Part shown: piece by piece, positions 1 through 64,000 of the stretch
Position numbering within the stretch: position 1 is the stretch's first letter
Layout of the letters: each line of letters starts with the position of its first letter
Origin: Arthrobacter yangruifuii
GTDB taxonomy: Bacteria; Actinomycetota; Actinomycetes; Actinomycetales; Micrococcaceae
Direction: 5' to 3'
Assembly: GCF_009192775.1 (NCBI RefSeq)
Contig: NZ_VTFX01000005.1
Location: 1 to 64,000, forward strand
Length of the DNA: 64,000 nt
Translations under genes and position numbers: made by a program
Notes under the pieces: generated by a model
What the model saw: the letters and a program-made list of their open reading frames with translations, nothing else
What the model was told of the DNA's origin: nothing
The model's database searches: none

Positions 1-91
1 GCCCGGTCCCATTCCGAACCCGGAAGCTAAGACCCACAGCGCCGATGGTACTGCATCCGGGAGGATGTGGGAGAGTAGGTCACCGCCGGAC
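1..91 (+). rRNA. rrf: 5S ribosomal RNA, 3' part
   Basis: The first 91 bases are the 3' three quarters of a bacterial 5S rRNA. The conserved CCCATTCCGAACCCGGAAG block and the closing GAGAGTAGGTCACCGCCGGAC segment are both present. The 5' end lies before the window, so an rRNA operon on the plus strand ends here. A strong hairpin follows within 20 bases. Confidence 0.95.
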
Positions 92-106
92 AATTTTTGT
101 TGAGAG

Positions 107-139
107 GGTCAGGCCCCGCACCATGTGCGGGGCCTGACC
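107..139 (+). terminator. terminator of the rRNA operon
   Basis: A perfect 14-bp stem (107-120 with 126-139) with a 5-base loop is followed by TGTTT. It lies 16 bases after the 5S gene and most likely ends rRNA transcription. Confidence 0.85.
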
Positions 140-243
140 TGTTTAACCCACAGGATGTGCCTGTACCGGTGTCGGTGCGGGCCTTTCCTGTTTAACCAGG
201 CCGGCAGCCCGCTCTCTTCGGGCAGGCCGGTAGGCTGGGAATC

Positions 244-741
244 ATGAGTGCTTCCCTGTTTTCCCATGCCGCAGCTCCGGATCCGGATGAGGGGACGCCT
301 GGTGCCGGCGCGTCCGTTCCCGACGTGGTGGCCACCCGTCAGGTTCCCCGCGATCCCGAGGAAGCGTTCAACGGCTTCACCGACTACCTGCACCTTTGGT
401 GGCCGGAGGACCTGACGGATTTCGGGGAGGGAACGCACGCCGAGTTTGAGGGCGGGGTACTTACCGAGACCGGTCCCGATGGCGAAATGGCGGTATGGGC
501 AACGGTGCGCACCCGGGAGCCGAACACGTTGCTGGAGCTGGAATGGGTGGCCGGGCAGGACCCGCGGTTCCCCACCGAGGTCCGGGTGGATTTCGCTCCT
601 GCAGCAGACGGCTCCACCCTGGTCACCCTGCGCCACTCGGGCTTGGACCGGCTCGCGGACGCGGCACGCGAATATGACCGGCTCCAGAGCGAATGGGAGC
701 AGATCCTGGAGCGCTACGCGCGCTTTATGGGCGCTCGGTAG
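244..741 (+). CDS. SRPBCC (AHSA1/START-like) domain protein
   Basis: The 165-residue protein looks like a helix-grip SRPBCC domain. It has an early segment on coefficient-like residues (DPEEAFNGFTDY), a WW-containing strand, a central run of beta strands (TVRTREPNTLLELEWV) and a long C-terminal helix ending ERYARFMGAR. Such proteins bind hydrophobic ligands or assist other proteins; no ligand can be inferred. It is the first gene after the rRNA terminator and ends 3 bases before the FAD-linked oxidase gene, so the two are probably co-transcribed. Confidence 0.75.
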   Translation: MSASLFSHAAAPDPDEGTPGAGASVPDVVATRQVPRDPEEAFNGFTDYLHLWWPEDLTDFGEGTHAEFEGGVLTETGPDGEMAVWATVRTREPNTLLELEWVAGQDPRFPTEVRVDFAPAADGSTLVTLRHSGLDRLADAAREYDRLQSEWEQILERYARFMGAR

Positions 742-744
742 CCC

Positions 745-2142
745 ATGTCCGTGAACGCGGGGCACAGCCTGACTCTCACCGGCCCGGACCGGCTGGTGGA
801 AACGGCACCGGAGGTCCTGGCTGCCTTTGCCGCAGACCGAGGTCCCGTGCTGGACTACGCGGAGCCGTTGGCGGTGGTTTGGCCCACAAGCGTCCGCGGT
901 GTCCAGGAGGTGATGCGCTGGGCGTCGGCGACGGGTACCGCCGTGGTGCCCCGCGGAGCCGGTACCGGAGTGTCGGGCGGTGCCCATGCGACGGGCGGCT
1001 GCATCGTCCTCTGTCTGGACCGAATGAACCGCATTCTTGAACTCAATGCGCAGGACGAGATCGCCGTCGTCGAACCCGGGGTGATCAACGCCGATCTCAA
1101 TGCGGCGGCGGCGCCCCACGGGTTAATGTATGCCCCGGACCCGGCCAGCTACCGGATCTCCACCATCGGCGGGAACGTGGCCACCAATGCCGGAGGACTT
1201 CGCTGTGCGAAGTACGGGGTGACACGCGACTCCGTCCTGGCGCTGGAGGTGGTCCTGGCCGACGGCTCGCTGATCAGCACCGGACATCGCACCTTCAAGG
1301 GGGTAGCGGGCTACGACCTCACCGGCCTGTTCACCGGCTCCGAAGGCACCTTGGGAATTATCGTCAGTATCACCGTGCGGCTGCGGTACCTGCCCGTGGC
1401 CGTGCGGACCATTGCGGCCTTCTTTCCCGATTTTCCGACGGCGGCTGCCGGGGTCCTGGCGGTCGGCGCAGCACGAGTCCAACCGGCCATCATGGAGTTG
1501 CTGGACGGGGCCACGCTCGACGCGCTGGACGGCACCCACGGAAGCAACCTCCGGACCCGCGGCAACGCCCTGCTGCTCATCCAGACGGACGGGTTCGGGG
1601 CCGACGCCGAGGCCGGCGTCGTGCGCCGGGTGCTGGCTGGCTTGGGGGGAACAGTGAGTACGGAAGGCTCGGCGGAAGCCGGCAGGCTGGTGGAGCTGCG
1701 CCGGCACAGCCGTGGCGACGCAACGGCCCACGAGTTCCGGGTGGGGGAGGACGTTGCCGTTCCACGCTCTGCGCTGGTGCGCTACGTTGCCGAGCTTGAA
1801 CGGATGGCCGAACGGCACCGGGTTCGCCTCAGGGTGGTTGCCCATGCCGGAGACGGCAACCTGCATCCCACCTTCTGGGTGCAGGCTGCCGACGACGGCG
1901 CCCGAAAGCGCCTGGATGCCGCCCTGGATGAGTCCATCACCGTGGCACTGTCCCTGGGCGGAACCATCACGGGCGAACACGGCATCGGGCAGTTCAAGCT
2001 GCGCTGGCTGCCGCAGGAACAGCGGGCAGAGGTGCTCGAGCTGCAGCGGAGGGTGAAAGCCGTGTTCGATCCCGGCGGCATCCTGAACCCCGGGAAGGCC
2101 ATTCCCGGCGGTGGACCCGCTAATCCAGCCGGACCCCGCTAA
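745..2142 (+). CDS. FAD-linked oxidase, glycolate oxidase/D-lactate dehydrogenase type
   Basis: This 465-residue protein belongs to the FAD-binding PCMH plus FAD-oxidase C-terminal family (GlcD, D-lactate or D-2-hydroxyacid dehydrogenases). The PCMH part (about residues 30-215) carries PRGAGTGVSGGA and IGGNVATNAGG flavin-binding loops. The C-terminal half has the HAGDGNLHP and GEHGIGQFK signatures of the family. It probably oxidises a 2-hydroxy acid to the 2-oxo acid; the exact substrate is not visible. No GlcE or GlcF partner gene is nearby. The last codons (ANPAGPR) fall inside a 19-bp tandem repeat shared with the convergent alpha-glucosidase gene. Confidence 0.85.
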   Translation: MSVNAGHSLTLTGPDRLVETAPEVLAAFAADRGPVLDYAEPLAVVWPTSVRGVQEVMRWASATGTAVVPRGAGTGVSGGAHATGGCIVLCLDRMNRILELNAQDEIAVVEPGVINADLNAAAAPHGLMYAPDPASYRISTIGGNVATNAGGLRCAKYGVTRDSVLALEVVLADGSLISTGHRTFKGVAGYDLTGLFTGSEGTLGIIVSITVRLRYLPVAVRTIAAFFPDFPTAAAGVLAVGAARVQPAIMELLDGATLDALDGTHGSNLRTRGNALLLIQTDGFGADAEAGVVRRVLAGLGGTVSTEGSAEAGRLVELRRHSRGDATAHEFRVGEDVAVPRSALVRYVAELERMAERHRVRLRVVAHAGDGNLHPTFWVQAADDGARKRLDAALDESITVALSLGGTITGEHGIGQFKLRWLPQEQRAEVLELQRRVKAVFDPGGILNPGKAIPGGGPANPAGPR

Positions 2143-2171
2143 TTCAGCCGGACCCCGCTAATCCAGCCGGA
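2113..2171. repeat. three tandem 18-19 bp units across two convergent stops
   Basis: The unit GGACCCCGCTAATCCAGCC occurs at 2113-2130 (one base shorter), 2131-2149 (one substitution) and 2150-2168, followed by GGA. Both the FAD-oxidase stop (TAA at 2140-2142) and the alpha-glucosidase stop (CTA complement at 2158-2160) fall in the array. Confidence 0.9.
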
Positions 2172-3873
2172 GCCAGACCGTACGGTTGGGCCGCAGCCGG
2201 CTGCCCTCAAGGGCATCTGCCGCACTGCCCAGCAGGAGCGGGAGATCGGGCAGCTGCACCGGCGCTTCGCCCATGTTGATGGCCACGAGCACACCGCCGT
2301 TGACAAAGGCGACCAGCCCCTCGTCGTCGTGCTCCGGCCACCATGCCAATGAACCGTCGCCCAGACGGAGCTCCCGGCGGAGGGCGAGGGCGTTGCGGTA
2401 GAGGTTCAGGGTGGAGTCGGGATTACGGCGCTCAATGTCGCGGGAGTGCTTCCCCCAGATCGGCGGCTGCGGAAGCCAGCTCTCGCCCGTCGAGCTGAAG
2501 CCGTAGCTGGGCAGGTTCGCTTTCCACGGCAGGGGAACCCGGTTTCCGTCACGGCCCACCCGGACGCCTGCGGTGCGGTGGAACGTGGGGTCCTGGCGGA
2601 ACTCATCCGGGAGCAGTGTGTGGTCCGGGAGGCCTAGCTCCTCGCCCTGGTAAAGATAAACACCGCCGGGCAGGGCCAGCATCAGCAGGGTTGCGGCGCG
2701 GCCCCGGACGAGGCCGAGTTCGAGGTTGGGCTGTTCGTCCTGCGGCCCCAGCCCGTCCCCGCTCCGGGGCCCGGCGCCCGTCAGGCCGAAACGGCTGGTG
2801 TGCCGGACGACGTCGTGATTGGACAGGACCCAGGTGGTCGGAGCCCCCACTCTGTCGAACGCACGCAGGGAAGACTCAATGACCTTCCGCAGGGCCGGCG
2901 CGTCCCAGGGATGGTGCAGGTAGGCGAAGTTGAAGGTCTGGTGCATCTCGTCCGGGCGGACCCAGTCGCTCAGGCGCTCCACCGGGTCGATGGTGGCTTC
3001 GGCACAGAGCACCCGTTCACCGTCATAGGAGTCCAGGATTTTCCGCCAGGACCGGTAGATGTCATGAATGCCCGGCTGGCCGAACATGGGTGCTTCAACC
3101 CCGGGATAGCCCTCGGAGGAGGATCCGTCGGCACGGCCGCCCCAGTCCGGAAGACCGGATTTCTTGATCAGCGCGTGGGCAACGTCCACCCGGAACCCGC
3201 CGACGCCCCGGTCCAGCCAGAACCGAAGGATTTTTTCGAATTCGGCGTGCACGGCGGGGCAGTCCCAGTTGAAGTCCGGCTGGGACGTATCGAACAGGTG
3301 CAGGTACCACTGCCCGGGAGTACCGTCGGGTTCGGTGATCCGGGTCCAGGCCGGGCCGCCGAAGTGGGACTGCCAGTTGTTCGGCGGATTCTCTCCATGC
3401 TCACCGGTGCCGTCCCGGAAAATAAACATGTCCCTGGCCGGGGAACCGGCCGGGGAGGCCAGGGCCTCCTGGAAGAGGCGGTGCTGGTCGGAGCAGTGGT
3501 TGGGAACCAGATCCACGATGACGCGGATCTTATGGCGGGAAGCCTGGGCAATCAGCGCATCGAAGTCGTCCAGATCGCCGAAGAGGGGATCAACGGAGCA
3601 GTAATCGGCGACGTCGTAGCCGGCATCCTTCTGCGGAGAGCGGTAAAACGGGGAGAGCCAGACGGCGTCGATCTCGAGATCGGCGAGGGCAGGTATTTCC
3701 GCGGTAATGCCCTGCAGATCTCCGACGCCGTCGCCGCGCAGATCACGGAACGAGCGGGGGTAGATCTGGTAAATCACCGAAGACCGCCACCAGTCGCGGC
3801 GGGCCGACGGTTCATGGACGGGGATCACACGCAGGTGGGCCCGTCCGGAAACGGTAGCCAAGTCTTCGACCAT
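2158..3873 (-). CDS. alpha-glucosidase, glycoside hydrolase family 13
   Basis: A 571-residue GH13 enzyme of the oligo-1,6-glucosidase/alpha-glucosidase group. It hydrolyses alpha-glucosidic links from the ends of malto- or isomalto-oligosaccharides, or sucrose or trehalulose-like sugars. Visible landmarks are VIYQIYPRSF near residue 33, DLVPNH near 121, GFRVDVAHA with the nucleophile Asp230, the acid/base Glu292 (AEATID), and SNHD with Asp354. The start at 3873 was preferred over an upstream ATG at 3966 because an AGGAAAG site precedes it at normal distance. No signal peptide is seen, so it is probably cytoplasmic. It lies convergent to the oxidase gene and divergent from the DUF4190 gene. 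Confidence 0.92.
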   Translation of the reverse strand: MVEDLATVSGRAHLRVIPVHEPSARRDWWRSSVIYQIYPRSFRDLRGDGVGDLQGITAEIPALADLEIDAVWLSPFYRSPQKDAGYDVADYCSVDPLFGDLDDFDALIAQASRHKIRVIVDLVPNHCSDQHRLFQEALASPAGSPARDMFIFRDGTGEHGENPPNNWQSHFGGPAWTRITEPDGTPGQWYLHLFDTSQPDFNWDCPAVHAEFEKILRFWLDRGVGGFRVDVAHALIKKSGLPDWGGRADGSSSEGYPGVEAPMFGQPGIHDIYRSWRKILDSYDGERVLCAEATIDPVERLSDWVRPDEMHQTFNFAYLHHPWDAPALRKVIESSLRAFDRVGAPTTWVLSNHDVVRHTSRFGLTGAGPRSGDGLGPQDEQPNLELGLVRGRAATLLMLALPGGVYLYQGEELGLPDHTLLPDEFRQDPTFHRTAGVRVGRDGNRVPLPWKANLPSYGFSSTGESWLPQPPIWGKHSRDIERRNPDSTLNLYRNALALRRELRLGDGSLAWWPEHDDEGLVAFVNGGVLVAINMGEAPVQLPDLPLLLGSAADALEGSRLRPNRTVWLRLD

Positions 3874-4130
3874 TCGGAGCGTCTTTCCTTCCACAGATCT
3901 ATCGAACCTACACTTCCATTTAACGGCTCCAGCCCCTGCCCGGATGACAACTGCAGCGGAGATCACAGGAGATCCTGGACACGCCCTGAAAGGCAGGCGA
4001 GGGGTTTTCCACGCTTATGGCACCGGCAGCCGGGCTTGTATAGGATTGGTGTACGTCACATTGGCGTTGCGCGGTTGATCGATCACTCGTCCCGGCCGTG
4101 CTAACCATTTTTCTTCAGGGGGATATTCGC

Positions 4131-4733
4131 GTGTCAGAGAACCGACCAGAGTGGCAGCCAGGGGCAGACCCTGCCGGCAACGACAAGACTTCTTCGGACA
4201 GCGGCCAGTACGGGTCCGCTCCCGCCTCCGGCACCCCAGAGGAACAGGAGACCACCGCGTACCCCTCCTACGGGCAGCAGCAGGACAGCCAGCCTGAGGC
4301 TAACCCCTACAGCCAGCCTGAGGCTAACCCCTACAGCCAGCCCGAGGCTAACCCTTACGGGCAGCAGCAGGACAGCCAGCCCGAGGCTAACCCCTACGGG
4401 CAGCAGGCCGCCTATCCGGGTTACGGCCAGGACGCATCGGCCTACAGCCAGCCGGCGGGTTACCCCGCCTACGGCCAGGACGGCTACCCCCAGCCGCAGG
4501 TGAACCCCGGGCAGGCCATGGGCATTGCCGGCCTTATCACGTCCTTCTTTATCTCCGTGGTGGGCCTGGTCCTGAGCATTATCGGCCTGAACCAGTCCCG
4601 CAAAGCAGGGATGGGCAACGTCCCGGCCGTAGCCGGCATTATCATCGGCGGGCTGGGGACCCTCGTCGGGGTGGTTTTCTTCATCTTCATCATGATCGCG
4701 ATCATGAGCAGCAGCAGTAGCTACAGCTACTGA
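4131..4733 (+). CDS. DUF4190-like membrane protein with a Pro/Gln/Tyr repeat N-terminus
   Basis: About 130 residues of low-complexity cytoplasmic sequence, rich in Q, P, Y and N and built on a PEANPYSQ/GQQ repeat, precede a small DUF4190-type membrane domain. That domain has two helices: AGLITSFFISVVGLVLSIIGL, then a GIIIGGLGTLVGVVFFIFIMIAIM stretch. It ends in a serine tail. GTG at 4131 with an AGGGGG site 8 bases upstream is the better start; an upstream GTG at 4098 has none. The function of this family is unknown. The repeats suggest variable-length, disordered sequence. Confidence 0.8.
   Translation: MSENRPEWQPGADPAGNDKTSSDSGQYGSAPASGTPEEQETTAYPSYGQQQDSQPEANPYSQPEANPYSQPEANPYGQQQDSQPEANPYGQQAAYPGYGQDASAYSQPAGYPAYGQDGYPQPQVNPGQAMGIAGLITSFFISVVGLVLSIIGLNQSRKAGMGNVPAVAGIIIGGLGTLVGVVFFIFIMIAIMSSSSSYSY
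4270..4405 (+). repeat. in-frame coding repeats (PEANPYSQ/PEANPYGQQ)
   Basis: Near-identical units based on CAGCCTGAGGCTAACCCCTA recur four times, with GGGCAGCAGCAGGACAGC inserted between some of them. All copies stay in frame, so copy-number change would lengthen or shorten the disordered N-terminus without breaking the gene. Confidence 0.85.
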
Positions 4734-4752
4734 CCGCTTCCGCGCCCCATCC

Positions 4753-4783
4753 GAGGAGCTCCGGCCTTAGGCCGGGGCTCCTC
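4753..4783. terminator. bidirectional hairpin between convergent genes
   Basis: A 14-bp stem (4753-4766 with 4770-4783, one T-G wobble) closes on a 3-base loop. It sits just after the DUF4190 gene and includes the stop codon of the convergent DUF4032 gene. There is no clear T-tract. Confidence 0.6.
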
Positions 4784-6128
4784 CTGCGTCCAGGATGTTC
4801 ATGGTCCGGGTATCGGTGCTGAGCAGGATCGCAGCTTCGTCGCGCCGGTGGCGAAGGATGTTGTCCATGTAGGACTGCACTGCCTCGGCCATGGGCACGT
4901 TGTGGTTGGCCTTCTCGGACATATACCAGCGGTGCTCGAGGACCTCGTGCACCACTTCGGCAGCCTCCAGCTTGCTGCCCAGATCCCGGGGCACGGCCTT
5001 GACGATGGGTTCGAAGACCTGGGTCACCCATAGATGCGCGCTGAGCTCTTCATCGAGTTCCGGATGGTTGGTCACCCGGTATGAATCGAGGTCATTGAGC
5101 AGCCGCCTGGCCTGGTTCTCCTGGGCATCGATTCCGGTCAGGCGCAGCAGCCTGCGCTGATGGTGCCCGGCGTCGACGACCTTGGGCTGCAACTGGACCT
5201 GCGTCCCGTCTGGGGTGGTGCTGATACTGAGTTCGTCGACGTCGAACCCCAGGTCATTCAGGCGGCGGATACGCGCGTCCACGCGCCAGCGGTCCGCCAT
5301 GCCGAAGGACTCCTGCTCGGTCAGCTCCGCCCACAGCCGGCGGTAGCTGTCCATGATCCGTTCGCTGGTGGACAGGGGGTCCACGGATTCCTCCACCAGA
5401 CCGCCCTCGGCCAGATCCATCAATTCACCGGCAATGTTGACCCGGGCGATCTCCAGATCGTACTCGCGCTGGCCGTTGGACAGCTCGGGGTAAAGCTCTC
5501 CGGTCTCCGCGTCCACGAGGTAGGCGGCGAATGCGCCGGCATCCCGCCGGAAGAGGGTGTTGGACAGGGAGACGTCACCCCAGTAGAAACCGGCGAGATG
5601 AAGGCGGACCAGCAAAAGCGCCTGGGCGTCGATCAGGCGGGTCAGGGTGACTTCACGCAGGGTCTGGGAGAAGACGGCGCGGTAAGGCAGAGAGAACCGC
5701 AGGTGCCGGGTGACCAGCACCGGCTGCAGTTCTTCCCCCGAGGGGTCCGTGCGGCCGGTAATCACCGCCACCGGAGCCACTGCGGGAACATTCAGGCGAC
5801 GGAGTTTGCGCAGCATGTGGTATTCCTGCCGCGCTACGTGTTCGCTGGTTTCCTTGATGGCTATGAGCGAATTGTTCAGCCGGGCAAAGCGGACCACATG
5901 GCGGGAAATGCCGCGGGGGAGGGCGGCCAGGTTCTCCTTGGGCCAGTCCTCGAGCGGGATGTGCCAGGGCAGGTCCAGCAGGGCCGGATCCATGGAGGCA
6001 GCCGTGATGTTCAGCGACCCCAGCGTGTTGATCCGGTTGGTGGAGGAACGGGTGGTCCGGGGCAGCTTACCCGTCTGCTCCCAGTCCGTGGGTTCGTTCT
6101 GCCAGTTGGCAGGTAAGGCGTCTGTCAT
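4767..6128 (-). CDS. DUF4032 kinase-like protein
   Basis: The 453-residue protein is a typical actinobacterial DUF4032 protein with a lipopolysaccharide-kinase-like fold. The kinase-like N-terminal half shows a putative ATP-binding Lys in NSLIAIKETSE, a Glu region (ARQEYHMLRKL) and a catalytic-loop-like GFYWGDVSLSNTLF followed by YLVDAETGELY, which resemble HxDxxxxN and DFG-like elements. The rest is the DUF4032 C-terminal domain. Its substrate is unknown. The gene starts 45 bases downstream of the ABC ATPase terminator and is probably transcribed by itself. Confidence 0.85.
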   Translation of the reverse strand: MTDALPANWQNEPTDWEQTGKLPRTTRSSTNRINTLGSLNITAASMDPALLDLPWHIPLEDWPKENLAALPRGISRHVVRFARLNNSLIAIKETSEHVARQEYHMLRKLRRLNVPAVAPVAVITGRTDPSGEELQPVLVTRHLRFSLPYRAVFSQTLREVTLTRLIDAQALLLVRLHLAGFYWGDVSLSNTLFRRDAGAFAAYLVDAETGELYPELSNGQREYDLEIARVNIAGELMDLAEGGLVEESVDPLSTSERIMDSYRRLWAELTEQESFGMADRWRVDARIRRLNDLGFDVDELSISTTPDGTQVQLQPKVVDAGHHQRRLLRLTGIDAQENQARRLLNDLDSYRVTNHPELDEELSAHLWVTQVFEPIVKAVPRDLGSKLEAAEVVHEVLEHRWYMSEKANHNVPMAEAVQSYMDNILRHRRDEAAILLSTDTRTMNILDAGGAPA

Positions 6129-6172
6129 AGGCGAAAACCCTTACATCTCAGGCATGCATTAAGCGAAAAAGC

Positions 6173-6216
6173 GGTGGCTCCCCACCTTTAAAGTCTAGTT
6201 GAGCCGGGGAGCCACC
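6173..6216 (-). terminator. terminator of the ABC ATPase gene
   Basis: An 11-bp perfect inverted repeat (6173-6183 with 6206-6216) is followed on the minus strand by a TTTTT run. It lies 16 bases beyond the stop of the minus-strand ABC ATPase gene. Confidence 0.75.
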
Positions 6217-6232
6217 ACATTTGCGGTTTGGA

Positions 6233-7321
6233 TCAGGCCTGTTCTGCCAGCCGTTCCCCGCTGGAGGTGTCGAACAGGTGGACGTGGCCCTTCTGCGGGC
6301 GGACGTGGAGGGTGTCGCCCTTCAGCGGCGGGCGCCGGCCGTCCACACGGACCACCATGTCGTGGTCTTTGCCGTCGATGGTGCTGTGGCCGTAAACGTA
6401 GGCGTCTGCTCCCAGTTCTTCAACCACATCCACCTCGACGCGCAGGCCCTCGCCTTCAGGGACGGTTTCCAAGTCCTCGGGACGGACACCCAGCGTGACG
6501 GTATTGCCCGCTGCAGCGCCCAGCACAGCGCTTTCCACCGGGTACACCGCTCCGCCGAAGGCGACGCCGCCGTCCACCACCGGCAGCTCCAGCAGGTTCA
6601 TGGCCGGGGAACCGATGAAGCCGGCCACAAACACGTTCCGGGGGTGGTCGTAGAGGTTCCGCGGGGTGTCGACCTGCTGCAGGACCCCGTCCTTCAGCAC
6701 GGCCACGCGGTCACCCATGGTCATGGCCTCGACCTGGTCATGGGTGACGTAGACCGTGGTGACGCCGAGGCGGCGGGTCAGGGAGGCAATCTGGGTGCGG
6801 GTCTGCACGCGCAGCTTGGCATCCAGGTTGGAAAGCGGCTCATCCATCAGGAAGACCTGCGGGTTGCGGACAATTGCCCGGCCCATGGCAACGCGCTGGC
6901 GCTGACCGCCGGAGAGTGCCTTCGGCTTCCGGTCCAGGAAGTCCTCGAGGTCCAGCAGTTTCGCGGCCTCACGGACGCGCTCCATGCGCTCTTCCTTGCC
7001 GATGCCGGCGATCTTGAGGGCGAAGCCCATGTTGTCCGCCACGGACATGTGCGGGTACAGCGCATAGTTCTGGAAAACCATAGCGATGTCGCGGTCCTTG
7101 GGCGGAACGTCAGTGACGTCACGGTCACCGATGAGGATCCGCCCGGAGTCGACGTCTTCGAGGCCTGCGAGCATCCGCAGCGAGGTGGATTTTCCACAGC
7201 CCGAGGGGCCGACGAGAACCAGGAATTCGCCGTCGGCGATTTCGAGGCTGAGGTTGTCTACTGCGGGGCGTTCCGTCCCCGGGTAGAGGCGAGTTGCCTG
7301 GTCAAACGTTACCGTTGCCAT
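6233..7321 (-). CDS. ugpC: sugar ABC transporter ATP-binding protein (UgpC/MsmK/MalK type)
   Basis: This 362-residue ATPase drives carbohydrate ABC importers. It has Walker A (GPSGCGKST), a Q-loop (MVFQNYALYPHM), the ABC signature (LSGGQRQR), Walker B (VFLMDEPLSNLD), the switch His (VTHDQVEAM) and a C-terminal TOBE/regulatory domain. Length and domain order match the MalK/UgpC/MsmX group. In Actinobacteria one such ATPase often serves several importers, and no permease or binding protein is encoded beside it here. The start at 7321 has an AAGGG site 8 bases upstream and is preferred over the ATG/GTG five codons earlier. Confidence 0.9.
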   Translation of the reverse strand: MATVTFDQATRLYPGTERPAVDNLSLEIADGEFLVLVGPSGCGKSTSLRMLAGLEDVDSGRILIGDRDVTDVPPKDRDIAMVFQNYALYPHMSVADNMGFALKIAGIGKEERMERVREAAKLLDLEDFLDRKPKALSGGQRQRVAMGRAIVRNPQVFLMDEPLSNLDAKLRVQTRTQIASLTRRLGVTTVYVTHDQVEAMTMGDRVAVLKDGVLQQVDTPRNLYDHPRNVFVAGFIGSPAMNLLELPVVDGGVAFGGAVYPVESAVLGAAAGNTVTLGVRPEDLETVPEGEGLRVEVDVVEELGADAYVYGHSTIDGKDHDMVVRVDGRRPPLKGDTLHVRPQKGHVHLFDTSSGERLAEQA

Positions 7322-7482
7322 GGTATTTCCCTTCACGGGCAGGTACGTGCCCGACGATCCGTTGTGAATGGAGAGCTATTGAGTTGGGTTGCGTACCGCG
7401 GCACATCTATCGCATGTGACGCGGCTCACGGGGACAGTATTGCACACGTTTCCCGGTGCAGACGCGGGCCCGGCGCCCCGGG

Positions 7483-8265
7483 TTAACCGATGACGGCGGC
7501 GGTGCGCAGCCGTGCAAGTTCGGCCAGCACCGCGGTGAACGCTTCGGGGGATTCCACCCGATAGTCCGCGGCAGTGGTTCCTTCGCCGACCTTGATGCCG
7601 ACGTCACCCGGTGCAAGGGCTTCGAAGCCACGTTCATCGGTGACATCATCTCCGGCGAAGAGCACGGCGGTGGCGCCGGTCAGCCCGCGCAGGGCGCGGA
7701 TGCCCTCACCCTTGTTGGTGGAAATCACGGAGGCTTCCAGGACGGACTTGCCGTCGGTGACGTGCACGCCGTCGAGCTGGCCGAGTTCCCGGCGCGCATC
7801 CTCCGTCGCAGCGGCGGCCACCGGTCCCGTCACGCTCCGGGTGTGCAACACGACGCCGGCGGGCTTGTCCTCCAGCCGGCATCCCGGGTGCCGGGCAACC
7901 ACGGATTCCACCGCAGCGCGGGCGCGTGCCAGCAGCTCGGCCTGTTCTGCGGTCAGCTGCAGCGGCTCCTGGTTGGGGCCCGTCCAGGTCTCGGCGCCGT
8001 GGCTGCCGATCAGCAGAGTTTCGGGTTCCGGGGAGGCAACGGTGCGCAGGCTGTCCAGCGCGCGTCCGGAAATGAACGCGGTGACCGTCTCCGGCAGGGC
8101 GGCAAGGGCGCGGACAGCGGCTGCCGATCCGTCCAGCGGACGGGCATCCTCGGCATGCTCCACGAGCGGGGAGAGTACGCCGTCAAAGTCCAGCGCCACC
8201 AAAAGCCGTCCGGTGCCCGCCAGGGACTCCAGTGCGGCCTGCAGTTCGGCGTCCAGCGCACCCAT
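7483..8265 (-). CDS. otsB: trehalose-6-phosphate phosphatase
   Basis: OtsB removes the phosphate from trehalose 6-phosphate to give trehalose. The 260-residue protein has the HAD motifs: DFDGVLSPL (nucleophile and general acid Asp) near residue 26, a Ser in AFISGRALDSL, GSHGAE, a Lys in the STNKGEGIRAL segment, and the GDDVTDERGFE motif. It is the second gene of an otsA-otsB operon; its ATG overlaps the otsA stop by one base (TGATG). A GTG one codon earlier is also possible. Confidence 0.93.
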   Translation of the reverse strand: MGALDAELQAALESLAGTGRLLVALDFDGVLSPLVEHAEDARPLDGSAAAVRALAALPETVTAFISGRALDSLRTVASPEPETLLIGSHGAETWTGPNQEPLQLTAEQAELLARARAAVESVVARHPGCRLEDKPAGVVLHTRSVTGPVAAAATEDARRELGQLDGVHVTDGKSVLEASVISTNKGEGIRALRGLTGATAVLFAGDDVTDERGFEALAPGDVGIKVGEGTTAADYRVESPEAFTAVLAELARLRTAAVIG

Positions 8266-9761
8266 CACTGTTCCCTTTCCCGGTCCGGATCCTGGTTCTG
8301 GCTTTGATCCCGGTCCTGATCCTGGTCGAGGGCCTCCAGGAAGTTCCGGGACCAGCGCTCGACGTCGTTCTGCAGCACCTGCCGGCGCATTAGGCGCATC
8401 CGTCGGCTGGCTTCCCGTGCTGGCATGTTGATGGCCGTGAGGATGGCGGCCTTCAAGCCGTCAATGTCATGCGGGTTGACCAGTACGGCCTGGCGCAGCT
8501 GGTCCGCCGCGCCGGTGAATTCGGAGAGCACCAGAGTGCCGGTGTTGCCGGTGCGGGCGGCCACATATTCCTTCGCGACCAAGTTCATGCCGTCCCGCAG
8601 TGCGGTGACGAGCATGACGTCCGCCGCAAGGTAGAGCGCCACCATTTCCTCCACGGGGTAGCTGTGGTGCAGGTAGCGCAGGGCAGTGTTGGAAATGGTG
8701 TCATAGGTGCCGCTGATGCGTCCCACGGTGCCTTCCACTTCCTCGCGCAGCAGCCGGTACTGTTCCACGCGCTCGCGGGAGGGACTGGCAACCTGGATCA
8801 TGGCGGCGTTTTCCACCGTGATCCGGCCGTCTTCCAGCAGTTCTCCGTAGGCCTTGAGCCGGTGGCTGATGCCCTTGGTGTAATCCAGCCGGTCCACGCC
8901 CAGCAGCACGGTGTCCGGGTTGCCCAGTTCGCGGCGGATCTGCTTGGAACGCTCAATCACGTCCTCGCGCTGCGCCAGTTCTGCGATCTGGGCGGCGTCG
9001 ATGGAAATGGGGAACGCCTCGGCCCGGGAAACATAGGACAGGCCGTCTTCGGTCGTGACGTTTACCTGCTGCTGGCGGATGGTGTATCCGGCGAAACGGC
9101 GCACGCAGCGCAGGAAGTTGCTGGCGTCCGAGGGGCGCTGGAACCCGATCAGGTCCGCGCCGAGGAGCCCTTCGATAATGTTCCGGCGCCACGGCAGCTG
9201 GGCGAAGATCTCCAGCGGCGGGAAGGGAATGTGGTTGAAGAAGCCGATCTTCAGGTCGGGGCGGGCCTGACGCAGCAGCTGGGGGACCAGCTGCAGCTGG
9301 TAATCCTGCACCCAGACAGTGGCGCCCTTCGCGGCGACCGAGGCGGCGGCGTCGGCAAACCGGCGGTTGACGGTGCGGTAGGCATCCCACCAGGTGCGGT
9401 GGAACTCCGGGGTGGCGATGACGTCGTGGTAAAGCGGCCACAGCGTCGTGTTGGAGAAGCCCTCGTAATAGAGTTCAACCTCGTCGGTGCTCAGCGGCAC
9501 CGGCTTGAGGTGCATGTTGTCGTGGTCGAACGGCTCCAGCTCCTCGTCCGGGGATCCGGGCCAGCCCACCCACGCGCCGTCGGCTTTGCCCATCACGGGA
9601 GCCAGCGCCGTGACCAGCCCGCCCGGGGACCTGCGCCAGGTGTCGCCGTCGGCTCCGCTGATCCTGTCAACAGGAAGCCGGTTGGATACGACGATGAAAT
9701 CAAAATCGCCGTAGTTGCCTGAAGCTTCGTCCTTGGAACTCGGCTCCGCGTCAGCGTTCAC
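8265..9761 (-). CDS. otsA: alpha,alpha-trehalose-phosphate synthase (GT20)
   Basis: OtsA transfers glucose from a nucleotide sugar to glucose 6-phosphate, making trehalose 6-phosphate for the OtsB reaction. The 498-residue protein has the GT20 landmarks WVGWPG, VWVQDYQLQLVPQ, FFNHIPFPP, GVDRLDYTKGI, and RDGMNLVAKEYVA near the nucleotide-binding site. The GTG start at 9761 follows a GGGG site. The last 20 residues are a strange Asp/Gln/Arg-rich tail encoded by repeated GATCAGGA-like DNA, probably not part of the folded domain. Trehalose in these soil bacteria serves stress tolerance. Confidence 0.94.
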   Translation of the reverse strand: MNADAEPSSKDEASGNYGDFDFIVVSNRLPVDRISGADGDTWRRSPGGLVTALAPVMGKADGAWVGWPGSPDEELEPFDHDNMHLKPVPLSTDEVELYYEGFSNTTLWPLYHDVIATPEFHRTWWDAYRTVNRRFADAAASVAAKGATVWVQDYQLQLVPQLLRQARPDLKIGFFNHIPFPPLEIFAQLPWRRNIIEGLLGADLIGFQRPSDASNFLRCVRRFAGYTIRQQQVNVTTEDGLSYVSRAEAFPISIDAAQIAELAQREDVIERSKQIRRELGNPDTVLLGVDRLDYTKGISHRLKAYGELLEDGRITVENAAMIQVASPSRERVEQYRLLREEVEGTVGRISGTYDTISNTALRYLHHSYPVEEMVALYLAADVMLVTALRDGMNLVAKEYVAARTGNTGTLVLSEFTGAADQLRQAVLVNPHDIDGLKAAILTAINMPAREASRRMRLMRRQVLQNDVERWSRNFLEALDQDQDRDQSQNQDPDREREQ

Positions 9762-9928
9762 GAATGGTACCCCTTTGTTGGTTGGCCGTATATTGCCACT
9801 CTAGCGAAGCGGTGAAACTTTGTACCGTCCCCGGGCGGCGGTCTGACGGCGGCGGACGCCGTTCCGCCTACACTGGTGATGAGCCGAACGGCCCCGTCAC
9901 ACGTGGCCCGCGTTGAGAGACATGAGGA

Positions 9929-10801
9929 ATGATGACTGACCGGAATCCCAAGCCCACTAAGGCGGAGCGCACTGCCGCTGCCCGCGAGCAGGCACGCGCA
10001 ATGCGTCAAGCCCAGCAGAAGAAGGACCGGCGCAACCGTCTCCTGGTGATCTGGGGTGTGGTGGTTGCCATTGTTGCGCTCATCGCGATCGTGGCCGTGA
10101 TTGTGTTCAGCAGCATGAACCGGAATGTGGCCAGTACCGGACCGTCGCCGGCCAATGCCAACCAGTACGGCGGCTTTACGCTGACGTCCACCAGCGCGCT
10201 GGAGCCCACTGAAAGCTTCGACATCGACACCGAGACGCTGCCCCCCGCCCCGGAGGAGGCTGCGGAGGAGACCCCGGTTCCGCCGGGTGTTGTCGCAGCG
10301 GAGAAGGGCCAGCCCATTCCGATAGTGGAATATGTGGACATCAACTGCGTGCACTGCGCGGACTTTGCAGCGCAGTTCGATGACCAGATTGCCCAGTGGC
10401 TGGATGCCGGGGAAATCACCTATGAGTACCGCACGGTGGCGTTCCTGGACCGAAACTCGCCCACCAACTACTCCTCCCGCGGCGCCAACGCGGCCGCGTG
10501 CGTCGCAGCGGAAAGCCCCGAGTCCTACTGGGACTTCATGAAGGCCATCTTCGCCCAGCACGCCTCCGGTGAAGTCAAAAACGCCGGACTGGTGGACATG
10601 GCCAAGTCCGCGGGCGCCGACACCGACGGCATTGAAGACTGCATCGACGACGATACCTACCGCCCGTTCGTGAAGTATGCGGACCAGCTGGCCCGCGTGG
10701 ACGGCATTAGCGGCACCCCGACGGCCTACGTCAACGGCGCCGAAGCGGACCTGAACACCTTCGCGGAGACCGTCCAGAGCGCGATCGACGCGAACAAGTA
10801 A
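9929..10801 (+). CDS. membrane-anchored DsbA-like thiol:disulfide oxidoreductase
   Basis: The protein has about 40 charged cytoplasmic residues, one transmembrane helix (LLVIWGVVVAIVALIAIVAVIVF) and an extracellular thioredoxin-fold domain of about 180 residues. The catalytic pair is Cys140-Val-His-Cys143 and the cis-Pro loop is GISGTPTAYVNG. It should oxidise or isomerise disulfides in exported proteins. Two adjacent ATG codons (9929 and 9932) share one GAGGA site; the second has the better spacing. The gene is monocistronic, with a hairpin behind it and tRNA-Thr next. Confidence 0.88.
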   Translation: MMTDRNPKPTKAERTAAAREQARAMRQAQQKKDRRNRLLVIWGVVVAIVALIAIVAVIVFSSMNRNVASTGPSPANANQYGGFTLTSTSALEPTESFDIDTETLPPAPEEAAEETPVPPGVVAAEKGQPIPIVEYVDINCVHCADFAAQFDDQIAQWLDAGEITYEYRTVAFLDRNSPTNYSSRGANAAACVAAESPESYWDFMKAIFAQHASGEVKNAGLVDMAKSAGADTDGIEDCIDDDTYRPFVKYADQLARVDGISGTPTAYVNGAEADLNTFAETVQSAIDANK

Positions 10802-10818
10802 GTCCCGCTTGGCCCTGA

Positions 10819-10859
10819 GCCCGTGCCCCGTGGAACAGTTCAGTTTCACGGGGGCGGGC
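10819..10859 (+). terminator. imperfect GC-rich hairpin after the DsbA-like gene
   Basis: GCCCGTGCCCCGTG (10819-10832) pairs imperfectly with 10847-10859. No T-tract follows, so termination here is only likely. Confidence 0.4.
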
Positions 10860-10954
10860 GCTCTGGGCTAATCTTGTCTAGCGCTGTTTGTTCGAACCTG
10901 TTTCTTCAGGCGGACGACGGCGGCGTTGCGGGTCTGGTTTTTCCCAGGCCCCGC

Positions 10955-11028
10955 GCCCCCTTAGCTCAGTTGGCCAGAGCACCTGTCTTGTAAACAGGGG
11001 GTCGCCGGTTCGAATCCGGCAGGGGGCT
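10955..11028 (+). tRNA. tRNA-Thr (anticodon TGT)
   Basis: A complete cloverleaf of 74 bases with a GCCCCCT/AGGGGGC acceptor stem and the anticodon stem CCTGT/ACAGG around loop CTTGTAA, giving anticodon TGT for Thr (ACA codons). The T-arm is GCCGGTTCGAATCCGGC. The CCA end is not encoded. Confidence 0.95.
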
Positions 11029-11032
11029 CCGA
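11019..11032 (+). repeat. tRNA-Thr 3' end, copy 1 of a 14-bp direct repeat (possible att site)
   Basis: GCAGGGGGCTCCGA spans the 3' acceptor strand and the first bases beyond the tRNA. The same 14 bases recur at 18426-18439, again followed by an AAACCCC...GGGGTTTT terminator. Confidence 0.55.
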
Positions 11033-11035
11033 CAA

Positions 11036-11077
11036 ACCCCTTCTGATCAGGCGAAACGTCCGATCGGGAGGGGTTTT
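11036..11077 (+). terminator. terminator of tRNA-Thr
   Basis: AAACCCCTTCTGATC pairs, with mismatches, with GATCGGGAGGGGTTT and ends in a TTTTT run. It follows the tRNA by 7 bases. Confidence 0.8.
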
Positions 11078-11131
11078 TCTATGGCCTGTCGAAGCCAGGA
11101 CCCAGACCCCCGAACACGGACCGGATGGCCT

Positions 11132-11308
11132 TCATGGGCGTTTCCGCTTTATGAGGCGATCAGAAGCAGCCCACACGAGGACGATAACCAGGGCTGTGAT
11201 GAGCAGCTGCATGAGACTTATCGTTCCGCCAAGGACGACAGCATGAACAAAGACTGCAATCAGGAACAATATTGGCGGGCCAATTCGATTGAGTAATTTG
11301 CGATCCAA
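11132..11308 (-). CDS. small two-helix membrane protein, unknown
   Basis: From a TTG at 11308, preceded by an AGG-containing GAGGCAGGATA, a 58-residue protein can be read. It has helices at IGPPILFLIAVFVHAVVLGG and ISLMQLLITALVIVLVWAAS, followed by a basic end (DRLIKRKRP). The hydrophobic profile and charge distribution look like a real inner-membrane protein. It is the first gene inside the block next to tRNA-Thr. The family is not recognised and the start is uncertain, because the frame stays open upstream. Confidence 0.45.
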   Translation of the reverse strand: MDRKLLNRIGPPILFLIAVFVHAVVLGGTISLMQLLITALVIVLVWAASDRLIKRKRP

Positions 11309-11490
11309 TATCCTGCCTCGATTCCGGTCGGCGGATGGAGCTCTGTGGCCACTTATCCTAGCTCTGCGCGATGAACCAAAGCGGCCGACGGACTGGCGGC
11401 GCCGGCCGCAGCTGTATGCCGATAGAGTGTCGGCGGGAGCAATACCGCGGCATTTGCGCACAGCGCACGGTTCTGCAAACTCAGCTTCCG

Positions 11491-11775
11491 CGCTCCAGTT
11501 ACGACCTGACGGTCCTCGTCTCCCTGACTGACCACGGCAACGCCGAGGGCGTGCTCAAGGGGCTGCTGAAAGTGGACATCACGTTCGTGGAGAACCCGAC
11601 TCCGGGCGGAGGACATCCGCCGTTCCTGATTGATTCGATCAAGAACGATCTGGTGGATGCGAACGCAGATCTGGCGACCAACTTCCCGGAGCTGGCTTTC
11701 GCCGGGGGAGAGCCAGCCCCGTCCCAAGCGTTCCCAAGGTCCGGGGGAATCGATGATGCACGGGCGTTGACGTGA
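11491..11775 (+). pseudogene. fragment of an unrecognised protein (C-terminal end)
   Basis: This frame encodes a protein-like stretch of about 75 residues (SYDLTVLVSLTDHGN, KGLLKVDITFVENP, FLIDSIKNDLVDANADL). Upstream, to 11371, the same frame turns into basic, non-protein-like sequence. It ends at TGA 11773-11775, which overlaps the -35 element of the amiS promoter. It looks like the 3' end of a gene that lost its beginning during rearrangement beside the tRNA. No family is recognised. Confidence 0.35.
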
Positions 11776-11820
11776 TGTCGTAGCCTCGGTAGTTTCTGTA
11801 TGAGATATTTTCAAATGAAA
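11767..11820 (+). promoter_or_regulatory. amiS promoter and operator
   Basis: TTGACG (11767-11772), a 17-base spacer and TAGTTT (11790-11795) make a plausible sigma-A-type promoter. The palindrome TTTCAAATGAAA (11809-11820) lies just after the expected transcription start. The same 12 bases, in the same orientation to the gene, sit at the amiE promoter. Repression by the neighbouring MarR protein is inferred. Confidence 0.6.
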
Positions 11821-11852
11821 CTAATGGGGCCGAGGCTCCTCGGAGGTGAACC

Positions 11853-12494
11853 ATGAGTGCAGTGGGACTGTTCTATGTCGGTGCCGTGCTCTTCATAAAT
11901 GGGTTGATGCTGCTCGGGCGCATCTCCGCCAAAAGCGCCGGGATCTTCAACATTCTCGTCGGGGCGCTGCAATGCATAATGCCGCTGATGATTCTCGCCC
12001 AGTCCGGCGGGGATCCTGCCACGCTGCACGCGACGTTCACGATCCTGCTCTTCGGCTTCACCTATCTTTATGTCGGTATCACTAATCTGTCGGGGATTTC
12101 CGGTGAGGGCATTGGGTGGTTTTCCCTCTTCGTGGTGATGGCAGCCATTTATGCCGCCATCGACTCGTTCTTCGCGGGCGACCTCACCTTTGGTGTGATC
12201 TGGCTCGCTTGGGGTGTCCTCTGGGCGATGTTCTTCACGCTTCTTGCCCTAGAGAAAACCGCCTGGACTCCCTTCGCCGGATGGCTGGTAACACTGTGGG
12301 CGATTCCCACGACATCCCTTCCGGCGGTGCTCCTGATGCGCGATGCCTGGGTGCCCGGGGGTGCGGGAGCAGCGGGGCTGTCCGCGCTGCTGGGTGTGCT
12401 GGCTGTCGCAGCCTGGATCTTGGCGAAGCGAACTTCCATGCCTTCCGGTGCCGCAGGCGGTGCAGTGCAGGAGCTAGCGGGCCAGCCCGTTTAG
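11853..12494 (+). CDS. amiS: AmiS/UreI family amide/urea channel
   Basis: The 213-residue membrane protein belongs to the AmiS/UreI family of short-chain amide and urea channels. It starts MSAVGLFYVGAVLFINGLMLLG, has at least six hydrophobic helices, and shows the GITNL and FSLFV segments typical of the family. It would let small aliphatic amides into the cell for the amidase encoded at 15254-16291. A GGAGGTGAACC ribosome site precedes the ATG. The 3' end overlaps the convergent marR gene by 21 bases. Confidence 0.88.
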   Translation: MSAVGLFYVGAVLFINGLMLLGRISAKSAGIFNILVGALQCIMPLMILAQSGGDPATLHATFTILLFGFTYLYVGITNLSGISGEGIGWFSLFVVMAAIYAAIDSFFAGDLTFGVIWLAWGVLWAMFFTLLALEKTAWTPFAGWLVTLWAIPTTSLPAVLLMRDAWVPGGAGAAGLSALLGVLAVAAWILAKRTSMPSGAAGGAVQELAGQPV

Positions 12495-12890
12495 CATCCG
12501 GAGGATCTGCTCGGCAGTCTCGGTGCTGCCAGCCAGATCCTGTTCGAGGGCTGTCATCTGCGGTGCCAGTTTGGCGTAGACGGCCCAGCCTCTTTTGGAC
12601 GGGCTCACCAGTACGCGTCGACGGTCACCGGGGTCGACCTCGCGAAACATGAGGGCCGAGGTTACCAGTTTGTCCACCGCCCGTGTGAGACTGGGGCCGG
12701 TTAAGCCGACGGCCTCAACGATCTCGTGCATGGCCACCGGGGTGTTGGATTTTGCCACGAAGTCAAGAACCGACCACTGGTCCGCAGTGAGCCCCTCGGC
12801 TGAAGACAGAGCGTGGGCGCGCTCGTGAACGCGCCGCGTGGCCGCTCCGAGAGCCGCGGCCAAGCCGACATCCGCTGTTGTCACCGACAT
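12474..12890 (-). CDS. MarR family transcriptional regulator
   Basis: The 138-residue protein has the MarR winged-helix layout: an N-terminal dimerisation helix, helices around LTADQWSVLDFVAKSN and the recognition region AVGLTGPSLTRAVDKLV, and the wing FREVDPGDRRRVLVSPSKRG with the conserved D-x-R-D/R-R. The ATG at 12890 has AGGAG 8 bases upstream. It sits between amiS and amiC and has no other obvious target. It may therefore control the amide genes, taking the place of the AmiR antiterminator known from Pseudomonas. That role is inferred. Confidence 0.85.
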   Translation of the reverse strand: MSVTTADVGLAAALGAATRRVHERAHALSSAEGLTADQWSVLDFVAKSNTPVAMHEIVEAVGLTGPSLTRAVDKLVTSALMFREVDPGDRRRVLVSPSKRGWAVYAKLAPQMTALEQDLAGSTETAEQILRMLNGLAR

Positions 12891-12918
12891 TCCGACGACT
12901 CCTGTCCACCACAATTAA

Positions 12919-12947
12919 CTTCCAAACTGAATCTTTACATGTGGAAG
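12919..12947. promoter_or_regulatory. possible operator between marR and amiC
   Basis: CTTCCA (12919-12924) and TGGAAG (12942-12947) form an inverted repeat with a 17-base gap. The left part, TTCCAAACTGAA, is a degenerate relative of the TTTCAAATGAAA site found at amiS and amiE. It could give autoregulation. Confidence 0.3.
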
Positions 12948-12998
12948 CAATCTATGGCAACGTGAGGGGCGCACACCTCTGACCGGAAGGGTGACTGG

Positions 12999-14057
12999 AT
13001 GTCGAGTCAACCGTTGAACTGGCGTGTCGGTATGGTTGTTCCGTTGGAGGGAAGCGCGGGCATCTTCGGCCCCTCGTGCCAAGCAGTGGCCGAGCTGGCT
13101 GCTGCGGAGTTCAACAAAGAGGACGGCGTCCTGGGCAGGCAGGTTGAGCTCGAGTTCATTGACGCCGGCCAGGCTCCCCGGGAGGTGGCCGCACAGGTGG
13201 CTGCTTTGGCGGACGAGGGCCGTCTCGATGCTGTGACGGGATGGCATATCTCATCGGTGCGCAATGCCCTGGTACCTGCGATCGCTGGAAGGCTTCCTTA
13301 CGTCTACACCTCCCTCTACGAAGGCGGAGAGCGCCGCCCGGGTGTTTACTGCAGTGGCGAGGTGCCGAACTTCCAGATCATTCCGGCACTGGCTTGGATG
13401 GCGTGCCAGCTGGGCAGGAGGCGTTGGTTCGTGGTGGGTCACGACTACGTCTGGCCGCGGCAGACTGCGGCGGTGCTAACCCAAGCATGTGCCGGGCTGG
13501 GGATCGAAATTGTCGGAGAGGCCTTTGTGCCCATGGACGCCGGCCGGGTGAACATGCTCGTGAACGAGGTGGCCAAATCCTCCTGCGACGGGGTGCTGAT
13601 GCTCCTTGTGGGACAGGAAGCGGTTTTATTCAACAGGCTCTTTGCCGAACTTGGTCTGAGTGAGCGGATGGTGCGCTACAGCCCTTTGATGGAGGAGAAC
13701 ATGGTCATGGGGAGCGGCCCCGAAGCCACGGACGATCTCTATGTATCAGCGGGGTTCTTCCGCACCCTCGTCACGGCCGGGTCCTTCGACCTGCAGTCCC
13801 GGTACGCAGCCTTCCACGGTGTGGGAGCTCCACCGCTGAACAATGTGGCCGAGTCCTGTTATGAAGGTATGCACACCCTGGTCCACCTAGCGCGGCTGGC
13901 CTGCTCGCCCTTGGTCCAGGATATGAATCGCGTTATCGGAGAGCTGGGCTATGACGGCCCCCGGGGCACGGTGCAGTTCCACGGTAACCAGGCCACCCAC
14001 CCGGTCTATCTCGCCCGGGCGGATGGCTTGGACTTCGAGATCATCGAGCAGTTATGA
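12999..14057 (+). CDS. amiC: AmiC-like amide-sensing / ABC substrate-binding family protein
   Basis: The 352-residue protein is a type I periplasmic-binding fold without a signal peptide, as in AmiC, the cytoplasmic amide sensor of the Pseudomonas amidase operon, and in urea or branched-chain amino acid binding proteins. Typical parts are VGMVVPLEGSAGIFGPSC at the start, the AVTGWHISSVRNALVPAI loop, YVYTSLYEGGE and the hinge near WFVVGHDYVWPRQ. In Pseudomonas AmiC binds amides and releases AmiR. No AmiR-like ANTAR protein is encoded here, so its partner is unclear. The stop overlaps the amiB stop region by 6 bases, convergent. Confidence 0.85.
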   Translation: MSSQPLNWRVGMVVPLEGSAGIFGPSCQAVAELAAAEFNKEDGVLGRQVELEFIDAGQAPREVAAQVAALADEGRLDAVTGWHISSVRNALVPAIAGRLPYVYTSLYEGGERRPGVYCSGEVPNFQIIPALAWMACQLGRRRWFVVGHDYVWPRQTAAVLTQACAGLGIEIVGEAFVPMDAGRVNMLVNEVAKSSCDGVLMLLVGQEAVLFNRLFAELGLSERMVRYSPLMEENMVMGSGPEATDDLYVSAGFFRTLVTAGSFDLQSRYAAFHGVGAPPLNNVAESCYEGMHTLVHLARLACSPLVQDMNRVIGELGYDGPRGTVQFHGNQATHPVYLARADGLDFEIIEQL

Positions 14058-15188
14058 CTCGACGGGAATGACAGCCACGGCACCGTCGCCGACTTCGGCG
14101 AGCAGCTGCACAGACTCTCCGGTGGCTCCCCGTAGGCCGAGGGCAGCTCGGGCGACGGGGGTGGCCAACTGGTCGCGCACCAGGCGCTTGATGCTGCGGG
14201 CTCCGTAGGTTTGGTCGAACCCCTGCCCGGCGATGAAGGCCGCCACCGCAGGGTCTACGGCCAAATCGATGCCACGCAGTGCACACCGCCGCGCCAGGTC
14301 TGAGATCTCCAGGCGGACCACTCCTACGGCATCCCGGCCGGTCAATGAATTGAACACGACGATCTCGTCAATTCGGTTGATGAACTCGGGCTCGAAGAAT
14401 CCTTCCAGGGCCTTACGGACCACCATTCCCTCGTTGGCGAGGGAGACTCGCCGGTACACCGTGGACTCCGACACACCTATGCCGCGGGCCGTCTTATCGA
14501 GAATGCCGCGTACCCGGCTGCGACTGCGGGCCAGCAGCTCAGCCGATCCCAGATTGGAGGTCATAAATACATAGGAGTTTCGGAAGTTGATTGTTTCCTG
14601 CCCGTTTGCGAGCTTGAGCAGCCCGTTGTCCAAGACGTGGAGCATGGCCCGGTGCACGGAACGGTGTGCCTTCTCCACCTCGTCGAAAAGAGCGATTCCC
14701 GGGGTGTAGGGGTCTCCGGCGATTTTCGAGCGGTCGAAAAGCGAGAAGCTCTCCTTCGCCCCGGCGTATCCGGGAGGGGCACCGGTCAGGGAAGCCATGT
14801 AGTGCTCCTGGGAGAGCGAACTCATGTCGATGCGTGAGAGGTCGTCAGGATCCGAGCGCAGGATTCCAGCAACCTGGCGCACTAGCTCGGTCTTGCCGAC
14901 TCCGGTCGGACCCAGCAGCAGGACGTTAGCCAACGGGCGGTCGCGATCGTTGAGGCCGGCCCGGCCGATGGCCACTGAGCGGACGACAGCCTCAATGGCT
15001 TGATTCTGGCCCATGATCCGGTGGCGCAGGCGGCGACGAATGGTGTCCAAATCGGCTCCGTCGTCGACCGCCGGAAGACTCTCGGGTGGACCGCTGGGGT
15101 CGATGGGCCGGCTCCCGTCCTCCTGGAGCATCTTCTTCAGGTCTTGCTGCTGCTTGATTTCATTAAGTCGGTCGTTGATGAATGGCAT
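14052..15188 (-). CDS. amiB: AmiB-like AAA+ ATPase (Clp/HSP100-related)
   Basis: The 378-residue ATPase resembles the second AAA module of ClpA/ClpB and the AmiB protein of amidase operons. It has GPTGVGKT at residues 93-100, IALFDEVEKAH at about 165-175 as Walker B, a VFMTSNLGS sensor-1 strand, and YGARSIKRLV as the sensor-2/small-domain helix. It lacks the N-domain and the first ATPase module of ClpB. ATG at 15188 follows GGAG; the open frame continuing upstream is antisense to amiE. It is the second gene of an amiE-amiB unit. Its role, perhaps amidase assembly or channel energisation, is not settled. Confidence 0.85.
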   Translation of the reverse strand: MPFINDRLNEIKQQQDLKKMLQEDGSRPIDPSGPPESLPAVDDGADLDTIRRRLRHRIMGQNQAIEAVVRSVAIGRAGLNDRDRPLANVLLLGPTGVGKTELVRQVAGILRSDPDDLSRIDMSSLSQEHYMASLTGAPPGYAGAKESFSLFDRSKIAGDPYTPGIALFDEVEKAHRSVHRAMLHVLDNGLLKLANGQETINFRNSYVFMTSNLGSAELLARSRSRVRGILDKTARGIGVSESTVYRRVSLANEGMVVRKALEGFFEPEFINRIDEIVVFNSLTGRDAVGVVRLEISDLARRCALRGIDLAVDPAVAAFIAGQGFDQTYGARSIKRLVRDQLATPVARAALGLRGATGESVQLLAEVGDGAVAVIPVES

Positions 15189-15203
15189 GGCGCGCTCCAA
15201 AAA

Positions 15204-15239
15204 GGTAGGGGCGCCAGACCTCGGTCCGGCGCCCCTACC
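15204..15239 (-). terminator. intercistronic terminator-like hairpin between amiE and amiB
   Basis: A perfect 12-bp stem (15204-15215 with 15228-15239), extended by an inner GACC/GGTC pair, is followed on the minus strand by TTTTT and directly by the amiB ribosome site. It probably lowers amiB transcription relative to amiE. Confidence 0.8.
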
Positions 15240-15253
15240 GTCGTAGTACGGTG

Positions 15254-16291
15254 CTAAACGGTCATTTCTTTCTTGGAGGGAAGCGACCCGACTTGGCACT
15301 CGGCGACGCCGATAGTGTCTCGAGTGATGGCCTCGACGGCTTCCTGGGCCTTCTGGGCGTCTGTGACCCACAGCTTGTAGAAGTCGAAGGGGCACTCTGC
15401 CACGCCCTTGTCGCCGTCCCCGGCCGCGTGAATCCCCGTGTACCCGCGGTGCAGGAGCTTGAAGAGGTGGTTCTGGGACTGATCGTTCTCCCGGGCGTCG
15501 CGGATTGCCGAGACGGAGAGCTGGGCATACTGGATGCCGTACTCCTCTTCTCCCGTCTCGCCGAGTGTCCGGCCGTCGAAGCCGATGATGGCACTGTGGC
15601 CAAAGTAGGAGTACACGCCATCGAAACCGGCAGCATTGGCCACGGCAACGTAGCAATTGTTTGCCCAGGCCATGGCCTTGGACATCAGCACCTGCTGGTC
15701 CTTGGCCGGGTACATGTACCCCTGGCAGCGGACGATCAGCTCCGCGCCCTTCATCGCGCAGTCGCGCCAAATCTCGGGGTAGTTGCCGTCGTCACAGATG
15801 ATCAGTGAGACCTTCATGCCCTTGGGTCCCTCGGTCACATACGTGGTGTCCCCGGGGTACCAGCCCTCGATCGGGTTCCAAGGCAGAACCTTGCGGTACT
15901 TCTGGACAATGTCGCCCTGGTTGTTCATCAGAATCAGGGTGTTGTATGGCGGTTTCTTCGGGTGGTCCTCGTGGCGCTCACCGGTGATTGAGAAGATCCC
16001 CCAGGTGTCGGCCTCCCGGCAGGCGGCGGCAAAGATGTCTGTCTCATCGCCCGGAATCGTGGACGCCGTTTCGAACATCTCATCGTTGTCGTACATGATG
16101 CCTTGGGTTGAATACTCGGGAAAAACAACCAGGTCCATCCCCGGTAGTCCCTGCTTCATTCCCACGACCATGTCTGCAATTTTCCGAGCGTTCTCCAGCA
16201 CCTCGGCCTTGGTGTGAAGCCGTGGCATTTTGTAGTTGACGACAGCCACGCCCACGGTGTCGGGGCTGGAAGAGATATCACCATGACGCAT
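15254..16291 (-). CDS. amiE: aliphatic amidase (acylamide amidohydrolase)
   Basis: The enzyme hydrolyses short aliphatic amides to carboxylic acid and ammonia. At 345 residues it is almost the length of Pseudomonas AmiE, and the nitrilase-fold catalytic residues fall at the same numbers: Glu59 (VVFPEY), Lys134 (KYRKVLPW) and Cys166 (LIICDDGN). The start has GAAGGAG 6 bases upstream. It heads an amiE-amiB transcription unit with an attenuating hairpin between the genes. Its promoter carries the same palindrome as amiS, on the opposite strand of the locus, so uptake and hydrolysis are probably induced together. Confidence 0.95.
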
Positions 16292-16318
16292 CGGAAACTC
16301 CTTCGTTCAAAGTGGAAT

Positions 16319-16360
16319 ACTTTCATTTGAAAGTGTCTAGGGGTCTGAACCCCCTGTCAA
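16319..16360 (-). promoter_or_regulatory. amiE promoter and operator
   Basis: On the minus strand TTGACA (16360-16355), a 17-base spacer and GACACT (16337-16332) form a likely promoter. The palindrome ACTTTCATTTGAAAGT (16319-16334), whose core is identical to the amiS site, covers the end of the -10 element and the start point. This fits repression. Confidence 0.6.
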
Positions 16361-16598
16361 CCCCTCTCCGCGTTCATGACATCTCACGCGTGCCGCCGCC
16401 CAGATCGTCTTGCCCACCATCATCAACGCGCAGACTGGAAGCCGCCGAAGATTCCAGGATGAGGGCATGCCGGTGAACGAGCGGTCACCCGGACCATGGG
16501 CGTCGTCCTTCAGCGGCTGACACGCACAGGCGGCAGGGAGGCGCCGCCGTCGTATCTAAAATGAACAGCAGAACCTGCCCACGTTGAAGGAGTCTCAC
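16361..16598. other. intergenic stretch between amiE and the histidine phosphatase gene
   Basis: There is no gene in these 238 bases. A plus-strand frame at about 16390-16495 reads like a worn protein piece (AAAQIVLPTIINAQTG) and may be a remnant. TATCTAAAAT at 16553-16562 is a possible -10 region for the following gene. Confidence 0.35.
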
Positions 16599-17423
16599 AT
16601 GGTCATGCCCCGGAATCTGTTCCTCGTCCGCCACGGACAGAGTGAAGCTAACGTGATGCAGCGGGCGGCCAAGGCGGGGGACCCCAGCCTGTACAACGAA
16701 GAGACGATGACCGTCCCGGACAGGTCCTGGCGGCTCACGGACCTCGGGGTACAGCAGGCCAAGGTGGCCGGAGCCTGGATTGCCGAACAGAATATCGAGT
16801 TCGACCGTGCCATGGTCTCCGTGTACACCCGGACCCGTGAGACTGCCGCGCATCTGGGATTGGATGTGCGCTGGGAGGAGAACCGCGTGATCCGTGAACG
16901 GTCCTGGGGCGAGATCGGGTCCATGTCGAAGCAGGACTTTGCGCGCAAGTACTCGCAGAACGCCGCGTACCGGGACAGTGATCCGCTGTACTGGGCTCCG
17001 CCGGCAGGCGAATCCATTGCGAATGTTGCCGAGAACCGGGTACGGAATATCCTGAGCACCCTGCACCGCGAAAACGCCCGGGACAACGTTCTGCTGGTTA
17101 CCCATGGGGAATTCATGTGGGCTACGCGGCTGGTCCTGGAGCGCTGGAGTGACGAGGAATTCCTGGAACGGGAGGCCGACAGGGAGCAGATGATCCACAA
17201 CTGCACCGTCCTGCAGTACACGAGCACCGATCCGAGTGACCGGAACAATGTCCGGGAGAAGCTCAACTGGGTCCGCCGCTGCTGGCCGGTGCAGGTAGAC
17301 GGCGAGTGGACCATGTTCGTGGGCGAGTGGGAAGCCTTTGACCGGAAGCGCTTCACCGGGGAGGAGCTTCTGGTGCGGGCCGAAGCAAACCGGCATTTCC
17401 TGGAGGGATCATTCGGCAGCTGA
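16599..17423 (+). CDS. histidine phosphatase superfamily protein
   Basis: The 274-residue protein has the branch-1 signature LVRHGQSEAN near the N-terminus with the phosphorylated His, an Arg in VYTRTRETAAHLG, an acidic catalytic region (RSWGEIGSM) and the second His in LLVTHGEF. It dephosphorylates a small phosphorylated compound that cannot be named. ATG 16599 has GAAGGAG 6 bases upstream. A degraded copy of its C-terminal section (EKLNWVRRCWPV...TMFVGEWE) is found at 21170-21262. Confidence 0.88.
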   Translation: MVMPRNLFLVRHGQSEANVMQRAAKAGDPSLYNEETMTVPDRSWRLTDLGVQQAKVAGAWIAEQNIEFDRAMVSVYTRTRETAAHLGLDVRWEENRVIRERSWGEIGSMSKQDFARKYSQNAAYRDSDPLYWAPPAGESIANVAENRVRNILSTLHRENARDNVLLVTHGEFMWATRLVLERWSDEEFLEREADREQMIHNCTVLQYTSTDPSDRNNVREKLNWVRRCWPVQVDGEWTMFVGEWEAFDRKRFTGEELLVRAEANRHFLEGSFGS

Positions 17424-17457
17424 GCGGGTCTTGCGGTGCATCTGCAATACTCAGGAC

Positions 17458-17832
17458 ATGGGTGCATGGGGGACAGGCATTTTCGCCAACGACACAGCCG
17501 CGGATGTCCGTGATGAATACTTCGAATACCTCGAGGACGAGGTGCCGGATGAGGAGGCGACACGTCGCCTTATCGACTCATTCGCTTACCTTCTGCGGGA
17601 GGACAACGCGGCCGAGCTGTGGGTGCCGCTTGCGGCGGCGCAGTTCCAGGTGGGTCGGCTCGACGGCCAGGTAAAGGCCGCCGCGCTCGCCGCCATTGAT
17701 GAGGGCAGCGGCCTTGACCTGTGGGAAGAAGCGGGCCCGGACGAGCTGGCCGAACGGGTGGCAGCTCTCCAGGAACTGCGGGGCCAGCTCACCGGGCCGC
17801 AGCCGGCACGGAAAACCTTCCCTACGCCCTAA
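17458..17832 (+). CDS. DUF4259 domain protein
   Basis: The 124-residue protein begins MGAWGTGIFANDTAADVRDEY, the hallmark of the DUF4259 family, and continues as an acidic helical protein. The function is unknown. It starts 34 bases after the histidine phosphatase stop with only a weak CAGGAC site. It overlaps the stop of the next, convergent gene by 4 bases. Confidence 0.85.
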   Translation: MGAWGTGIFANDTAADVRDEYFEYLEDEVPDEEATRRLIDSFAYLLREDNAAELWVPLAAAQFQVGRLDGQVKAAALAAIDEGSGLDLWEEAGPDELAERVAALQELRGQLTGPQPARKTFPTP

Positions 17833-18293
17833 TCAGTCGTGTTTCGCCGGTGCTGGTCCATCGCCTTGAAATAGGCACGTGAGGGTGCCCAGTACAAAAG
17901 CACCGTGGCTGCGACCAGGGTCAGGATGGCGCCCCAGCTCAGAAGGTTCGTCCCGGTAAGGAAAGTCAGCACCGAGACCGCGGTGTAGGCGGTAAGCAGG
18001 ATCCGGGCCCAATGATGGCCCTTGCGGATAAATCCGGCTGCCACAGACGTGACAGCGAAGCAGATGCACAGCATCACCGGCCAGACCGCACCCTCGCCGG
18101 CATTGAGAAGGATGATTCTGGTGAGAATACCCAGTGCGGTCAGGATCAAAGCGCCCAGCAGGAGGCCGAAGGACGAATCGACCTGCTTCGGCCGTATCGG
18201 CGTTCCGCCCGCCACTGCCGGGACCTGGCCTGCTTCGGCACGGCCATTGTAAGGATTGAAGTGGCTGGTGCCGGGCGGCACGTGTTTGGACAT
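17829..18293 (-). CDS. four-helix membrane protein, unknown
   Basis: The 154-residue protein has a polar N-terminus of about 40 residues, then four hydrophobic segments (FGLLLGALILTALGILTRI, VWPVMLCICFAVTSVAAGF, ILLTAYTAVSVLTFLTG, WGAILTLVAATVLLYW) and a basic tail. No family is recognised. The arrangement resembles small actinobacterial integral membrane proteins. Confidence 0.75.
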   Translation of the reverse strand: MSKHVPPGTSHFNPYNGRAEAGQVPAVAGGTPIRPKQVDSSFGLLLGALILTALGILTRIILLNAGEGAVWPVMLCICFAVTSVAAGFIRKGHHWARILLTAYTAVSVLTFLTGTNLLSWGAILTLVAATVLLYWAPSRAYFKAMDQHRRNTTD

Positions 18294-18425
18294 GTTTCCC
18301 CCATGAGAGCCTGCTGACGATTTGGCGGTTTGCCGTGATGCCCGACAGCATAGTCCGACGTTGGAGAAAGACCGCCGAACCGGCGACGGGCTTGGGTCAG
18401 CGCTCCGTTTCCACCAGCGCTCGGT

Positions 18426-18439
18426 GCAGGGGGCTCCGA
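18426..18439 (+). repeat. second copy of the tRNA-Thr 3' end (possible att site)
   Basis: The 14 bases GCAGGGGGCTCCGA match 11019-11032 exactly, 7.4 kb away and in direct orientation. They are again followed by an AAACCCC...GTCCGATCRGGAGGGGTTTT terminator. No tRNA body precedes this copy. Confidence 0.55.
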
Positions 18440-18444
18440 GCGCG

Positions 18445-18488
18445 AAACCCCTCCCGACCAGACCAAAGGTCCGATCAGGAGGGGTTTT
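18445..18488. terminator. terminator similar to the tRNA-Thr terminator
   Basis: AAACCCCTCC (18445-18454) pairs with GGAGGGGTTT, with a partly paired upper stem. The right arm GTCCGATCAGGAGGGGTTTT differs from the one at 11058-11077 by a single base. It ends the minus-strand DUF5692 gene or plus-strand read-through. Confidence 0.75.
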
Positions 18489-18503
18489 CTCATGCCCTGA
18501 AGG

Positions 18504-19475
18504 TCAGACGGTGACCGGCCGGCCTTTGGGCTCCGGCAGGACAGCCGGGGTCTCGGCGGGCAGGTTAGCGTCACGCACCTCCCGGTACGGGCGCAGGTGG
18601 GTGTACAGCTCATCGCGCAGCGGGTTGCGGTGCCGCTGGACGATGGTGAACAGCTGGTAGACCGCGACGGCGATGTTGGCCGCCAGCGAGATGGCCGACA
18701 CGACGAACAGCGCGGTCGGGTTGTGCGAGGACTCCACGGCGAACGGTGACGTGCTCACGAACGTGGGGACCGCCATCGTGAACATCATCCACAGCGCGAG
18801 GGTGTGGGCGCGGTGCTGTAGCCACGCACCCTTCTTGAGGAAGAACGCGGGGATGGTGCAGGAGATGAGCAGTGCCGCACCGGCGTAGAACGCGTGGTCA
18901 CCGACGCAGTTGTAGACGTAGGCGAAGTTCCACAGGTCGTATGCGATGATCCAGAACCACATCATGTCGGGCCAGATCATGTCCTTCGACTTGTCGCGGG
19001 ACACGATGATGCCAGTCCAGCCACAGATGGTGAGCAGGTTCAGGATGCCGGCGATGGCGTTCATGTAGTTCCAGGGACCGCCGACCATAAAGACGCCGTC
19101 GTGCATGCCCTGCAGTCCGGCCACCTCGAAGTCCCGGATGACGGCCTCGGCAATATTAATCGCCAGGATCAGCGCGGGGAACATCAACATCCAGCGGTTC
19201 TTTGCCAAACGGGGAACATACCGGATGAGCATAAAACCCAGGCACCCGAGGAGTGCCGAGTACACCTTCACCCAGTGGAACCACGTGCCTGTGGACGATC
19301 CGTCTCCTGCCGTGGTCGGCCACACGAACACGGTCAGGAGGATGGGCAGCGCCACAAAGAAGGCCAGACCGGCCCATTTCCACCGTCGCGTCACCTCGTT
19401 GAGTGCGATGAGGGCAACCAGGACGACGCCGAACATCGCCCAGGAGTACCAGGGAATTGATTCGAACAAGAACAA
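18504..19475 (-). CDS. DUF5692 family integral membrane protein
   Basis: Read from TTG 19475 (GAGAGG 6 bases upstream), the 323-residue protein has about nine hydrophobic helices. It contains the aromatic-rich segments FESIPWYSWAMFG, GPWNYMNAIAGI and WPDMMWFWIIAYDLWNFAYVYNCVGDHAFY that mark DUF5692. The function is unknown. The frame stays open upstream, but that part is not membrane-like and has no ribosome site. It is divergent from a TetR regulator, which probably controls it. Confidence 0.8.
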   Translation of the reverse strand: MFLFESIPWYSWAMFGVVLVALIALNEVTRRWKWAGLAFFVALPILLTVFVWPTTAGDGSSTGTWFHWVKVYSALLGCLGFMLIRYVPRLAKNRWMLMFPALILAINIAEAVIRDFEVAGLQGMHDGVFMVGGPWNYMNAIAGILNLLTICGWTGIIVSRDKSKDMIWPDMMWFWIIAYDLWNFAYVYNCVGDHAFYAGAALLISCTIPAFFLKKGAWLQHRAHTLALWMMFTMAVPTFVSTSPFAVESSHNPTALFVVSAISLAANIAVAVYQLFTIVQRHRNPLRDELYTHLRPYREVRDANLPAETPAVLPEPKGRPVTV

Positions 19476-19601
19476 CTTGGACCTCTCCGTTTCGGGCCCG
19501 CGGCATGCGTGCCTTCTTATTCGAAGGTAAAAAAACCGCGCTGTGCCGTCATTAGACAGTTGAAGCGATGTGTCCAAAAACGCCCGGTGCTACCGTCAGG
19601 C

Positions 19602-20213
19602 ATGACCGATGAGGGCATCAACGCGCAGAGGGGTGCGAGGGCGCGAGCAGCTCTGGCGGCCGCGCTCAAAGCCCGGCTGCGCACCGAGCCGCTCGACAAG
19701 GTGATGGTTACCGAACTGACGCGGGACTGCGGACTGACGCGACAGGCGTTTTATTACCATTTCCCCGATGTGCGCCAGCTCGCCGTCTGGGTGTTCGAGA
19801 CCGAGGTTGCCCAACAGGTCCGCGCATTCGCGTCCGAGGTGGGATGGGCCGACGGGCTGGTGCGACTGATGCTATATCTGCGCGAGAACCGCTCATCGAC
19901 GCTGGGGGTGCTCAACGGGCTGGGCCAGCCCGGGTTGGAGCGGTTCCTGTTTCGGCAGATGCGGCCCGTTACCGAGGCCGTGATGGACCGCGACGGCGGC
20001 GGGCCGGCACGCCAGCAGGACCGCGTGCTGGTGGCTGACTTCTACACCTCGGCCGTGCTCGCCGTCGTGCTCCGATGGGTCGCGGACGGCATGGTCGAAC
20101 ACCCCTACCGTGTGGTCGGGGATCTCGAGATCATGTTGCACGGCGCCGTGCGGGAGTCGGTGCGCAGGTTGGACGCACGTGCTGCGCCGCAGGGCACGAA
20201 GAAGCCGCGGTGA
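19602..20213 (+). CDS. TetR family regulator
   Basis: A 203-residue protein from ATG 19602. The N-terminal helix-turn-helix is clear (VMVTELTRDCGLTRQAFYYHFPDVRQLAVWV), and the C-terminal part resembles the DhaS-type TetR C-terminal domain (FYTSAVLAVVLRWVADGMVEHP). The start has only a weak CAGG site; an upstream frame exists but is not protein-like. The gene is divergent from the DUF5692 gene. GACA-N12-TGTC around 19554-19573 between them could be its operator. Confidence 0.85.
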   Translation: MTDEGINAQRGARARAALAAALKARLRTEPLDKVMVTELTRDCGLTRQAFYYHFPDVRQLAVWVFETEVAQQVRAFASEVGWADGLVRLMLYLRENRSSTLGVLNGLGQPGLERFLFRQMRPVTEAVMDRDGGGPARQQDRVLVADFYTSAVLAVVLRWVADGMVEHPYRVVGDLEIMLHGAVRESVRRLDARAAPQGTKKPR

Positions 20214-20219
20214 ACGTTC

Positions 20220-21005
20220 TTACTTGGTTGTCACGGTCGGTTCCGCGTCGTGGTAGTTAAACGTCCAGCCATCCACTTTCCACTCACCGTCCACGTTCCT
20301 CATCCCGTACCACGATGGGTACGAAACCACAGCCATCCGCCCGTCTACCAAGGTGACCTCGTAGTCGAGGTACGCGCGGATGTTGATGTCGACCGGGTGG
20401 CCTTCCTGCCTGCCAAAAACGTGGGAAATCCGCGGGGTCAACTGCATGCCGCTGGAGACATCGAAGGGGATTGCATCTGAAGGTCCCCCGCCGACTTCGC
20501 CCAGATGGAAAGGGTAGTAGATCTGCTCACTCGGCGGGGCTGTATCGTCGCCTTCTTTTTCATGTAGCGCGGTGTACGCGAGCCCGTCCGCAGCAGCCTT
20601 TCGCAGTGGTTCAAGGTGCTCCGGTGCCACGAAGTGTTCGGCATCTTTCAGGCTTCCCTGGATTTTGTCCCTGTCCGGGCCGGCTATGTAGGTCTGGCGT
20701 TCGTTGGCGAGCCACTGTACTTGCAGAAAGACTGTGAGTGCCTCGGCCACAGCCTCAGCAGACTGATCCTCGCCCATCTGCCACTGGATGCCGAACTGGG
20801 CGGGATCCGCCACAATCTTTGCTGCATCCACTCCGAAAGGCTGGGCAGGAAGCCGGTCCAGGGGATCGATGAACGGTGATGCTGAGGCTTCCACCGGGGT
20901 CGAGGTGCCGGTGGGCTCCGTAACTGAGGCATCGGCGTCCGAACCGCATCCGGACGTTACCACTGCGAGTACCAGCGCAATGGCCACGTAGGCGGATTTC
21001 TTCAA
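20220..21005 (-). CDS. secreted lipoprotein, DUF6318-like
   Basis: From TTG 21005 (AGGAG 5 bases upstream) the 261-residue protein begins MKKSAYVAIALVLAVVTSGC, a signal peptide with lipobox and lipid-modified Cys20. A Ser/Thr/Pro linker and a conserved-looking extracellular domain follow (AEAVAEALTVFLQVQWLANERQTY; YPSWYGMRNVDGEWKVDGW). Such domains occur in actinobacterial DUF6318 lipoproteins of unknown function. It is convergent with the TetR gene, 6 bases apart. Confidence 0.75.
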   Translation of the reverse strand: MKKSAYVAIALVLAVVTSGCGSDADASVTEPTGTSTPVEASASPFIDPLDRLPAQPFGVDAAKIVADPAQFGIQWQMGEDQSAEAVAEALTVFLQVQWLANERQTYIAGPDRDKIQGSLKDAEHFVAPEHLEPLRKAAADGLAYTALHEKEGDDTAPPSEQIYYPFHLGEVGGGPSDAIPFDVSSGMQLTPRISHVFGRQEGHPVDINIRAYLDYEVTLVDGRMAVVSYPSWYGMRNVDGEWKVDGWTFNYHDAEPTVTTK

Positions 21006-21169
21006 GATCTCTCCTGTTCGTGGGTGCGGTAGTGTCGCCGCAATCCTGGTGTGTACGGACAGGGTGCAGTCAGTCTCCGCTGTCCGGCCAAGACTACGCG
21101 TAAGGAAGCCGGCTTCTTCTCCTGAACACCGGAACGACACGCCATCCGCCTACTCTGCAACTCCCCGGC

Positions 21170-21262
21170 CGCGAAAAGCTCAACTGGGTCCGGCGCTGTT
21201 GGCCTGTCTGCGTCGACGGCGAACGGACCATGTTCGTCGGCGGGTGGGAAGAGTTCAAAAAA
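21170..21262 (+). pseudogene. ghost of a histidine phosphatase C-terminus
   Basis: Read from 21170 the plus strand gives REKLNWVRRCWPV, then DGERTMFVGGWEEF. This nearly repeats residues in the C-terminal part of the intact histidine phosphatase at 16599-17423 (REKLNWVRRCWPV, DGEWTMFVGEWEAF). Nothing upstream continues the gene, and it runs into a terminator stem. It is a remnant of a second copy. Confidence 0.8.
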
Positions 21263-21304
21263 GGCCCGGCATCCGCACACATGCGCGGATGCCGGGCCTT
21301 TTTT
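21257..21304. terminator. strong bidirectional terminator
   Basis: A6 plus a 14-bp GC-rich stem (21263-21276 with 21285-21298), loop of 8 bases, then T6. It is symmetrical, so it stops both the minus-strand ribokinase operon and the decayed plus-strand gene. Confidence 0.93.
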
Positions 21305-21315
21305 GATGCTTTGAC

Positions 21316-22236
21316 CTACGCGGTACCCACCATTTCCGCCAGCGCCGAGTAGGAGGACTGTGCCCCCTCGCGGGTGGCAGCCAGTGCACCGGCGCGTGCC
21401 GCAAACCGGGCGGCGTCGGCCAGGGAGTCGCCGGCGGCAAGCCGGGCGGCCGTACCGGCCGTGAACGCGTCGCCGCAGCCGGTGGTGTCCACCGCGGTCA
21501 CCCGGGTGGGGGCGACGGTGACAATCCGGTCCGTACCGGCGGCAGTGCCGTCCAGGACGACGGCGCCCTCACCGCCGAGCGTGACGATGGTGCGGCGCAC
21601 ACCCAGGCCGGCGAGGGCGGCGAGGACCGCGTCCCAGTCCGACGCCGGGTCCGCCAGCCCCGTCACGAGCGCGGCTTCGTGGGCGTTGAGCAGCAGGACA
21701 TCGGTCAGGCCCAGCAGTTCGGCCGGGACCTCCCGGTACGGCGAGAGATTCAGCAGCACCTGCGCACCGGCATCGTGCCCGGCCCGGGCTGCGGCGGTGA
21801 CCGCTTCGAGCGGCACCTCCAGGCTCAGGCAGAGCACGGCGGCGTCCTCAAAGAGGTCCGCCGGCAGCTCGGCACCGGTGACCGTGCCGTTGGCGCCGGG
21901 GGAGACGATGATGGTGTTTTCCCCGGCGGCGTCCACGACGATCATGGCGGTGCCCGTGGCCGTGCCGGCGCGGCGCAGGACGCGTGAGGCATCCACGCCG
22001 GCACCGGCGGCAGCCTTGAGCAGCAGGTCCCCGTGCCCGTCTGCACCCACGGCGCCGAAAAGCCGCACATCGGCACCCAGCAGGGCGGCGGCAGCGGCCT
22101 GGTTGGCGCTCTTGCCGCCCGGAACAATGACCAGTTCCGATCCGTTCAGGGTCTCCCCGGGGGAGGGGAAACGGTCGGTACGGACGGTCAGGTCGGCATT
22201 AAGCGAGCCGACTACTACAACTTTTCCGGCGGACAT
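21316..22236 (-). CDS. rbsK: ribokinase (PfkB family)
   Basis: The 306-residue kinase phosphorylates ribose, or a similar pentose, to ribose 5-phosphate. It has the first PfkB signature (GGKSANQAAAAALLG), a GENTIIVSPGAN substrate/dimer region, and the second signature VDTTGCGDAFTAG with the catalytic Asp. As the last gene of the nucleoside hydrolase-MFS-MFS operon it would use the ribose freed from nucleosides. A strong terminator follows. Confidence 0.92.
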   Translation of the reverse strand: MSAGKVVVVGSLNADLTVRTDRFPSPGETLNGSELVIVPGGKSANQAAAAALLGADVRLFGAVGADGHGDLLLKAAAGAGVDASRVLRRAGTATGTAMIVVDAAGENTIIVSPGANGTVTGAELPADLFEDAAVLCLSLEVPLEAVTAAARAGHDAGAQVLLNLSPYREVPAELLGLTDVLLLNAHEAALVTGLADPASDWDAVLAALAGLGVRRTIVTLGGEGAVVLDGTAAGTDRIVTVAPTRVTAVDTTGCGDAFTAGTAARLAAGDSLADAARFAARAGALAATREGAQSSYSALAEMVGTA

Positions 22237-22268
22237 GCAGGGATTCTCCTTGAATCGGCAGACGGGGG

Positions 22269-23702
22269 TCAGCGGTGGTCGGTCTCGGCCGGGGCAGCGT
22301 CAACCTCGGCATCGGCGGGCCTCGGGATGAGGAAGGACGAGGCAAGGGCCAGGCCCAGGATGACCAGACCCGCAATGATACCGGCGTAGTACCCGGTGGA
22401 CCCGGCGCCGTCGGCCGGGGTGGCTGCCGTCTTCACCGCGTAGATCACGGCAAAGCTCAGCCCGGCACCGAGGTTGAAGGCGCCGGCGTTGAGTCCGGGT
22501 AGGAAGCCGGGGTTCTCCCTGGGGGAGAGCACAATGCCCAGGCCGTTGAGCATGATGTTGCTGATGCCGGCGTAGGTGATGCCAATCAGCACGGACACAC
22601 CCAGCAGGCCCAGCTTCGATTCGCTGCCGACCACCAGCAGCATGAGGGCCAGCGTGATGACAGCACCGATCATGCCGATCCGCAGCACCTTGCCGTAACC
22701 CCAGCCGGCGGCAAGCCGGCCGGCGAAGGGGCCAATAACCAGGCCCGCGATGGCGTAGGGGGTCAGGGTCCACCAGGCGGATTCCTCCGCGCCCATGCCG
22801 AAGCCCACGGCGCCGTCCTGCGCCAGGGCCGGGATAATGCCGTTGATGACGGCAAAGACACCGGTCATGGTCAGCAGGGTGGTCAGCAGCAACGCCCAGG
22901 TGGAACGCTGCTTCAACAGATAGGTGGCTACCAGCGGTTGCTCGGTGCGGTTTTCCACCTTCCAGAACGCCACAAACGCAATCACGCCGATGACTATCAG
23001 GGCCGCCACCAGCGTCCAGTTGGCGTCGGCCAGTTTGCCGGCCTCGTTGAACGCGGTCAGCAGGGTGCCCACGGAGATGACCAGGGGAACCACGCCCACC
23101 CAGTCCATCTTTTCCTTCTTCTCGGCCCGGGATTCCGGCGCCAGGAAGAAGAGCAGGGCCGTGGCGACCGCACCGACAACGGCCATGGCCCAGAAGACGG
23201 AGGCGAACCCGTGGTTTTCCGCGAGGTAGCCGCCGGCGACGGCGTCAACCCCCGCGATGCCGCCGTTGACAGCCGTGATGACACCCATCAGGGTGCCGTA
23301 CAGCCTGGGGTCGCGGATTTCCACGCGCAGCATGATCAGCGTCAGCGGCACCACTGGTCCGGAGACGCCCTGGATCAGCCGGGCCAGGAACAGCACCTCA
23401 ATGCTTGGTGCCAGGGCAGCAACCACGGAGCCGATGGTCAGGACCACCAGCATGCCGGTGAGGACTTTCTTGCGGCCGATGATGTCGCCGAGCCGGGGCA
23501 GGAAGAGGGAGAACAGGGCGGCCGCGGTGAAGAACGCGGTCTGGGTCAGACCCACGGCAGCGGACGTGGTGTCCAGTTCCTCCTCGATCCGCACCAGGGC
23601 GGGGGACAGCATGGACGCGTTCAGCTGGAACGCCACGCAGGCGGCCAGCAGGGCCGCCATCAGCGCTCCGACGTTTACCCGCCGGCGGGCGGTCTCGCTC
23701 AT
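22269..23702 (-). CDS. MFS transporter, copy 1 of a tandem pair
   Basis: The 477-residue protein is a major facilitator with 12 or more helices. Motif A appears as LPRLGDIIGRKKVLTG, and FLARLIQGVSGPVVPL resembles motif C-like segments of drug:H+ antiporters. It is highly similar to the next upstream gene throughout, with the ends differing most. Its ATG overlaps the stop of that gene (ATGA). In this operon import or export of nucleosides or their bases is the likely job, but this is inferred from context. Confidence 0.88.
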   Translation of the reverse strand: MSETARRRVNVGALMAALLAACVAFQLNASMLSPALVRIEEELDTTSAAVGLTQTAFFTAAALFSLFLPRLGDIIGRKKVLTGMLVVLTIGSVVAALAPSIEVLFLARLIQGVSGPVVPLTLIMLRVEIRDPRLYGTLMGVITAVNGGIAGVDAVAGGYLAENHGFASVFWAMAVVGAVATALLFFLAPESRAEKKEKMDWVGVVPLVISVGTLLTAFNEAGKLADANWTLVAALIVIGVIAFVAFWKVENRTEQPLVATYLLKQRSTWALLLTTLLTMTGVFAVINGIIPALAQDGAVGFGMGAEESAWWTLTPYAIAGLVIGPFAGRLAAGWGYGKVLRIGMIGAVITLALMLLVVGSESKLGLLGVSVLIGITYAGISNIMLNGLGIVLSPRENPGFLPGLNAGAFNLGAGLSFAVIYAVKTAATPADGAGSTGYYAGIIAGLVILGLALASSFLIPRPADAEVDAAPAETDHR

Positions 23703-25156
23703 GGATTCACCTCCACTTTGGCTCGGGCGGCATCCGCTTCGGCTGCCGCCGGATGGGTACCGGCCGGGGCCGGCTTGGGGATCAGGAAGGACGCGGCCAG
23801 GGCCAGGGCCAGGATCACCCCGCCGGCAACAATTCCGCCGTAGTAGCCTTCGGTGCCGGACCCGTCCGTTACCGTGGTTGCGGTCTTGGCGGCGTAAATT
23901 ACGGCGAAGCTCAGGCCGGCGCCCAGGTTAAAGGCACCCGCGTTGAGCCCGGGCAGGAAGCCGGGGTTTTCCTTCGGGGAGAGCATGACGCCCAGGCCGC
24001 TGAGCATGACGTTGCCGATGCCGGCGTAGGTGATGCCGATCAGGATGGAAATTGCCAGCAGGCCCAGCTTCGAATCGCTGCCGACCACCGGGAGCATCAG
24101 GGCCAGGGCGATCACGGAACCGACGGTGCCGATCCGCAGCACCTTGGCGTAGCCCCAGCTGCCGGCCAAGCGTCCGGCGAAGGGGCCGATGATCAGGCCG
24201 GCGATGGCGTAGGGCGTGATGGTCCACCAGGCGGATTCCTCCGCGCCCATGCCGAAGCCCACGGCGCCGTCCTGTGCCAGGGCCGGGATAATGCCGTTCA
24301 TGACGGCAAAGACGCCGGTCATGGTCAGCACGGTCGTGAGCAGCAGGGCCCAGGTGGAACGCTGCTTCAGCAGGTAGGTGGCAATCAGCGGCTGCTCGGT
24401 TCGGTTTTCGACCTTCCAGAACACGGTGAACGCAATGACGGCAACCACGATCAGGCCGATGACCAGCGGCCAGTTGGCCTCGGCCAGCTTGCCTGCCTCG
24501 TTGAAGGCCGTCAGCAGGGTGCCCACCGAGATGACCAGGGGAACCACGCCCACCCAGTCCATCTTTTCCTTCTTCTCGGCCCGGGACTCGGGCACGACGG
24601 CGAAGACGAGGGCGGCGGCAATGACGCCGACGACGGCCATGGACCAGAAGATCGACGCGAACCCGTGGTTCTGCGCCAGATAGCCGCCGGCAATGGCATC
24701 CACGCCCGCGATTCCGCCGTTGACGGCGGCAATGACACCCATCAGGGTGCCGTACTGCTTGGGGTCGCGGATTTCCACGCGCAGCATGATCATGGACAGC
24801 GCAACTGTGGGTCCGGAGACGCCCTGGATCAGCCGGGCCAGGAACAGCACCTCGATGCTCGGTGCGAGGGCGGCAATGACGGAGCCGATGGTCAGGACCA
24901 CCAGCATGCCGGTGAGGACTTTCCTGCGGCCGATGATGTCGCCGAGCCGGGGCAGGAAGAGGGAGAACAGGGCGGCCGCGGTGAAGAACGCGGTCTGCGT
25001 CAGGGCCACGGCAGCGGACGTGGTGTCCAGCTCCTGCTCAATGGTGAACAGGGCGGGGGAGAGCATGGAGGCGTTCAGCTGGAACGCCACGCAGGCAGCC
25101 AGCAGGGCCGCCATGAGCGCTCCGACGTTTACCCGGCGTCGGGTCATTTCACTCAC
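23699..25156 (-). CDS. MFS transporter, copy 2 of a tandem pair
   Basis: A 485-residue major facilitator. The GTG at 25156 gives MSEMTRRRVNVGALM, which aligns with the copy-1 start MSETARRRVNVGALM and overlaps the nucleoside hydrolase stop (GTGA). Long stretches are identical to copy 1 (for example VLTGMLVVLTIGSV, GIAGVDA, MGAEESAWWT). The duplication looks recent or maintained by gene conversion. The much longer open frame upstream is antisense read-through. Confidence 0.88.
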   Translation of the reverse strand: MSEMTRRRVNVGALMAALLAACVAFQLNASMLSPALFTIEQELDTTSAAVALTQTAFFTAAALFSLFLPRLGDIIGRRKVLTGMLVVLTIGSVIAALAPSIEVLFLARLIQGVSGPTVALSMIMLRVEIRDPKQYGTLMGVIAAVNGGIAGVDAIAGGYLAQNHGFASIFWSMAVVGVIAAALVFAVVPESRAEKKEKMDWVGVVPLVISVGTLLTAFNEAGKLAEANWPLVIGLIVVAVIAFTVFWKVENRTEQPLIATYLLKQRSTWALLLTTVLTMTGVFAVMNGIIPALAQDGAVGFGMGAEESAWWTITPYAIAGLIIGPFAGRLAGSWGYAKVLRIGTVGSVIALALMLPVVGSDSKLGLLAISILIGITYAGIGNVMLSGLGVMLSPKENPGFLPGLNAGAFNLGAGLSFAVIYAAKTATTVTDGSGTEGYYGGIVAGGVILALALAASFLIPKPAPAGTHPAAAEADAARAKVEVNP

Positions 25157-26100
25157 AGTTCGACCTCGCCGATGCGCTGGAGGGCGTCCACAACCAGGTC
25201 CCAGAACTTCCGGTGGTCCAGGTCCACGGCCACCGAGGTGTTGCAGTCCGCGGGGGCCGGTGCGCGGAAGTCCGCCACCGTCATCCCCAGGGTCAGGGTG
25301 CCGGTCAGTTCCACGTCCAGCGGAACACGCCGGGTGGTCATGACGGAGGGGTCGATGACATACGCGACGGCGCACGGATCATGCACGGGCGGGAAGTCGA
25401 AGCCCTGGGCGTCCTTGTAGGCCTCGCCGAAGAACTCGAGCAGTTCTCCGACGAACTTTGCGGGCTTGGTGCCGACGGCGGCGATGCGCTCGGCAACTTC
25501 GTCCGTAGCCAGCGCCTGGTGCGTGAGATCCAGGCCGACCATGGTCAGCGGCCACTTCTCGTTGAACACGATGTGCGCCGCTTCGGGGTCGATCTTGATA
25601 TTGAACTCGGCCACAGCGGACCAGTTGCCCACGTGGTAGCCGCCGCCCATGAGGACAACTTCCTTGACCCGCTCGGCGATGCGCGGCTCCTTGCGCACGG
25701 CCATGGCAATGTTGGTCAGCCCGGCGGTGGGGACGATGGTGACGGTGTTCGGTTCGTGGGCCATCACTGTGTCGATGATGAGATCCACCGCGTGGCGGGA
25801 ATCAAGTTCAAGCGTCGGGTCCGGAAGCTCGGGGCCGTCCATGCCGGAATCGCCGTGGATGTCCGGGGCGTTCTCGATGGTGCGGACCAGGGGCCGGTCG
25901 CAGCCGGCAGCGAAGGGAACGCCTGTGATATTTGCGACACGGGCAATTGCCAGTGCGTTGCGTGTCACCTTCTCCAGCGTCTGGTTTCCAACGACGGTGG
26001 TCACCGCCAGGAGGTCGATCTCCGGACTGCCGTGTGCCAGCAGCAGGGCGACCGCATCATCATGCCCGGGATCGCAATCCAGGATGATTTTGTGGGGCAT
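25153..26100 (-). CDS. nucleoside hydrolase (inosine/uridine-preferring family)
   Basis: This enzyme splits ribonucleosides into base and ribose. The 315-residue protein opens with the diagnostic calcium/ribose motif DCDPGHDDAVALLLA (residues 7-21), and has the VVGNQTLEKVTRNAL and EFNIKIDPEAAHIVF segments and a conserved HDPCAVAYV near the C-terminus with the last metal-site Asp. It heads the operon that ends with ribokinase. ATG 26100 has GGAG 6 bases upstream. Confidence 0.93.
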   Translation of the reverse strand: MPHKIILDCDPGHDDAVALLLAHGSPEIDLLAVTTVVGNQTLEKVTRNALAIARVANITGVPFAAGCDRPLVRTIENAPDIHGDSGMDGPELPDPTLELDSRHAVDLIIDTVMAHEPNTVTIVPTAGLTNIAMAVRKEPRIAERVKEVVLMGGGYHVGNWSAVAEFNIKIDPEAAHIVFNEKWPLTMVGLDLTHQALATDEVAERIAAVGTKPAKFVGELLEFFGEAYKDAQGFDFPPVHDPCAVAYVIDPSVMTTRRVPLDVELTGTLTLGMTVADFRAPAPADCNTSVAVDLDHRKFWDLVVDALQRIGEVEL

Positions 26101-26506
26101 TACGTCTCCGCTTCGTTGAGGTTCTAGCTCCGGGACCGGAATCCCGGCGTCGCAGTGCCCCGCTCCGGCACCCGGGCCGGCACGCAGCACTGCGCCTGGG
26201 CTGGGGTGGGAGGAGCGTCTAGCTGCCGTCCGGACGGCTCAAAGGAGGGGGAGCCGGGCGGCACCGAACCCCAGGTGGGGCGGGCACTGTATTTAACGAT
26301 ATCGGCGTCCGGGCACGCAGATTTCGTACTGCGGCGCTGCCCGAGCAAATGTCCGGGGGCGATTTGCCTCGCTGCGGGCCGGTGCTTATTATTGTCCCGC
26401 CGTTTTTCCGGCAGCCCGCGGTGTGTCGCCGGGGGCCTTCATAAATGTGATGTGGACCTCATCGGCCATGTAGCGTGGAAGGCCCGTTACACCTCAAAGG
26501 AGAGAC
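26101..26506. other. 406-base divergent promoter region
   Basis: It separates the nucleoside operon from the acyl-CoA synthetase gene. No gene or RNA is visible. An inverted repeat GCAAAT (26345-26350) / ATTTGC (26362-26367) with an 11-base gap is a candidate operator. Confidence 0.4.
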
Positions 26507-28129
26507 ATGACCGGCTTGGATACCGCTTTGACCCCGCTTCGCTTCCTGGAACGCGCCAGTGCAGTGCATCCGGACAAAACGGCGGTGATCGACGGGGAGC
26601 GGCAGCTCACCTACCGGGAATTCGCTGCGGCGGTGACCCGGACGGCGCACGCCCTGCGGGCTTCAGGGCTGACCGAGGGTGCCCGCGCCGCGTTCCTCGG
26701 CACCAATTCCGCCGAACTGCTGATTGCCCACTATGCCGTGCCGCTGGCCGGCGGTGTCCTGGTTCCGCTGAACACCCGGCTGTCCCCGCCGGAGGTGGCC
26801 TACATCTGCAACCATTCGGGCGCTGCACTGCTCTTCGGCGACCCGGACCTGCTGCGCGGCCTGGGATCCCTGGGTGCCCCGGAGCTGGAAACGGTCACCG
26901 AAGTGATCTCCGTACCGCTGCAGGACGGCAGTGAAGACACCGTGGAGGGCACGACGTCGTACGCCGTGTTTACGGCCCGGGGCGCGGATACCCCGCTGCC
27001 TTGGACGGTGGAGGACGAGCACACGGTGATCAGCCTGAACTACACTTCCGGCACTACCGGCCTGCCCAAGGGCGTGATGTACACGCACCGCGGCGCCTAC
27101 CTGAACTCGCTTGCCGAGATCCACCACCAGGGGTTCGGGGCGGACACCGTGTATCTCTGGACCCTGCCGATGTTCCACTGCAACGGCTGGTGCACCACCT
27201 GGGCACTGACCGGGGCCTCCGGCACCCACGTGTGCCTGCGCGCCGTCCGCGGCCCGGAGATCTGGCGGCTGATCGACACCCACGGCATCGATCACCTGGC
27301 AGGCGCCCCCACCGTCCTTTCCGCCATCGCCACCGCGGAGGAGGCGCACGTGCTGGAGCGCCCGCTGACCATCGTCACCGCCGGCGCTCCGCCCAGCCCC
27401 ACCGTCATCGGCAAGATCCACCAGCTGCAGGCCGCCGTGGTCCACGTCTACGGGCTGACCGAGTCCTACGGCCCCTACGCCGTCTGTGAACCCCAGGCCG
27501 CCTGGGATGGGCTGGACCCCGAGGCGCTGGCAAAGAACATGGCCCGGCAGGGAGTAGGCATGCTCACCGCCGAGCGCCTGCGCGTGGTCCGCGATGTTCC
27601 CGACGCCGACGGCACGCTGCTCGACGTGGTGCCCGACGGCGTCGAAATGGGCGAGATTGTGATGCGCGGCAACAGTGTGATGCGCGGCTACTACCGGGAC
27701 GATGACGGCACGGCCGAGGCCTTCCGCGGAGGCTGGTTCCACACCGGTGACCTGGGTGTGATGCACCCGGACGGCTACGTCCAGCTGCTGGACCGCTCCA
27801 AGGACGTGGTGGTCTCCGGCGGCGAGAATATCTCCACCATCGAGGTGGAGCAGGCCCTGGCCAGCCATCCGGCGGTGGCTGACGTCGCCGTCATCGGGGT
27901 GCCGGACGAACGCTGGGGCGAGCGGCCCAAGGCCTTCGTGGTGCTTGTGCCGGGGTTGGAGGCCGGCAATGAGGAACTGCTGGCCCATGTGAAGGCACGG
28001 ATTGCCTCCTATAAGGCTCCGCGCAGCGTGGAATTCATCGTTGAGCTGCCCAAGACCTCCACCGGGAAGATCCGCAAGAATGAGCTGCGCTCGCAGGAAT
28101 GGGAGGGCAGGGAGGCCCGCATCAACTGA
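26507..28129 (+). CDS. acyl-CoA synthetase (AMP-binding, FadD-like)
   Basis: This 540-residue adenylate-forming ligase activates a carboxylic acid to its CoA thioester with ATP. It has the P-loop-like YTSGTTGLPKGVMYTH, the YGLTESYGP substrate/adenine motif, GWFHTGDLG, the hinge LLDRSKDVVVSGGENIS and the catalytic Lys in TSTGKIRKNEL. It is closest in style to medium- or long-chain fatty acid ligases of about 540 residues; the chain length is unknown. AAAGGAGAG precedes the ATG. No beta-oxidation gene is adjacent. Confidence 0.9.
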   Translation: MTGLDTALTPLRFLERASAVHPDKTAVIDGERQLTYREFAAAVTRTAHALRASGLTEGARAAFLGTNSAELLIAHYAVPLAGGVLVPLNTRLSPPEVAYICNHSGAALLFGDPDLLRGLGSLGAPELETVTEVISVPLQDGSEDTVEGTTSYAVFTARGADTPLPWTVEDEHTVISLNYTSGTTGLPKGVMYTHRGAYLNSLAEIHHQGFGADTVYLWTLPMFHCNGWCTTWALTGASGTHVCLRAVRGPEIWRLIDTHGIDHLAGAPTVLSAIATAEEAHVLERPLTIVTAGAPPSPTVIGKIHQLQAAVVHVYGLTESYGPYAVCEPQAAWDGLDPEALAKNMARQGVGMLTAERLRVVRDVPDADGTLLDVVPDGVEMGEIVMRGNSVMRGYYRDDDGTAEAFRGGWFHTGDLGVMHPDGYVQLLDRSKDVVVSGGENISTIEVEQALASHPAVADVAVIGVPDERWGERPKAFVVLVPGLEAGNEELLAHVKARIASYKAPRSVEFIVELPKTSTGKIRKNELRSQEWEGREARIN

Positions 28130-28170
28130 GTTGCCCGCGCCGGCCCGTCCCGGGGACGGAGGCACCGCAG

Positions 28171-28210
28171 GCGGACTGGCCGGCCCAGGCCGTGCGGCCG
28201 GCCAGTCCGC
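28171..28210. terminator. GC-rich hairpin after the acyl-CoA synthetase gene
   Basis: A perfect 14-bp stem (28171-28184 with 28197-28210) around a 12-base loop, without a T-tract. It lies between convergent genes. Confidence 0.6.
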
Positions 28211-28245
28211 TGTTGCGGGTGACCCGGTTCAGGAACGCAGTGCCG

Positions 28246-28500
28246 CTACCAGCGGACCTTGCGCTCCCGGGGACCCTGCCGGGACGTCACGGCATGGGTG
28301 GGTTTGTGGCCCTTGCCCAGGCTCTGCCAGCCCGGCAGCCCGGCTTCGGCCGCGGCTTCCGGCCGGGCCTGGCCGGCCTTGCTGAGCCGTGCCTGGGCGG
28401 CCGGGGCCAGATTGATATGCAGACCGGACGCGGCCTGCCCGCCGGCCCCCGGGTGCTGCTCCGGAGGGGACTGATTCGGTTTTCTCTTCGGTGTACGCAT
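28246..28500 (-). CDS. small basic Pro/Gln-rich protein, unknown
   Basis: ATG 28500 is preceded by AGGAG at a 7-base spacing and opens an 84-residue, strongly basic protein. It runs from MRTPKRKPNQSPPEQHPG to RQGPRERKVRW, with an Ala-rich helix-like centre (NLAPAAQARLSKAGQARPEAAAEAG). There are no membrane segments. The good ribosome site and protein-like composition make it a believable gene, though the family is not recognised. Confidence 0.6.
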   Translation of the reverse strand: MRTPKRKPNQSPPEQHPGAGGQAASGLHINLAPAAQARLSKAGQARPEAAAEAGLPGWQSLGKGHKPTHAVTSRQGPRERKVRW

Positions 28501-28750
28501 GGTTTTGCTCCTATGACTGGCGCCGTGGACGCCGGCACAGGCCCTTCCAGGGCAGGCCAAACACACTGACGCAAAGGGGCGTGCAGACGGAAGGACTTGG
28601 AGGCCGGGCCTCAACAAGCTGTGGTTGGTGTCTGCGGGGATTCGAGAGGGCGCAGCGGCGCGCTACTCGAAAATCAGGATCTCCATGCCGGGAACACTAG
28701 CAGCGCCGCGGTGCCCCGCATACCCCTCGCGCCAAACCTGCCGGACGGTG

Positions 28751-29680
28751 TTAGAAGGTCAGCACAATCCGTCCGCGCAGCCCTCCGCCCTCCAGCCGGC
28801 GGTGTGCGTCAGCGGCACGTTCGGCCGGCAGCACATCGGCGATCCGCAGGCTCACCAGGTCCGCTTCGGCCAGCGCCCGCAGACGGTCCAGCTTCGCCCC
28901 GGAATGGTATTCCTCCCGCACCCAGATGGGATGGACCATGACACCCCGGCCCGGCTCCCCGTTCCATCCGCGGTAGGTGGCGAATCCGCCGCCGTCACGC
29001 ACGGCACCGGCCGCTTTTTCGTCCAGCACGGCTGCGTCCGCGACGGCGTCCACGCCGTCCGGGAACAGCTCGCGGATCTGTTCTGCGACGTCGTCGCCGC
29101 GGCGCACCACATGGTCCGCGCCCAGCGCCGACACCAGGTGAATATCCTTTTCGGCGGCGTCGGCCACCACGGTGAGCCCCGCCTCCTTGGCCAGCTGGAT
29201 CAGGTAATTGCCCAGGGTGCCGGCCGCCCCGGTGACGGCCAGGACCTGTCCTTCGCGGAGGGCGAGTTTCTCCAGGGTCTGCACGGCAGTGAGGCCGTTC
29301 ATGGGCAGGGTGGCGGCGGCCTCCAGTCCGATGCCGGCCGGGACGCGGGCAATCGAGTCCGCCGGTGCCACCAGATACTCCGCGTAGGCGCCGCGGTGCA
29401 CTGACCGGGGAAGGGCCAGGGCCATGACCTCGTCGCCGATCCGCCAGCCGGCGCCGTCGCCGACCTCGTCCACCACTCCGGCGGCATCCATCCCCGGGAT
29501 GTAGGGCGGTTCCTGCCCGCCCATATCCTGGAGGCCGGAACGCAGCATCGTGTCGGTGGGGCTGACGGCCGCGGCCCGCACCCGGAGGCGTACCTGACCG
29601 GGACCGGCATGGGGTTCGGGCACATCGAGGACCTCCAGGGCCTCGGGGCCGCCGAAGGCGCGGATGCCGACAATCTTCAT
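28751..29680 (-). CDS. NADP-dependent quinone oxidoreductase-like MDR protein
   Basis: The 309-residue medium-chain dehydrogenase/reductase is of the zinc-free quinone reductase type. Its N-terminal GroES-like domain has PYIPGMDAAGVVDEVG, and its Rossmann domain has the AVTGAAGTLGNYLIQLAKEAG nucleotide motif. No zinc-ligand cysteines are present. It reduces a quinone or an activated alkene; the substrate is unknown. It lies 75 bases behind an SDR gene on the same strand, and the two may be expressed together. Confidence 0.87.
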   Translation of the reverse strand: MKIVGIRAFGGPEALEVLDVPEPHAGPGQVRLRVRAAAVSPTDTMLRSGLQDMGGQEPPYIPGMDAAGVVDEVGDGAGWRIGDEVMALALPRSVHRGAYAEYLVAPADSIARVPAGIGLEAAATLPMNGLTAVQTLEKLALREGQVLAVTGAAGTLGNYLIQLAKEAGLTVVADAAEKDIHLVSALGADHVVRRGDDVAEQIRELFPDGVDAVADAAVLDEKAAGAVRDGGGFATYRGWNGEPGRGVMVHPIWVREEYHSGAKLDRLRALAEADLVSLRIADVLPAERAADAHRRLEGGGLRGRIVLTF

Positions 29681-29755
29681 GTGAGACTCCTCTTATAGCG
29701 CAGGCGCGCCAGCGTGGGTGCAGCGGTCAACTGCAGGTGGGTTGCAGGGTACACG

Positions 29756-30919
29756 TCACGCCGCGGGGCCGGGAATGATGCGGTTCTCGGCCAGCCGGCC
29801 GAAGAGCTCCAGGAAGCGGTCTTCGGAATCCAGGCAGTCGGCGAAGCCGGCCTGCCGTGCCTTGACGGTGGAGGAGACATTGTCGAACTCCGAGCGGAAA
29901 ATGAAATCGGCAAATTCCCAGCGGACCAGGTCAGCATAGGGAATCTGCTCCAGGCCATGCCGCTCGGTCATACGCTCCCAAAGGGCACGGTACTGCGGCA
30001 TGGCGTCCGTGAGGGGCACGGGCTGCGGCTCCGCGTACTCCATGCCGAAGTACCTGGCGAAGGCCGGCCACAGCTGCCGCCAGCGGAAGAAGTCACCGTT
30101 GGTAATGTTGAAGATTTCCCCCGCAGCGGCGGGCTCCGAACCAGCCCAGACGGCCGCGCGGGCCAGCAGCTCGGCGTCCGTGACCTGGTACAGGGCATCG
30201 TAGGCGGCCACGGTGCCGGGGAAGCGCAGCGGCTGGCCCAGTTCCTTGCTGATGCTGGCGTAGACCGCAATGGCCATCAGCAGGTTCATCGGGTTGCCGG
30301 TGGCGTAGCCGATCACGCCTTCCGGCCGCAGCACGGTCAGGGTGAAACCGCGTTCGGCGGCCACCTCGCGGAGCAGGTCTTCCTGGTCATAGTAGAAATT
30401 GGGCTGGATCAGCCGCGGGTCGCGCTCCTTGGCAGGGGCGTTGAAATAGCCCAGGTGCGCGCCGTAGGCCTTGCCGCCCTGATACAGGGTGACGTGGCGC
30501 AGCGGTGCCCCGGCCGCGTGCAGCGCATCCAGGGTGTTGCGCAGCAGGGCGGTGTTGACCTCGGACAGTTCCGCCGACGTCGGGCGCTCAATGTAGGCGC
30601 CGAACACCAGATGGGTGGTGTCCGACGCCACAGCCAGCCCATCGCGGGCCTTGTCGGCATCCAGCAGGTCCACCGACAGGTGCTCCCAGCCGGCGCCGGG
30701 CACCGGACGGCGGCTGGCACCGCGGACCTTCCAGCCGCGGCGAGCATACTCGTCCGCGGCATGCCGGCCGATGACTCCGCCGGCACCGGCCACGAGCACG
30801 CTGCCCGAATCCCGTGCAGGGGACTGCGCCGCGGTCCGGGCCTGGTCCTGTTCCATGATGCCGGGCGTCGGATCGGCGCCGGCATGTGATTCAGCGGCTG
30901 CCTGGGGGATGATCTCCAT
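29756..30919 (-). CDS. SDR family reductase, PRISE-like
   Basis: The 387-residue protein is an extended short-chain dehydrogenase with VLVAGAGGVIGRHAADEYARRG at the NADP site. The motifs HVTLYQGGKAYG and NFYYDQEDLL are those of the PRISE (progesterone 5-beta-reductase/iridoid synthase) subfamily, where the Lys and Tyr replace the classical YxxxK. PRISE enzymes reduce activated C=C bonds of enones. A start at residue 22 (MEQDQARTAA) is possible, but the first ATG has AGGAG 5 bases upstream. Confidence 0.85.
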   Translation of the reverse strand: MEIIPQAAAESHAGADPTPGIMEQDQARTAAQSPARDSGSVLVAGAGGVIGRHAADEYARRGWKVRGASRRPVPGAGWEHLSVDLLDADKARDGLAVASDTTHLVFGAYIERPTSAELSEVNTALLRNTLDALHAAGAPLRHVTLYQGGKAYGAHLGYFNAPAKERDPRLIQPNFYYDQEDLLREVAAERGFTLTVLRPEGVIGYATGNPMNLLMAIAVYASISKELGQPLRFPGTVAAYDALYQVTDAELLARAAVWAGSEPAAAGEIFNITNGDFFRWRQLWPAFARYFGMEYAEPQPVPLTDAMPQYRALWERMTERHGLEQIPYADLVRWEFADFIFRSEFDNVSSTVKARQAGFADCLDSEDRFLELFGRLAENRIIPGPAA

Positions 30920-31010
30920 GGGTTCTCCTGTTGAATCGGTGTTGCCTGGTCAGCGGCCAGTCCCTTCGACACTATCGATCATCAGGGTACTGATGAAATC
31001 AGCGGCGGCC

Positions 31011-31042
31011 GGCAGACCCTTCGCCCGGCAGACCCTTCGCCC
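31011..31042 (+). repeat. two perfect tandem 16-bp copies before the PLP enzyme gene
   Basis: GGCAGACCCTTCGCCC occurs at 31011-31026 and 31027-31042 and begins a third time (GGCAG). It lies 20-60 bases upstream of the next start codon. Confidence 0.85.
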
Positions 31043-31066
31043 GGCAGCCGAACGTAGGCTGGAGGC

Positions 31067-32149
31067 GTGAACACTCTTACGCTTCCGGACCGTACCTGGG
31101 CGGAGACCGCCATCCGCCGTATCGAGGCCGAGGGGGCGCGCTCGGCGGATACGCACCTGTTCCAGGTGCCGGTTCCCGCCGGCTGGTCGGTGCAGGTCTA
31201 CCTCAAGGACGAGTCCACCCACCGCACCGGCAGCCTCAAGCACCGGCTGGCCCGGTCCCTGTTCCTCTTCGGCCTGGTGAACGGCTGGATCACGGAGGGC
31301 ACTCCTATCGTGGAAGCGTCCAGCGGCTCCACGGCCGTCTCCGAAGCGTATTTCGCCCAGCTGCTGGGACTGCCGTTTGTGGCCGTGATGCCGCAGACCA
31401 CCAGTGCGGAGAAAATCCGGCTGATTGAGCACTACGGCGGGCGCTGCCACTTTGTCCAGGATCCGTCAGAGGTCTATGCCGCTGCGGAAGCCGTCGCAGC
31501 GAGTACCGGCGGACACTACATGGACCAGTTCACCTATGCCGAACGGGCCACCGACTGGCGCGGCAACAACAATATTGCCGAGTCGGTTTTTTCGCAGATG
31601 TCCCGGGAGGACCATCCGCTGCCGGAGTGGATTGTGGTGGGCGCAGGCACCGGCGGCACCAGTGCCACGATCGGCCGGTACATCCGCTACCACCGGCACC
31701 CCACGCGGCTGGCGGTGGTGGACCCGGAGAATTCCGCGTTCTTCCCCGCCTGGCGGAACCCGGGGCAGCCCGCCGCCGGGCGGCCGTCCCGGATCGAAGG
31801 CATTGGCCGGCCCCGGCCGGAGCCCAGCTTTATTCCGGCCGTTATAGACCACATGATCCAGGTGCCGGATGCCGCGTCGGTGGCGGCCTCACGCCATCTG
31901 CGCCGGCTGACGGGCCTGCATGCGGGCCCCTCCACCGGCACCAGCCTCTGGGGTGTGTGGCAGCTGGCGGCGGCCATGGAGGCGGAAGGCCGTGCCGGGA
32001 GCATCGTTTCGCTGGTGTGTGACTCGGGGGACCGGTATGCCGCCTCCTATGGTGACGACGCCTGGCTCGCCTCGCACGGCCTGGATCCCGCGCCGGCGGC
32101 TGCGGTGCTTGAGGAACTGTTCCGAACCGGGCGGTGGCCCTCGGGCTGA
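31067..32149 (+). CDS. PLP-dependent cysteine synthase family protein, Cds1-like
   Basis: The 360-residue fold-type II PLP enzyme has the Schiff-base Lys in [11 protein letters not shown], the substrate loop [13 protein letters not shown] and the phosphate-binding [14 protein letters not shown]. This arrangement, with SLKHR and the EASSGSTA loop, matches the mycobacterial Cds1 group, which desulfurates L-cysteine to pyruvate, ammonia and sulfide. A role in cysteine breakdown is therefore likely but not proven. GTG 31067 follows TAGGCTGGAGGC. Confidence 0.82.
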
Positions 32150-32206
32150 TCTGCCGCGCCCCGGTCCGGGAGAGCGCGCAGGGGGAGGGTCCGATCGTTA
32201 TCCGGA

Positions 32207-32239
32207 ATCTTTGACAATCATGTCTGCCAAAAATAGCGT
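32207..32239 (+). promoter_or_regulatory. promoter of the ABC importer operon with degenerate GntR-type site
   Basis: TTGACA (32211-32216), a 17-base spacer and TAGCGT (32234-32239) form a good promoter. ATCTTTGACAAT (32207-32218) over the -35 element matches the palindrome ATTGTTGACAAT of the downstream catabolic cluster at 10 of 12 bases. Confidence 0.6.
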
Positions 32240-32283
32240 GTGTGTGACCTAGCTAACTTGGAACACAGAACCGGGGATCGACA

Positions 32284-33261
32284 ATGAAGCCAATTCTTAG
32301 GGTGCTCGCCGCCTCCACCGCGGTCCTGGCACTCGCCGCCTGCGGTTCGGGCTCGCCCAGCGGGGGCACCGAGGACACCGCTGAGGCCGCCGGCGGCGAG
32401 CTGACCAAGGTCACGGTTGGCGTCATTCCCATCGTCGACGTGGCCCCGATCTACCTCGGCGTCCAGGAGGGATTCTTCGAAGACGAGGGCCTGGAGCTGG
32501 AACTGCAGCCGGCTCAGGGCGGTGCCGCCATTGTTCCGGCAGTCATGAGCGGGAGCATGGACTTCGGTTTCAGCAATATCTCCTCCATGCTGGTGGCGCA
32601 GTCCAAGGGCCTGGATGTGCAGGTGGTGGCGGCCGGCGCGGCATCCACCGGCGAAGACGGTGCCGACTTCGGCGGCATCCTGGCCGCCCCGGATTCCGGG
32701 ATCGCATCGGCTGCGGATCTCAGCGGCAAGAAGGTGGCCGTGAATACCCTCAACAACATCAATGACACCACCGTCCGGGCCGCGGTGCGCAAGGCCGGGG
32801 GCGACCCGTCCGGTATCCAGTTCGTGGAGCTGGCCTTCCCTGACATGCAGGCAGCCCTTGAACGCGGCCAGGTGGATGCCATCCAGGTGGTGGAGCCCTT
32901 CCTGGCGGGCGGGCAGAAGGCCGGGTCCACCCTCGTGGCCTCGAACTACGTCGATACGGCGGAGAATCTGGCCGTCGGCGCCTACTTCACGACGTCGGCG
33001 AAGATCGGGGATGACGACGGGACGGTGGAGAAATTCACCGCGGCCATGAACAAGTCCCTGGAATACGCCGAGCAGAACCCCGATGCGGTCCGCGATGTCC
33101 TGCTCACGTATACGAAGATCGACGCCGAGACGGCAAAGGCGTTGACCCTGCCCAGCTTTACCACGGAGATCAACCGTGCCGGCGTGGAAACACTTGCGGA
33201 GCTCTCGGTCAGCGACGGGCTGATCACAGAAGAGCCGAACCTGGATGAGCTGTTGCCGTAA
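32284..33261 (+). CDS. ABC importer substrate-binding lipoprotein (SsuA/NMT1 family)
   Basis: The 325-residue protein begins with a lipoprotein signal peptide (LAALALAAC-type lipobox, Cys20). It then has the NMT1/SsuA-like fold: KVTVGVIPIVDVAPIYLGVQEGFFEDEGLELEL, a GAAIVPAVMSGSMDFGFSN ligand loop and ALERGQVDAIQVVEPF. This family binds sulfonates, nitrate, thiamine precursors or aromatic acids. It leads a four-gene operon (binding protein, two permeases, ATPase), and its stop and the next start share TAATG. Confidence 0.9.
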   Translation: MKPILRVLAASTAVLALAACGSGSPSGGTEDTAEAAGGELTKVTVGVIPIVDVAPIYLGVQEGFFEDEGLELELQPAQGGAAIVPAVMSGSMDFGFSNISSMLVAQSKGLDVQVVAAGAASTGEDGADFGGILAAPDSGIASAADLSGKKVAVNTLNNINDTTVRAAVRKAGGDPSGIQFVELAFPDMQAALERGQVDAIQVVEPFLAGGQKAGSTLVASNYVDTAENLAVGAYFTTSAKIGDDDGTVEKFTAAMNKSLEYAEQNPDAVRDVLLTYTKIDAETAKALTLPSFTTEINRAGVETLAELSVSDGLITEEPNLDELLP

Positions 33262-34100
33262 TGAGTGCCGAAGTGCTGAAACCCGGACGGGCCGCGCAGC
33301 CGCGCACGGCCCGGACGGGCGCGCGCCGCTCCGTACCGAAGCCGGTACTGGGCCTTCTCGGTGTTCTGGGCTTCCTGCTGGTCTGGGAGGCGGTTCCGGC
33401 CGTGGGCCTGGTGGAAGCCCGCTTCCTACCGCCTGCTTCGGAGGTCATCATCGCGCTGGTCCGGGACTTCGGGCTGACGGCCTTCTGGCTGGCCGTGGGA
33501 CATACCCTGATGGCCTGGGCCATTGGCCTGGCAGTCGCCGTCGTCTCCGCCGGCGTCCTCGGCCTGGTCATCGGCATGAGCCCGTTCCTGCGCCGCTTCA
33601 CCAACTCCACCATCGAGTTCCTGCGCCCGGTTCCCTCCGTTGCGCTGATCCCGCTGGCTGTGCTGCTGTTCGGCGTCAAAATCGAGTCCTCCCTCATGCT
33701 GATCATCTACGCCTGCTTCTGGCAGGTGCTGATCCAGGTGCTCTACGGAGTGGCCGACGTTGACAATGTGGCCACCCAGACGGCCCAGTCCTACGGGTTC
33801 TCCCGGTTCCAGCGGGTCCGGGACGTAGTGTTCCCCACCGTCCTGCCGTACCTGATGACGGGCCTGCGCCTGGGCGCCTCCGTGGCACTGATCCTGGCCA
33901 TCACCGCCGAGCTCATCATCGGTTCGCCGGGTCTGGGACGCGAGATTGCCGACGCCCAGTCCGGCGGTGCCATCTCCGGAATGTACGCACTCGTGCTGGC
34001 CACCGGCCTGCTGGGCGTCGCGATCAATATTGTGATGCGCCAGGCCGAGCAGCGCCTGCTGGCCTGGCATCCGTCCGTTCGGGGAGAGGCAGTGCTGTGA
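33261..34100 (+). CDS. ABC importer permease 1 (SsuC/TauC type)
   Basis: The 279-residue protein has six predicted helices and the BPD_transp_1 EAA loop (QTAQSYGFSRFQRVRDVVFPTVLPYLMTGLRLG), which contacts the ATPase. It is translated directly after the binding protein and overlaps the second permease by four bases (GTGA). Two separate permease genes suggest a heterodimeric channel, less usual for SsuC-type systems with a single permease. Confidence 0.9.
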   Translation: MSAEVLKPGRAAQPRTARTGARRSVPKPVLGLLGVLGFLLVWEAVPAVGLVEARFLPPASEVIIALVRDFGLTAFWLAVGHTLMAWAIGLAVAVVSAGVLGLVIGMSPFLRRFTNSTIEFLRPVPSVALIPLAVLLFGVKIESSLMLIIYACFWQVLIQVLYGVADVDNVATQTAQSYGFSRFQRVRDVVFPTVLPYLMTGLRLGASVALILAITAELIIGSPGLGREIADAQSGGAISGMYALVLATGLLGVAINIVMRQAEQRLLAWHPSVRGEAVL

Positions 34101-34870
34101 AGACCCTCAAGAACCTGGGGTACGTGCTCGCGCTGCCCGTGCTGCTGGTGCTCCTGTGGTGGGTGTCCACCCGCGGTGAACCGAACTTCTTTGTCCCCAC
34201 GCCGGCGGCCCTGGTCGATGTCTTCGGGCCCACCTGGTTCGAGGGGCGCATCACCGCCGACGTCCTGCCGTCGGTGGCCCGGCTGCTCGCCGGGCTGGCC
34301 ATCGCGATCATTCTCGGCATCGCCGTCGGGCTGCTGGTGGGCCTGAATCGGACGCTGCGGGCGCTGACCGAACCGGTGTTCGAATTCTTCCGCGCCCTGC
34401 CGCCGCCGGTGCTGGTTCCGGTGCTGATCCTGCTGGTGGGCCTGAACGACGCCATGAAGGTGGCCGTGATTGTGGTCGGCTGCATCTGGCCGGTGCTGCT
34501 GAACACCATTGAAGGCGTGCGCTCCATCGACCCGGTGCAGAACGAAACCACCCGCTCCTACGGCATTTCCGGAATGAACCGGATCCGCTACCAGGTGCTG
34601 CCTTCCGCAGCCCCGACGATCATGGCGGGTATCCGGCAGTCACTGTCCATTGGCCTCATCCTGATGGTCATTTCGGAGATGTTCGGTTCCTCCTCGGGGC
34701 TGGGCTTCACGATTTTGCAGTTCCAGCGGTCTTTCGCCATTCCGGAAATGTGGTCCGGCATCCTGGTGCTCGGCCTGATCGGCCTGGCGCTGTCCCTGAT
34801 TTTCCAATGGTGCGAACGGCGCGTGCTGCGCTGGTACCACGGCCTTAAAGAGGTAGAAAATGCAGCCTGA
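34097..34870 (+). CDS. ABC importer permease 2 (SsuC/TauC type)
   Basis: A 257-residue permease homologous to the preceding one, with its own EAA loop (ETTRSYGISGMNRIRYQVLPSAAPTIMAGIRQ) and about six helices. GTG 34097 overlaps the stop of permease 1. The ATPase gene starts 11 bases before its end, so the operon is tightly coupled. Confidence 0.9.
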   Translation: MKTLKNLGYVLALPVLLVLLWWVSTRGEPNFFVPTPAALVDVFGPTWFEGRITADVLPSVARLLAGLAIAIILGIAVGLLVGLNRTLRALTEPVFEFFRALPPPVLVPVLILLVGLNDAMKVAVIVVGCIWPVLLNTIEGVRSIDPVQNETTRSYGISGMNRIRYQVLPSAAPTIMAGIRQSLSIGLILMVISEMFGSSSGLGFTILQFQRSFAIPEMWSGILVLGLIGLALSLIFQWCERRVLRWYHGLKEVENAA

Positions 34871-35735
34871 CGCCATTTCCGCGAACACAACTCCTGCTCC
34901 GGAGGGTGCCGTTCCCTCCGGACGCACCCTGCCCGAGGGGGAAGCGCTGCTGTCGGTCCGCGGGCTGAAAAAGGTCTACTCCACCGACGGTGGCCCTATC
35001 GAAGCCGTCCGCAACCTCACCTTCGACCTGGGCCACGGCGAGCTGGCCTGCCTGGTGGGGCCCTCCGGTTCCGGCAAAACCACCCTGCTGAAGATCATTG
35101 CCGGGCTGTTGGGCGCCACTGAGGGCGAGGTGCTGCTCGACGGCAAAAAGGTCACCGGCCCGCCCAAGAAAATGGCGGTGGTCTTCCAGGAATACGGCCG
35201 CTCGCTGTTCCCCTGGCTGCGGGTGGCGGACAACGTGGAGCTGCCCCTCAAGAATGCGGGCGTGCCCAAGGAGGAACGGCGGGAGCGGGTTGCCGCAGCC
35301 CTGGAAGCGGTGGGGCTGGCGCACGTGCCCAAGTCCTATCCGTGGCAGTTGTCCGGAGGCATGCAGCAGCGCGTGGCCATTGCCCGGGCGGTGGCGTACC
35401 AGCCCGAGGTGCTGCTGATGGATGAGCCTTTTGCGGCCGTTGACGCCCAGACCCGGGCGGATCTGGAGGACCTCACCCGGCGGCTGTGGAAGGACCTGGG
35501 GATGACCATCCTGTTCGTGACCCACGACATCGACGAGTCGGTGTACCTGGGCGAACGCGTCATCATCCTGTCCTCTTCCCCCACCGTGGTGCAGGAGGAC
35601 ATTGTGATTGACCTCCCGGTGGACCGCACCCAGCTGGAGACACGGGAAATGCCGCGCTTCACCGAACTGCGCCATCACGTGTACGAGCAGATCCAGCTGG
35701 CGAAGAAGGGCCACCGGCCGGACGCGGCACACTAG
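34860..35735 (+). CDS. ABC importer ATP-binding protein (SsuB/TauB type)
   Basis: The 291-residue ATPase has Walker A (GPSGSGKTTLLK), a Q-loop (VVFQEYGRSLFPWL), the signature LSGGMQQR, Walker B (VLLMDEPFAAVD) and the switch His (FVTHDIDESVYLG). It lacks the TOBE tail of sugar-type ATPases, in line with the nitrate/sulfonate/taurine group. It ends the importer operon before a strong terminator. Confidence 0.92.
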   Translation: MQPDAISANTTPAPEGAVPSGRTLPEGEALLSVRGLKKVYSTDGGPIEAVRNLTFDLGHGELACLVGPSGSGKTTLLKIIAGLLGATEGEVLLDGKKVTGPPKKMAVVFQEYGRSLFPWLRVADNVELPLKNAGVPKEERRERVAAALEAVGLAHVPKSYPWQLSGGMQQRVAIARAVAYQPEVLLMDEPFAAVDAQTRADLEDLTRRLWKDLGMTILFVTHDIDESVYLGERVIILSSSPTVVQEDIVIDLPVDRTQLETREMPRFTELRHHVYEQIQLAKKGHRPDAAH

Positions 35736-35749
35736 TTCCGGCCCCGCCG

Positions 35750-35791
35750 GACGACGGCGGCCCCTCCCGGGAAGGAGGGGCCGCCGTCGTC
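35750..35791. terminator. strong terminator between importer and dioxygenase genes
   Basis: An 18-bp perfect stem (35750-35767 with 35774-35791) with a 6-base loop, followed by GTTT. It lies between convergent genes and can work both ways. Confidence 0.85.
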
Positions 35792-35814
35792 GTTTGAAGG
35801 GATCCGCGCGCTGG

Positions 35815-36777
35815 TCAGCTGGCGGGGAGCTCCACCGGGGGAGTGCCGTGGGTGTGGAAGGTGCTGATGGTCTTCATCCCCCAGGCCTGGCCCTTGGCAC
35901 GCTCCGCCTCGGACCATTCAATGGTCTTCCAGTCCGGGGCCAGGATCAGGCGTGCCCCGGCGTTGCAGAACTCGATCCGGTTGCCGCCGGGCTCGTACAC
36001 GTACAGGAAGAACGTCTGCTGGATGGCGTGCTTATGCGGACCGGTTTCAATGTGGATGCCGTTCTCCAGGAAGATATCCGCGGCCTTGAGGATGTCTTCC
36101 CGGGTGTCGGTGGCGAACGCCACGTGGTGCAGCCGGCCGCTGCTGCCGGTCCAGTCACCGCTGTACACCAGATCGTAGGACTTGTTGGAGAAGGTGAACC
36201 ACTGGCCGGACAGCATGCCGTTGTCCAACCTGATCTGTTCAGTGGGCTTGCCGCCGAGCACCTCCTCCACGAACCTGCCGTTTTCCGCCACGTCCTTTCC
36301 CAGGAAGTTCACGTGGTCCAGACGGCGGGCATTCACCCCGCGGCCCGGAAAGCGGTCCGCCTGGTTCTTCAGGGCCGGCCGGGACTCCTCCGTGGGGACG
36401 TGCCATTCGCTGTCGAAGTAGATGTCCATCGGATGCCCGTCCGGATCCGTGAAGGCGTAGGTCTTGCCCATGCCGGGACCGCCGTCGTGCCAGCCGACGC
36501 CGCGTCCTGCAGCCTCAATGGCCGCGACGCGGCGCTGCAGCGCCTCTTCACTGGCGGCACGCAGGCCCAGGCGGCCGACGCCGGAGGTCTCGTGCGCGGT
36601 CAGCTTGATGGTGTGGTGTTCGTAGTCGTCCCACGCGTGCAGGTAGGCCGAATCGCCGTCCCGCCCGACTTCGCGCATTGCCAGCAGCTCGGTGAAGAAC
36701 CAGAGGCTCTTCTCGAAATCCGGGGTATACAGTTCCACGAAGCCCAGGTGGGCCACGTCGCGAAAAGCACTAGCCAT
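35815..36777 (-). CDS. VOC-family (type I) extradiol ring-cleavage dioxygenase
   Basis: The 320-residue, two-domain vicinal-oxygen-chelate protein has the layout of BphC/catechol 2,3-dioxygenases. The iron ligands can be seen in the C-terminal domain as His155 (LDHVNF), His218 (LHHVAF) and Glu269 (GNRIEF), with spacing nearly that of BphC. It should therefore cut an aromatic diol or triol next to a hydroxyl with O2 and Fe(II). Its neighbours convert 4-oxalomesaconate, so a gallate- or protocatechuate-like substrate is inferred. That reaction is normally done by the unrelated LigAB/GalA family. ATG 36777 has AAAGGA 7 bases upstream. Confidence 0.88.
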   Translation of the reverse strand: MASAFRDVAHLGFVELYTPDFEKSLWFFTELLAMREVGRDGDSAYLHAWDDYEHHTIKLTAHETSGVGRLGLRAASEEALQRRVAAIEAAGRGVGWHDGGPGMGKTYAFTDPDGHPMDIYFDSEWHVPTEESRPALKNQADRFPGRGVNARRLDHVNFLGKDVAENGRFVEEVLGGKPTEQIRLDNGMLSGQWFTFSNKSYDLVYSGDWTGSSGRLHHVAFATDTREDILKAADIFLENGIHIETGPHKHAIQQTFFLYVYEPGGNRIEFCNAGARLILAPDWKTIEWSEAERAKGQAWGMKTISTFHTHGTPPVELPAS

Positions 36778-36868
36778 AGTGGTGTCCTTTGCAGTCTGCT
36801 CGATCGGCATGGGCTTCGTTGCCTGCCTGCCCCGAAGCGGTGCTGAGAGTCAATCAGCGGCCCCGGAA

Positions 36869-36880
36869 AGTGTCAACAAT
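36869..36880. promoter_or_regulatory. GntR-type operator, site 1 (dioxygenase)
   Basis: AGTGTCAACAAT differs by one base from the palindrome ATTGTCAACAAT. It lies 92 bases upstream of the dioxygenase start and just after the stop of the upstream dehydrogenase gene. Confidence 0.6.
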
Positions 36881-36896
36881 TTCGCAGACAATGCCG

Positions 36897-37667
36897 TCAG
36901 GAGTCCGCTGCCAGGGCGGACAGCCAGCGCAGGGTGCCCTCCGTCATCCACGCCGGCGTCCCCAGCGTGCCGAGGTAGGCGAGGGAGTCTTCCACCTCGT
37001 GGGCACGCCGCACCGCATGCGTATGCGAGCCCTCGATCAGGCGGGCCACCAGCGCCGGACCCTCCGGGCCCAGCTCCCCGGCAATTTCCGCCAGCAGCCA
37101 TTCCTCCGCGCCCGCCGCCTGTCCCGCAGCGGAAGACTCCAGCACCAGCCCGGCCAGCCCCTTCATAAAGACACTGCGCAGCAGCTTGCGCCCGGCCGCG
37201 GCTCCGGCAGGACCGGGAACTGTCTGCACCGGTGCGCCAAGGCTTTCCATCAGTGCTGCAAACCGATCCGCGGCCGGGCCGCTGACGAGCAGCGGGGTCC
37301 GGCTGCCGGCACGCGGGACGGGTGCCATGACCGCCACGTCCACGAACGGTACGCCGTGCCGTGCGGCGACCTCGGCCAGCCCGGCTTTGCTGTCCGGACC
37401 CGAGGTATTGAAATCCGCGAAGACCGCGCCGGGCCCCAGCAGCGGAAGCACCTGCTCCGCCACGCTGCCGGCTGCGCCGGCGCCGACCAGGCTGATAGCC
37501 AGCTCGGTTCCGGCCAGGGCTTCCGCCGGGGAGTCGAACTGGCGGATGCCGGTGCTGCGGGCGTCGGTGAAGGGGTCATAGCCGCGTACGTCGGCCCCGG
37601 ACTCCGCTAGTCCCAGGGCGTACAAACGCCCGGCTTCGCCCAGGCCCAGTACGGTCACCGCGGTCAT
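36897..37667 (-). CDS. NAD(P)-dependent dehydrogenase with DUF1932 C-terminus
   Basis: The 256-residue protein resembles 3-hydroxyisobutyrate/6-phosphogluconate dehydrogenases. It has a Rossmann start VTVLGLGEAGRLYALGLAESGA, a GAVFADFNTSGPDSKAGLAE substrate loop and a catalytic-Lys region (GRKLLRSVFMKGLAGLVLE) leading into the helical DUF1932 domain. It is divergent from the GntR gene and upstream of the dioxygenase gene on the same strand. It is not the Gfo/Idh-type LigC that oxidises the ring-cleavage product of protocatechuate, so its step in the pathway is open. ATG 37667 follows AGAGGA. Confidence 0.82.
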   Translation of the reverse strand: MTAVTVLGLGEAGRLYALGLAESGADVRGYDPFTDARSTGIRQFDSPAEALAGTELAISLVGAGAAGSVAEQVLPLLGPGAVFADFNTSGPDSKAGLAEVAARHGVPFVDVAVMAPVPRAGSRTPLLVSGPAADRFAALMESLGAPVQTVPGPAGAAAGRKLLRSVFMKGLAGLVLESSAAGQAAGAEEWLLAEIAGELGPEGPALVARLIEGSHTHAVRRAHEVEDSLAYLGTLGTPAWMTEGTLRWLSALAADS

Positions 37668-37706
37668 GGTGTGTCCTCTCGTCGCTGTCCGCCGATTATC
37701 GCCATG

Positions 37707-37718
37707 ATTGTCAACAAT
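37707..37718. promoter_or_regulatory. GntR-type operator, site 2 (divergent promoter)
   Basis: The perfect palindrome ATTGTCAACAAT (ATTGT-2-ACAAT) lies 39 bases before the dehydrogenase start and about 110 bases before the gntR start. It is suited to control both. Confidence 0.7.
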
Positions 37719-37829
37719 GCCAAGTGCGGCGGCAGCACCCGGCGCCGGCACGGGCAGGGGCAGTGATTTACTTGACGTGACAGGACCCGTGACGGGGTAA
37801 TGGATGCCGTTTCCCCAAGGAGCTTCCAG

Positions 37830-38492
37830 ATGACAGCAGATGCAGCAGCGACCACCAGTAACGCTGCGCAGGTGGCGGACGCCCTCCGTGCGGCCATTCT
37901 GGACGGCGAGCTGGTGCCGTCCCAGCGGCTCGTGGAAGCGGACCTGTGCAGCCGGTTCAACGCCAGCCGCAGTGCGGTCCGGTCCGCGCTGGCCGAACTT
38001 GCCGTCGAGGGAGTGGTGGAACGGGTGCAGAACCGCGGGGCCCGCGTGCGGTCAGTCTCCGTGGAGGAAGCCGTGGAAATCATCGAAGTCCGCGGCGTCC
38101 TGGAGGCGCTGTGTGCCCGCAAGGCGGCGGACAGAATCGATGCAGGCCAGGCGGCCGAGCTCCGGCAGATGGCCGGCGAGATGGCCTCTGCCGTGAAGGC
38201 CGGAGAGCTGATGCGCTATTCGGAGACGAACTCCCGGCTGCACCGCCGGATCGTTGAAATCAGCGGACAGGGCACCGCAGGGGCCACCATCGAAAGACTG
38301 CGGGCACAGAATGTGCGCCACCAGTTCCGGCTCGCCATCCAGCCCGGGCGTGCCGCCGTCTCCCTGCCGGAGCATGTGGACATCATCGAGGCGATCTGCG
38401 CCGGGCAGGGGGAGCAGGCAGCCCGGATGATGGAGTCCCACATGGCCAGCATTGCCGAGGCGATCCGGCGGGCCGGATCCGCCTCAAGCTGA
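37830..38492 (+). CDS. GntR family regulator (FadR/FCD subfamily)
   Basis: A 220-residue regulator. The N-terminal winged helix is typical (VADALRAAILDGELVPSQRLVEADLCSRFNASRSAVRSALAELAVEGVVERVQNRGARV). The FCD ligand domain follows with the Glu/Arg pattern VRGVLEALCARKAA and later metal/ligand-region His residues (SRLHRRIVEISG; LPEHVDIIEAI; SHMASI). It likely senses an intermediate of the surrounding aromatic pathway and binds the ATTGTCAACAAT sites. ATG 37830 has AAGGAG 7 bases upstream; the ATG at 37800 has poor spacing. Confidence 0.9.
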   Translation: MTADAAATTSNAAQVADALRAAILDGELVPSQRLVEADLCSRFNASRSAVRSALAELAVEGVVERVQNRGARVRSVSVEEAVEIIEVRGVLEALCARKAADRIDAGQAAELRQMAGEMASAVKAGELMRYSETNSRLHRRIVEISGQGTAGATIERLRAQNVRHQFRLAIQPGRAAVSLPEHVDIIEAICAGQGEQAARMMESHMASIAEAIRRAGSASS

Positions 38493-38608
38493 GCGGGCGG
38501 TCCGGTCGGCCGCCGCGGCGGCACGGACGGGAAGCGCCCTCTGGACGTTGGGCGCCGCAAAGGCAGCGCCGGCGCGGGTGCGGCCGCCCTCCCCGGGTTG
38601 TCACCGTT

Positions 38609-38620
38609 ATTGTCAACAAT
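38609..38620. promoter_or_regulatory. GntR-type operator, site 3 (galD-ligJ-ligK operon)
   Basis: The perfect palindrome ATTGTCAACAAT ends 22 bases before the GTG start of the tautomerase gene. A half-like GTTGTCAC lies just upstream at 38597-38604. Confidence 0.7.
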
Positions 38621-38642
38621 ATGGTGCACGAGGTACATTCTG

Positions 38643-39848
38643 GTGGTGCAGATCACAGACGCGTTGCCCTCGTTCCCCTCCGGCTTCGCGGGCGCCGGCA
38701 GCCAGGCCGGGATTCCCTGCTGGTTCATGCGCGGCGGTACCTCCCGGGGACCGTTCTTCCGCCGCACGGACCTGCCCGCCGATGCGCAGCAGCGCGACGA
38801 GGCACTGGTCGCGGCTCTCGGATCCGGGCACCCGCTGCAGATCGACGGGCTCGGCGGCGGCAACCCGCTCACCAGCAAGGTGGGGATGGTGGATGTCAGC
38901 AGCCGGGACGGGGTGGACCTGGAGTTCCTGTTCGCGCAGCTGCAGCCCACGGGAACCACCGTGGACACCACGGCCAACTGCGGCAACATGCTCGCCGCCG
39001 TCGTTCCCTTCGCGGTGGAGGCCGGGCTGCTGGTTCCCGACTCAGACATCACCACGGCGCGGGTCCTGACACTGAACACCGGCATGGTCGCCGAAATCAG
39101 CATTCCCACCCCGGCGGGTCCCGGCGGCAGGTTTGTCGAGTACACCGGAGATATCCGCATCGACGGAGTCCCCGGTACGGCGGCGGCCGTGACCATCAAT
39201 TTCCTCGACACGGCCGGCTCCGTGTGTGCCTCGCTGCTTCCCACCGGCAGCCCCGCCGACACCGTGGAGCTCGACGGCGGAGGCCCGGTCCGCGTCACGT
39301 GCATCGACAACGGGCAGCCGCTGGTGATGGTCCGTGCGGAGGACGTGGGCTGCACCGGCTACGAATCCGCCGCGGACCTGAACCGGAACGCCGAACTGAA
39401 GCAGACCCTGGAGAAGCTGCGGCTACAGTGCGGGCACCTGATGGGCCTGGGAGACGTCACCGCCCGGAACTACCCGAAGATGACGCTGATCGCCCCGCCG
39501 GCGCACGGCGGCACCCTCAGCACGCGCAGCTTCATCCCGCACGTCTGCCACGAATCCATCGGCGTGCTCGCGGCCGTCACCGCGGCCACCGCGTGCGTCA
39601 TCGACGGCACCGTGGCTCAGGACGTGAGCACGGTTCCCCGCACCGGCCCCGGGGAGGGGCTGACGGTTTCCGTGGAGCATCCGTCCGGTGAATTCACCGT
39701 GGAACTCGGGCTGGACCCGGAAGACCCGCAGCATGTCACCAGGTCCGCCCTGCTGCGTACGGCCCGGCTGATTATGGCCGGCGAAGTTTTTGTCCCGCGC
39801 CGGTCCGGGAGCACCCGGACGGCCGCAGCAGAGGAGAGCGCACAGTGA
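38643..39848 (+). CDS. galD: 4-oxalomesaconate tautomerase (PrpF/GalD family)
   Basis: The PrpF-fold protein (401 residues from GTG 38643) isomerises 4-oxalomesaconate keto and enol forms so that the hydratase can act. It begins IPCWFMRGGTSRGPFF, a hallmark of GalD/PrpF proteins, followed by GLGGGNPLTSKVGMVD and TTANCGNMLAAVVPFA, where Cys and neighbouring residues form the active site of the diaminopimelate-epimerase-like fold. GAGG lies 9 bases upstream. The gene heads a three-gene operon with overlapping starts. The exact start is uncertain, as GTG 38646 is also possible. Confidence 0.87.
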   Translation: MVQITDALPSFPSGFAGAGSQAGIPCWFMRGGTSRGPFFRRTDLPADAQQRDEALVAALGSGHPLQIDGLGGGNPLTSKVGMVDVSSRDGVDLEFLFAQLQPTGTTVDTTANCGNMLAAVVPFAVEAGLLVPDSDITTARVLTLNTGMVAEISIPTPAGPGGRFVEYTGDIRIDGVPGTAAAVTINFLDTAGSVCASLLPTGSPADTVELDGGGPVRVTCIDNGQPLVMVRAEDVGCTGYESAADLNRNAELKQTLEKLRLQCGHLMGLGDVTARNYPKMTLIAPPAHGGTLSTRSFIPHVCHESIGVLAAVTAATACVIDGTVAQDVSTVPRTGPGEGLTVSVEHPSGEFTVELGLDPEDPQHVTRSALLRTARLIMAGEVFVPRRSGSTRTAAAEESAQ

Positions 39849-40900
39849 TCATCGATTGCCACGGCCACTACACCACAGCCCCGCCGGCGCTGGGTGCCTG
39901 GCGGGACCGGCAGATTGCGGCGCTCGCAGAGCCCCGCACCGCCGCCCCGGACCCGGCGGACCTGGTCATCAGCGATGATGAACTGAGGGAGAGCATCTCG
40001 GCGAACCAGCTGCGTCAGATGGATGAGCGCGGGATCGACCTGACCGTGTTTTCCCCCCGCGCCTCCTTCATGGCGCACCACGTGGGGGACGCGTCCACCT
40101 CCGCGGCCTGGGCGGCCATCTGCAACGAGCTGTGCTTCCGGGTCAGCCAGCTCTTTCCGGACCGCTTTGTTCCCGCCGCCATGCTGCCGCAGTCGCCCGG
40201 GGCGGACCCGGCCAGCTGCATCCCGGAACTGGAACGCTGCGTCAACGAGTACGGTGCGGTGGCGCTGAACCTCAACCCGGACCCCTCCGGCGGTTACTGG
40301 ACCTCCCCGCCGCTGACGGACCGCTCCTGGTATCCGATCTACGAAAAGATGGTCGAATACGGCCTGCCGGCGATGATCCACGTGAGTACCAGCGTGAACC
40401 CCGCCTTCCACACCACGGGATCCCACTACCTCAATGCGGACACCACGGCGGTGATGCAGCTGATTCAGGGCGACCTGTTTGCGGACTTCCCGGAGCTTCG
40501 ATTCGTGATCCCGCACGGCGGCGGGGCAGCCCCCTACCACTGGGGACGGTTCCGCGGACTGGCCATGGCGCTGAAGAAGCCGCCGCTGGAGGAACATCTG
40601 CTCAACAACGTCTTCTTCGACACCTGCGTCTACCACCAGCCCGGCATTGAACTGCTGCTGGAGGTTATGCCCACCCGGAACATCCTTTTCGCCTCGGAGA
40701 TGATCGGAGCGGTCCGCGACATCGACCCCGGCACCGGGTTCAACTTCGATGACACCGGACGCTATCTGGAGGCGGCCGGCCTGACCGTCGAGGAACTCGA
40801 GGATATCCGTGAGAACAATGTCCGCGCCGTGTATCCGCGTCTGGACGCCCTGCTGAGGCGGCAGGGACGGGAACCCCAAAGGAGCAGCACCCATGCATGA
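39845..40900 (+). CDS. ligJ: 4-oxalomesaconate hydratase (LigJ-like amidohydrolase)
   Basis: The 351-residue amidohydrolase-fold protein begins [19 protein letters not shown], the LigJ pattern with the HxH metal site, and has HVSTSVN and [17 protein letters not shown] for further ligands. It adds water to 4-oxalomesaconate to give 4-carboxy-4-hydroxy-2-oxoadipate. Its start overlaps the tautomerase stop (GTGATC) and its end overlaps the aldolase gene by 8 bases, so the three are translated together. Confidence 0.88.
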
Positions 40901-41576
40901 ACTCGGAGTGGTCCACCGCAGCATCACCCGTGCCCCGCAGGCCGCCGTCGAGGCACTGGCCCCGTACGGAACCAGCACCGTACACGAGGCGATGGGCAGG
41001 CTGGGACTGATGCGCCCCTACATGCGTCCCGTCTATCCGGGAGCCCGGCTGTGCGGTCCGGCCGTGACCGTGCTGCTGCAGCCGGGGGACAACTGGATGC
41101 TGCACGTGGCCGTGGAACAACTGCAGCCCGGCGACGTGCTCGTGGCAGCCTGCACCACGGAAAGTGAAGACGGGTTTTTCGGCGAACTGCTGGCCACCTC
41201 GGTGCGTGCCCGCGGCGGGGCGGGCCTGGTGATCGACGGCGGTTGCCGGGACGCAGCAGCACTGCAGGACATGGACTTTCCCGTGTTCTCACGGGCCGTC
41301 AATGCCAAGGGGACGGTCAAGGCGACCTTGGGATCGGTGAATATTCCGGTCGTCTGCGCCAACGCCCTGGTGAACCCCGGGGACGTGGTGGTGGCGGACG
41401 TGGACGGCGTCGTCGTTGTTCCGGCGGACCGTGCCGCCGAGGTGGCTGAAGCCTCCCGGAAGCGTGAGGACAATGAAGCAGCCAAGCGCGCGCGCCTCGC
41501 TGCCGGGGAACTTGGACTGGACATGTACTCGATGCGGGGGCCGCTGGAAGCGGCGGGGCTGCGCTACCTCGACTAG
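40893..41576 (+). CDS. ligK: 4-carboxy-4-hydroxy-2-oxoadipate aldolase / oxaloacetate decarboxylase (LigK, RraA fold)
   Basis: The 227-residue RraA-fold aldolase cleaves 4-carboxy-4-hydroxy-2-oxoadipate to pyruvate and oxaloacetate. It has [11 protein letters not shown] near the N-terminus, the metal/substrate motif [12 protein letters not shown] with the conserved Arg-Asp, and the [22 protein letters not shown] strand. It is the last gene of the operon and yields central metabolites, completing the lower pathway. Its stop overlaps the convergent GNAT gene by 4 bases. Confidence 0.9.
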
Positions 41577-42064
41577 CCGAGGTAACGCTTGAAGCCGATG
41601 TGCGAGGCCTCAAAACCCAGCCGCTGATAGAAACGGTGGGCTGCACTCCGCCGCGCATTGGAGGTGAGCTGGAGAAGCTCGGCGCCGTTGCGGCGGCCTT
41701 CGGCGACAGCCCAGTTCACCATGGCCGCGCCGAGCCCCCGGGACCGGAGATCGCCGCGGACGTGGACGGCCTCCAGCTGCAGCCGTGTTGCTCCGCCGGC
41801 CGCCAGACAGGGAATCAGCGTCAGCTGCATGGTCCCGGCGAGCTGGCCGGCTGGGTCCTCAACGGCGGCCAGGAAGTGGGCGGGATCCGCGGCAATGGCC
41901 GCATAGGCCCGCAGATACGGCTCCATCGGGCGGCCCCCCGGGGAGTCCGGCGGGGCCCCCAGGCTGTCGGCCGTCAGCAGGTCCGCGATTGGCCCGACGT
42001 CGCCGCGCTCCGCCCTGCGAATCAGGAAGGAACCGTCGAGCAGCGGGGCCGGAAGGATTTCCAT
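41573..42064 (-). CDS. GNAT family N-acetyltransferase
   Basis: From ATG 42064 the 163-residue protein shows the GNAT acetyl-CoA motif A ([27 protein letters not shown], with the R-x-x-G-x-G/A loop) and motif B ([22 protein letters not shown]). It acetylates an amine of unknown identity. The frame is open for 14 more codons upstream, but no ribosome site supports them. Confidence 0.87.
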
Positions 42065-42177
42065 GGCTGCAGTCTTCCACAGGACCCGCAAACAGGCTCC
42101 CTCCATTGACCCGGCAGGGCGGTGCCGGGCAGGGTTAATGGGACCGGATCACCGCTGCCGCCGTCAGGAGCCCGTTT

Positions 42178-42330
42178 ATGCTGCGCATCCTTTCGATAGA
42201 CGGCGGCGGCACCCGCGGGATCATCGGGAAAGTGCCGGTGCGCAGCCGGCCGGGGCACCCTTTCCGAGTCCGGCAAGAGACTGTAGAGAGGCAGCCGTGG
42301 GCGAAAACCTCAGGCGGGTCCGCAGAGTAA
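42178..42330 (+). pseudogene. start of a patatin-like phospholipase gene, truncated
   Basis: An AGGAG site with 7-base spacing precedes ATG 42178. The first 18 codons read MLRILSIDGGGTRGIIGK, the textbook start of patatin-like phospholipases with the DGGGxRG oxyanion loop. After that the frame loses all similarity and stops at 42330. The Ser-Asp catalytic part is missing. The rest was deleted and replaced by the following gene, whose GTG lies inside this frame. Confidence 0.65.
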
Positions 42331-42881
42331 CGCAGATGCGGTTCGGGGCGTCCGAGCCCGTGGACACTTACGCCCAGACCTATGCGCGACTCGACGCAGC
42401 CATTGCCTCGACCGCGGCACGCCAGGACGTCCTGCGGAGCCAGGTCCGGGCGGCCTGGGAAGTAATGCGGCACTACAGTGCGGTGACAAGGTCCTATGGA
42501 ACCAGACTGAAAGCGCTGGAAGCCGTCATAGCCGACGAGCAGCTGGCGGGAGGCCAGACGGTCGACCTCGCTTCCACCGCGCGGCGTATGCATGAGCTTG
42601 CGGCACGCATTGAGGCCACCGCGCGCCACCATTTTGAAGTTGTCCGTGCGAAGGAATCCCGTGTGGAGGAATTGATGCAAAAACTGACAAGTTCCAAATC
42701 CCAGCTGAAACTGGCGCAGACGGCGGAGGACCATCAGAACCGGCTACGCGCCCTGGAAGCCGCCGGTGAGCAGGACCCCTTGGTTCTGGGACGGAACCGT
42801 TCCGACCACGAGCTGCGCGACGCAGCGCGGCTGGCACGCGAAGCGGAGGCGCTGGCAGGGCTGAAGGGGGGCTGGTCCTGA
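42297..42881 (+). CDS. alpha-helical protein of unknown function
   Basis: GTG 42297 with GAGAGG 5 bases upstream opens a 194-residue protein that is almost wholly helical and highly charged. Heptad-like stretches (ARRMHELAARIEATARHHFEVVRAKESRVEELMQ) suggest a coiled coil. No cysteine, signal peptide or membrane segment is present. The stop shares TGATG with the next gene, so the two are one operon. The family is not recognised. Confidence 0.7.
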   Translation: MGENLRRVRRVTQMRFGASEPVDTYAQTYARLDAAIASTAARQDVLRSQVRAAWEVMRHYSAVTRSYGTRLKALEAVIADEQLAGGQTVDLASTARRMHELAARIEATARHHFEVVRAKESRVEELMQKLTSSKSQLKLAQTAEDHQNRLRALEAAGEQDPLVLGRNRSDHELRDAARLAREAEALAGLKGGWS

Positions 42882-43417
42882 TGGCGGCGCAGATTCAACC
42901 GGTGCTGGTCACCGTCCCCCTCAGCCCACGGCATCCCCATTCCGTCAGGACCATCGTGGGCCTCAGCATGGCTGCCATGTTGTTCCTCGTCCTGGGGGGC
43001 GGGGACCTGGCCACTCTGCTCATAGGCATCGGTTTCCTTTTCCATCCGGTGCGGGCAACCACGGACAAGCTGGTCCGGTGGCCGCGGCAGGACCGTGCAG
43101 ACGCGGAAGCCCTCACCAGGGTGGTTCGCGAGTACTTTTACAACGCCCCGGCTGTGGATGTGCACGGTGTCCGGGAACTGGCCGCGAAGCGGCAGGTGCA
43201 GGTCAACGGCGGCGGGGGCGGACAGCTGCGCATTGCCCTCACCGGCCGCCGGAAGCCCACCGCGGCAGGGAGCAGGCCGGAGGCCAGGATGTCCTTCAAA
43301 TGCGGGGACGTGGGGCTGACGGACTTCGACCGGCTGCTGCAGAACGCCGAAAACGATCCCTCCGTCCGGCGGGCGACGGACCGGATGCGCCGGCCGGAGA
43401 CCGGGGCGGCGGCCTAG
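42881..43417 (+). CDS. membrane protein with C-terminal cytoplasmic domain, unknown
   Basis: The 178-residue protein has one or two hydrophobic helices (TIVGLSMAAMLFLVLGG; LATLLIGIGFLFHP). A soluble domain follows with a Gly-rich VQVNGGGGGQLRIALTGRRKP hairpin and a tail with an LLQNAENDPSVRRATDR helix. It is translationally coupled to the helical protein upstream. The pair probably acts together at the membrane; no function can be named. Confidence 0.7.
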   Translation: MAAQIQPVLVTVPLSPRHPHSVRTIVGLSMAAMLFLVLGGGDLATLLIGIGFLFHPVRATTDKLVRWPRQDRADAEALTRVVREYFYNAPAVDVHGVRELAAKRQVQVNGGGGGQLRIALTGRRKPTAAGSRPEARMSFKCGDVGLTDFDRLLQNAENDPSVRRATDRMRRPETGAAA

Positions 43418-43500
43418 CTCCGGACCGTGTCCGGTGGTTCCGACCGGTGCCGGTGGGAACGGCGGCAGTTTGTGTGCCCGGCGGCTGAGATCATGGAAGT

Positions 43501-43920
43501 ATGCAGACACTCAGCCTTCAGGAAGCCACCGCCCTCGCAGAACAGGCAGCAGCCGTGGCGGAGGCCCATATTCCCTACGGGTCGGGGCTGGGAGCCCCGA
43601 CGTCCTTCACGCTTGCGTGGCTGATGGCAAACGCCGGGTTGGAGGATGTGAAGGTGGCCAGTGGAAGCTCGGGCATGGGGGACCATTTTTGGGTGGAGAC
43701 GGATCAGTGGCGCATCGATCCGACCCTGCGCCAGTTCGCCCGGCTGAACGACCGTCCGCTGGTGGTTCCCGTCAGCGAGCCCGGCAACTTTGCCGCCGAC
43801 AAGTACCATGCCGTGCCCCGCGCCCGGCAGGACGCAGTGCGGGAAGTCTCCTATGGATTCCGCAACGCGGCCGAAACCGAGGCGTTCGTGGACGAGATGG
43901 AGGCAGCCGTCCGGCTGTAG
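43501..43920 (+). CDS. transglutaminase-like protein lacking the catalytic cysteine
   Basis: The 139-residue protein has a stretch GDHFWVETDQWRIDPTLRQF, with His62 and Asp73, that recalls the His and Asp motifs of transglutaminase/NAT-like papain folds. An upstream helix, GAPTSFTLAWLMANAG, stands where the nucleophile Cys would be expected. The protein contains no Cys at all, so it is either a non-catalytic relative or a chance resemblance. It probably is a single gene; the weak family call rests on one motif. Confidence 0.6.
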   Translation: MQTLSLQEATALAEQAAAVAEAHIPYGSGLGAPTSFTLAWLMANAGLEDVKVASGSSGMGDHFWVETDQWRIDPTLRQFARLNDRPLVVPVSEPGNFAADKYHAVPRARQDAVREVSYGFRNAAETEAFVDEMEAAVRL

Positions 43921-44005
43921 GCTTCCAGGCCCCCGTCCGCCGGGGTGCCGGCCGGGCCGTCCCGCCCCGGGAAACCTCCGGGTGCGAACGTGGAAAACTG
44001 GAACC

Positions 44006-44671
44006 ATGCAGCCGTTCGACAAAGTCCAGCCCATTGTCCTGCTGGTGGATAAAACGCATCCCGCCGCTCACCGGGACGCCGTGGCCGCCGCCGCCGTCGC
44101 CAGTGTCCGGGCCTACACCGCCACCGAGGACAGCGAGGCGTGGGAAAACTGGCTCTACGGCCGGTTCACGAAAACCGTCCGCCGCGCCAATCCCACGACG
44201 TTTGAGCGCCTGGCCGCCGAAGCGCCTTCGGGTCCTGTGACGGTGGGCCGCGCACAGGCCCTCGCCTTCGAACCGGTCACCTACGAAGAGATGCCCAAGA
44301 ACCTGGCCAAGCTGCAGGTTTCCGGCACCCAGCTGCCGGATGAGGACCCTGCACCCCGGCCGGCGGACAGCCCGGAGATCGTCCTGAACGCAGACCTGGA
44401 AATGTCCACCGGCAAAGCCTCCGCGCAGGCCGCCCACGCGCTGCTGTCCTGGTACCTGCAGCTGGATCCCGCCGCCCGGCAGGCCTGGCAGGATGCCGGG
44501 GAGCCTGCGGGCGTGCGCTTCACCGCGGGGGAGCAGTTCACGGAGCTGGCCGCCCGCCCCGGTGCCGGTCCGCTGATAGTCGATGCCGGGATGACCGAGA
44601 TTGCGCCGGACACCGCCACCGCGTTCGTAGCGGCGGCAAGCTTCAGTCCGGCCGCCGGTTCCCGCGCCTGA
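44006..44671 (+). CDS. PTH2-type peptidyl-tRNA hydrolase domain protein
   Basis: From ATG 44006 the 221-residue protein has an N-terminal half of about 120 residues without clear family. A PTH2-like domain follows, starting EIVLNADLEMSTGKASAQAAHALLSWY, which carries the GK-x-x-AQ-x-AH signature of archaeal/eukaryotic type peptidyl-tRNA hydrolases. It may release peptides from stalled peptidyl-tRNA in addition to the usual bacterial Pth, but activity is not assured. The upstream frame to 43790 overlaps the previous gene and was rejected. Confidence 0.75.
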   Translation: MQPFDKVQPIVLLVDKTHPAAHRDAVAAAAVASVRAYTATEDSEAWENWLYGRFTKTVRRANPTTFERLAAEAPSGPVTVGRAQALAFEPVTYEEMPKNLAKLQVSGTQLPDEDPAPRPADSPEIVLNADLEMSTGKASAQAAHALLSWYLQLDPAARQAWQDAGEPAGVRFTAGEQFTELAARPGAGPLIVDAGMTEIAPDTATAFVAAASFSPAAGSRA

Positions 44672-44713
44672 CATACAGGCACCGCGTGCCTGGACCGTGA
44701 TAGAAAGACTCGG

Positions 44714-45958
44714 GTGAGCCAGAGCAAGAGAACGCAGGAAAAGACCACTGGGCGCGGATCCACCCTGCCCTTCTGGCTGATCGCCGCCGCCGTGGTTCTG
44801 GTGGCCGTGAACCTGCGCCCCGGAGCGTCCTCCGTGGGACCGGTCCTGGCCGAACTGCAGGCAGGGCTGGGCCTGGACGCCACGGCTGCCGGTGTGCTGA
44901 CCGCGCTGCCCGGCCTGACCTTCGCGGCAGTCGGAGCGCTCGCCGTCGCCCTGTCCCGCAAAGCCGGTATCAACGGCTCGATTGTCCTGGCCCTGGCTGC
45001 GGTGGCCGGCGGACTGCTGGTGCGGGCCTTCGTGGATTCGGCGGTGCTGTTCCTGGTGCTGACGGTGCTGGCCTTCGCCGGCATGGCGGTGGGTAACATC
45101 CTTGTCCCGGCCTTCATCAAGCGCCACGGCGGCAGGCACCTGCCGGTCCTGAACTCGGTCTACGGCACCACTCTCGCCCTGGGTGCCACCCTGCCGCTGT
45201 TGTTCGGCGGCATCCTCGCCGGCACGGATGCGGAGGGCTGGCGGCTAAGCCTGGGACTCTGGGGAGCAGCGGCGCTGGGCGCCTGCATCTTCTGGGCGGT
45301 CCTGACACTGCGCACCGGCCGTGACCCGGTAGCTGCTGTCGGCGGGGGACGGCGCACCAGGACGCGGATGCGGTCTTCACGCACCGCCGTCGCGCTGAGC
45401 ATTTTCTTCGGCGTGCAGTCGATGCATGCCTATGTCCAGTTCGGCTGGATGGCCCAGATCTACCGTGACGCAGGGCTGGAGCAGGCCACTGCCGGACTGA
45501 TGGCCGCGATCATTGCCGGTCTCGGCATTCCCGGCGGGCTGATCATGCCCGTGCTGGTGGCCCGTTCCCCGCGGCTGCGGTTCTACATTGCCGGACTCGG
45601 TGTCTGCATGGTGGCCGGCTACAGCGGGCTGCTGCTGATACCGGACACGCTGCCGTGGCTGTGGGCAGTGTTCCTGGGCGTGGCCGGATTCGCGTTCCCC
45701 ACCGCGCTGGCCCTGATCACCGCCCGTTCCCGGGAGCCGCAGGTGACCGCGCAGCTTTCGGGCTTCATCCAGCCCGTCGGGTACCTGCTGGCCGCAACGG
45801 GCCCGTTCGCCATCGGTGCCCTGCACGAGCTGTCCGGCAGCTGGACCCTGCCGATCTCCCTCCTCATCGCCTCCTCCGTCATCATGGTGGGCGCCGGCAT
45901 CCGTGCTGCCGCGCCCCGGTATGTGGATGACGAGCTCGAGGCGCAAAACGCCCGGTGA
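44714..45958 (+). CDS. MFS transporter, CynX/NimT family
   Basis: The 414-residue major facilitator has the CynX/NimT opening VNLRPGASSVGPVLAELQ, 12 predicted helices and the mid-protein FFGVQSMHAYVQFGWMAQIYRDAGL segment common in this group. These proteins move small anions or drugs such as cyanate or 2-nitroimidazole; the substrate here is unknown. GTG 44714 has a weak ribosome site. Confidence 0.87.
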   Translation: MSQSKRTQEKTTGRGSTLPFWLIAAAVVLVAVNLRPGASSVGPVLAELQAGLGLDATAAGVLTALPGLTFAAVGALAVALSRKAGINGSIVLALAAVAGGLLVRAFVDSAVLFLVLTVLAFAGMAVGNILVPAFIKRHGGRHLPVLNSVYGTTLALGATLPLLFGGILAGTDAEGWRLSLGLWGAAALGACIFWAVLTLRTGRDPVAAVGGGRRTRTRMRSSRTAVALSIFFGVQSMHAYVQFGWMAQIYRDAGLEQATAGLMAAIIAGLGIPGGLIMPVLVARSPRLRFYIAGLGVCMVAGYSGLLLIPDTLPWLWAVFLGVAGFAFPTALALITARSREPQVTAQLSGFIQPVGYLLAATGPFAIGALHELSGSWTLPISLLIASSVIMVGAGIRAAAPRYVDDELEAQNAR

Positions 45959-46018
45959 TAGGTTCGAAAGGTTCGGCATTGCCTAGCCGGACTGCTTCCA
46001 GGAGAGGAGAACCTGCAC

Positions 46019-46786
46019 ATGGAAAACCGTTTTGAGGGCAAAATCGTCATTGTCACCGGCGCCGGATCCGGCATCGGCGAAGCAGCGGCACGGGGGTTCG
46101 TTGCCGAAGGAGCCACCGTTGTCCTGACCGACACCGTGGCAGAGAAAATCACCGCCACGGCAGCCGACCTGCCGGACGGCACGGCCACCGCCGTCGTCGC
46201 CGATTCGGCGAACTGGGACGACATCCGCAAGGTCGTCGAGGACACCGTGGCTGCCCACGGGCACCTGGACGTGCTGGTGAACAACGCCGGTACGCTGGCC
46301 AACGGTCCGGTCGAAGAGACCGAGGTCGAGGAATGGCACCGGGTCATCGAGACCGATCTGTCGGGTGTTTTCTACGGTACCAAGGCCGCTATTCCGTACC
46401 TGATCGAATCCAAGGGCTGCATCGTCAACACCTCATCGGTCTCCGGCATGGCCGCCGACTGGAATATGAGCGCCTACAACGCCGCCAAGGGCGGGGTCAA
46501 CAACTTCACCCGCGCCGTTGCCCTGGACCACGGCAAGGACGGGGTCCGCGTGAACGCCGTGGCGCCGGGCCTGATCTGGACCGACCTGGTCGAGGACAAA
46601 AAAGACGATGAGGAGCAGAAGGCGAAGTTCGCCGAACGCATCGCCCTGGGCCGCCCCGGCCAGCCGGACGAGGTGGCGGACGCGATCCTGTTCCTGGCCT
46701 CCGATGCCGCCCGGTTCATCACCGGAGCCATCCTGCCCGTCGACGGCGGCACCACGGCCAGCAACGGACAGCCGCAGCAGGCCTGA
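46019..46786 (+). CDS. short-chain dehydrogenase/reductase (classical SDR)
   Basis: A 255-residue classical SDR with TGAGSGIGEAAA for NAD(P) binding, DVLVNNAGT, the catalytic Ser in VNTSSVSG and the Tyr-x-x-x-Lys pair in YNAAKGG. The C-terminal FITGAILPVDGGTTA is standard. It is an alcohol/ketone oxidoreductase of unknown substrate. GGAGAGGAG precedes the ATG. It stands alone, convergent to another SDR gene. Confidence 0.9.
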   Translation: MENRFEGKIVIVTGAGSGIGEAAARGFVAEGATVVLTDTVAEKITATAADLPDGTATAVVADSANWDDIRKVVEDTVAAHGHLDVLVNNAGTLANGPVEETEVEEWHRVIETDLSGVFYGTKAAIPYLIESKGCIVNTSSVSGMAADWNMSAYNAAKGGVNNFTRAVALDHGKDGVRVNAVAPGLIWTDLVEDKKDDEEQKAKFAERIALGRPGQPDEVADAILFLASDAARFITGAILPVDGGTTASNGQPQQA

Positions 46787-46812
46787 GGGACGGCGCCCTG
46801 CCCGGTACCGGG

Positions 46813-47571
46813 TCAGCGCAGGTGGGAGGCGCCGTTGACGTCGATGATGGTGCCGCTGGTCCAGATAGGTGCTTCGGTGGCCAGCCAGGCTACGGTCGCG
46901 GCGACTTCCTCCGGTTCCGCCACCCGGTTGAACGGACTCTGCGCCCGGATGGCAACGCCGCTTTCTCCCTCCAGTGCGGGACGGCCCATCCGGGTGTCCA
47001 CGAACCCCGGGGCGACGGCGGCGGCGAAGATTCCGTGCGGTGCCAGCGAGAGTGCGAGGGACTGGGTCAGGGCATGCAGGCCGGCTTTGCTGGCGCCGTA
47101 GGCCGGGTTGTCCGGTTCCCCGCGGTAGGCACCGCGCGATCCGACGTTCACCAGCCGGCCGCCCGCCGGCCCCTGGCTCCGGGACAGCAAATGCCCGGCC
47201 ATCAGCCGGCATAGATTCGCCGGCGCCATCAGGTTCACGTCAATGGTCTGCCGCCAGGCTGCCTCCCAGTCCTCAAAGGACCCGGACGTCACCGGCTGGG
47301 AACGGAAAATCCCCGCGTTGTTCACCAGGACGTCCAGCCCGCCCAGCTGATCCACCGCCTCGGCGAAAACCTGCCGGCAGCCCTCCGGAGAAGCCAGATC
47401 CCCCACGACGACGGCGTGGCCGCTCCCGGGAAGGGCGGCCGCCACCCGACGCGCGGCCTCGGCGTCGTGCCCGGCATGGACCGCCACCGTGTGGCCCGCC
47501 TCCGCGAGTGCGGCGGCAATTGCTGAACCGATGCCGCGGCCGGCGCCGGTGACCAGGATGTTTGAGTTCAT
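46813..47571 (-). CDS. short-chain dehydrogenase/reductase (classical SDR)
   Basis: A 252-residue classical SDR with TGAGRGIGSAIAAALAEAG, DVLVNNAGIFR, the Ser in LVNVGSRGAYRG and YGASKAG as the catalytic Tyr-Lys pair. The end, WTSGTIIDVNGASHLR, is typical. It is similar in type to, but clearly different from, the neighbouring SDR on the other strand. No pathway is evident. Confidence 0.9.
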   Translation of the reverse strand: MNSNILVTGAGRGIGSAIAAALAEAGHTVAVHAGHDAEAARRVAAALPGSGHAVVVGDLASPEGCRQVFAEAVDQLGGLDVLVNNAGIFRSQPVTSGSFEDWEAAWRQTIDVNLMAPANLCRLMAGHLLSRSQGPAGGRLVNVGSRGAYRGEPDNPAYGASKAGLHALTQSLALSLAPHGIFAAAVAPGFVDTRMGRPALEGESGVAIRAQSPFNRVAEPEEVAATVAWLATEAPIWTSGTIIDVNGASHLR

Positions 47572-47608
47572 GGGTTCAGAGCCTACCCGGACGGCCGGTT
47601 GCCGCGGG

Positions 47609-49477
47609 TCAGGGCCGCCGGGTGCCAGGACCGGAAAGCCGGGACGCTTCCAGCGCCGCGATCAGGGTGGCGGCGTCGTAGGGGCCGTGGTGTCGGCGGG
47701 TGCCGATAAAAAACGTGGGGGTGCCGTGCAGGTCCATGGACTCGGCGTCCAGGGCATCATCCAGCACCCGGTTGCTGACCTCGGCGGAGCGCTGGTCCGC
47801 CTCGAAACGTTCCATATCCAGTCCCATCTCCTCGGCGGCGCGGAGCAGGTCCTCCGGCAGCAGGTCATCCTGGTGTTCAAAGAGATGGGCGCTGTACGGC
47901 AGGAACTGCCCCTGGCGGGCAGCTGCTTCCGCGGCTTCGGCGGCGGCGACGGCGTTCGGGTGGACCCGGGAGAGTGGAAAATGCCGCCAGACGTAGCGCA
48001 GCTCCGGCCCGAAGTGCTCCCGGACTTCCATAATGGTGCCGGTGGCCTTGCTGCAGAAGGGGCATTCATAGTCCCCGTATTCCACCAGCGTCAGCGGGGC
48101 ATCGGGCGGTCCCACCACGTGGTCCCGGCCCGGGTCCACCGGACGGGCCAGGATCTGCCCCGGAGGTACGGCCGGACGGCGCCGCTCTTCCACCCGGAAG
48201 ACCACGGTCCCTGCGGCGAAGGCCAGGACGGACGCGGCGAGCACGGCCACCCGGGCCTCGTTCTGCAGGACGGGATCCTCGATGGCCAGGCCGATGATGA
48301 ACAGGGCGATGGTGAATCCGATGCCGGAGAGGGCCGCTCCGCCGGCGATGCGTCCCAGGGTCAGTCCCGGACCGAATTCACCGATCCGCAGCCGCTTCAA
48401 CACGGCTGATGCCCCGAAGATGCCCAGGAATTTCCCCAGGACCAGGCCGCCGACGATGCCCCAGGCCAGCGGGGACCGGGCCGCCCGGTCCAGGGTCGCC
48501 CCGTCCAGCCGAACCCCGGCATTGGCCAGGGCGAACAACGGCAGGATCAGGTAGTCCACGTACGGGGTATAGGCGCTGTGCAGGCGTTCGTTGATGGAAA
48601 TCGATTCCCGCAGGCTGGAGGCTGCGGCGCGGGCGTACCCCGAGTTGGGGGATTGGCGGAAAATGCGGGCCAGGTCCAGCGCGTGCTCCACCTGGTGCCT
48701 GCTGGGAGCGAACACGGGGACCAGCAGGGCGATTCCCACACCGGCGAGGGTCGGATGCACGCCCGAGGCGTAAAAGGCCAGCCAGGTGAGCACAGCCAGG
48801 ACGGCATAAACCGGACCGCGGCCCCGGGGCAGATACCGGGTGCAGAACACGGCTGCCAGCCCCGCGAAAGCCAGGACAAGAGCCGCAGGCTCCAGATGGT
48901 CGGTGTAGACGACGGCGATGACGCTGAGGGCGGCAACGTCGTCGACCACCGCCAGGGTCAGCAGGAAGATCCGCAGCCGGCCGGGCACCTTCGGACCCAC
49001 AATGGCCAGGGCACCCAGCAGGAAGGCGGTATCCGTGGAGATGACCACACCCCAGGCACCGGCGTTTTCCGTGCCGGCGGTGAACGCCAGGAAGATCACC
49101 GCCGGCACGGCAAGCCCAGCGGCGGCCGCGACCACCGGGACCACGGCCCGGGAGCGGTTGGTCAGCTCGCCGAGGGCAAATTCCCGCCGCACTTCTAGCC
49201 CCACCACAAAAAAGAAGACGGCCATCAGGGCGTCATTGACCAGCTCCCGCAGGGTCAGCTCCAGGCCCGTTCCGCCGGCCCGCACCTGCACGGTGGTGTC
49301 CCAGAAATTCCCGTAGGAGGCGGCCGCCGGTGCGCTGGCCCAGATGCCGTTGGCCCACAGCACCGCGGCGAGGGTGGCCAGCAGCAGCAGGGCAGCAGGG
49401 CGCTTGTCTGCCGCACCCCCACTGGTCCTGACGGGGGCGGTGGCGATGCGTTGCGGCCGGCCGGGCACGGGAGGCAC
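47609..49477 (-). CDS. nhaA: NhaA Na+/H+ antiporter fused to a DsbA-like thioredoxin domain
   Basis: Residues 1 to about 410 form NhaA, with ELVNDALMAVFFFVVGLEVRREF and the ion-binding pair in TLAVVDDVAALSVIAVVYT. After a short linker (about 430-620) comes a DsbA/thioredoxin domain with CPFC at Cys472/Cys475 and the cis-Pro loop LHGTPTFFIG. The antiporter part exchanges Na+ for protons at the membrane. The fused redox domain is known from actinobacterial NhaA proteins but its job is unclear. The start is a GTG at 49477. Confidence 0.92.
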   Translation of the reverse strand: MPPVPGRPQRIATAPVRTSGGAADKRPAALLLLATLAAVLWANGIWASAPAAASYGNFWDTTVQVRAGGTGLELTLRELVNDALMAVFFFVVGLEVRREFALGELTNRSRAVVPVVAAAAGLAVPAVIFLAFTAGTENAGAWGVVISTDTAFLLGALAIVGPKVPGRLRIFLLTLAVVDDVAALSVIAVVYTDHLEPAALVLAFAGLAAVFCTRYLPRGRGPVYAVLAVLTWLAFYASGVHPTLAGVGIALLVPVFAPSRHQVEHALDLARIFRQSPNSGYARAAASSLRESISINERLHSAYTPYVDYLILPLFALANAGVRLDGATLDRAARSPLAWGIVGGLVLGKFLGIFGASAVLKRLRIGEFGPGLTLGRIAGGAALSGIGFTIALFIIGLAIEDPVLQNEARVAVLAASVLAFAAGTVVFRVEERRRPAVPPGQILARPVDPGRDHVVGPPDAPLTLVEYGDYECPFCSKATGTIMEVREHFGPELRYVWRHFPLSRVHPNAVAAAEAAEAAARQGQFLPYSAHLFEHQDDLLPEDLLRAAEEMGLDMERFEADQRSAEVSNRVLDDALDAESMDLHGTPTFFIGTRRHHGPYDAATLIAALEASRLSGPGTRRP

Positions 49478-49680
49478 TCAGACCCGTGCCGGCGCAGGTG
49501 CCTGCAGCATAGGGGAATCCCTCCTGCGGAAGATGGTGGTCCCGACGCCTGGCAGCAGCAGGACGGACAACTGCCGCCCATCATAGGCGCGGCAGCGGAC
49601 GTGGGCGCCAACACCCGACTATGAGGCACGGCTCACAGGGCGATAGGGTGAATTGATCTCGTTCTTTGAAAGGCTCCACC

Positions 49681-51207
49681 ATGCACCGTCGCATTGCCCA
49701 CGCTGGACTCCAGAAACTCGTTATGACCGCTGACCAGGCTGCGTCCATGATCCGGCCGGGAATGACGGTCGCCATGAGCGGCTTCACCGGAGCCGGCTAC
49801 CCCAAGGCCGTGCCGCAGGCCCTCGCCGCCCAGATGGAAACGGCACATGCCCGGGGCGAGGAGTTCCAGATCAAGGTCCTCACCGGTGCCTCTACGGCCC
49901 CGGAGCTTGACGGCGTGCTGGCCAAGGCCGGCGGCATGGAACTGCGCCTGCCGTACCAGTCCGATCCCACAATGCGGAAACGGATCAACGACGGCGAACT
50001 CGAGTACATCGACATCCATCTGGGACACGTGGCCCAGTACACCTGGTTCGGGTTCTACGGGAAGATCGACCTGGCCGTCATCGAAGTGGTCGGCATCAAC
50101 GAGGACGGCAGCCTCATTCCGTCCTCCTCCGTGGGCAACAACAAAACGTGGCTGGAGCAGGCGGACAAGGTCATCCTCGAGGTGAACCGCCAGCAGCCCG
50201 AAGCCATGGACGGCATGCACGACGTCTATTACGGCACCGCCCTGCCCCCGCACCGCAAGCCCATCATGCTGGTCAATCCGGACGACCGGATCGGCGAGCC
50301 CTACCTGCGCCTGGACCCGGAGAAGGTCATTGCCGTGGTGGAAACCGACGCCCCGGACCGCATGACCCCTTTCGCCGCCCCGGATGAAACCTCCCAGCAG
50401 ATTGCCGGACACCTGCTGGACTTCTTTGACACCGAAATCAAGGCCGGACGGCTGACGGACAAGCTTCTTCCCCTGCAGTCCGGGGTGGGCAACATCGCCA
50501 ACGCCGTCCTCGCCGGGCTCTCCACCGCCGGCTACACCGGACTCACCGCGTACACCGAGGTGATCCAGGACGGAATGCTGCACCTGATCCGCGACGGCGT
50601 GATCCGGGTGGCGTCGGCAACCTCCTTCTCCCTGAGCCCGGCGGGCATCGAGGAGTTCAACGCCAACATCGACTTCTACCGCAAACGCATCATCCTGCGG
50701 ACCCAGGAAATCTCCAACCATCCGGAACTGATCCGCCGGCTCGGCTGCATCGCCATGAACGGCATGATCGAAGCGGACATTTACGGCAACGTGAACTCCA
50801 CCCATGTGGCCGGTACGTCCATGATGAACGGCATCGGCGGCTCGGGCGACTTCGCCCGCAACGGCTTCCTGTCCGCGTTCATGTCACCAAGCACCGCCAA
50901 GGGCGGCAAGATCTCCGGCATCGTCCCCATGGCCGCCCACGTGGACCATACCGAACACGACACGATGCTGATCATCACCGAGCGGGGCCTGGCGGATCTG
51001 CGCGGGCTTTCACCCAAACAGCGGGCCCGGACCATTATCGAGAAGTGCGCCCACCCGGACTTCCAGCCGCTGCTGCAGGATTATTTCGATCGTGCCAGCC
51101 GGGACAGCCTCGGCAAGCACACCCCGCACCTGCTGGACGAATCCCTGGCCTTCCACCAGCGGTTTGTGGAGACAGGCACCAGCCTGCCGGCAACGGCAGG
51201 CCTCTGA
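49681..51207 (+). CDS. acetyl-CoA hydrolase/transferase family (succinyl-CoA:acetate CoA-transferase-like)
   Basis: The 508-residue class I CoA-transferase has the catalytic Glu in AYTEVIQDGM. It also has an N-terminal SGFTGAGYPKAVPQAL, GVGNIANAVLAGL, and the C-terminal AGTSMMNGIGGSGDFARNG and IVPMAAHVDHTEHD motifs of the Cat1/AarC group. It probably transfers CoA between succinyl-CoA and acetate, or hydrolyses acetyl-CoA. ATG 49681 has GAAAGG 7 bases upstream and is preferred over the one five codons earlier. Confidence 0.9.
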   Translation: MHRRIAHAGLQKLVMTADQAASMIRPGMTVAMSGFTGAGYPKAVPQALAAQMETAHARGEEFQIKVLTGASTAPELDGVLAKAGGMELRLPYQSDPTMRKRINDGELEYIDIHLGHVAQYTWFGFYGKIDLAVIEVVGINEDGSLIPSSSVGNNKTWLEQADKVILEVNRQQPEAMDGMHDVYYGTALPPHRKPIMLVNPDDRIGEPYLRLDPEKVIAVVETDAPDRMTPFAAPDETSQQIAGHLLDFFDTEIKAGRLTDKLLPLQSGVGNIANAVLAGLSTAGYTGLTAYTEVIQDGMLHLIRDGVIRVASATSFSLSPAGIEEFNANIDFYRKRIILRTQEISNHPELIRRLGCIAMNGMIEADIYGNVNSTHVAGTSMMNGIGGSGDFARNGFLSAFMSPSTAKGGKISGIVPMAAHVDHTEHDTMLIITERGLADLRGLSPKQRARTIIEKCAHPDFQPLLQDYFDRASRDSLGKHTPHLLDESLAFHQRFVETGTSLPATAGL

Positions 51208-51222
51208 CCTGAGGACGCCCGC

Positions 51223-51603
51223 CTAGCTGCCGCGCAGCCGGTCCAGTTCGCGGCGGTCCTTTTTGGTGGGGCGGCCGGCTCCCCGGTCCCGGACCGGAAT
51301 GCCCAGTGCCGGAGCAGCGGGCCGGGCGGGAGTGGAGTCAATAAAGCAGTGCGAGGCAGCCTCGGCACCCACCCGCTTATTGATCAGCTGGCGTACCTCG
51401 AGGATCCGTTCGAAGCCGGGCTGCCGGATCCGGACGGTGTCCCCGGGCTGCACCGGCTGTGCGGCCTTGGCCGGATTGCCGTTCAACCGGACGTGGCCGG
51501 CACGGCACGCGGCGGTGGCGGCGGAGCGCGTCTTGTAGGCGCGGACCGCCCACAGCCAGGCGTCCACCCGGACGGATTTGGAAGTGCTCGCTGGAATGCT
51601 CAT
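51223..51603 (-). CDS. S4-domain RNA-binding protein (Hsp15-like)
   Basis: The 126-residue protein begins with an S4 RNA-binding domain (VRVDAWLWAVRAYKTRSAATAACRAGHVRLNGNPAKAAQPVQPGDTVRI) and ends with a basic tail (GRPTKKDRRELDRLRGS). This is the layout of the heat-shock protein Hsp15, which recycles free 50S subunits carrying nascent chains. Similar short S4 proteins are widespread in Actinobacteria. Confidence 0.88.
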   Translation of the reverse strand: MSIPASTSKSVRVDAWLWAVRAYKTRSAATAACRAGHVRLNGNPAKAAQPVQPGDTVRIRQPGFERILEVRQLINKRVGAEAASHCFIDSTPARPAAPALGIPVRDRGAGRPTKKDRRELDRLRGS

Positions 51604-51616
51604 GGGAGTTCCGAGT

Positions 51617-52483
51617 CTAGCGAAGTCCGCGCAGCCGGGCGGCGTCCTCCAGCGCCTGCTGCTGTGCCGCGGTCACCACGGAGCCGAGGACGACGCCGGC
51701 CCCGCTCTGCCCTGCCCGTCCGGCGGCATCCGGGGCTGAAGCGAGCATGCCGCGCACCTCTGCGGGCGTGAACGGAACAGGCACCCCGGTATGCGCCACC
51801 GCATGGCAGGTAGGGCACAGCGGCACCAGGTCCGACACGGGATCCAGGACGTAGCCGGCGGCCGGATCCGGGCCCGGCACCAGATGATGCACCTGCATCA
51901 GCGCCTCGGTCCCCGGCCCGTACCGCTGGGCGGGGACCAGGCCGCAGGCCGCACAGACGGTTCCAAAGAAAGCCAGGCAGAGGCGCCGGGCCTCGGCGTC
52001 GTGCTCGTAGTCGTTAACGGGCCGCAGGCCCACGGCTCCGGGATCGAGTGTTCCCGGAACCGGACTCAACGGATCTGCTCCGGCGCCAAGGTACCCGGAC
52101 CACAGCCGCCGAAGCGCGGGAACGGCTGCAGCCGGAATGGGTAGGACTTCCCCGGGCAGGGGGAGGGCCGGCAGGATGTCCGCCAGGTGGGACTCCGGCA
52201 GCTGCTCACCCAGGGGCAGCAGGAGATCAAAATCAACGATGACGGGGTCCGTGTCACGGCCGGACGGAGCAGCGACGACGCCGTGTCCCGCCAGTCCCCG
52301 CGGCCCCTGCCCGCTTATGCCGCCCAGCACCAGCCAGACCTCGGTTCCGGAAGCCGGCTGGAAACCGGTCAGGGGGATGCTCCGGCGGAAGCTACCGCCG
52401 CCGGCGACGGCGCCGACCGCCGGGCCGTACCCGTCCGGCCAGGACTCCCGGTCCGCAGCCCAGGTCAGCAGGACGGAGGGCAC
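51617..52483 (-). CDS. HNH endonuclease domain protein
   Basis: The 288-residue protein has an HNH/McrA-like nuclease site in its C-terminal half. CAACGL supplies the first zinc Cys pair, LMQVHHLVPG the catalytic His, YVLDPVSDLVPL the Asn/Asp part and CPTCHAVAH the second Cys pair and final His. The N-terminal 150 residues are of unknown type and may bind DNA or modified bases. GTG 52483 follows 3 bases after the DUF1540 stop, so the genes are coupled. A restriction-like defence role is possible but not shown. Confidence 0.82.
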   Translation of the reverse strand: MPSVLLTWAADRESWPDGYGPAVGAVAGGGSFRRSIPLTGFQPASGTEVWLVLGGISGQGPRGLAGHGVVAAPSGRDTDPVIVDFDLLLPLGEQLPESHLADILPALPLPGEVLPIPAAAVPALRRLWSGYLGAGADPLSPVPGTLDPGAVGLRPVNDYEHDAEARRLCLAFFGTVCAACGLVPAQRYGPGTEALMQVHHLVPGPDPAAGYVLDPVSDLVPLCPTCHAVAHTGVPVPFTPAEVRGMLASAPDAAGRAGQSGAGVVLGSVVTAAQQQALEDAARLRGLR

Positions 52484-52486
52484 CGG

Positions 52487-52777
52487 TCAGCGCGGCTGAT
52501 AGGTGAGGCAGTCAGCCAGTTCCGCGCCCGGTCCCACCCGCACATCGTGGGCGTCGCACATGAGGTGGCTGTTGAACCGGCACTCGTTGCGCTGGCAGGC
52601 CCCCACCTGGGCGAGGACCTTCGGCAGGCCGCCGGTGGCGGAGGTGTCAATGAAGGTGGAGCAGCTGGCGTGGTCCGGCGTACCGCCAACCGTGATGGCA
52701 TAGGCGGTGCAGCCTTCATGGTTGAAGTCGCAGCTGGTCACGGTGCAATCCTGCACCTGGGCAACATGATCGGTCAT
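52487..52777 (-). CDS. DUF1540 protein with two Cys-rich metal-binding repeats
   Basis: The 96-residue protein has two copies of the DUF1540 pattern: VQDCTVTSCDFNHEGCTAYAITV...CSTF and VGACQRNECRFNSHLMCDAHDVRV...CLTY. Each has four Cys that probably bind a metal. This is common in Actinobacteria and of unknown function. It is the first gene of a pair with the HNH protein. Confidence 0.9.
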   Translation of the reverse strand: MTDHVAQVQDCTVTSCDFNHEGCTAYAITVGGTPDHASCSTFIDTSATGGLPKVLAQVGACQRNECRFNSHLMCDAHDVRVGPGAELADCLTYQPR

Positions 52778-52914
52778 GGTTCCTCCACAAGGTGGTCATA
52801 CGTTCCGTGCCTGGCTTCGAACGTACCACCGCCGCACCGGAATAATTAGCGCGAATTTCCTTGCGCTATTTGCACCGGTTTGGCGTGAAACGGCCGGTTC
52901 GATACAACGGAAGG

Positions 52915-53985
52915 ATGAATGCGCTCCAGGCCGCCGCCGACTCCTTCCACCTCGCAGCTGATGGACAGGGCATGGACCTGGATGCTGCCCAACTATCCGT
53001 CCTCCCCGCACTGGCCCGGGCGGCCGAAGCGGCCCGCTCACCGGAACCGGCACCGCAGAACACCTCCGTCTACCTGTGGGGGCCGCCCGGGCGGGGCAAA
53101 ACCTGGCTGCTGGACACCCTGTTTGATTCCGTGGACATCCCGGACAAGCGCCGGCTTCATTTCCATGACTTTTTCCGGGAACTGCACGCGCTGGTCTTCG
53201 CCGGCTACGGAACCCCGGGCTACCGGCAGGAGTCCGCCTTCACCGCAGCCCTGGACCGGATGCTGGGCACCGTCCGGCTGCTGTGCTTTGACGAATTCCA
53301 TGTCACTGATCCGGCCGATGCCGCCTTCATCACCCGGCTGCTCCGCACCGTGCTGGACCGCGGGATTGTCCTGGTGGCCACCTCCAACTACGCGCCGCAG
53401 GAGCTGCTTCCGGATGAGATGTTCCACCACCTGTTCGAGCCCGGGATTGCCCTGATCACCGGGCATCTGCAGGTACGGGAGCTGAACGGGGAGGTGGATT
53501 ACCGCACCGTTCCCGGGCTGCGGCACGGCTCCGGTTTCGCCGCCGGGCACCACGTGCGCAGCGGCCATGCCCACCTGCTGGCCGAGGCCGGACTGGTCCC
53601 GCCCCGCCCGCAGGAAACGGTCCGCTTGGCACCGGGCACCCGGACGCTGCGGGCGCTGCGGGCCGGCGGCGGGCAGCTGTGGTTCGACTTCGAGGATCTG
53701 TGCCATGCACAATCGGCCACCTCCGATTACCTCGCACTGGTGCAGGACCACCGGCACTGGGTGATCAGCGGGGTGCCGGACGTGGACGGAGCCACTGCCT
53801 ACGGCTGGCAGCGCTTCGGCAACGTTGTGGACGTGCTGTACGACGCCGGGTGCCGGCTGGACGTTATCGGACTGGCCGATTATGCGGGCGTGTTCCCGGG
53901 GACCGCGCATCCTACGGATCTGGCGCGGCTGTGCAGCCGGTTCGGAATGCTCCAGCAGCTGCCGGCGGCCGCCGGACAGCCGTAG
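52915..53985 (+). CDS. zapE: AFG1/ZapE family ATPase
   Basis: The 356-residue AAA-type ATPase carries Walker A (WGPPGRGKTWLLD, about residues 56-68), Walker B (LLCFDEFHVTDPADA) and the arginine-containing FITRLLRTVLDRGIVLVATSNYAP region typical of ZapE/AFG1. ZapE acts on the division ring in E. coli. Relatives help turn over membrane proteins. The ATG at 52915 directly follows GGAAGG, so the spacing is short; an in-frame GTG at 52885 is an alternative without a site. Its start region is divergent from the DUF1540-HNH pair. Confidence 0.88.
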   Translation: MNALQAAADSFHLAADGQGMDLDAAQLSVLPALARAAEAARSPEPAPQNTSVYLWGPPGRGKTWLLDTLFDSVDIPDKRRLHFHDFFRELHALVFAGYGTPGYRQESAFTAALDRMLGTVRLLCFDEFHVTDPADAAFITRLLRTVLDRGIVLVATSNYAPQELLPDEMFHHLFEPGIALITGHLQVRELNGEVDYRTVPGLRHGSGFAAGHHVRSGHAHLLAEAGLVPPRPQETVRLAPGTRTLRALRAGGGQLWFDFEDLCHAQSATSDYLALVQDHRHWVISGVPDVDGATAYGWQRFGNVVDVLYDAGCRLDVIGLADYAGVFPGTAHPTDLARLCSRFGMLQQLPAAAGQP

Positions 53986-54048
53986 TCCGCACAGCCCTCA
54001 TCCGCCGCAGGCGCTGCGAGCGGCCGCACGGCCATGGTCCGCACGGCC

Positions 54049-55029
54049 CTAGTCCGCGCCGCCGGACGCGTCCCGGGCGTTCGCAAGCTTCTCCCGGGCC
54101 TTCTCCGCCGTCCGGCGGGCGGAACGGGCGGCGCGCCGGGCGTTGTCCCGCTCGCGTTCCAGTTTTCCGGAGCGCCGGTCCACGGCAGCCACTTCCCGCT
54201 CCAGCTGCCGGATCCGTTCCCGCAGTTCATCGATTTCATCCGTGAGCTCATCACGGTGGCCCGCGGATTCATCCACGTCCCGCTGGGCGGCGTCGAGCGC
54301 TTCCTGTGCCCGCTGCTCAGCGGCCTCCGCGTCTGCCAGCTCTGCCTGCGCCGTCCGCACGGCCCGCCGGGCCGCGGCCTGCCGGCGGCGTGCCTCCGCA
54401 GCGTCCACACTCCCGCCCTTGCCGCTGCCGCTGCCCTTGCCGCTGGCGCGGCCTGCGGGCCGGGAACCGGCCCCGCTCCCGTGCGGCACCGAGTCCGGGT
54501 CCGCCACCGCGCCGTCCAGGTCCACCTCGTCCCAGCCGCTGGCCGTGAGGGCGCGGATCAGCTGGCCGCTGGCCACGGCATCCGCCGCCGCGGGGTCGGT
54601 CATGGCGGCCCAGAGGGTCTGTTCCGCCTCGGCCGCCAGCGATTCGCTCACCGGGTGGTCCAGCCCGGCGGCCAGATCCCGTGCCTGGCGGACAATCGCG
54701 CGCAGCAGCCGTTGGCGTTCGGTGCTCAGCCGGCGCAGCTGTTTCCGGTCCAGATCGGCCTGGGCCTCGCGCAGCGCCGCTCCGAGCTGGAGCACCTGGT
54801 CCAGGTCTTCGCGCCGCCGGTCCGCCAGCAGATTGACCAGCCAGGCAGCCGTCGAAGGCTTAGGAAGTGCCTTGATCCGCCCCGCGAGTTCCTTATCCCC
54901 GGCCTTCCCCGCCTCGGCGGCCAGGGTGTTGCGGGCAGCAGTGAACTCCGAAGGCAGCAGCGGATAGAGCGCGGCGACGGCGGCAGCGAGCGACGGCGGG
55001 CCCGGGGTTGGTGTGGGCGCCGGGCTCAC
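54049..55029 (-). CDS. coiled-coil protein of unknown function
   Basis: The 326-residue protein has a helical N-terminal domain (LYPLLPSEFTAARNTLAAEAGKAGDKELAGRIKALPKPSTAAWLVNLLA) known from actinobacterial hypothetical proteins, then a Gly/Ser/Lys linker near residue 200. A long Ala/Arg/Glu coiled coil runs to the C-terminus. No enzyme motif is visible. GTG 55029 overlaps the stop of the DoxX gene upstream (GTGA), so both are in one transcript. Confidence 0.8.
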   Translation of the reverse strand: MSPAPTPTPGPPSLAAAVAALYPLLPSEFTAARNTLAAEAGKAGDKELAGRIKALPKPSTAAWLVNLLADRRREDLDQVLQLGAALREAQADLDRKQLRRLSTERQRLLRAIVRQARDLAAGLDHPVSESLAAEAEQTLWAAMTDPAAADAVASGQLIRALTASGWDEVDLDGAVADPDSVPHGSGAGSRPAGRASGKGSGSGKGGSVDAAEARRRQAAARRAVRTAQAELADAEAAEQRAQEALDAAQRDVDESAGHRDELTDEIDELRERIRQLEREVAAVDRRSGKLERERDNARRAARSARRTAEKAREKLANARDASGGAD

Positions 55030-55397
55030 CCGAAGACGCCGAACCGTCCCAGCGCCACCACCAGGGAGAGCACCAGCAGGATCACGCCCAGGGGAATCCG
55101 GCTGCGTTCACCCCGCCGCACGTGGACGAGGACTGCCAAGGCCATCAACACGGCCAGCGCAGTCGCCGCCACCGGTGTCAGGACGGGCAGCAACCCCGTC
55201 GCCTGCGGCACAACAAGCCCCACGGCGCCCAGAACCTCGAGGACGCCGATCAGCTTCACGGTGCCCGCCGAATAGTCCTCGGGCCAGCGCAGAGTCTGCT
55301 GCAGACGCGTCTGGCTTTGGGTGATCTTTATAAAACCGACTCCGGCGAAAAGCAGCGCCAGTACTAGTTGAAGCAGCCACAAGACCAAGGACAGCAT
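55026..55397 (-). CDS. DoxX family membrane protein
   Basis: From ATG 55397 the 123-residue protein has four hydrophobic helices and the DoxX-like features LLFAGVGFIKITQS at the first helix and VKLIGVLEVLGAVGLVVPQ at the second. DoxX-like proteins are small membrane proteins tied to redox or detoxification functions; the role here is unknown. It is coupled to the coiled-coil gene by a 4-base overlap. Confidence 0.85.
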   Translation of the reverse strand: MLSLVLWLLQLVLALLFAGVGFIKITQSQTRLQQTLRWPEDYSAGTVKLIGVLEVLGAVGLVVPQATGLLPVLTPVAATALAVLMALAVLVHVRRGERSRIPLGVILLVLSLVVALGRFGVFG

Positions 55398-55526
55398 GGG
55401 TATCTCAGCGACTTTCTGTGGACGGGCAGGAGCCAGCGTACGGAACCGCTGTGGGACCATCACAACCCAAAGGCGGGCCGCCGTCCGGGATCTGGGCCAG
55501 AGCGGGCGTGGCGCCGTGCCCGCAGG

Positions 55527-56513
55527 TCAGAACCCCGCTACGGGCCGGGGACGGTAGAACTCTTCGAGCTTACCGAACTCCTCCTCGGTGAGCTGGATGT
55601 CCAGGGCCTTGAGGGTGTCATCCAGCTGGTAAGCGTCCGTGGCGCCGACCACCGGGGCGGTGACCACCGGATTGGCCAGTACCCAGGCGAGGGCAACCTG
55701 GGCGCGGGTGGCACCGAGCCCTTCTGCCACGTTTCCCACGGCATCGGTGATGCTGCGGTCCACCTCCTCGTTGCCCCGGTAGAGCTCCTGGCCCTGCAAA
55801 TCGAGGTCCTGCCGGACCGTCCTGCCTCCCCAGGGGCGGGCCAGACGGCCGCGGGCAAGCGGTGAATAGGGCAGCGCGCCAACACCCCGGTCCGCGCAGA
55901 ACGGATACATCTCCCGTTCTTCCTCCCGGTAAAGGAGGTTGTAGTGATCCTGCATCGTGACGAACGGTGCCCAGCCGTGCTGTTCCTGCAGGAACAAGGC
56001 CTTGGCGAACTGCCATGTGCGCATGCTCGAGGCACCCAGGTACCTGACTTTGCCGTCCCGGACCAGCAGATCCAAGGTCTCCAGGGTTTCTTCCAGCGGC
56101 GTCACGGCGTCCCATCGGTGCACCTGGTAGAGGTCGATGTAGTCCGTGCCGAGCCGCCTCAGGCTCTGTTCCACCTGCCACAGGATGTGCTTGCGGGACA
56201 GCCCCCAACCGTTGGGGCCGGGACCCATTTCGCCGTGGACCTTGGTGGCGATCACCACCTCGTCCCGCCGGCAGTACTGCGCGACGGCGGCTCCCAGGAT
56301 TTCCTCGCTGTGGCCGGCGGAATACACATTGGCCGTGTCAAAGAAGTTGATCCCCAGTTCCACGGCGTGCCGCAGCAGTGAACTGGCCTCCTCCTCGCGG
56401 AGAGTCCAGCTGTGCGTGCCGCGTCCCGGGTCACCGAACCCCAGGCAGCCCAGCCCGATGGCTGAAACCACCGCCCCTGACCTGCCCAGCTTTGCGTATG
56501 TCATCGAGTTCAT
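55527..56513 (-). CDS. aldo/keto reductase
   Basis: The 328-residue (beta/alpha)8 NADPH-dependent reductase has the catalytic tetrad in FFDTANVYSAGHSEEILG (Asp, Tyr), VIATKVHG (Lys) and LYQVHRWD (His). YSPLARGRLARPWG and a late SPxVGA-like GAT loop bind the cofactor. It reduces aldehydes or ketones of unknown identity. ATG 56513 has GGAGG 7 bases upstream, while the ATG at 56573 has none. Confidence 0.9.
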   Translation of the reverse strand: MNSMTYAKLGRSGAVVSAIGLGCLGFGDPGRGTHSWTLREEEASSLLRHAVELGINFFDTANVYSAGHSEEILGAAVAQYCRRDEVVIATKVHGEMGPGPNGWGLSRKHILWQVEQSLRRLGTDYIDLYQVHRWDAVTPLEETLETLDLLVRDGKVRYLGASSMRTWQFAKALFLQEQHGWAPFVTMQDHYNLLYREEEREMYPFCADRGVGALPYSPLARGRLARPWGGRTVRQDLDLQGQELYRGNEEVDRSITDAVGNVAEGLGATRAQVALAWVLANPVVTAPVVGATDAYQLDDTLKALDIQLTEEEFGKLEEFYRPRPVAGF

Positions 56514-56641
56514 CCGCTGGCCTCCGACGCTGCAGTTGCCGATTAACGTACCGCCGATGCTACCGGGACGCATGCCGGCTGCGGTAGGGAGGGGGCCCGG
56601 GGACTCCCGGCAGCGGCAGTTGCGGTTCTATACTGGCGCAC

Positions 56642-58120
56642 ATGGCCGCCGGAACAGGTACCGCAAGCCGTTTCTCCGTTGACGAAGCACAGGTGCTGCC
56701 GCCGCTCCACGAGCTGGCCGGAATTGAGCGGGTGGTGCAGCCCCGGGAAGGCCGCCGCACCGAGGTTCGGTATGACACCCCGGACCGGTCTCTGCGCCGG
56801 CGGGGGTTCCGCCTCACCCGAATCACGGACGACGACGGCGGGATCCGCTGGGAGCGGAGCGCGCCGGGCTCGGAACCGGGGACAGCCGTCGGCATGGAAC
56901 ACGCGGCCGGCATGCCTCCCGAACTGCTGGACGACATCCGGGCCGTGGTCCGGGACCGTGAACTGGTGCCGGTGCGGACCCTCACCACCCGCTATCTGGA
57001 GTACGAACTGCAGGACACGGCAGCCACGGTCCTCGCCCGCGTATGGGATGAAAGCACACAGACCAAGGACTCGGGGACGGACGGTTCCGGCACCGGCTGG
57101 CGGACCTGGCTCATCGAGGCGGCGGATGCGGGCCTGGCCCGGGAGGCCGCGGAGATGTTCCGTGCGGCCGGTGCCGTGCCGGCGGGACCGGACCCGGACA
57201 ACCAGGGCGTTGGCGCCGGCGTGCCGGATGCATCGGGGGCGGAGTCCCTGGACCGGGGAAGCCCGCTGGCGCTGTTGCTGCTGCATTACCTGCGGGGACA
57301 GTTCGAGGAACTGCTGCATCATGATCCGCGGGTGCGCCGGGGAGATGCTGACGGTATCCACAAGATGCGGGTGGCCACCCGGCGGCTGCGCTCAGCCCTG
57401 GCCAGCTACCGCGGCACCATGGACCCCGAGCCGGGGCGCTCCCTGCGGGCCGAGCTGCGCTGGCTTGCCCGGGTGCTGGGGGAGGCCCGCGATGCGCAGG
57501 TGATGCGGCACCGTCTCCAGGAGCTGATTGCCGCCGAACCCGTTGATCTGGTGATGGGGCCGGTGGCTGCGCGGGTGGACGAGGAGCTGCTCCACGACTA
57601 CCGGCAGGCGTACGGGCGCATCCGGGAAGCACTGTCGTCCCAGCGGTACTTCCGGGCGCTGGATGGACTCGAGGCGTTGCTGGATAGCCCGGCCTGGACG
57701 GAAACCGCCAAGGAACCGGCAGGTCCTGCTGCCGCCCGAATGATCCGCCGGGACCGGAAACGGCTGCGCCGCCGGGTCCGGGCCGCACGGAAACTCACGG
57801 GCGGGGACCAGACGGAAGCGCTGCATGATGCCCGCAAGGATGCGAAGCAGCTGCGCTACGCGGCCGAAGTCTGGGCGCCCGTGCAGGCCAAGGAAGCGAA
57901 GCACATGGTGGACGCAGCGGAGCACGTGCAGAAAATCCTCGGCGAGCATCAGGACAGCGTGGTGACGCAGGCATATCTGCGCCGGATGGGGGCAACTGCG
58001 CCCGCGGCCGGTGAGAACGGGTTCACCTACGGGCGGCTGCACGCGCTGGAACAGGCACACGCGCAGTCGGCGCGGGAGCGTTTCGCCGGCGCCTGGAAAG
58101 GCTTCCCGGCCAGCCCCTGA
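56642..58120 (+). CDS. CYTH-CHAD domain protein (polyphosphate-related)
   Basis: The 492-residue protein combines an N-terminal CYTH (triphosphate tunnel) domain and a C-terminal CHAD domain from about residue 205. The CYTH part keeps paired acidic/basic strands (EVRYDTPDRSLRRRGFRLTRI; TRYLEYELQDTAATVLARVWDE) but begins without a clear ExExK. The CHAD part shows HKMRVATRRLRSALASYRG and HDARKDAKQLRYAAEVW, whose His and Arg bind polyphosphate. It likely binds or hydrolyses inorganic (poly)phosphate. Confidence 0.88.
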   Translation: MAAGTGTASRFSVDEAQVLPPLHELAGIERVVQPREGRRTEVRYDTPDRSLRRRGFRLTRITDDDGGIRWERSAPGSEPGTAVGMEHAAGMPPELLDDIRAVVRDRELVPVRTLTTRYLEYELQDTAATVLARVWDESTQTKDSGTDGSGTGWRTWLIEAADAGLAREAAEMFRAAGAVPAGPDPDNQGVGAGVPDASGAESLDRGSPLALLLLHYLRGQFEELLHHDPRVRRGDADGIHKMRVATRRLRSALASYRGTMDPEPGRSLRAELRWLARVLGEARDAQVMRHRLQELIAAEPVDLVMGPVAARVDEELLHDYRQAYGRIREALSSQRYFRALDGLEALLDSPAWTETAKEPAGPAAARMIRRDRKRLRRRVRAARKLTGGDQTEALHDARKDAKQLRYAAEVWAPVQAKEAKHMVDAAEHVQKILGEHQDSVVTQAYLRRMGATAPAAGENGFTYGRLHALEQAHAQSARERFAGAWKGFPASP

Positions 58121-58133
58121 CGGAGGGATTCAG

Positions 58134-59699
58134 ATGGAATCACCCTGGGCGCCGCTGCGCCGGCGGATGTTCCTGATTTTGTGGCTTGCCCAGCTGGGCT
58201 CCAACATCGGGACCTGGATGCAGACCGTGGGAGCCCAGTGGTTCCTCGTGGAGACGAGCAGGAATGCTGCGCTGGTCTCGCTCGTTCAAACGGCGAATCT
58301 CGCGCCGTCGCTCCTGCTCGGCCTGATCGCCGGAGTGCTGGCGGACGCGTTCAACCGCCGCCGGCTGATTCTCGGCGCCAATATCTTCGCCGCCGGGGCG
58401 GCCACCACCCTGACGGTCGTGGCCACTCTGGGCCTGCTGAACCCCGATTCGCTGCTGCTGTACACGTTCCTCATCGGCTGCGGCGTGGCCCTGAGCTCGC
58501 CGGCCTGGCAAGCGATCATTCCCGAGTTGGTTCCGAGCAGCGAAATCCGGGCGGCCTCTGCGCTTGGAAGCGTGGCGGTGAATTCGGCCCGTGCCGTGGG
58601 CCCGGCCGTGGCGGGAGTGCTGGTGGCCCTGGCCGGTCCCGCCTTTGTCTTCGGCCTCAACGCGTTGTCCTTCATGGGTACCGCCGTCGCCATTTACAGC
58701 TGGCGGGCACCAAAGCAGAATCCGGCGGACCGGGAACATATGGGCGAAGCGCTCGCCGCAGGCATCCGCTACATCCGGGCGGCGCCGCGTGTCCGGCGTA
58801 TCCTGCTGCGGTCCGGACTGTTCATCTTCCCGGCCAGCGCCGTCTATGCCCTGCTGCCCGTCGCCGTCAACGGGCATCTGGGCCTCGGATCGGCAGGCTA
58901 CGGGCTGCTGCTGGGTGCCCTGGGTGCCGGTGCGGTACTGGGAGTCGTCCTCCTGCCGCGGCTGAGGACCGTCCTGCCGGACAACGCCCTGCTGGGCGGC
59001 AGTGCCATAGTTTTCGCGGCCGGGGCCTTCGCCTGCGGCTACCTGCCCGCCGCTGCGGTTGCCGCCCTGCTGGTGCCCGCCGGATTCGCCTGGATCTGCA
59101 CCTTCTCCACCCTGAACGCCGCGATGCAGCTGACGTTGCCGGAATGGGTGCGTGCCCGGGGACTGTCGGTCTACCTCATGGTCGCCTCCGGGTCACAGGC
59201 CGTGGGTGCCGTCTTCTGGGGATCCGGTGCCACCGGTGCCGGGTACGCTCCCACGCTGGCCTTTGCCGCCGTCGTCCTGGTGCTTGCGGGTGCCAGCGTC
59301 CTGGTGCTTCCGCTGCTGCCCGGCACCGGGCGCCTGGACCGGAGTGTGGCAGGCACGGAACTGGATCTTCCGGCCGGCGAGCAACCCCGTCCCGATGCCG
59401 GCCCGGTGACGGTCCTCGTTGCCTATGAGGTCTCTCCGGAGCTCGTCGACGAGTTTGTGAACGCCATGCACCGGGTCCGGTTGACCCGCATGCGCACCGG
59501 AGCCACCGACTGGGAACTGGTGCATTCCGTGACGGACCGGGACCAGTTCAGGGAGATTTATGACGTGCCGACCTGGCGCGAGTACCTGCGGCAGGAACAG
59601 ACCCGGACCACGGGGGAGGACCGCCGGATCATCCAGCGCGCCTGGGACCTGGCTGAGGCGGAACCGCAGGTGCGCTGGTTCCTTCCTGCCTCCGCCTGA
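58134..59699 (+). CDS. MFS_3 family transporter with C-terminal monooxygenase-like domain
   Basis: From ATG 58134 (GGAGGG upstream) the 521-residue protein has 10-12 helices of the MFS_3/EntS-like type (WLAQLGSNIGTWMQTVGAQWFLVE; LGSVAVNSARAVGPAVAGVLVAL). It ends in a soluble part of about 100 residues (VTVLVAYEVSPELVDEFVNAMHRVR...TDWELVHSVTDRDQF) that looks like an antibiotic-biosynthesis-monooxygenase ferredoxin-like fold. This architecture recurs in MFS_3 proteins. The cargo may be a siderophore or drug and is not evident. Confidence 0.87.
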   Translation: MESPWAPLRRRMFLILWLAQLGSNIGTWMQTVGAQWFLVETSRNAALVSLVQTANLAPSLLLGLIAGVLADAFNRRRLILGANIFAAGAATTLTVVATLGLLNPDSLLLYTFLIGCGVALSSPAWQAIIPELVPSSEIRAASALGSVAVNSARAVGPAVAGVLVALAGPAFVFGLNALSFMGTAVAIYSWRAPKQNPADREHMGEALAAGIRYIRAAPRVRRILLRSGLFIFPASAVYALLPVAVNGHLGLGSAGYGLLLGALGAGAVLGVVLLPRLRTVLPDNALLGGSAIVFAAGAFACGYLPAAAVAALLVPAGFAWICTFSTLNAAMQLTLPEWVRARGLSVYLMVASGSQAVGAVFWGSGATGAGYAPTLAFAAVVLVLAGASVLVLPLLPGTGRLDRSVAGTELDLPAGEQPRPDAGPVTVLVAYEVSPELVDEFVNAMHRVRLTRMRTGATDWELVHSVTDRDQFREIYDVPTWREYLRQEQTRTTGEDRRIIQRAWDLAEAEPQVRWFLPASA

Positions 59700-59828
59700 G
59701 GGTTCGGTCCCGCCGGGGTGCAACGGATAGACTGGGACCCGGTTCGAAGGCCGTTTCCACGGCGGGCCGGCGTATTGGTAGCGATGCGCTGAGAACGATG
59801 CAGTGAACAAACCATTAGTTGAGGTATT

Positions 59829-60902
59829 TTGCGAGATTTTAGTGCACGCCTGGCCACTGCCGAGGAGATCGCCAACTGGGACAAGCACGTGCTGGCCAAC
59901 CCCGGCGGCGGTAACGTCCTCCAGTCTGCATCCTTCGCGGAAGTGAAGTCCCACCACGGCTGGAACCCCGTGTATCTGGCCTTCACCGGACCCGATTACG
60001 TGACCTACACGCTGGCGATCGAAAAGAAGGTTCCGGCACTCGGCAGCCTCTGGTACCTCATCAAGGGTCCCGACGTCGCCGCACCCGAAGACGTGCCGCT
60101 GGTGGTTAATGCGCTGGCCCGGTTCATCAAAGAGACCCGCCGCAAGGTCTTCGCCATCAAGGTTGAGCCGGACATCGTGGACAGCGAAGAGGTCCAGGCC
60201 CTGTTCACGGGTGCCGGATTTATCAAGACGTTCAACCTGCAGCCCAATGACTCGACGGCCCTGCTGGACACCACGCCGGACGAGGAGCAGCTGCTCAAGA
60301 ACCTCTCCTCCCGCGGCCGCAATGCGGTCCGCCGGGCCATCCGGGAGGGCGCCGACGTCCGCCGGGTCGAGCCGACCGAGGAAAACATGCGGACCATGTA
60401 CCGGCTGATGGCCTACATCGAGGACCGTTCCGCCGCACGGCTGCGGTCCTACGAGTACTACCACCGGTTCTGGTCCAACTTCGTGGCGGCCGGCCAGGGG
60501 CGCTTCTACTTCGCGTTCGAGGACGGCGAACCCACGGTGGGCGCGTTCGTCATTGCCTACGGCAGCAAGGGCACCTACAAGGACGGCGGGTCCAAGCCGA
60601 AGCGCTCCCAGTACGGAGATTCCCACCTGGTCCAGTGGACCGCCATTACGGAACTCAAGAAGGAGTGCGGCATTGTTCAGTACGACTTCTGCGGCACACC
60701 GCCGAGCAGCCAGCTCAAGGACAAGAGCCACCCCCACCACGGACTGGGCCTGTTCAAGACCAGTTTTTCCAAGACAGTCACCGATTTCGTGGGCTGCTAT
60801 GACTTCATCGTGGATCCGGTCCGCTACCGGATCTGGAACAGCATAGGCGAACGCGTGGCACGGCAGATTTACTGGCGCCGCCACCAGCAGCCGTTCTACT
60901 AA
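59829..60902 (+). CDS. FemAB/FemX family peptidyltransferase
   Basis: The 357-residue protein has two GNAT-like folds. Its FemAB features include FKT-like GAGFIKTFNLQPNDSTALLDTTPDEEQLLKNLSSRGRNAVRRAIREG, FVIAYGSKGTYKDGGSKP and the late HHGLGLFKTSFSKTVTDFVGCYD. Such enzymes add amino acids from aminoacyl-tRNA to lipid II to build peptidoglycan interpeptide bridges, which fits a Micrococcaceae-type cell wall. It starts with TTG 59829 behind GAGG. The ThrE-like gene follows 59 bases later. Confidence 0.88.
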   Translation: MRDFSARLATAEEIANWDKHVLANPGGGNVLQSASFAEVKSHHGWNPVYLAFTGPDYVTYTLAIEKKVPALGSLWYLIKGPDVAAPEDVPLVVNALARFIKETRRKVFAIKVEPDIVDSEEVQALFTGAGFIKTFNLQPNDSTALLDTTPDEEQLLKNLSSRGRNAVRRAIREGADVRRVEPTEENMRTMYRLMAYIEDRSAARLRSYEYYHRFWSNFVAAGQGRFYFAFEDGEPTVGAFVIAYGSKGTYKDGGSKPKRSQYGDSHLVQWTAITELKKECGIVQYDFCGTPPSSQLKDKSHPHHGLGLFKTSFSKTVTDFVGCYDFIVDPVRYRIWNSIGERVARQIYWRRHQQPFY

Positions 60903-60961
60903 GCAGCAGTATTACCAGGCAGCAACCCGGGCAGTGCCCGGAACAGGCGAAAGGCGAGTTC

Positions 60962-62896
60962 TTGGAGAACACATCCGATCCGGGTGGGCGCAAGCCCGGA
61001 TCGAAGCCGGATCCGGCACCGAATCCGGCCCCGGAAGCGGGACTCATTCCGGTGATCAGCCTGCCGGCAGGCGCCCGGCGGGCCCAGACCGGGAAAACCC
61101 AGGCAGGGAAAACCCAGGCAGGGAAAACCCAGACCGGGAAAACCCAGGCAGGCAAGGCGCAGCCGGGTAAGGCGCATGGCGCCGCCGAGCGTTCCCTGCG
61201 GCCTGCCGTGAAGGCACCGGGCAAGCCGTCAAGGGCGCCGGGACAAGCGTCCAAGTCACCGGTACAGCCGCCTGCGGGCACCGACATGCCCACCGCGGCG
61301 CTTCGCAGCACCCGCCCCAAACCTCCGCCCCCCACCACCTCGGTGGTCCGCCCCACGGGGTCGAAGCCGCTGCGGCCCCAGACCGGGCGCCTGCGCACCA
61401 CGGCCGACCCGCGGGAAAAGCGCCCGGCCCGCACGCGCAAGAGCGTGCCGCCGGGAACCGCGCCGCTGGAGTCCTCGGCGGCCGTCCGCCCGGACCGCTC
61501 ATCCGCGGCAGCGCGGCGGATGCTGCGCAGGCTGGTCCAGGGCGAGGAGCCACCAACCCAGGCCATGTCCATTGTGGAGCGGCTGGCAGGCAGCCCCTAT
61601 GCCAACCCGCTGGTGCGCAGCGGCGGGCCGGATGCGAACGCCCGGAAAACCCTCGACCTCGCCCTCGGCATGGCCGAGACGATGTTCCGGTACGGCGCCG
61701 GTGCCCTGGAAGTGGAAACCGCCATCATCGCGGTGACCGCGGCTTTCGGGCTGGAAAGCATCGAAGTGGACATTACGAACCAGTCCGTCCTGCTGAACTA
61801 TTCCCCGAAGGACCAAACCCCCATCACCGTGATGCGCGTGGTGCGGTCCTGGACGAACAACTACGCCGGGCTCGGCCTGGTCCACCAGCTGGTCACGGAC
61901 ATCATCGACGGCGGGCTCTCCCGTGCCGAGGCGGCCAACCGGCTTAACGAAATCACCCAGCAGCCCAAACCGTTTCCCCGCTGGGCAGTCACCGCGTCCG
62001 CCGGCGTTTTCTCGGCGGCCATCGTCGGGTTCATCGGCGGGGGCCCGCTGGCCTCGCTGGTGGGTTTTGCCGGCACGGTCATGGTCAGCCTCCTCCAGCG
62101 TGTGCTGGGCCGATGGCGGGTTCCGGACTTCTTCACGACGGCGGCCAGCGGTTTTGTGGTCACGGCCATGGCGATGGTCTTCTGGTCCATGGAAGTGCCG
62201 ATCTCCCCGGGCATCGTGGTGGCCGGCGGGATTCTGCTGATGCTGCCCACCGGCCGCCTGGTTTCGGCGGTGCAGGATGCGATCAACGGGTTCCCGGTCA
62301 CGGCGTCCGGCCGGTTCCTCTCAGCGTTCCTGACCTTTGGCGCGCTGGTGGCAGGCATCGCCGTCGCGCTCGTGCTGGGCGCCCTGACGGGCATGGGCCG
62401 GCTCAACGTCACGGACGTGGTCGCGTCCCAGTACCCCTTCGCGGTGACCCTGCTGCTGCTGGCCATCGCGCTGGGCACCATCTGTATTGTCGAGCAGTCG
62501 CCGCGGCGGCTGGTGCTGCCCACGGTCCTGATCGGCGTGGCGGGCTTCCTGGTCTACCAGGCGGCGGAAGCAGGCGGCATGGGCCCGCGGCTGACTCCGG
62601 CGGTTGCCGCCGTCTTCATCGGCATGGTGGCCCGCATCGTGGCGCTGCGGATGGGGGCACCGCAGCTGATCGTGGCTGTGCCCGCCATTCTGTTCCTGTT
62701 CCCGGGGCTGGCAATCTTCCGGTCCATGTACGGCCTGAGCATCGGCACCGACGAGATGTACCAGGGTGCGGTGGGCCTGTTCGACGCCTTGACCGTCATC
62801 CTGGCGATCTCCGGCGGAGTGGTCCTGGGTGACAACCTGGGCCGGCCGTTTACCGGCAACCTCAACGGCAACGACCGCCGCAACCGCCGGCGCTAG
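60962..62896 (+). CDS. thrE: threonine/serine exporter (ThrE) with a long repeat N-terminus
   Basis: The 644-residue protein has a cytoplasmic N-terminus of about 200 residues rich in Pro, Lys and Ala, including six GKTQ/GKAQ units. The ThrE domain follows (LDLALGMAETMFRYGAGALEVETAIIAVTAAFGLESIEVDITN) with about ten membrane helices of the DUF1212/DUF3815 type. It exports threonine and serine. TTG 60962 has AAAGG 7 bases upstream. A terminator follows. Confidence 0.9.
   Translation: MENTSDPGGRKPGSKPDPAPNPAPEAGLIPVISLPAGARRAQTGKTQAGKTQAGKTQTGKTQAGKAQPGKAHGAAERSLRPAVKAPGKPSRAPGQASKSPVQPPAGTDMPTAALRSTRPKPPPPTTSVVRPTGSKPLRPQTGRLRTTADPREKRPARTRKSVPPGTAPLESSAAVRPDRSSAAARRMLRRLVQGEEPPTQAMSIVERLAGSPYANPLVRSGGPDANARKTLDLALGMAETMFRYGAGALEVETAIIAVTAAFGLESIEVDITNQSVLLNYSPKDQTPITVMRVVRSWTNNYAGLGLVHQLVTDIIDGGLSRAEAANRLNEITQQPKPFPRWAVTASAGVFSAAIVGFIGGGPLASLVGFAGTVMVSLLQRVLGRWRVPDFFTTAASGFVVTAMAMVFWSMEVPISPGIVVAGGILLMLPTGRLVSAVQDAINGFPVTASGRFLSAFLTFGALVAGIAVALVLGALTGMGRLNVTDVVASQYPFAVTLLLLAIALGTICIVEQSPRRLVLPTVLIGVAGFLVYQAAEAGGMGPRLTPAVAAVFIGMVARIVALRMGAPQLIVAVPAILFLFPGLAIFRSMYGLSIGTDEMYQGAVGLFDALTVILAISGGVVLGDNLGRPFTGNLNGNDRRNRRR
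61088..61177 (+). repeat. six 15-bp units coding for (T/A)GKTQ repeats
   Basis: Four close copies of ACC/GCAGGGAAAACCCAG (61088-61147) and two diverged ones (to 61177) lie in frame inside the thrE N-terminal region and encode TGKTQ, AGKTQ, AGKTQ, TGKTQ, AGKAQ and PGKAH. Confidence 0.92.
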
Positions 62897-62907
62897 CCGG
62901 GGACGGA

Positions 62908-62939
62908 AAAGCCCGGACCGCAGCAGCGGTCCGGGCTTT
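62908..62939. terminator. terminator between thrE and the siderophore-interacting protein gene
   Basis: A perfect 14-bp stem (62908-62921 with 62926-62939) with an AGCA loop, AAA before and TTT at the end. It serves both convergent genes. Confidence 0.9.
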
Positions 62940-62967
62940 GTCATTGTCAGGGCAGGGGCCGCTCGGC

Positions 62968-63831
62968 TTACAGGATCTTTCCGACGGGGGTGCGCTTCTC
63001 GGCCTGGAAGACTTCTTCCGTGCGTCCGGCAGCCCAGTAGCCGGAGAGGGACACCTGACGGCGGTCCAGGCCGCGGTGGCTGAACAGGACGTCCCGCAGG
63101 GATTTCATGACCTCCCGCTCACCGTGCGCAAAGACCTGCACTGCCCCGTCCCGCCAGTCCGCCGAGGCCACCGCATCGGCCAGCATCCGGCTCCTGCCGG
63201 CCGGGGTGTCGCCGCGGTACAGCCAAATGAGCTCCACTCCGTCGGGTTTGGACACCTGCTGGCGGTCCCCGGGACCGCCCACCTCGACAAACGCCTGCCC
63301 GACGGCGTCCTGCGGCAGGGCGCGGAGCACGGTGGCCGCTGCGGGCAGGGCGGACTCATCGGCAGCCAGCAGGTACCAGTCGGCGTCGGGGTCGGGGTTG
63401 AAGGCTCCGCCGGGACCGGAGAAGGTCAACGGCTCGCCCGGCTGCGCGGCGGCGGCCCATGGTCCGGCCAGTCCTTCGTCGCCGTGCACCACGAAGTCAA
63501 TGCTGATTTCCCGTGCCTGCTGATCCACGTCGCGGATGGTGTAGGTGCGGGACACCGGCCAGTGCTCGCGTTCGCTGCGGGACCGGATGGCCTCCAGGTC
63601 TTCCGAGCCGTCGAGGGGGCGTCCGTCCGGGCCGAACCAGATTTTGCAGTAGGCGTCGGCGCAGCTGTTGGGCTGGAACCGGTCAAAGCCGGGGCCGCCG
63701 GCCACCACGCGGACCATGTGCTCACTGATCTGCTCGCGGCGGAGTACCTGGAGGGTCAGCAGCGGGCGCTGCCGCCGCGGGGCAGGAGCGGCGGGCTCCG
63801 GCGGGCGCGGGGGAGTTACGGATTCGGGCAT
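62968..63831 (-). CDS. siderophore-interacting protein (FAD/NADPH reductase)
   Basis: The 287-residue protein is a ferredoxin-reductase-like flavoprotein of the ViuB/SIP family, which reduces ferric siderophores to release iron. It shows VSRTYTIRDVDQQAREISIDFVVHGDEGLAGPWAAAAQPGE (FAD binding; RxYT-x-R, HGD-x-G-x-xxPW), then WYLLAADESALPAAATVLRALP and the C-terminal SLSGYWAAGRTEEVF for NADPH. It lies between thrE and ung and has no siderophore genes nearby. Confidence 0.92.
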   Translation of the reverse strand: MPESVTPPRPPEPAAPAPRRQRPLLTLQVLRREQISEHMVRVVAGGPGFDRFQPNSCADAYCKIWFGPDGRPLDGSEDLEAIRSRSEREHWPVSRTYTIRDVDQQAREISIDFVVHGDEGLAGPWAAAAQPGEPLTFSGPGGAFNPDPDADWYLLAADESALPAAATVLRALPQDAVGQAFVEVGGPGDRQQVSKPDGVELIWLYRGDTPAGRSRMLADAVASADWRDGAVQVFAHGEREVMKSLRDVLFSHRGLDRRQVSLSGYWAAGRTEEVFQAEKRTPVGKIL

Positions 63832-63861
63832 GAATGTGTCTCCTTGGGAAGGACCTGCCTA

Positions 63862-64000
63862 TTACCGTACAGCGCCCGGACGCCAGTCCACCGGCTCCGC
63901 ACCCTGCTGGACCAGCAGCTCGTTGACGCGGCTGAACGGCCGGGACCCGAAAAACCCGCGTGAGGCAGAGAGGGGGCTGGGATGCGCGGATTCGACGGTG
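63862..64000 (-). CDS. ung: uracil-DNA glycosylase, C-terminal part
   Basis: The minus strand from the window edge reads [27 protein letters not shown] and ends in VDWRPGAVR and a [10 protein letters not shown] with its catalytic His and the [10 protein letters not shown] segment are diagnostic of the Ung (UDG family 1) C-terminus, which removes uracil from DNA. The start lies outside the window. Confidence 0.92.

Follow-up and report, generated by a model that had tools for sequence, protein, structure and literature searches.

The window (the whole 64 kb stretch of DNA that was analysed) contains a gene for a VOC (type I) extradiol dioxygenase close to genes for the breakdown of 4-oxalomesaconate (OMA). 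The open reading frame (ORF) list, Pfam, curated models and PDB matches all placed these genes where the first-pass annotation had put them. The VOC gene, whose product is a predicted gallate dioxygenase, lies on the minus strand (35815..36810) and starts at ATG 36810 or ATG 36777 (320 amino acids). On the plus strand are an OMA tautomerase of the GalD/LigU type (38643..39848; 487 against the NF033377 equivalog cut-off of 440, and 344 bits to PDB 6p3j), a LigJ-type amidohydrolase (39845..40900; PF04909; 583 bits to PDB 2gwg, '4-oxalomesaconate hydratase') and a 4-carboxy-4-hydroxy-2-oxoadipate aldolase of the LigK/GalC type (40893..41576; TIGR02798, 389 against a cut-off of 304.5); with all three present, the OMA lower pathway is complete. 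The unit also takes in elements absent from the earlier list: an NAD(P)-binding DUF1932 dehydrogenase (36897..37673, minus strand; PF09130 and PF03446), a GntR/FCD transcription regulator (37800..38492, plus strand; PF00392 and PF07729), an ABC importer and a shared palindrome. The importer, encoded on the plus strand, comprises an NMT1/SsuA-like substrate-binding protein (32284..33261; PF09084, 120 bits), predicted to serve in aromatic-acid uptake, two permeases assigned as ORFs (33261..34100 and 34097..34870) and an ATPase (34860..35735; PF00005). Permeases and ATPase are kept in loci L031-L038; the substrate-binding gene adjoins the unit in L031 and L033-L038, and adjoins the VOC gene in L044-L047.

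The palindrome, ATTGTNNACAAT, marks the promoters of the VOC, regulator and tautomerase genes. An operator-like copy upstream of the VOC gene (36869..36880) has one mismatch, and ATTGTCAACAAT occurs both in the intergenic stretch from which the DUF1932 and GntR genes diverge (37707..37718) and upstream of the tautomerase gene (38609..38620). Because the longest tautomerase ORF (from 38598) runs through this last site, GTG 38643 was chosen as the start; searches used 38628-39848. The 64 kb hold three sites against 0.29 expected, all three at the VOC-tautomerase unit, and the exact palindrome is found in 61 of 80 GTDB loci, compared with 0-2 for 19 permuted palindromes.

Pfam analysis of the VOC ORF (35815-36810) returned Glyoxalase only and no PF02900, and the protein has the two-module VOC fold of type I extradiol dioxygenases of the C23O class. 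The iron ligands His155, His218 and Glu269, earlier described as intact, are indeed so and are correctly numbered from ATG 36777 (166, 229 and 280 when counted from the first ATG of the ORF). This 2-His-1-carboxylate site is kept in 80 of 80 GTDB loci.

A profile search for LigB-fold dioxygenases (PF02900) gave no match in the whole genome; as a control, the same profile matched in 127 of 395 genomes of the family. A LigAB-type gene outside the window, which the first-pass annotation had named as a finding that would overturn its proposal, is excluded for the genome as assembled. That annotation had also seen neither LigC nor LigI, and this holds genome-wide: a LigI query (373 bits to PDB 4d8l) had no match in this genome (G000) and in the same search found LigI in G323, G411 and G413, and a LigC query gave one 33-bit match over 100 residues and nothing more. 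DUF6282, a candidate PDC hydrolase, was likewise not found in the genome. With neither LigI nor DUF6282 there, supply of the OMA genes from PDC was rejected. The VOC enzyme is the only ring-cleavage enzyme of the cluster, as had been stated, but not of the genome, which encodes three distant VOC relatives (33%, 28% and 24% identity) and a protocatechuate 3,4-dioxygenase that gives protocatechuate (PCA) its own ortho route. Two LigM proteins (816 and 889) are coded outside the unit.

The co-occurrence search proposed earlier for Actinobacteria was strongly positive, both in the family genomes and in the GTDB loci. The VOC gene was detected in 56 of the 395 family genomes and the tautomerase in 54 of these 56, a count that includes three sub-cut-off tautomerases (G129, G191, G219) because they lie beside the VOC gene; in 47 the two genes are no more than 8 kb apart. 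At the strict NF033377 cut-off the overlap was 51/56 VOC genomes and 51/59 tautomerase genomes. Fisher's test gave p 3e-55, with related genomes counted as independent and the three sub-cut-off tautomerases included. In each of the eight genomes with an over-cut-off tautomerase and no VOC gene, OMA has a different source: LigB lies about 2.4 kb from the tautomerase in four, and LigI (PDC hydrolase) beside it in the other four. A further 21 genomes matched NF033377 at E <= 1e-80 but under the cut-off (280-333 bits) and were left out; these are probably other PrpF-type proteins. No LigB match was found in 33 of the 54 genomes with both VOC and tautomerase. Counted against a role in gallate breakdown were the 21 of these 54 that also hold some LigB, the seven VOC genomes whose tautomerase lies beyond 8 kb or on a different contig, and the two (G086, G270) without a tautomerase match.

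Since contig ends cut off many of the 80 GTDB loci, the counts of neighbours are minima: at least 68 carry tautomerase and LigK, the latter including a few weak matches of 31-37% (L108, L126, L174), and at least 69 carry LigJ or GalB, while LigAB was detected near the VOC gene in none of the 80. Matches to GntR, ALDH and ABC proteins in these loci are at family level. A GalB-like PIG-L protein (257 bits to PDB 5cgz, GalB) takes the place of LigJ beside the same VOC protein, and LigM equivalogs near the VOC gene (938 and 867, cut-off 580) are accompanied by PurU and weakly MetF-like genes. Thirteen of 83 plasmid records, spread over genera, were read, 11 of the VOC family and two more distant; such genes are named 'catechol 2,3-dioxygenase' or 'VOC family protein' in these records. 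On a plasmid of a walnut Agrobacterium, a tannase gene (PF07519, 438 bits) directly follows the tautomerase in a PIG-L-VOC-LigK-tautomerase block. The tannase and LigM neighbours further favour gallate, which the first-pass annotation had named, with related trihydroxybenzoates, as fitting best. Other observations were counted against it: LigAB-type genes share one cluster with the VOC gene in Roseomonas mucosa; Thermus oshimai has a 4-hydroxybenzoate 3-monooxygenase near the VOC gene and no annotated tautomerase in the 12.9 kb read; no OMA gene is annotated within 7 kb of the Chimaeribacter VOC gene; and the DUF1932 dehydrogenase is conserved, yet conversion of gallate to OMA requires no further redox step.

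The VOC family also differs from its relatives around the iron. At the second-shell position of the catalytic His200 in HPCD (homoprotocatechuate 2,3-dioxygenase, type I), an aligned count gave Tyr201 in 80/80 loci, and Tyr is also found in PDB 9wgj; the residue is His in 15/15 distant relatives, in 3lm4 and in HPCD. In C23O the second-shell catalytic histidine is His199. A motif count had given 62 Tyr, 17 unmatched and one apparent His (L171), which is Tyr in the alignment. The distant relatives came from genomes of the genus (11) and of the family or order (4). For alignment A2, 56 of the 80 loci were tried, 23 being left out for want of a usable start; L166 and L175 (implausible start) were also omitted, L105 ends at 10975, and rows of A1 and A2 partly repeat the same genes (e.g. 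L040 and L105). In HPCD the carboxylate is bound by Arg243 and Arg293, opposite which the family has Thr245 and Gly296, the latter adjoining Lys295; the alignment is uncertain in this region. 3lm4 has His at Tyr201 and Tyr at Arg276, and differs at residues 293-308. The closest solved relative, 9wgj (VOC fold; 383 bits by phmmer), is named 'Catechol 1,2-dioxygenase'; it has Lys199, Tyr201, Arg293, Gln297 and His308 in common with the family but Tyr in place of Arg276. It was not among the fold matches listed for the VOC protein, its sequence had no plasmid gene above 57% identity, and no paper naming it was found in open-access PMC. A FastTree analysis of 47 family rows, the 15 distant relatives, 9wgj, 3lm4 and one HPCD set the family apart from all compared sequences but 9wgj (support 0.985 for the family node with 9wgj and low, 0.46, without it). 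Among the sequences compared, the tree and the family's own active-site residues thus gave no placement in a known family with another proven substrate, an outcome that the first-pass annotation had said would count against it.

The VOC protein might be a common catechol or alkylcatechol 2,3-dioxygenase that stands beside OMA genes by chance. Its best fold matches, among those listed, are AphC, 3lm4 and C23O; it scores just above the cut-off of TIGR03211, the catechol 2,3-dioxygenase equivalog (323.8 bits against 320.2; an Agrobacterium relative falls below, at 296.8); and 9wgj, with its catechol name, has Tyr201 too. However, the gene is linked to OMA genes across phyla and the palindrome is common to VOC and tautomerase promoters; the context is OMA and not 2-hydroxymuconate semialdehyde as for the catechol 2,3-dioxygenases (AphC 7q2a, 3lm4, C23O 1mpy). 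The second-shell residues are unlike those of 3lm4, HPCD and the 15 distant relatives, and the sole relative read in a catechol-type setting (Thermus thermophilus, with dmpG and acetaldehyde dehydrogenase) keeps the classic His. On linkage, palindrome and residues a bystander catechol enzyme was rejected, and we consider it very improbable.

Two other substrates would keep the enzyme within the unit. The natural one could be 3-O-methylgallate or another methoxylated trihydroxybenzoate, its ring-opened product reaching OMA via methanol loss or PDC; LigM or DesA relatives lie near the VOC gene in 21/80 loci, LigI in 7/80 (one a weak 33% match), and L136, L157, L169 and L179 combine DesA-like, MetF-like, PurU and VOC genes with no lower-pathway genes detected nearby. 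The demethylase LigM itself, however, occurs in many of the same clusters, the genome has no LigI, Pfam finds no methyl-ester hydrolase among the unit's genes, and the tannase-linked cluster would, judging from the family name, free gallate rather than a methyl ether; this substrate is therefore unlikely. Less likely again is a type I PCA 4,5-dioxygenase with DUF1932 as an unrelated LigC replacement making PDC. DUF1932 is near the VOC gene in 33/80 loci and 9/11 plasmid clusters of the VOC family, the T. oshimai monooxygenase would fit, and Roseomonas has a LigI-like amidohydrolase (under the cut-off of the only model) beside DUF1932; but the PDC hydrolase required (LigI or DUF6282) was not found in the genome, PCA has its 3,4-dioxygenase, and the sequence read from L039, L083, L084, L086 and L087 showed no DUF1932.

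We therefore consider it quite probable that the unit forms a complete regulon for gallate catabolism in which a type I VOC Fe(II) dioxygenase opens the ring in place of a type II LigB-fold enzyme. The best reading of the VOC protein is a gallate dioxygenase that would be a non-homologous replacement of GalA/DesB/LigAB; from its neighbours and the accounting of OMA sources we infer that it converts gallate to OMA. Transport, regulation, substrate and bond cut would be as follows. The ABC importer would take up gallate or a precursor, and gallate may also form intracellularly from methoxylated acids through the two LigM proteins. The iron of the enzyme, Fe(II) with H155, H218 and E269 as ligands, would bind gallate as a catecholate, and with O2 the enzyme would cut the C4-C5 bond to give OMA directly. 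Because gallate has three neighbouring hydroxyl groups, no aldehyde would form and LigC and LigI would be dispensable; tautomerase, LigJ and LigK would then yield pyruvate and oxaloacetate. The promoter copies of ATTGTNNACAAT are probably binding sites of the GntR/FCD regulator.

GalA (Pseudomonas putida), DesB (Sphingobium SYK-6) and LigAB share the predicted reaction and the lower pathway of tautomerase, hydratase and aldolase, all three of which stand in the P. putida Gal cluster as in the VOC unit; their type II LigB fold and metal site, in contrast, are unrelated to those of the VOC enzyme, and in this sense the 'convergent' of the first-pass annotation was apt. To our knowledge, the described gallate ring-openers are LigB-fold enzymes, and genomes without this fold would therefore be scored as unable to use gallate. 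No description of a type I gallate dioxygenase was found in open-access PMC. The PCA 4,5-cleavage cluster of Pseudarthrobacter Sphe3 has OMA tautomerase, hydratase and aldolase and its ring-cleavage enzyme also turns gallate into OMA, but ring cleavage there and in P. putida is type II, unlike in the VOC unit (PMC8431788).

We put at about even the chance of a broader proposal: a second, convergent gallate pathway, present in Actinomycetota, Alphaproteobacteria, Gammaproteobacteria and possibly Thermus. It would be built on a VOC dioxygenase that is specialised for trihydroxybenzoates and has Tyr in place of its relatives' second-shell catalytic His, and it would be one of the principal ways in which Actinobacteria use carbon from tannins and syringyl lignin. 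With a third hydroxyl group on the substrate, opening the ring beside the bound diol or within the adjacent one leads to a single product, so the mechanism of the enzyme could lie between extradiol and intradiol. Gallic acid is a breakdown product of plant tannin and lignin. If the assignment is true, many genes that now go by the name 'catechol 2,3-dioxygenase' or 'VOC family protein' would be gallate dioxygenases, one of the most thoroughly studied non-haem iron sites would gain a naturally occurring His-to-Tyr variant, lignin conversion to oxaloacetate and pyruvate would have a new enzyme to draw on, and the picture of tannin and syringyl lignin use by Actinobacteria would widen. In many bacteria the gene is found together with the other genes of the pathway, which points to a widespread, predicted second route for a textbook reaction.

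The VOC-fold (type I) extradiol dioxygenase gene (35815-36810, minus strand), predicted to encode a gallate dioxygenase, lies in a unit extending from 32284 to 41576 that comprises importer, dioxygenase, DUF1932, regulator and 4-oxalomesaconate (OMA) genes. An ABC importer (substrate-binding protein, two permeases and ATPase) comes first, followed on the minus strand by the dioxygenase and then a DUF1932 dehydrogenase, and on the plus strand by a GntR/FCD regulator, the OMA tautomerase, a LigJ-type hydratase and the LigK aldolase. The first-pass annotation had described a VOC dioxygenase with ligands His155, His218 and Glu269 beside these OMA genes; its coordinates, families and ligand numbers were correct, with the ligands counted from the ATG at 36777. 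The contig that carries the window is 791 kb long and belongs to a 3.54 Mb assembly (99.55% complete). Among the matches listed for the VOC protein, the closest from a named organism is that of Arthrobacter zhaoxinii (98% identity). An L-cysteine desulfhydrase gene, cds1 (31067-32149; NF052478, 600.4 against a cut-off of 600), flanks the unit in close relatives (loci L031-L037). It was not detected in L038, and is therefore considered a neighbour rather than part of the unit.

Across the 395 genomes of the family set, the VOC gene was found in 56 (E <= 1e-80) and an OMA tautomerase above the curated cut-off in 59, the two occurring together in 51. Counting three sub-cut-off tautomerases that adjoin the VOC gene, 54 of the 56 VOC genomes carry a tautomerase, at a distance of 8 kb or less in 47 and more than 8 kb away or on a separate contig in seven; the remaining two gave no tautomerase match. 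The LigB fold of type II ring-cleavage enzymes is present in 127 of the 395 genomes. No LigB-fold match was found anywhere in 33 of the 54 genomes with both VOC and tautomerase, and presence of LigB was not associated with that of the tautomerase (25 of 62 tautomerase genomes; Fisher p 0.14).

Eight genomes have an over-cut-off tautomerase and no VOC gene, each with another possible source of OMA. In four (G259, G288, G295 and G413), the tautomerase has a LigB gene about 2.4 kb away, and LigAB, LigC and LigI were all present in the three of these that were read. In the other four (G323, G347, G351 and G411), a LigI gene adjoins the tautomerase, an MFS transporter gene also being present where genes were called; the LigI query protein matches the 2-pyrone-4,6-dicarboxylate hydrolase 4d8l at 373 bits. 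Every genome with an over-cut-off tautomerase therefore has a possible OMA source, VOC, LigAB or LigI, a tally outside which stand 21 genomes with tautomerase matches under the cut-off. Loci L070-L074 (G323, G347, G351, G411 and G311) are tautomerase-LigJ-LigK clusters with LigI, no VOC or LigAB match within the 19 kb read and, where genes were called, a transporter of the aromatic-acid MFS type. They look like clusters dedicated to uptake and use of 2-pyrone-4,6-dicarboxylate.

Beyond the family, the VOC gene was matched (E <= 1e-80) in 16 of 396 genomes evenly sampled from the phylum. A GTDB scan confirmed at least 580 stretches encoding VOC relatives, of which the best 80 loci were kept; genera among them include Arthrobacter, Streptomyces, Amycolatopsis, Actinomadura, Microbacterium, Actinoplanes, Nonomuraea and Pseudonocardia. 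Near the VOC gene in these best 80 loci were tautomerase (71), LigK (72), both (68), LigJ or GalB (69), LigM or DesA (21) and LigI (7); LigAB was near it in none. At E <= 1e-40, 83 plasmid records matched, and 13 were read. In those from Agrobacterium, Rhizobium, Thioclava, Roseibium and Pantoea, genes for a GalB-like (PIG-L) protein, LigK and the tautomerase all lie no more than 9 kb from the VOC gene. Two plasmids carrying the cluster were typed as conjugative, L180 (Agrobacterium tumefaciens pAt, from walnut) and L181 (A. vitis, from grape). Both host plants are tannin-rich, and the cluster on these plasmids is possibly an adaptation to plant tannins.

The genes of the unit are also tied together by a palindrome, ATTGTNNACAAT, which occurs three times in the window with at most one mismatch: ahead of the VOC gene (36869), between the DUF1932 and GntR genes (37707) and ahead of the tautomerase gene (38609). 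By chance 0.29 would be expected, and a count of three was not attained in any of 100 shuffles. Of eight close relatives, seven (L031, L033-L038) have a further site upstream of the ABC substrate-binding gene; in the eighth, L032, this gene was not detected, and a site stands at the corresponding place. In the window itself, the best match before the gene (32207) carries two mismatches. The exact palindrome occurs in 61 of the best 80 GTDB loci, while 19 permuted palindromes of equal composition match 0, 1 or 2 of them and alternative spacers of 0 to 5 bases match 0 or 1. The palindrome thus connects the VOC gene with those for the importer, the regulator and the OMA enzymes regardless of gene order, and is presumably bound by the GntR protein.

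Neighbouring genes bear on the substrate. A PIG-L protein often stands in for an absent LigJ, and the single example compared gave a match to GalB from the Pseudomonas putida gallate pathway (PDB 5cgz, 257 bits). On the walnut Agrobacterium plasmid, a block of PIG-L, VOC, LigK and tautomerase genes is directly followed by a tannase gene (PF07519, 438 bits), of a family that liberates gallate from tannins. In some Actinobacteria, the VOC gene is near equivalogs of LigM, the vanillate/3-O-methylgallate O-demethylase (938 and 867 bits against a cut-off of 580), DesA-like proteins scoring under the DesA cut-off, a PurU equivalog and weakly MetF-like proteins, a make-up known from tetrahydrofolate-dependent syringate breakdown. 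3-O-methylgallate or protocatechuate could be the substrate of some VOC members. Thermus oshimai has a 4-hydroxybenzoate hydroxylase near VOC and no tautomerase annotated in the stretch read, and a Roseomonas mucosa plasmid has LigAB and VOC within one cluster (L182:7028-9975), where LigAB-type dioxygenase genes, an alpha/beta hydrolase gene and the VOC gene adjoin one another; here enzymes of the two types, I and II, may each act on different substrates. For the Arthrobacter enzyme, gallate remains the predicted substrate. Its genome encodes two LigM proteins at a distance of about 280 kb from the window. Beside a LigM gene there is a further substrate-binding protein (L098:16508-17485), which shares 54% identity with the one in the cluster and suggests that methoxylated and free acids have separate, paralogous importers. 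It also has a pobA-pcaH-pcaG set, with which vanillate-derived protocatechuate would take the ortho route, leaving gallate for the VOC enzyme.

The component families and the lower pathway are already known. To our knowledge, the gallate dioxygenases known so far are type II. That assignment rests partly on passages of PMC9867520, PMC8431788, PMC6308299 and PMC12311729, and no description of VOC ring cleavage for the gallate/OMA route was found in open-access PMC. The DUF1932 NAD(P)-binding dehydrogenase (36897-37673; relatives include L180:2393-3280 and L185:9861-10628) accompanies the pathway across phyla, in 33 of the best 80 of at least 580 GTDB loci and in nine of the 11 VOC-family plasmid clusters read. 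Conversion of gallate to pyruvate and oxaloacetate requires no redox step after ring opening. This conserved dehydrogenase does not fit into the described gallate route, whose known steps may leave out an unassigned reaction.
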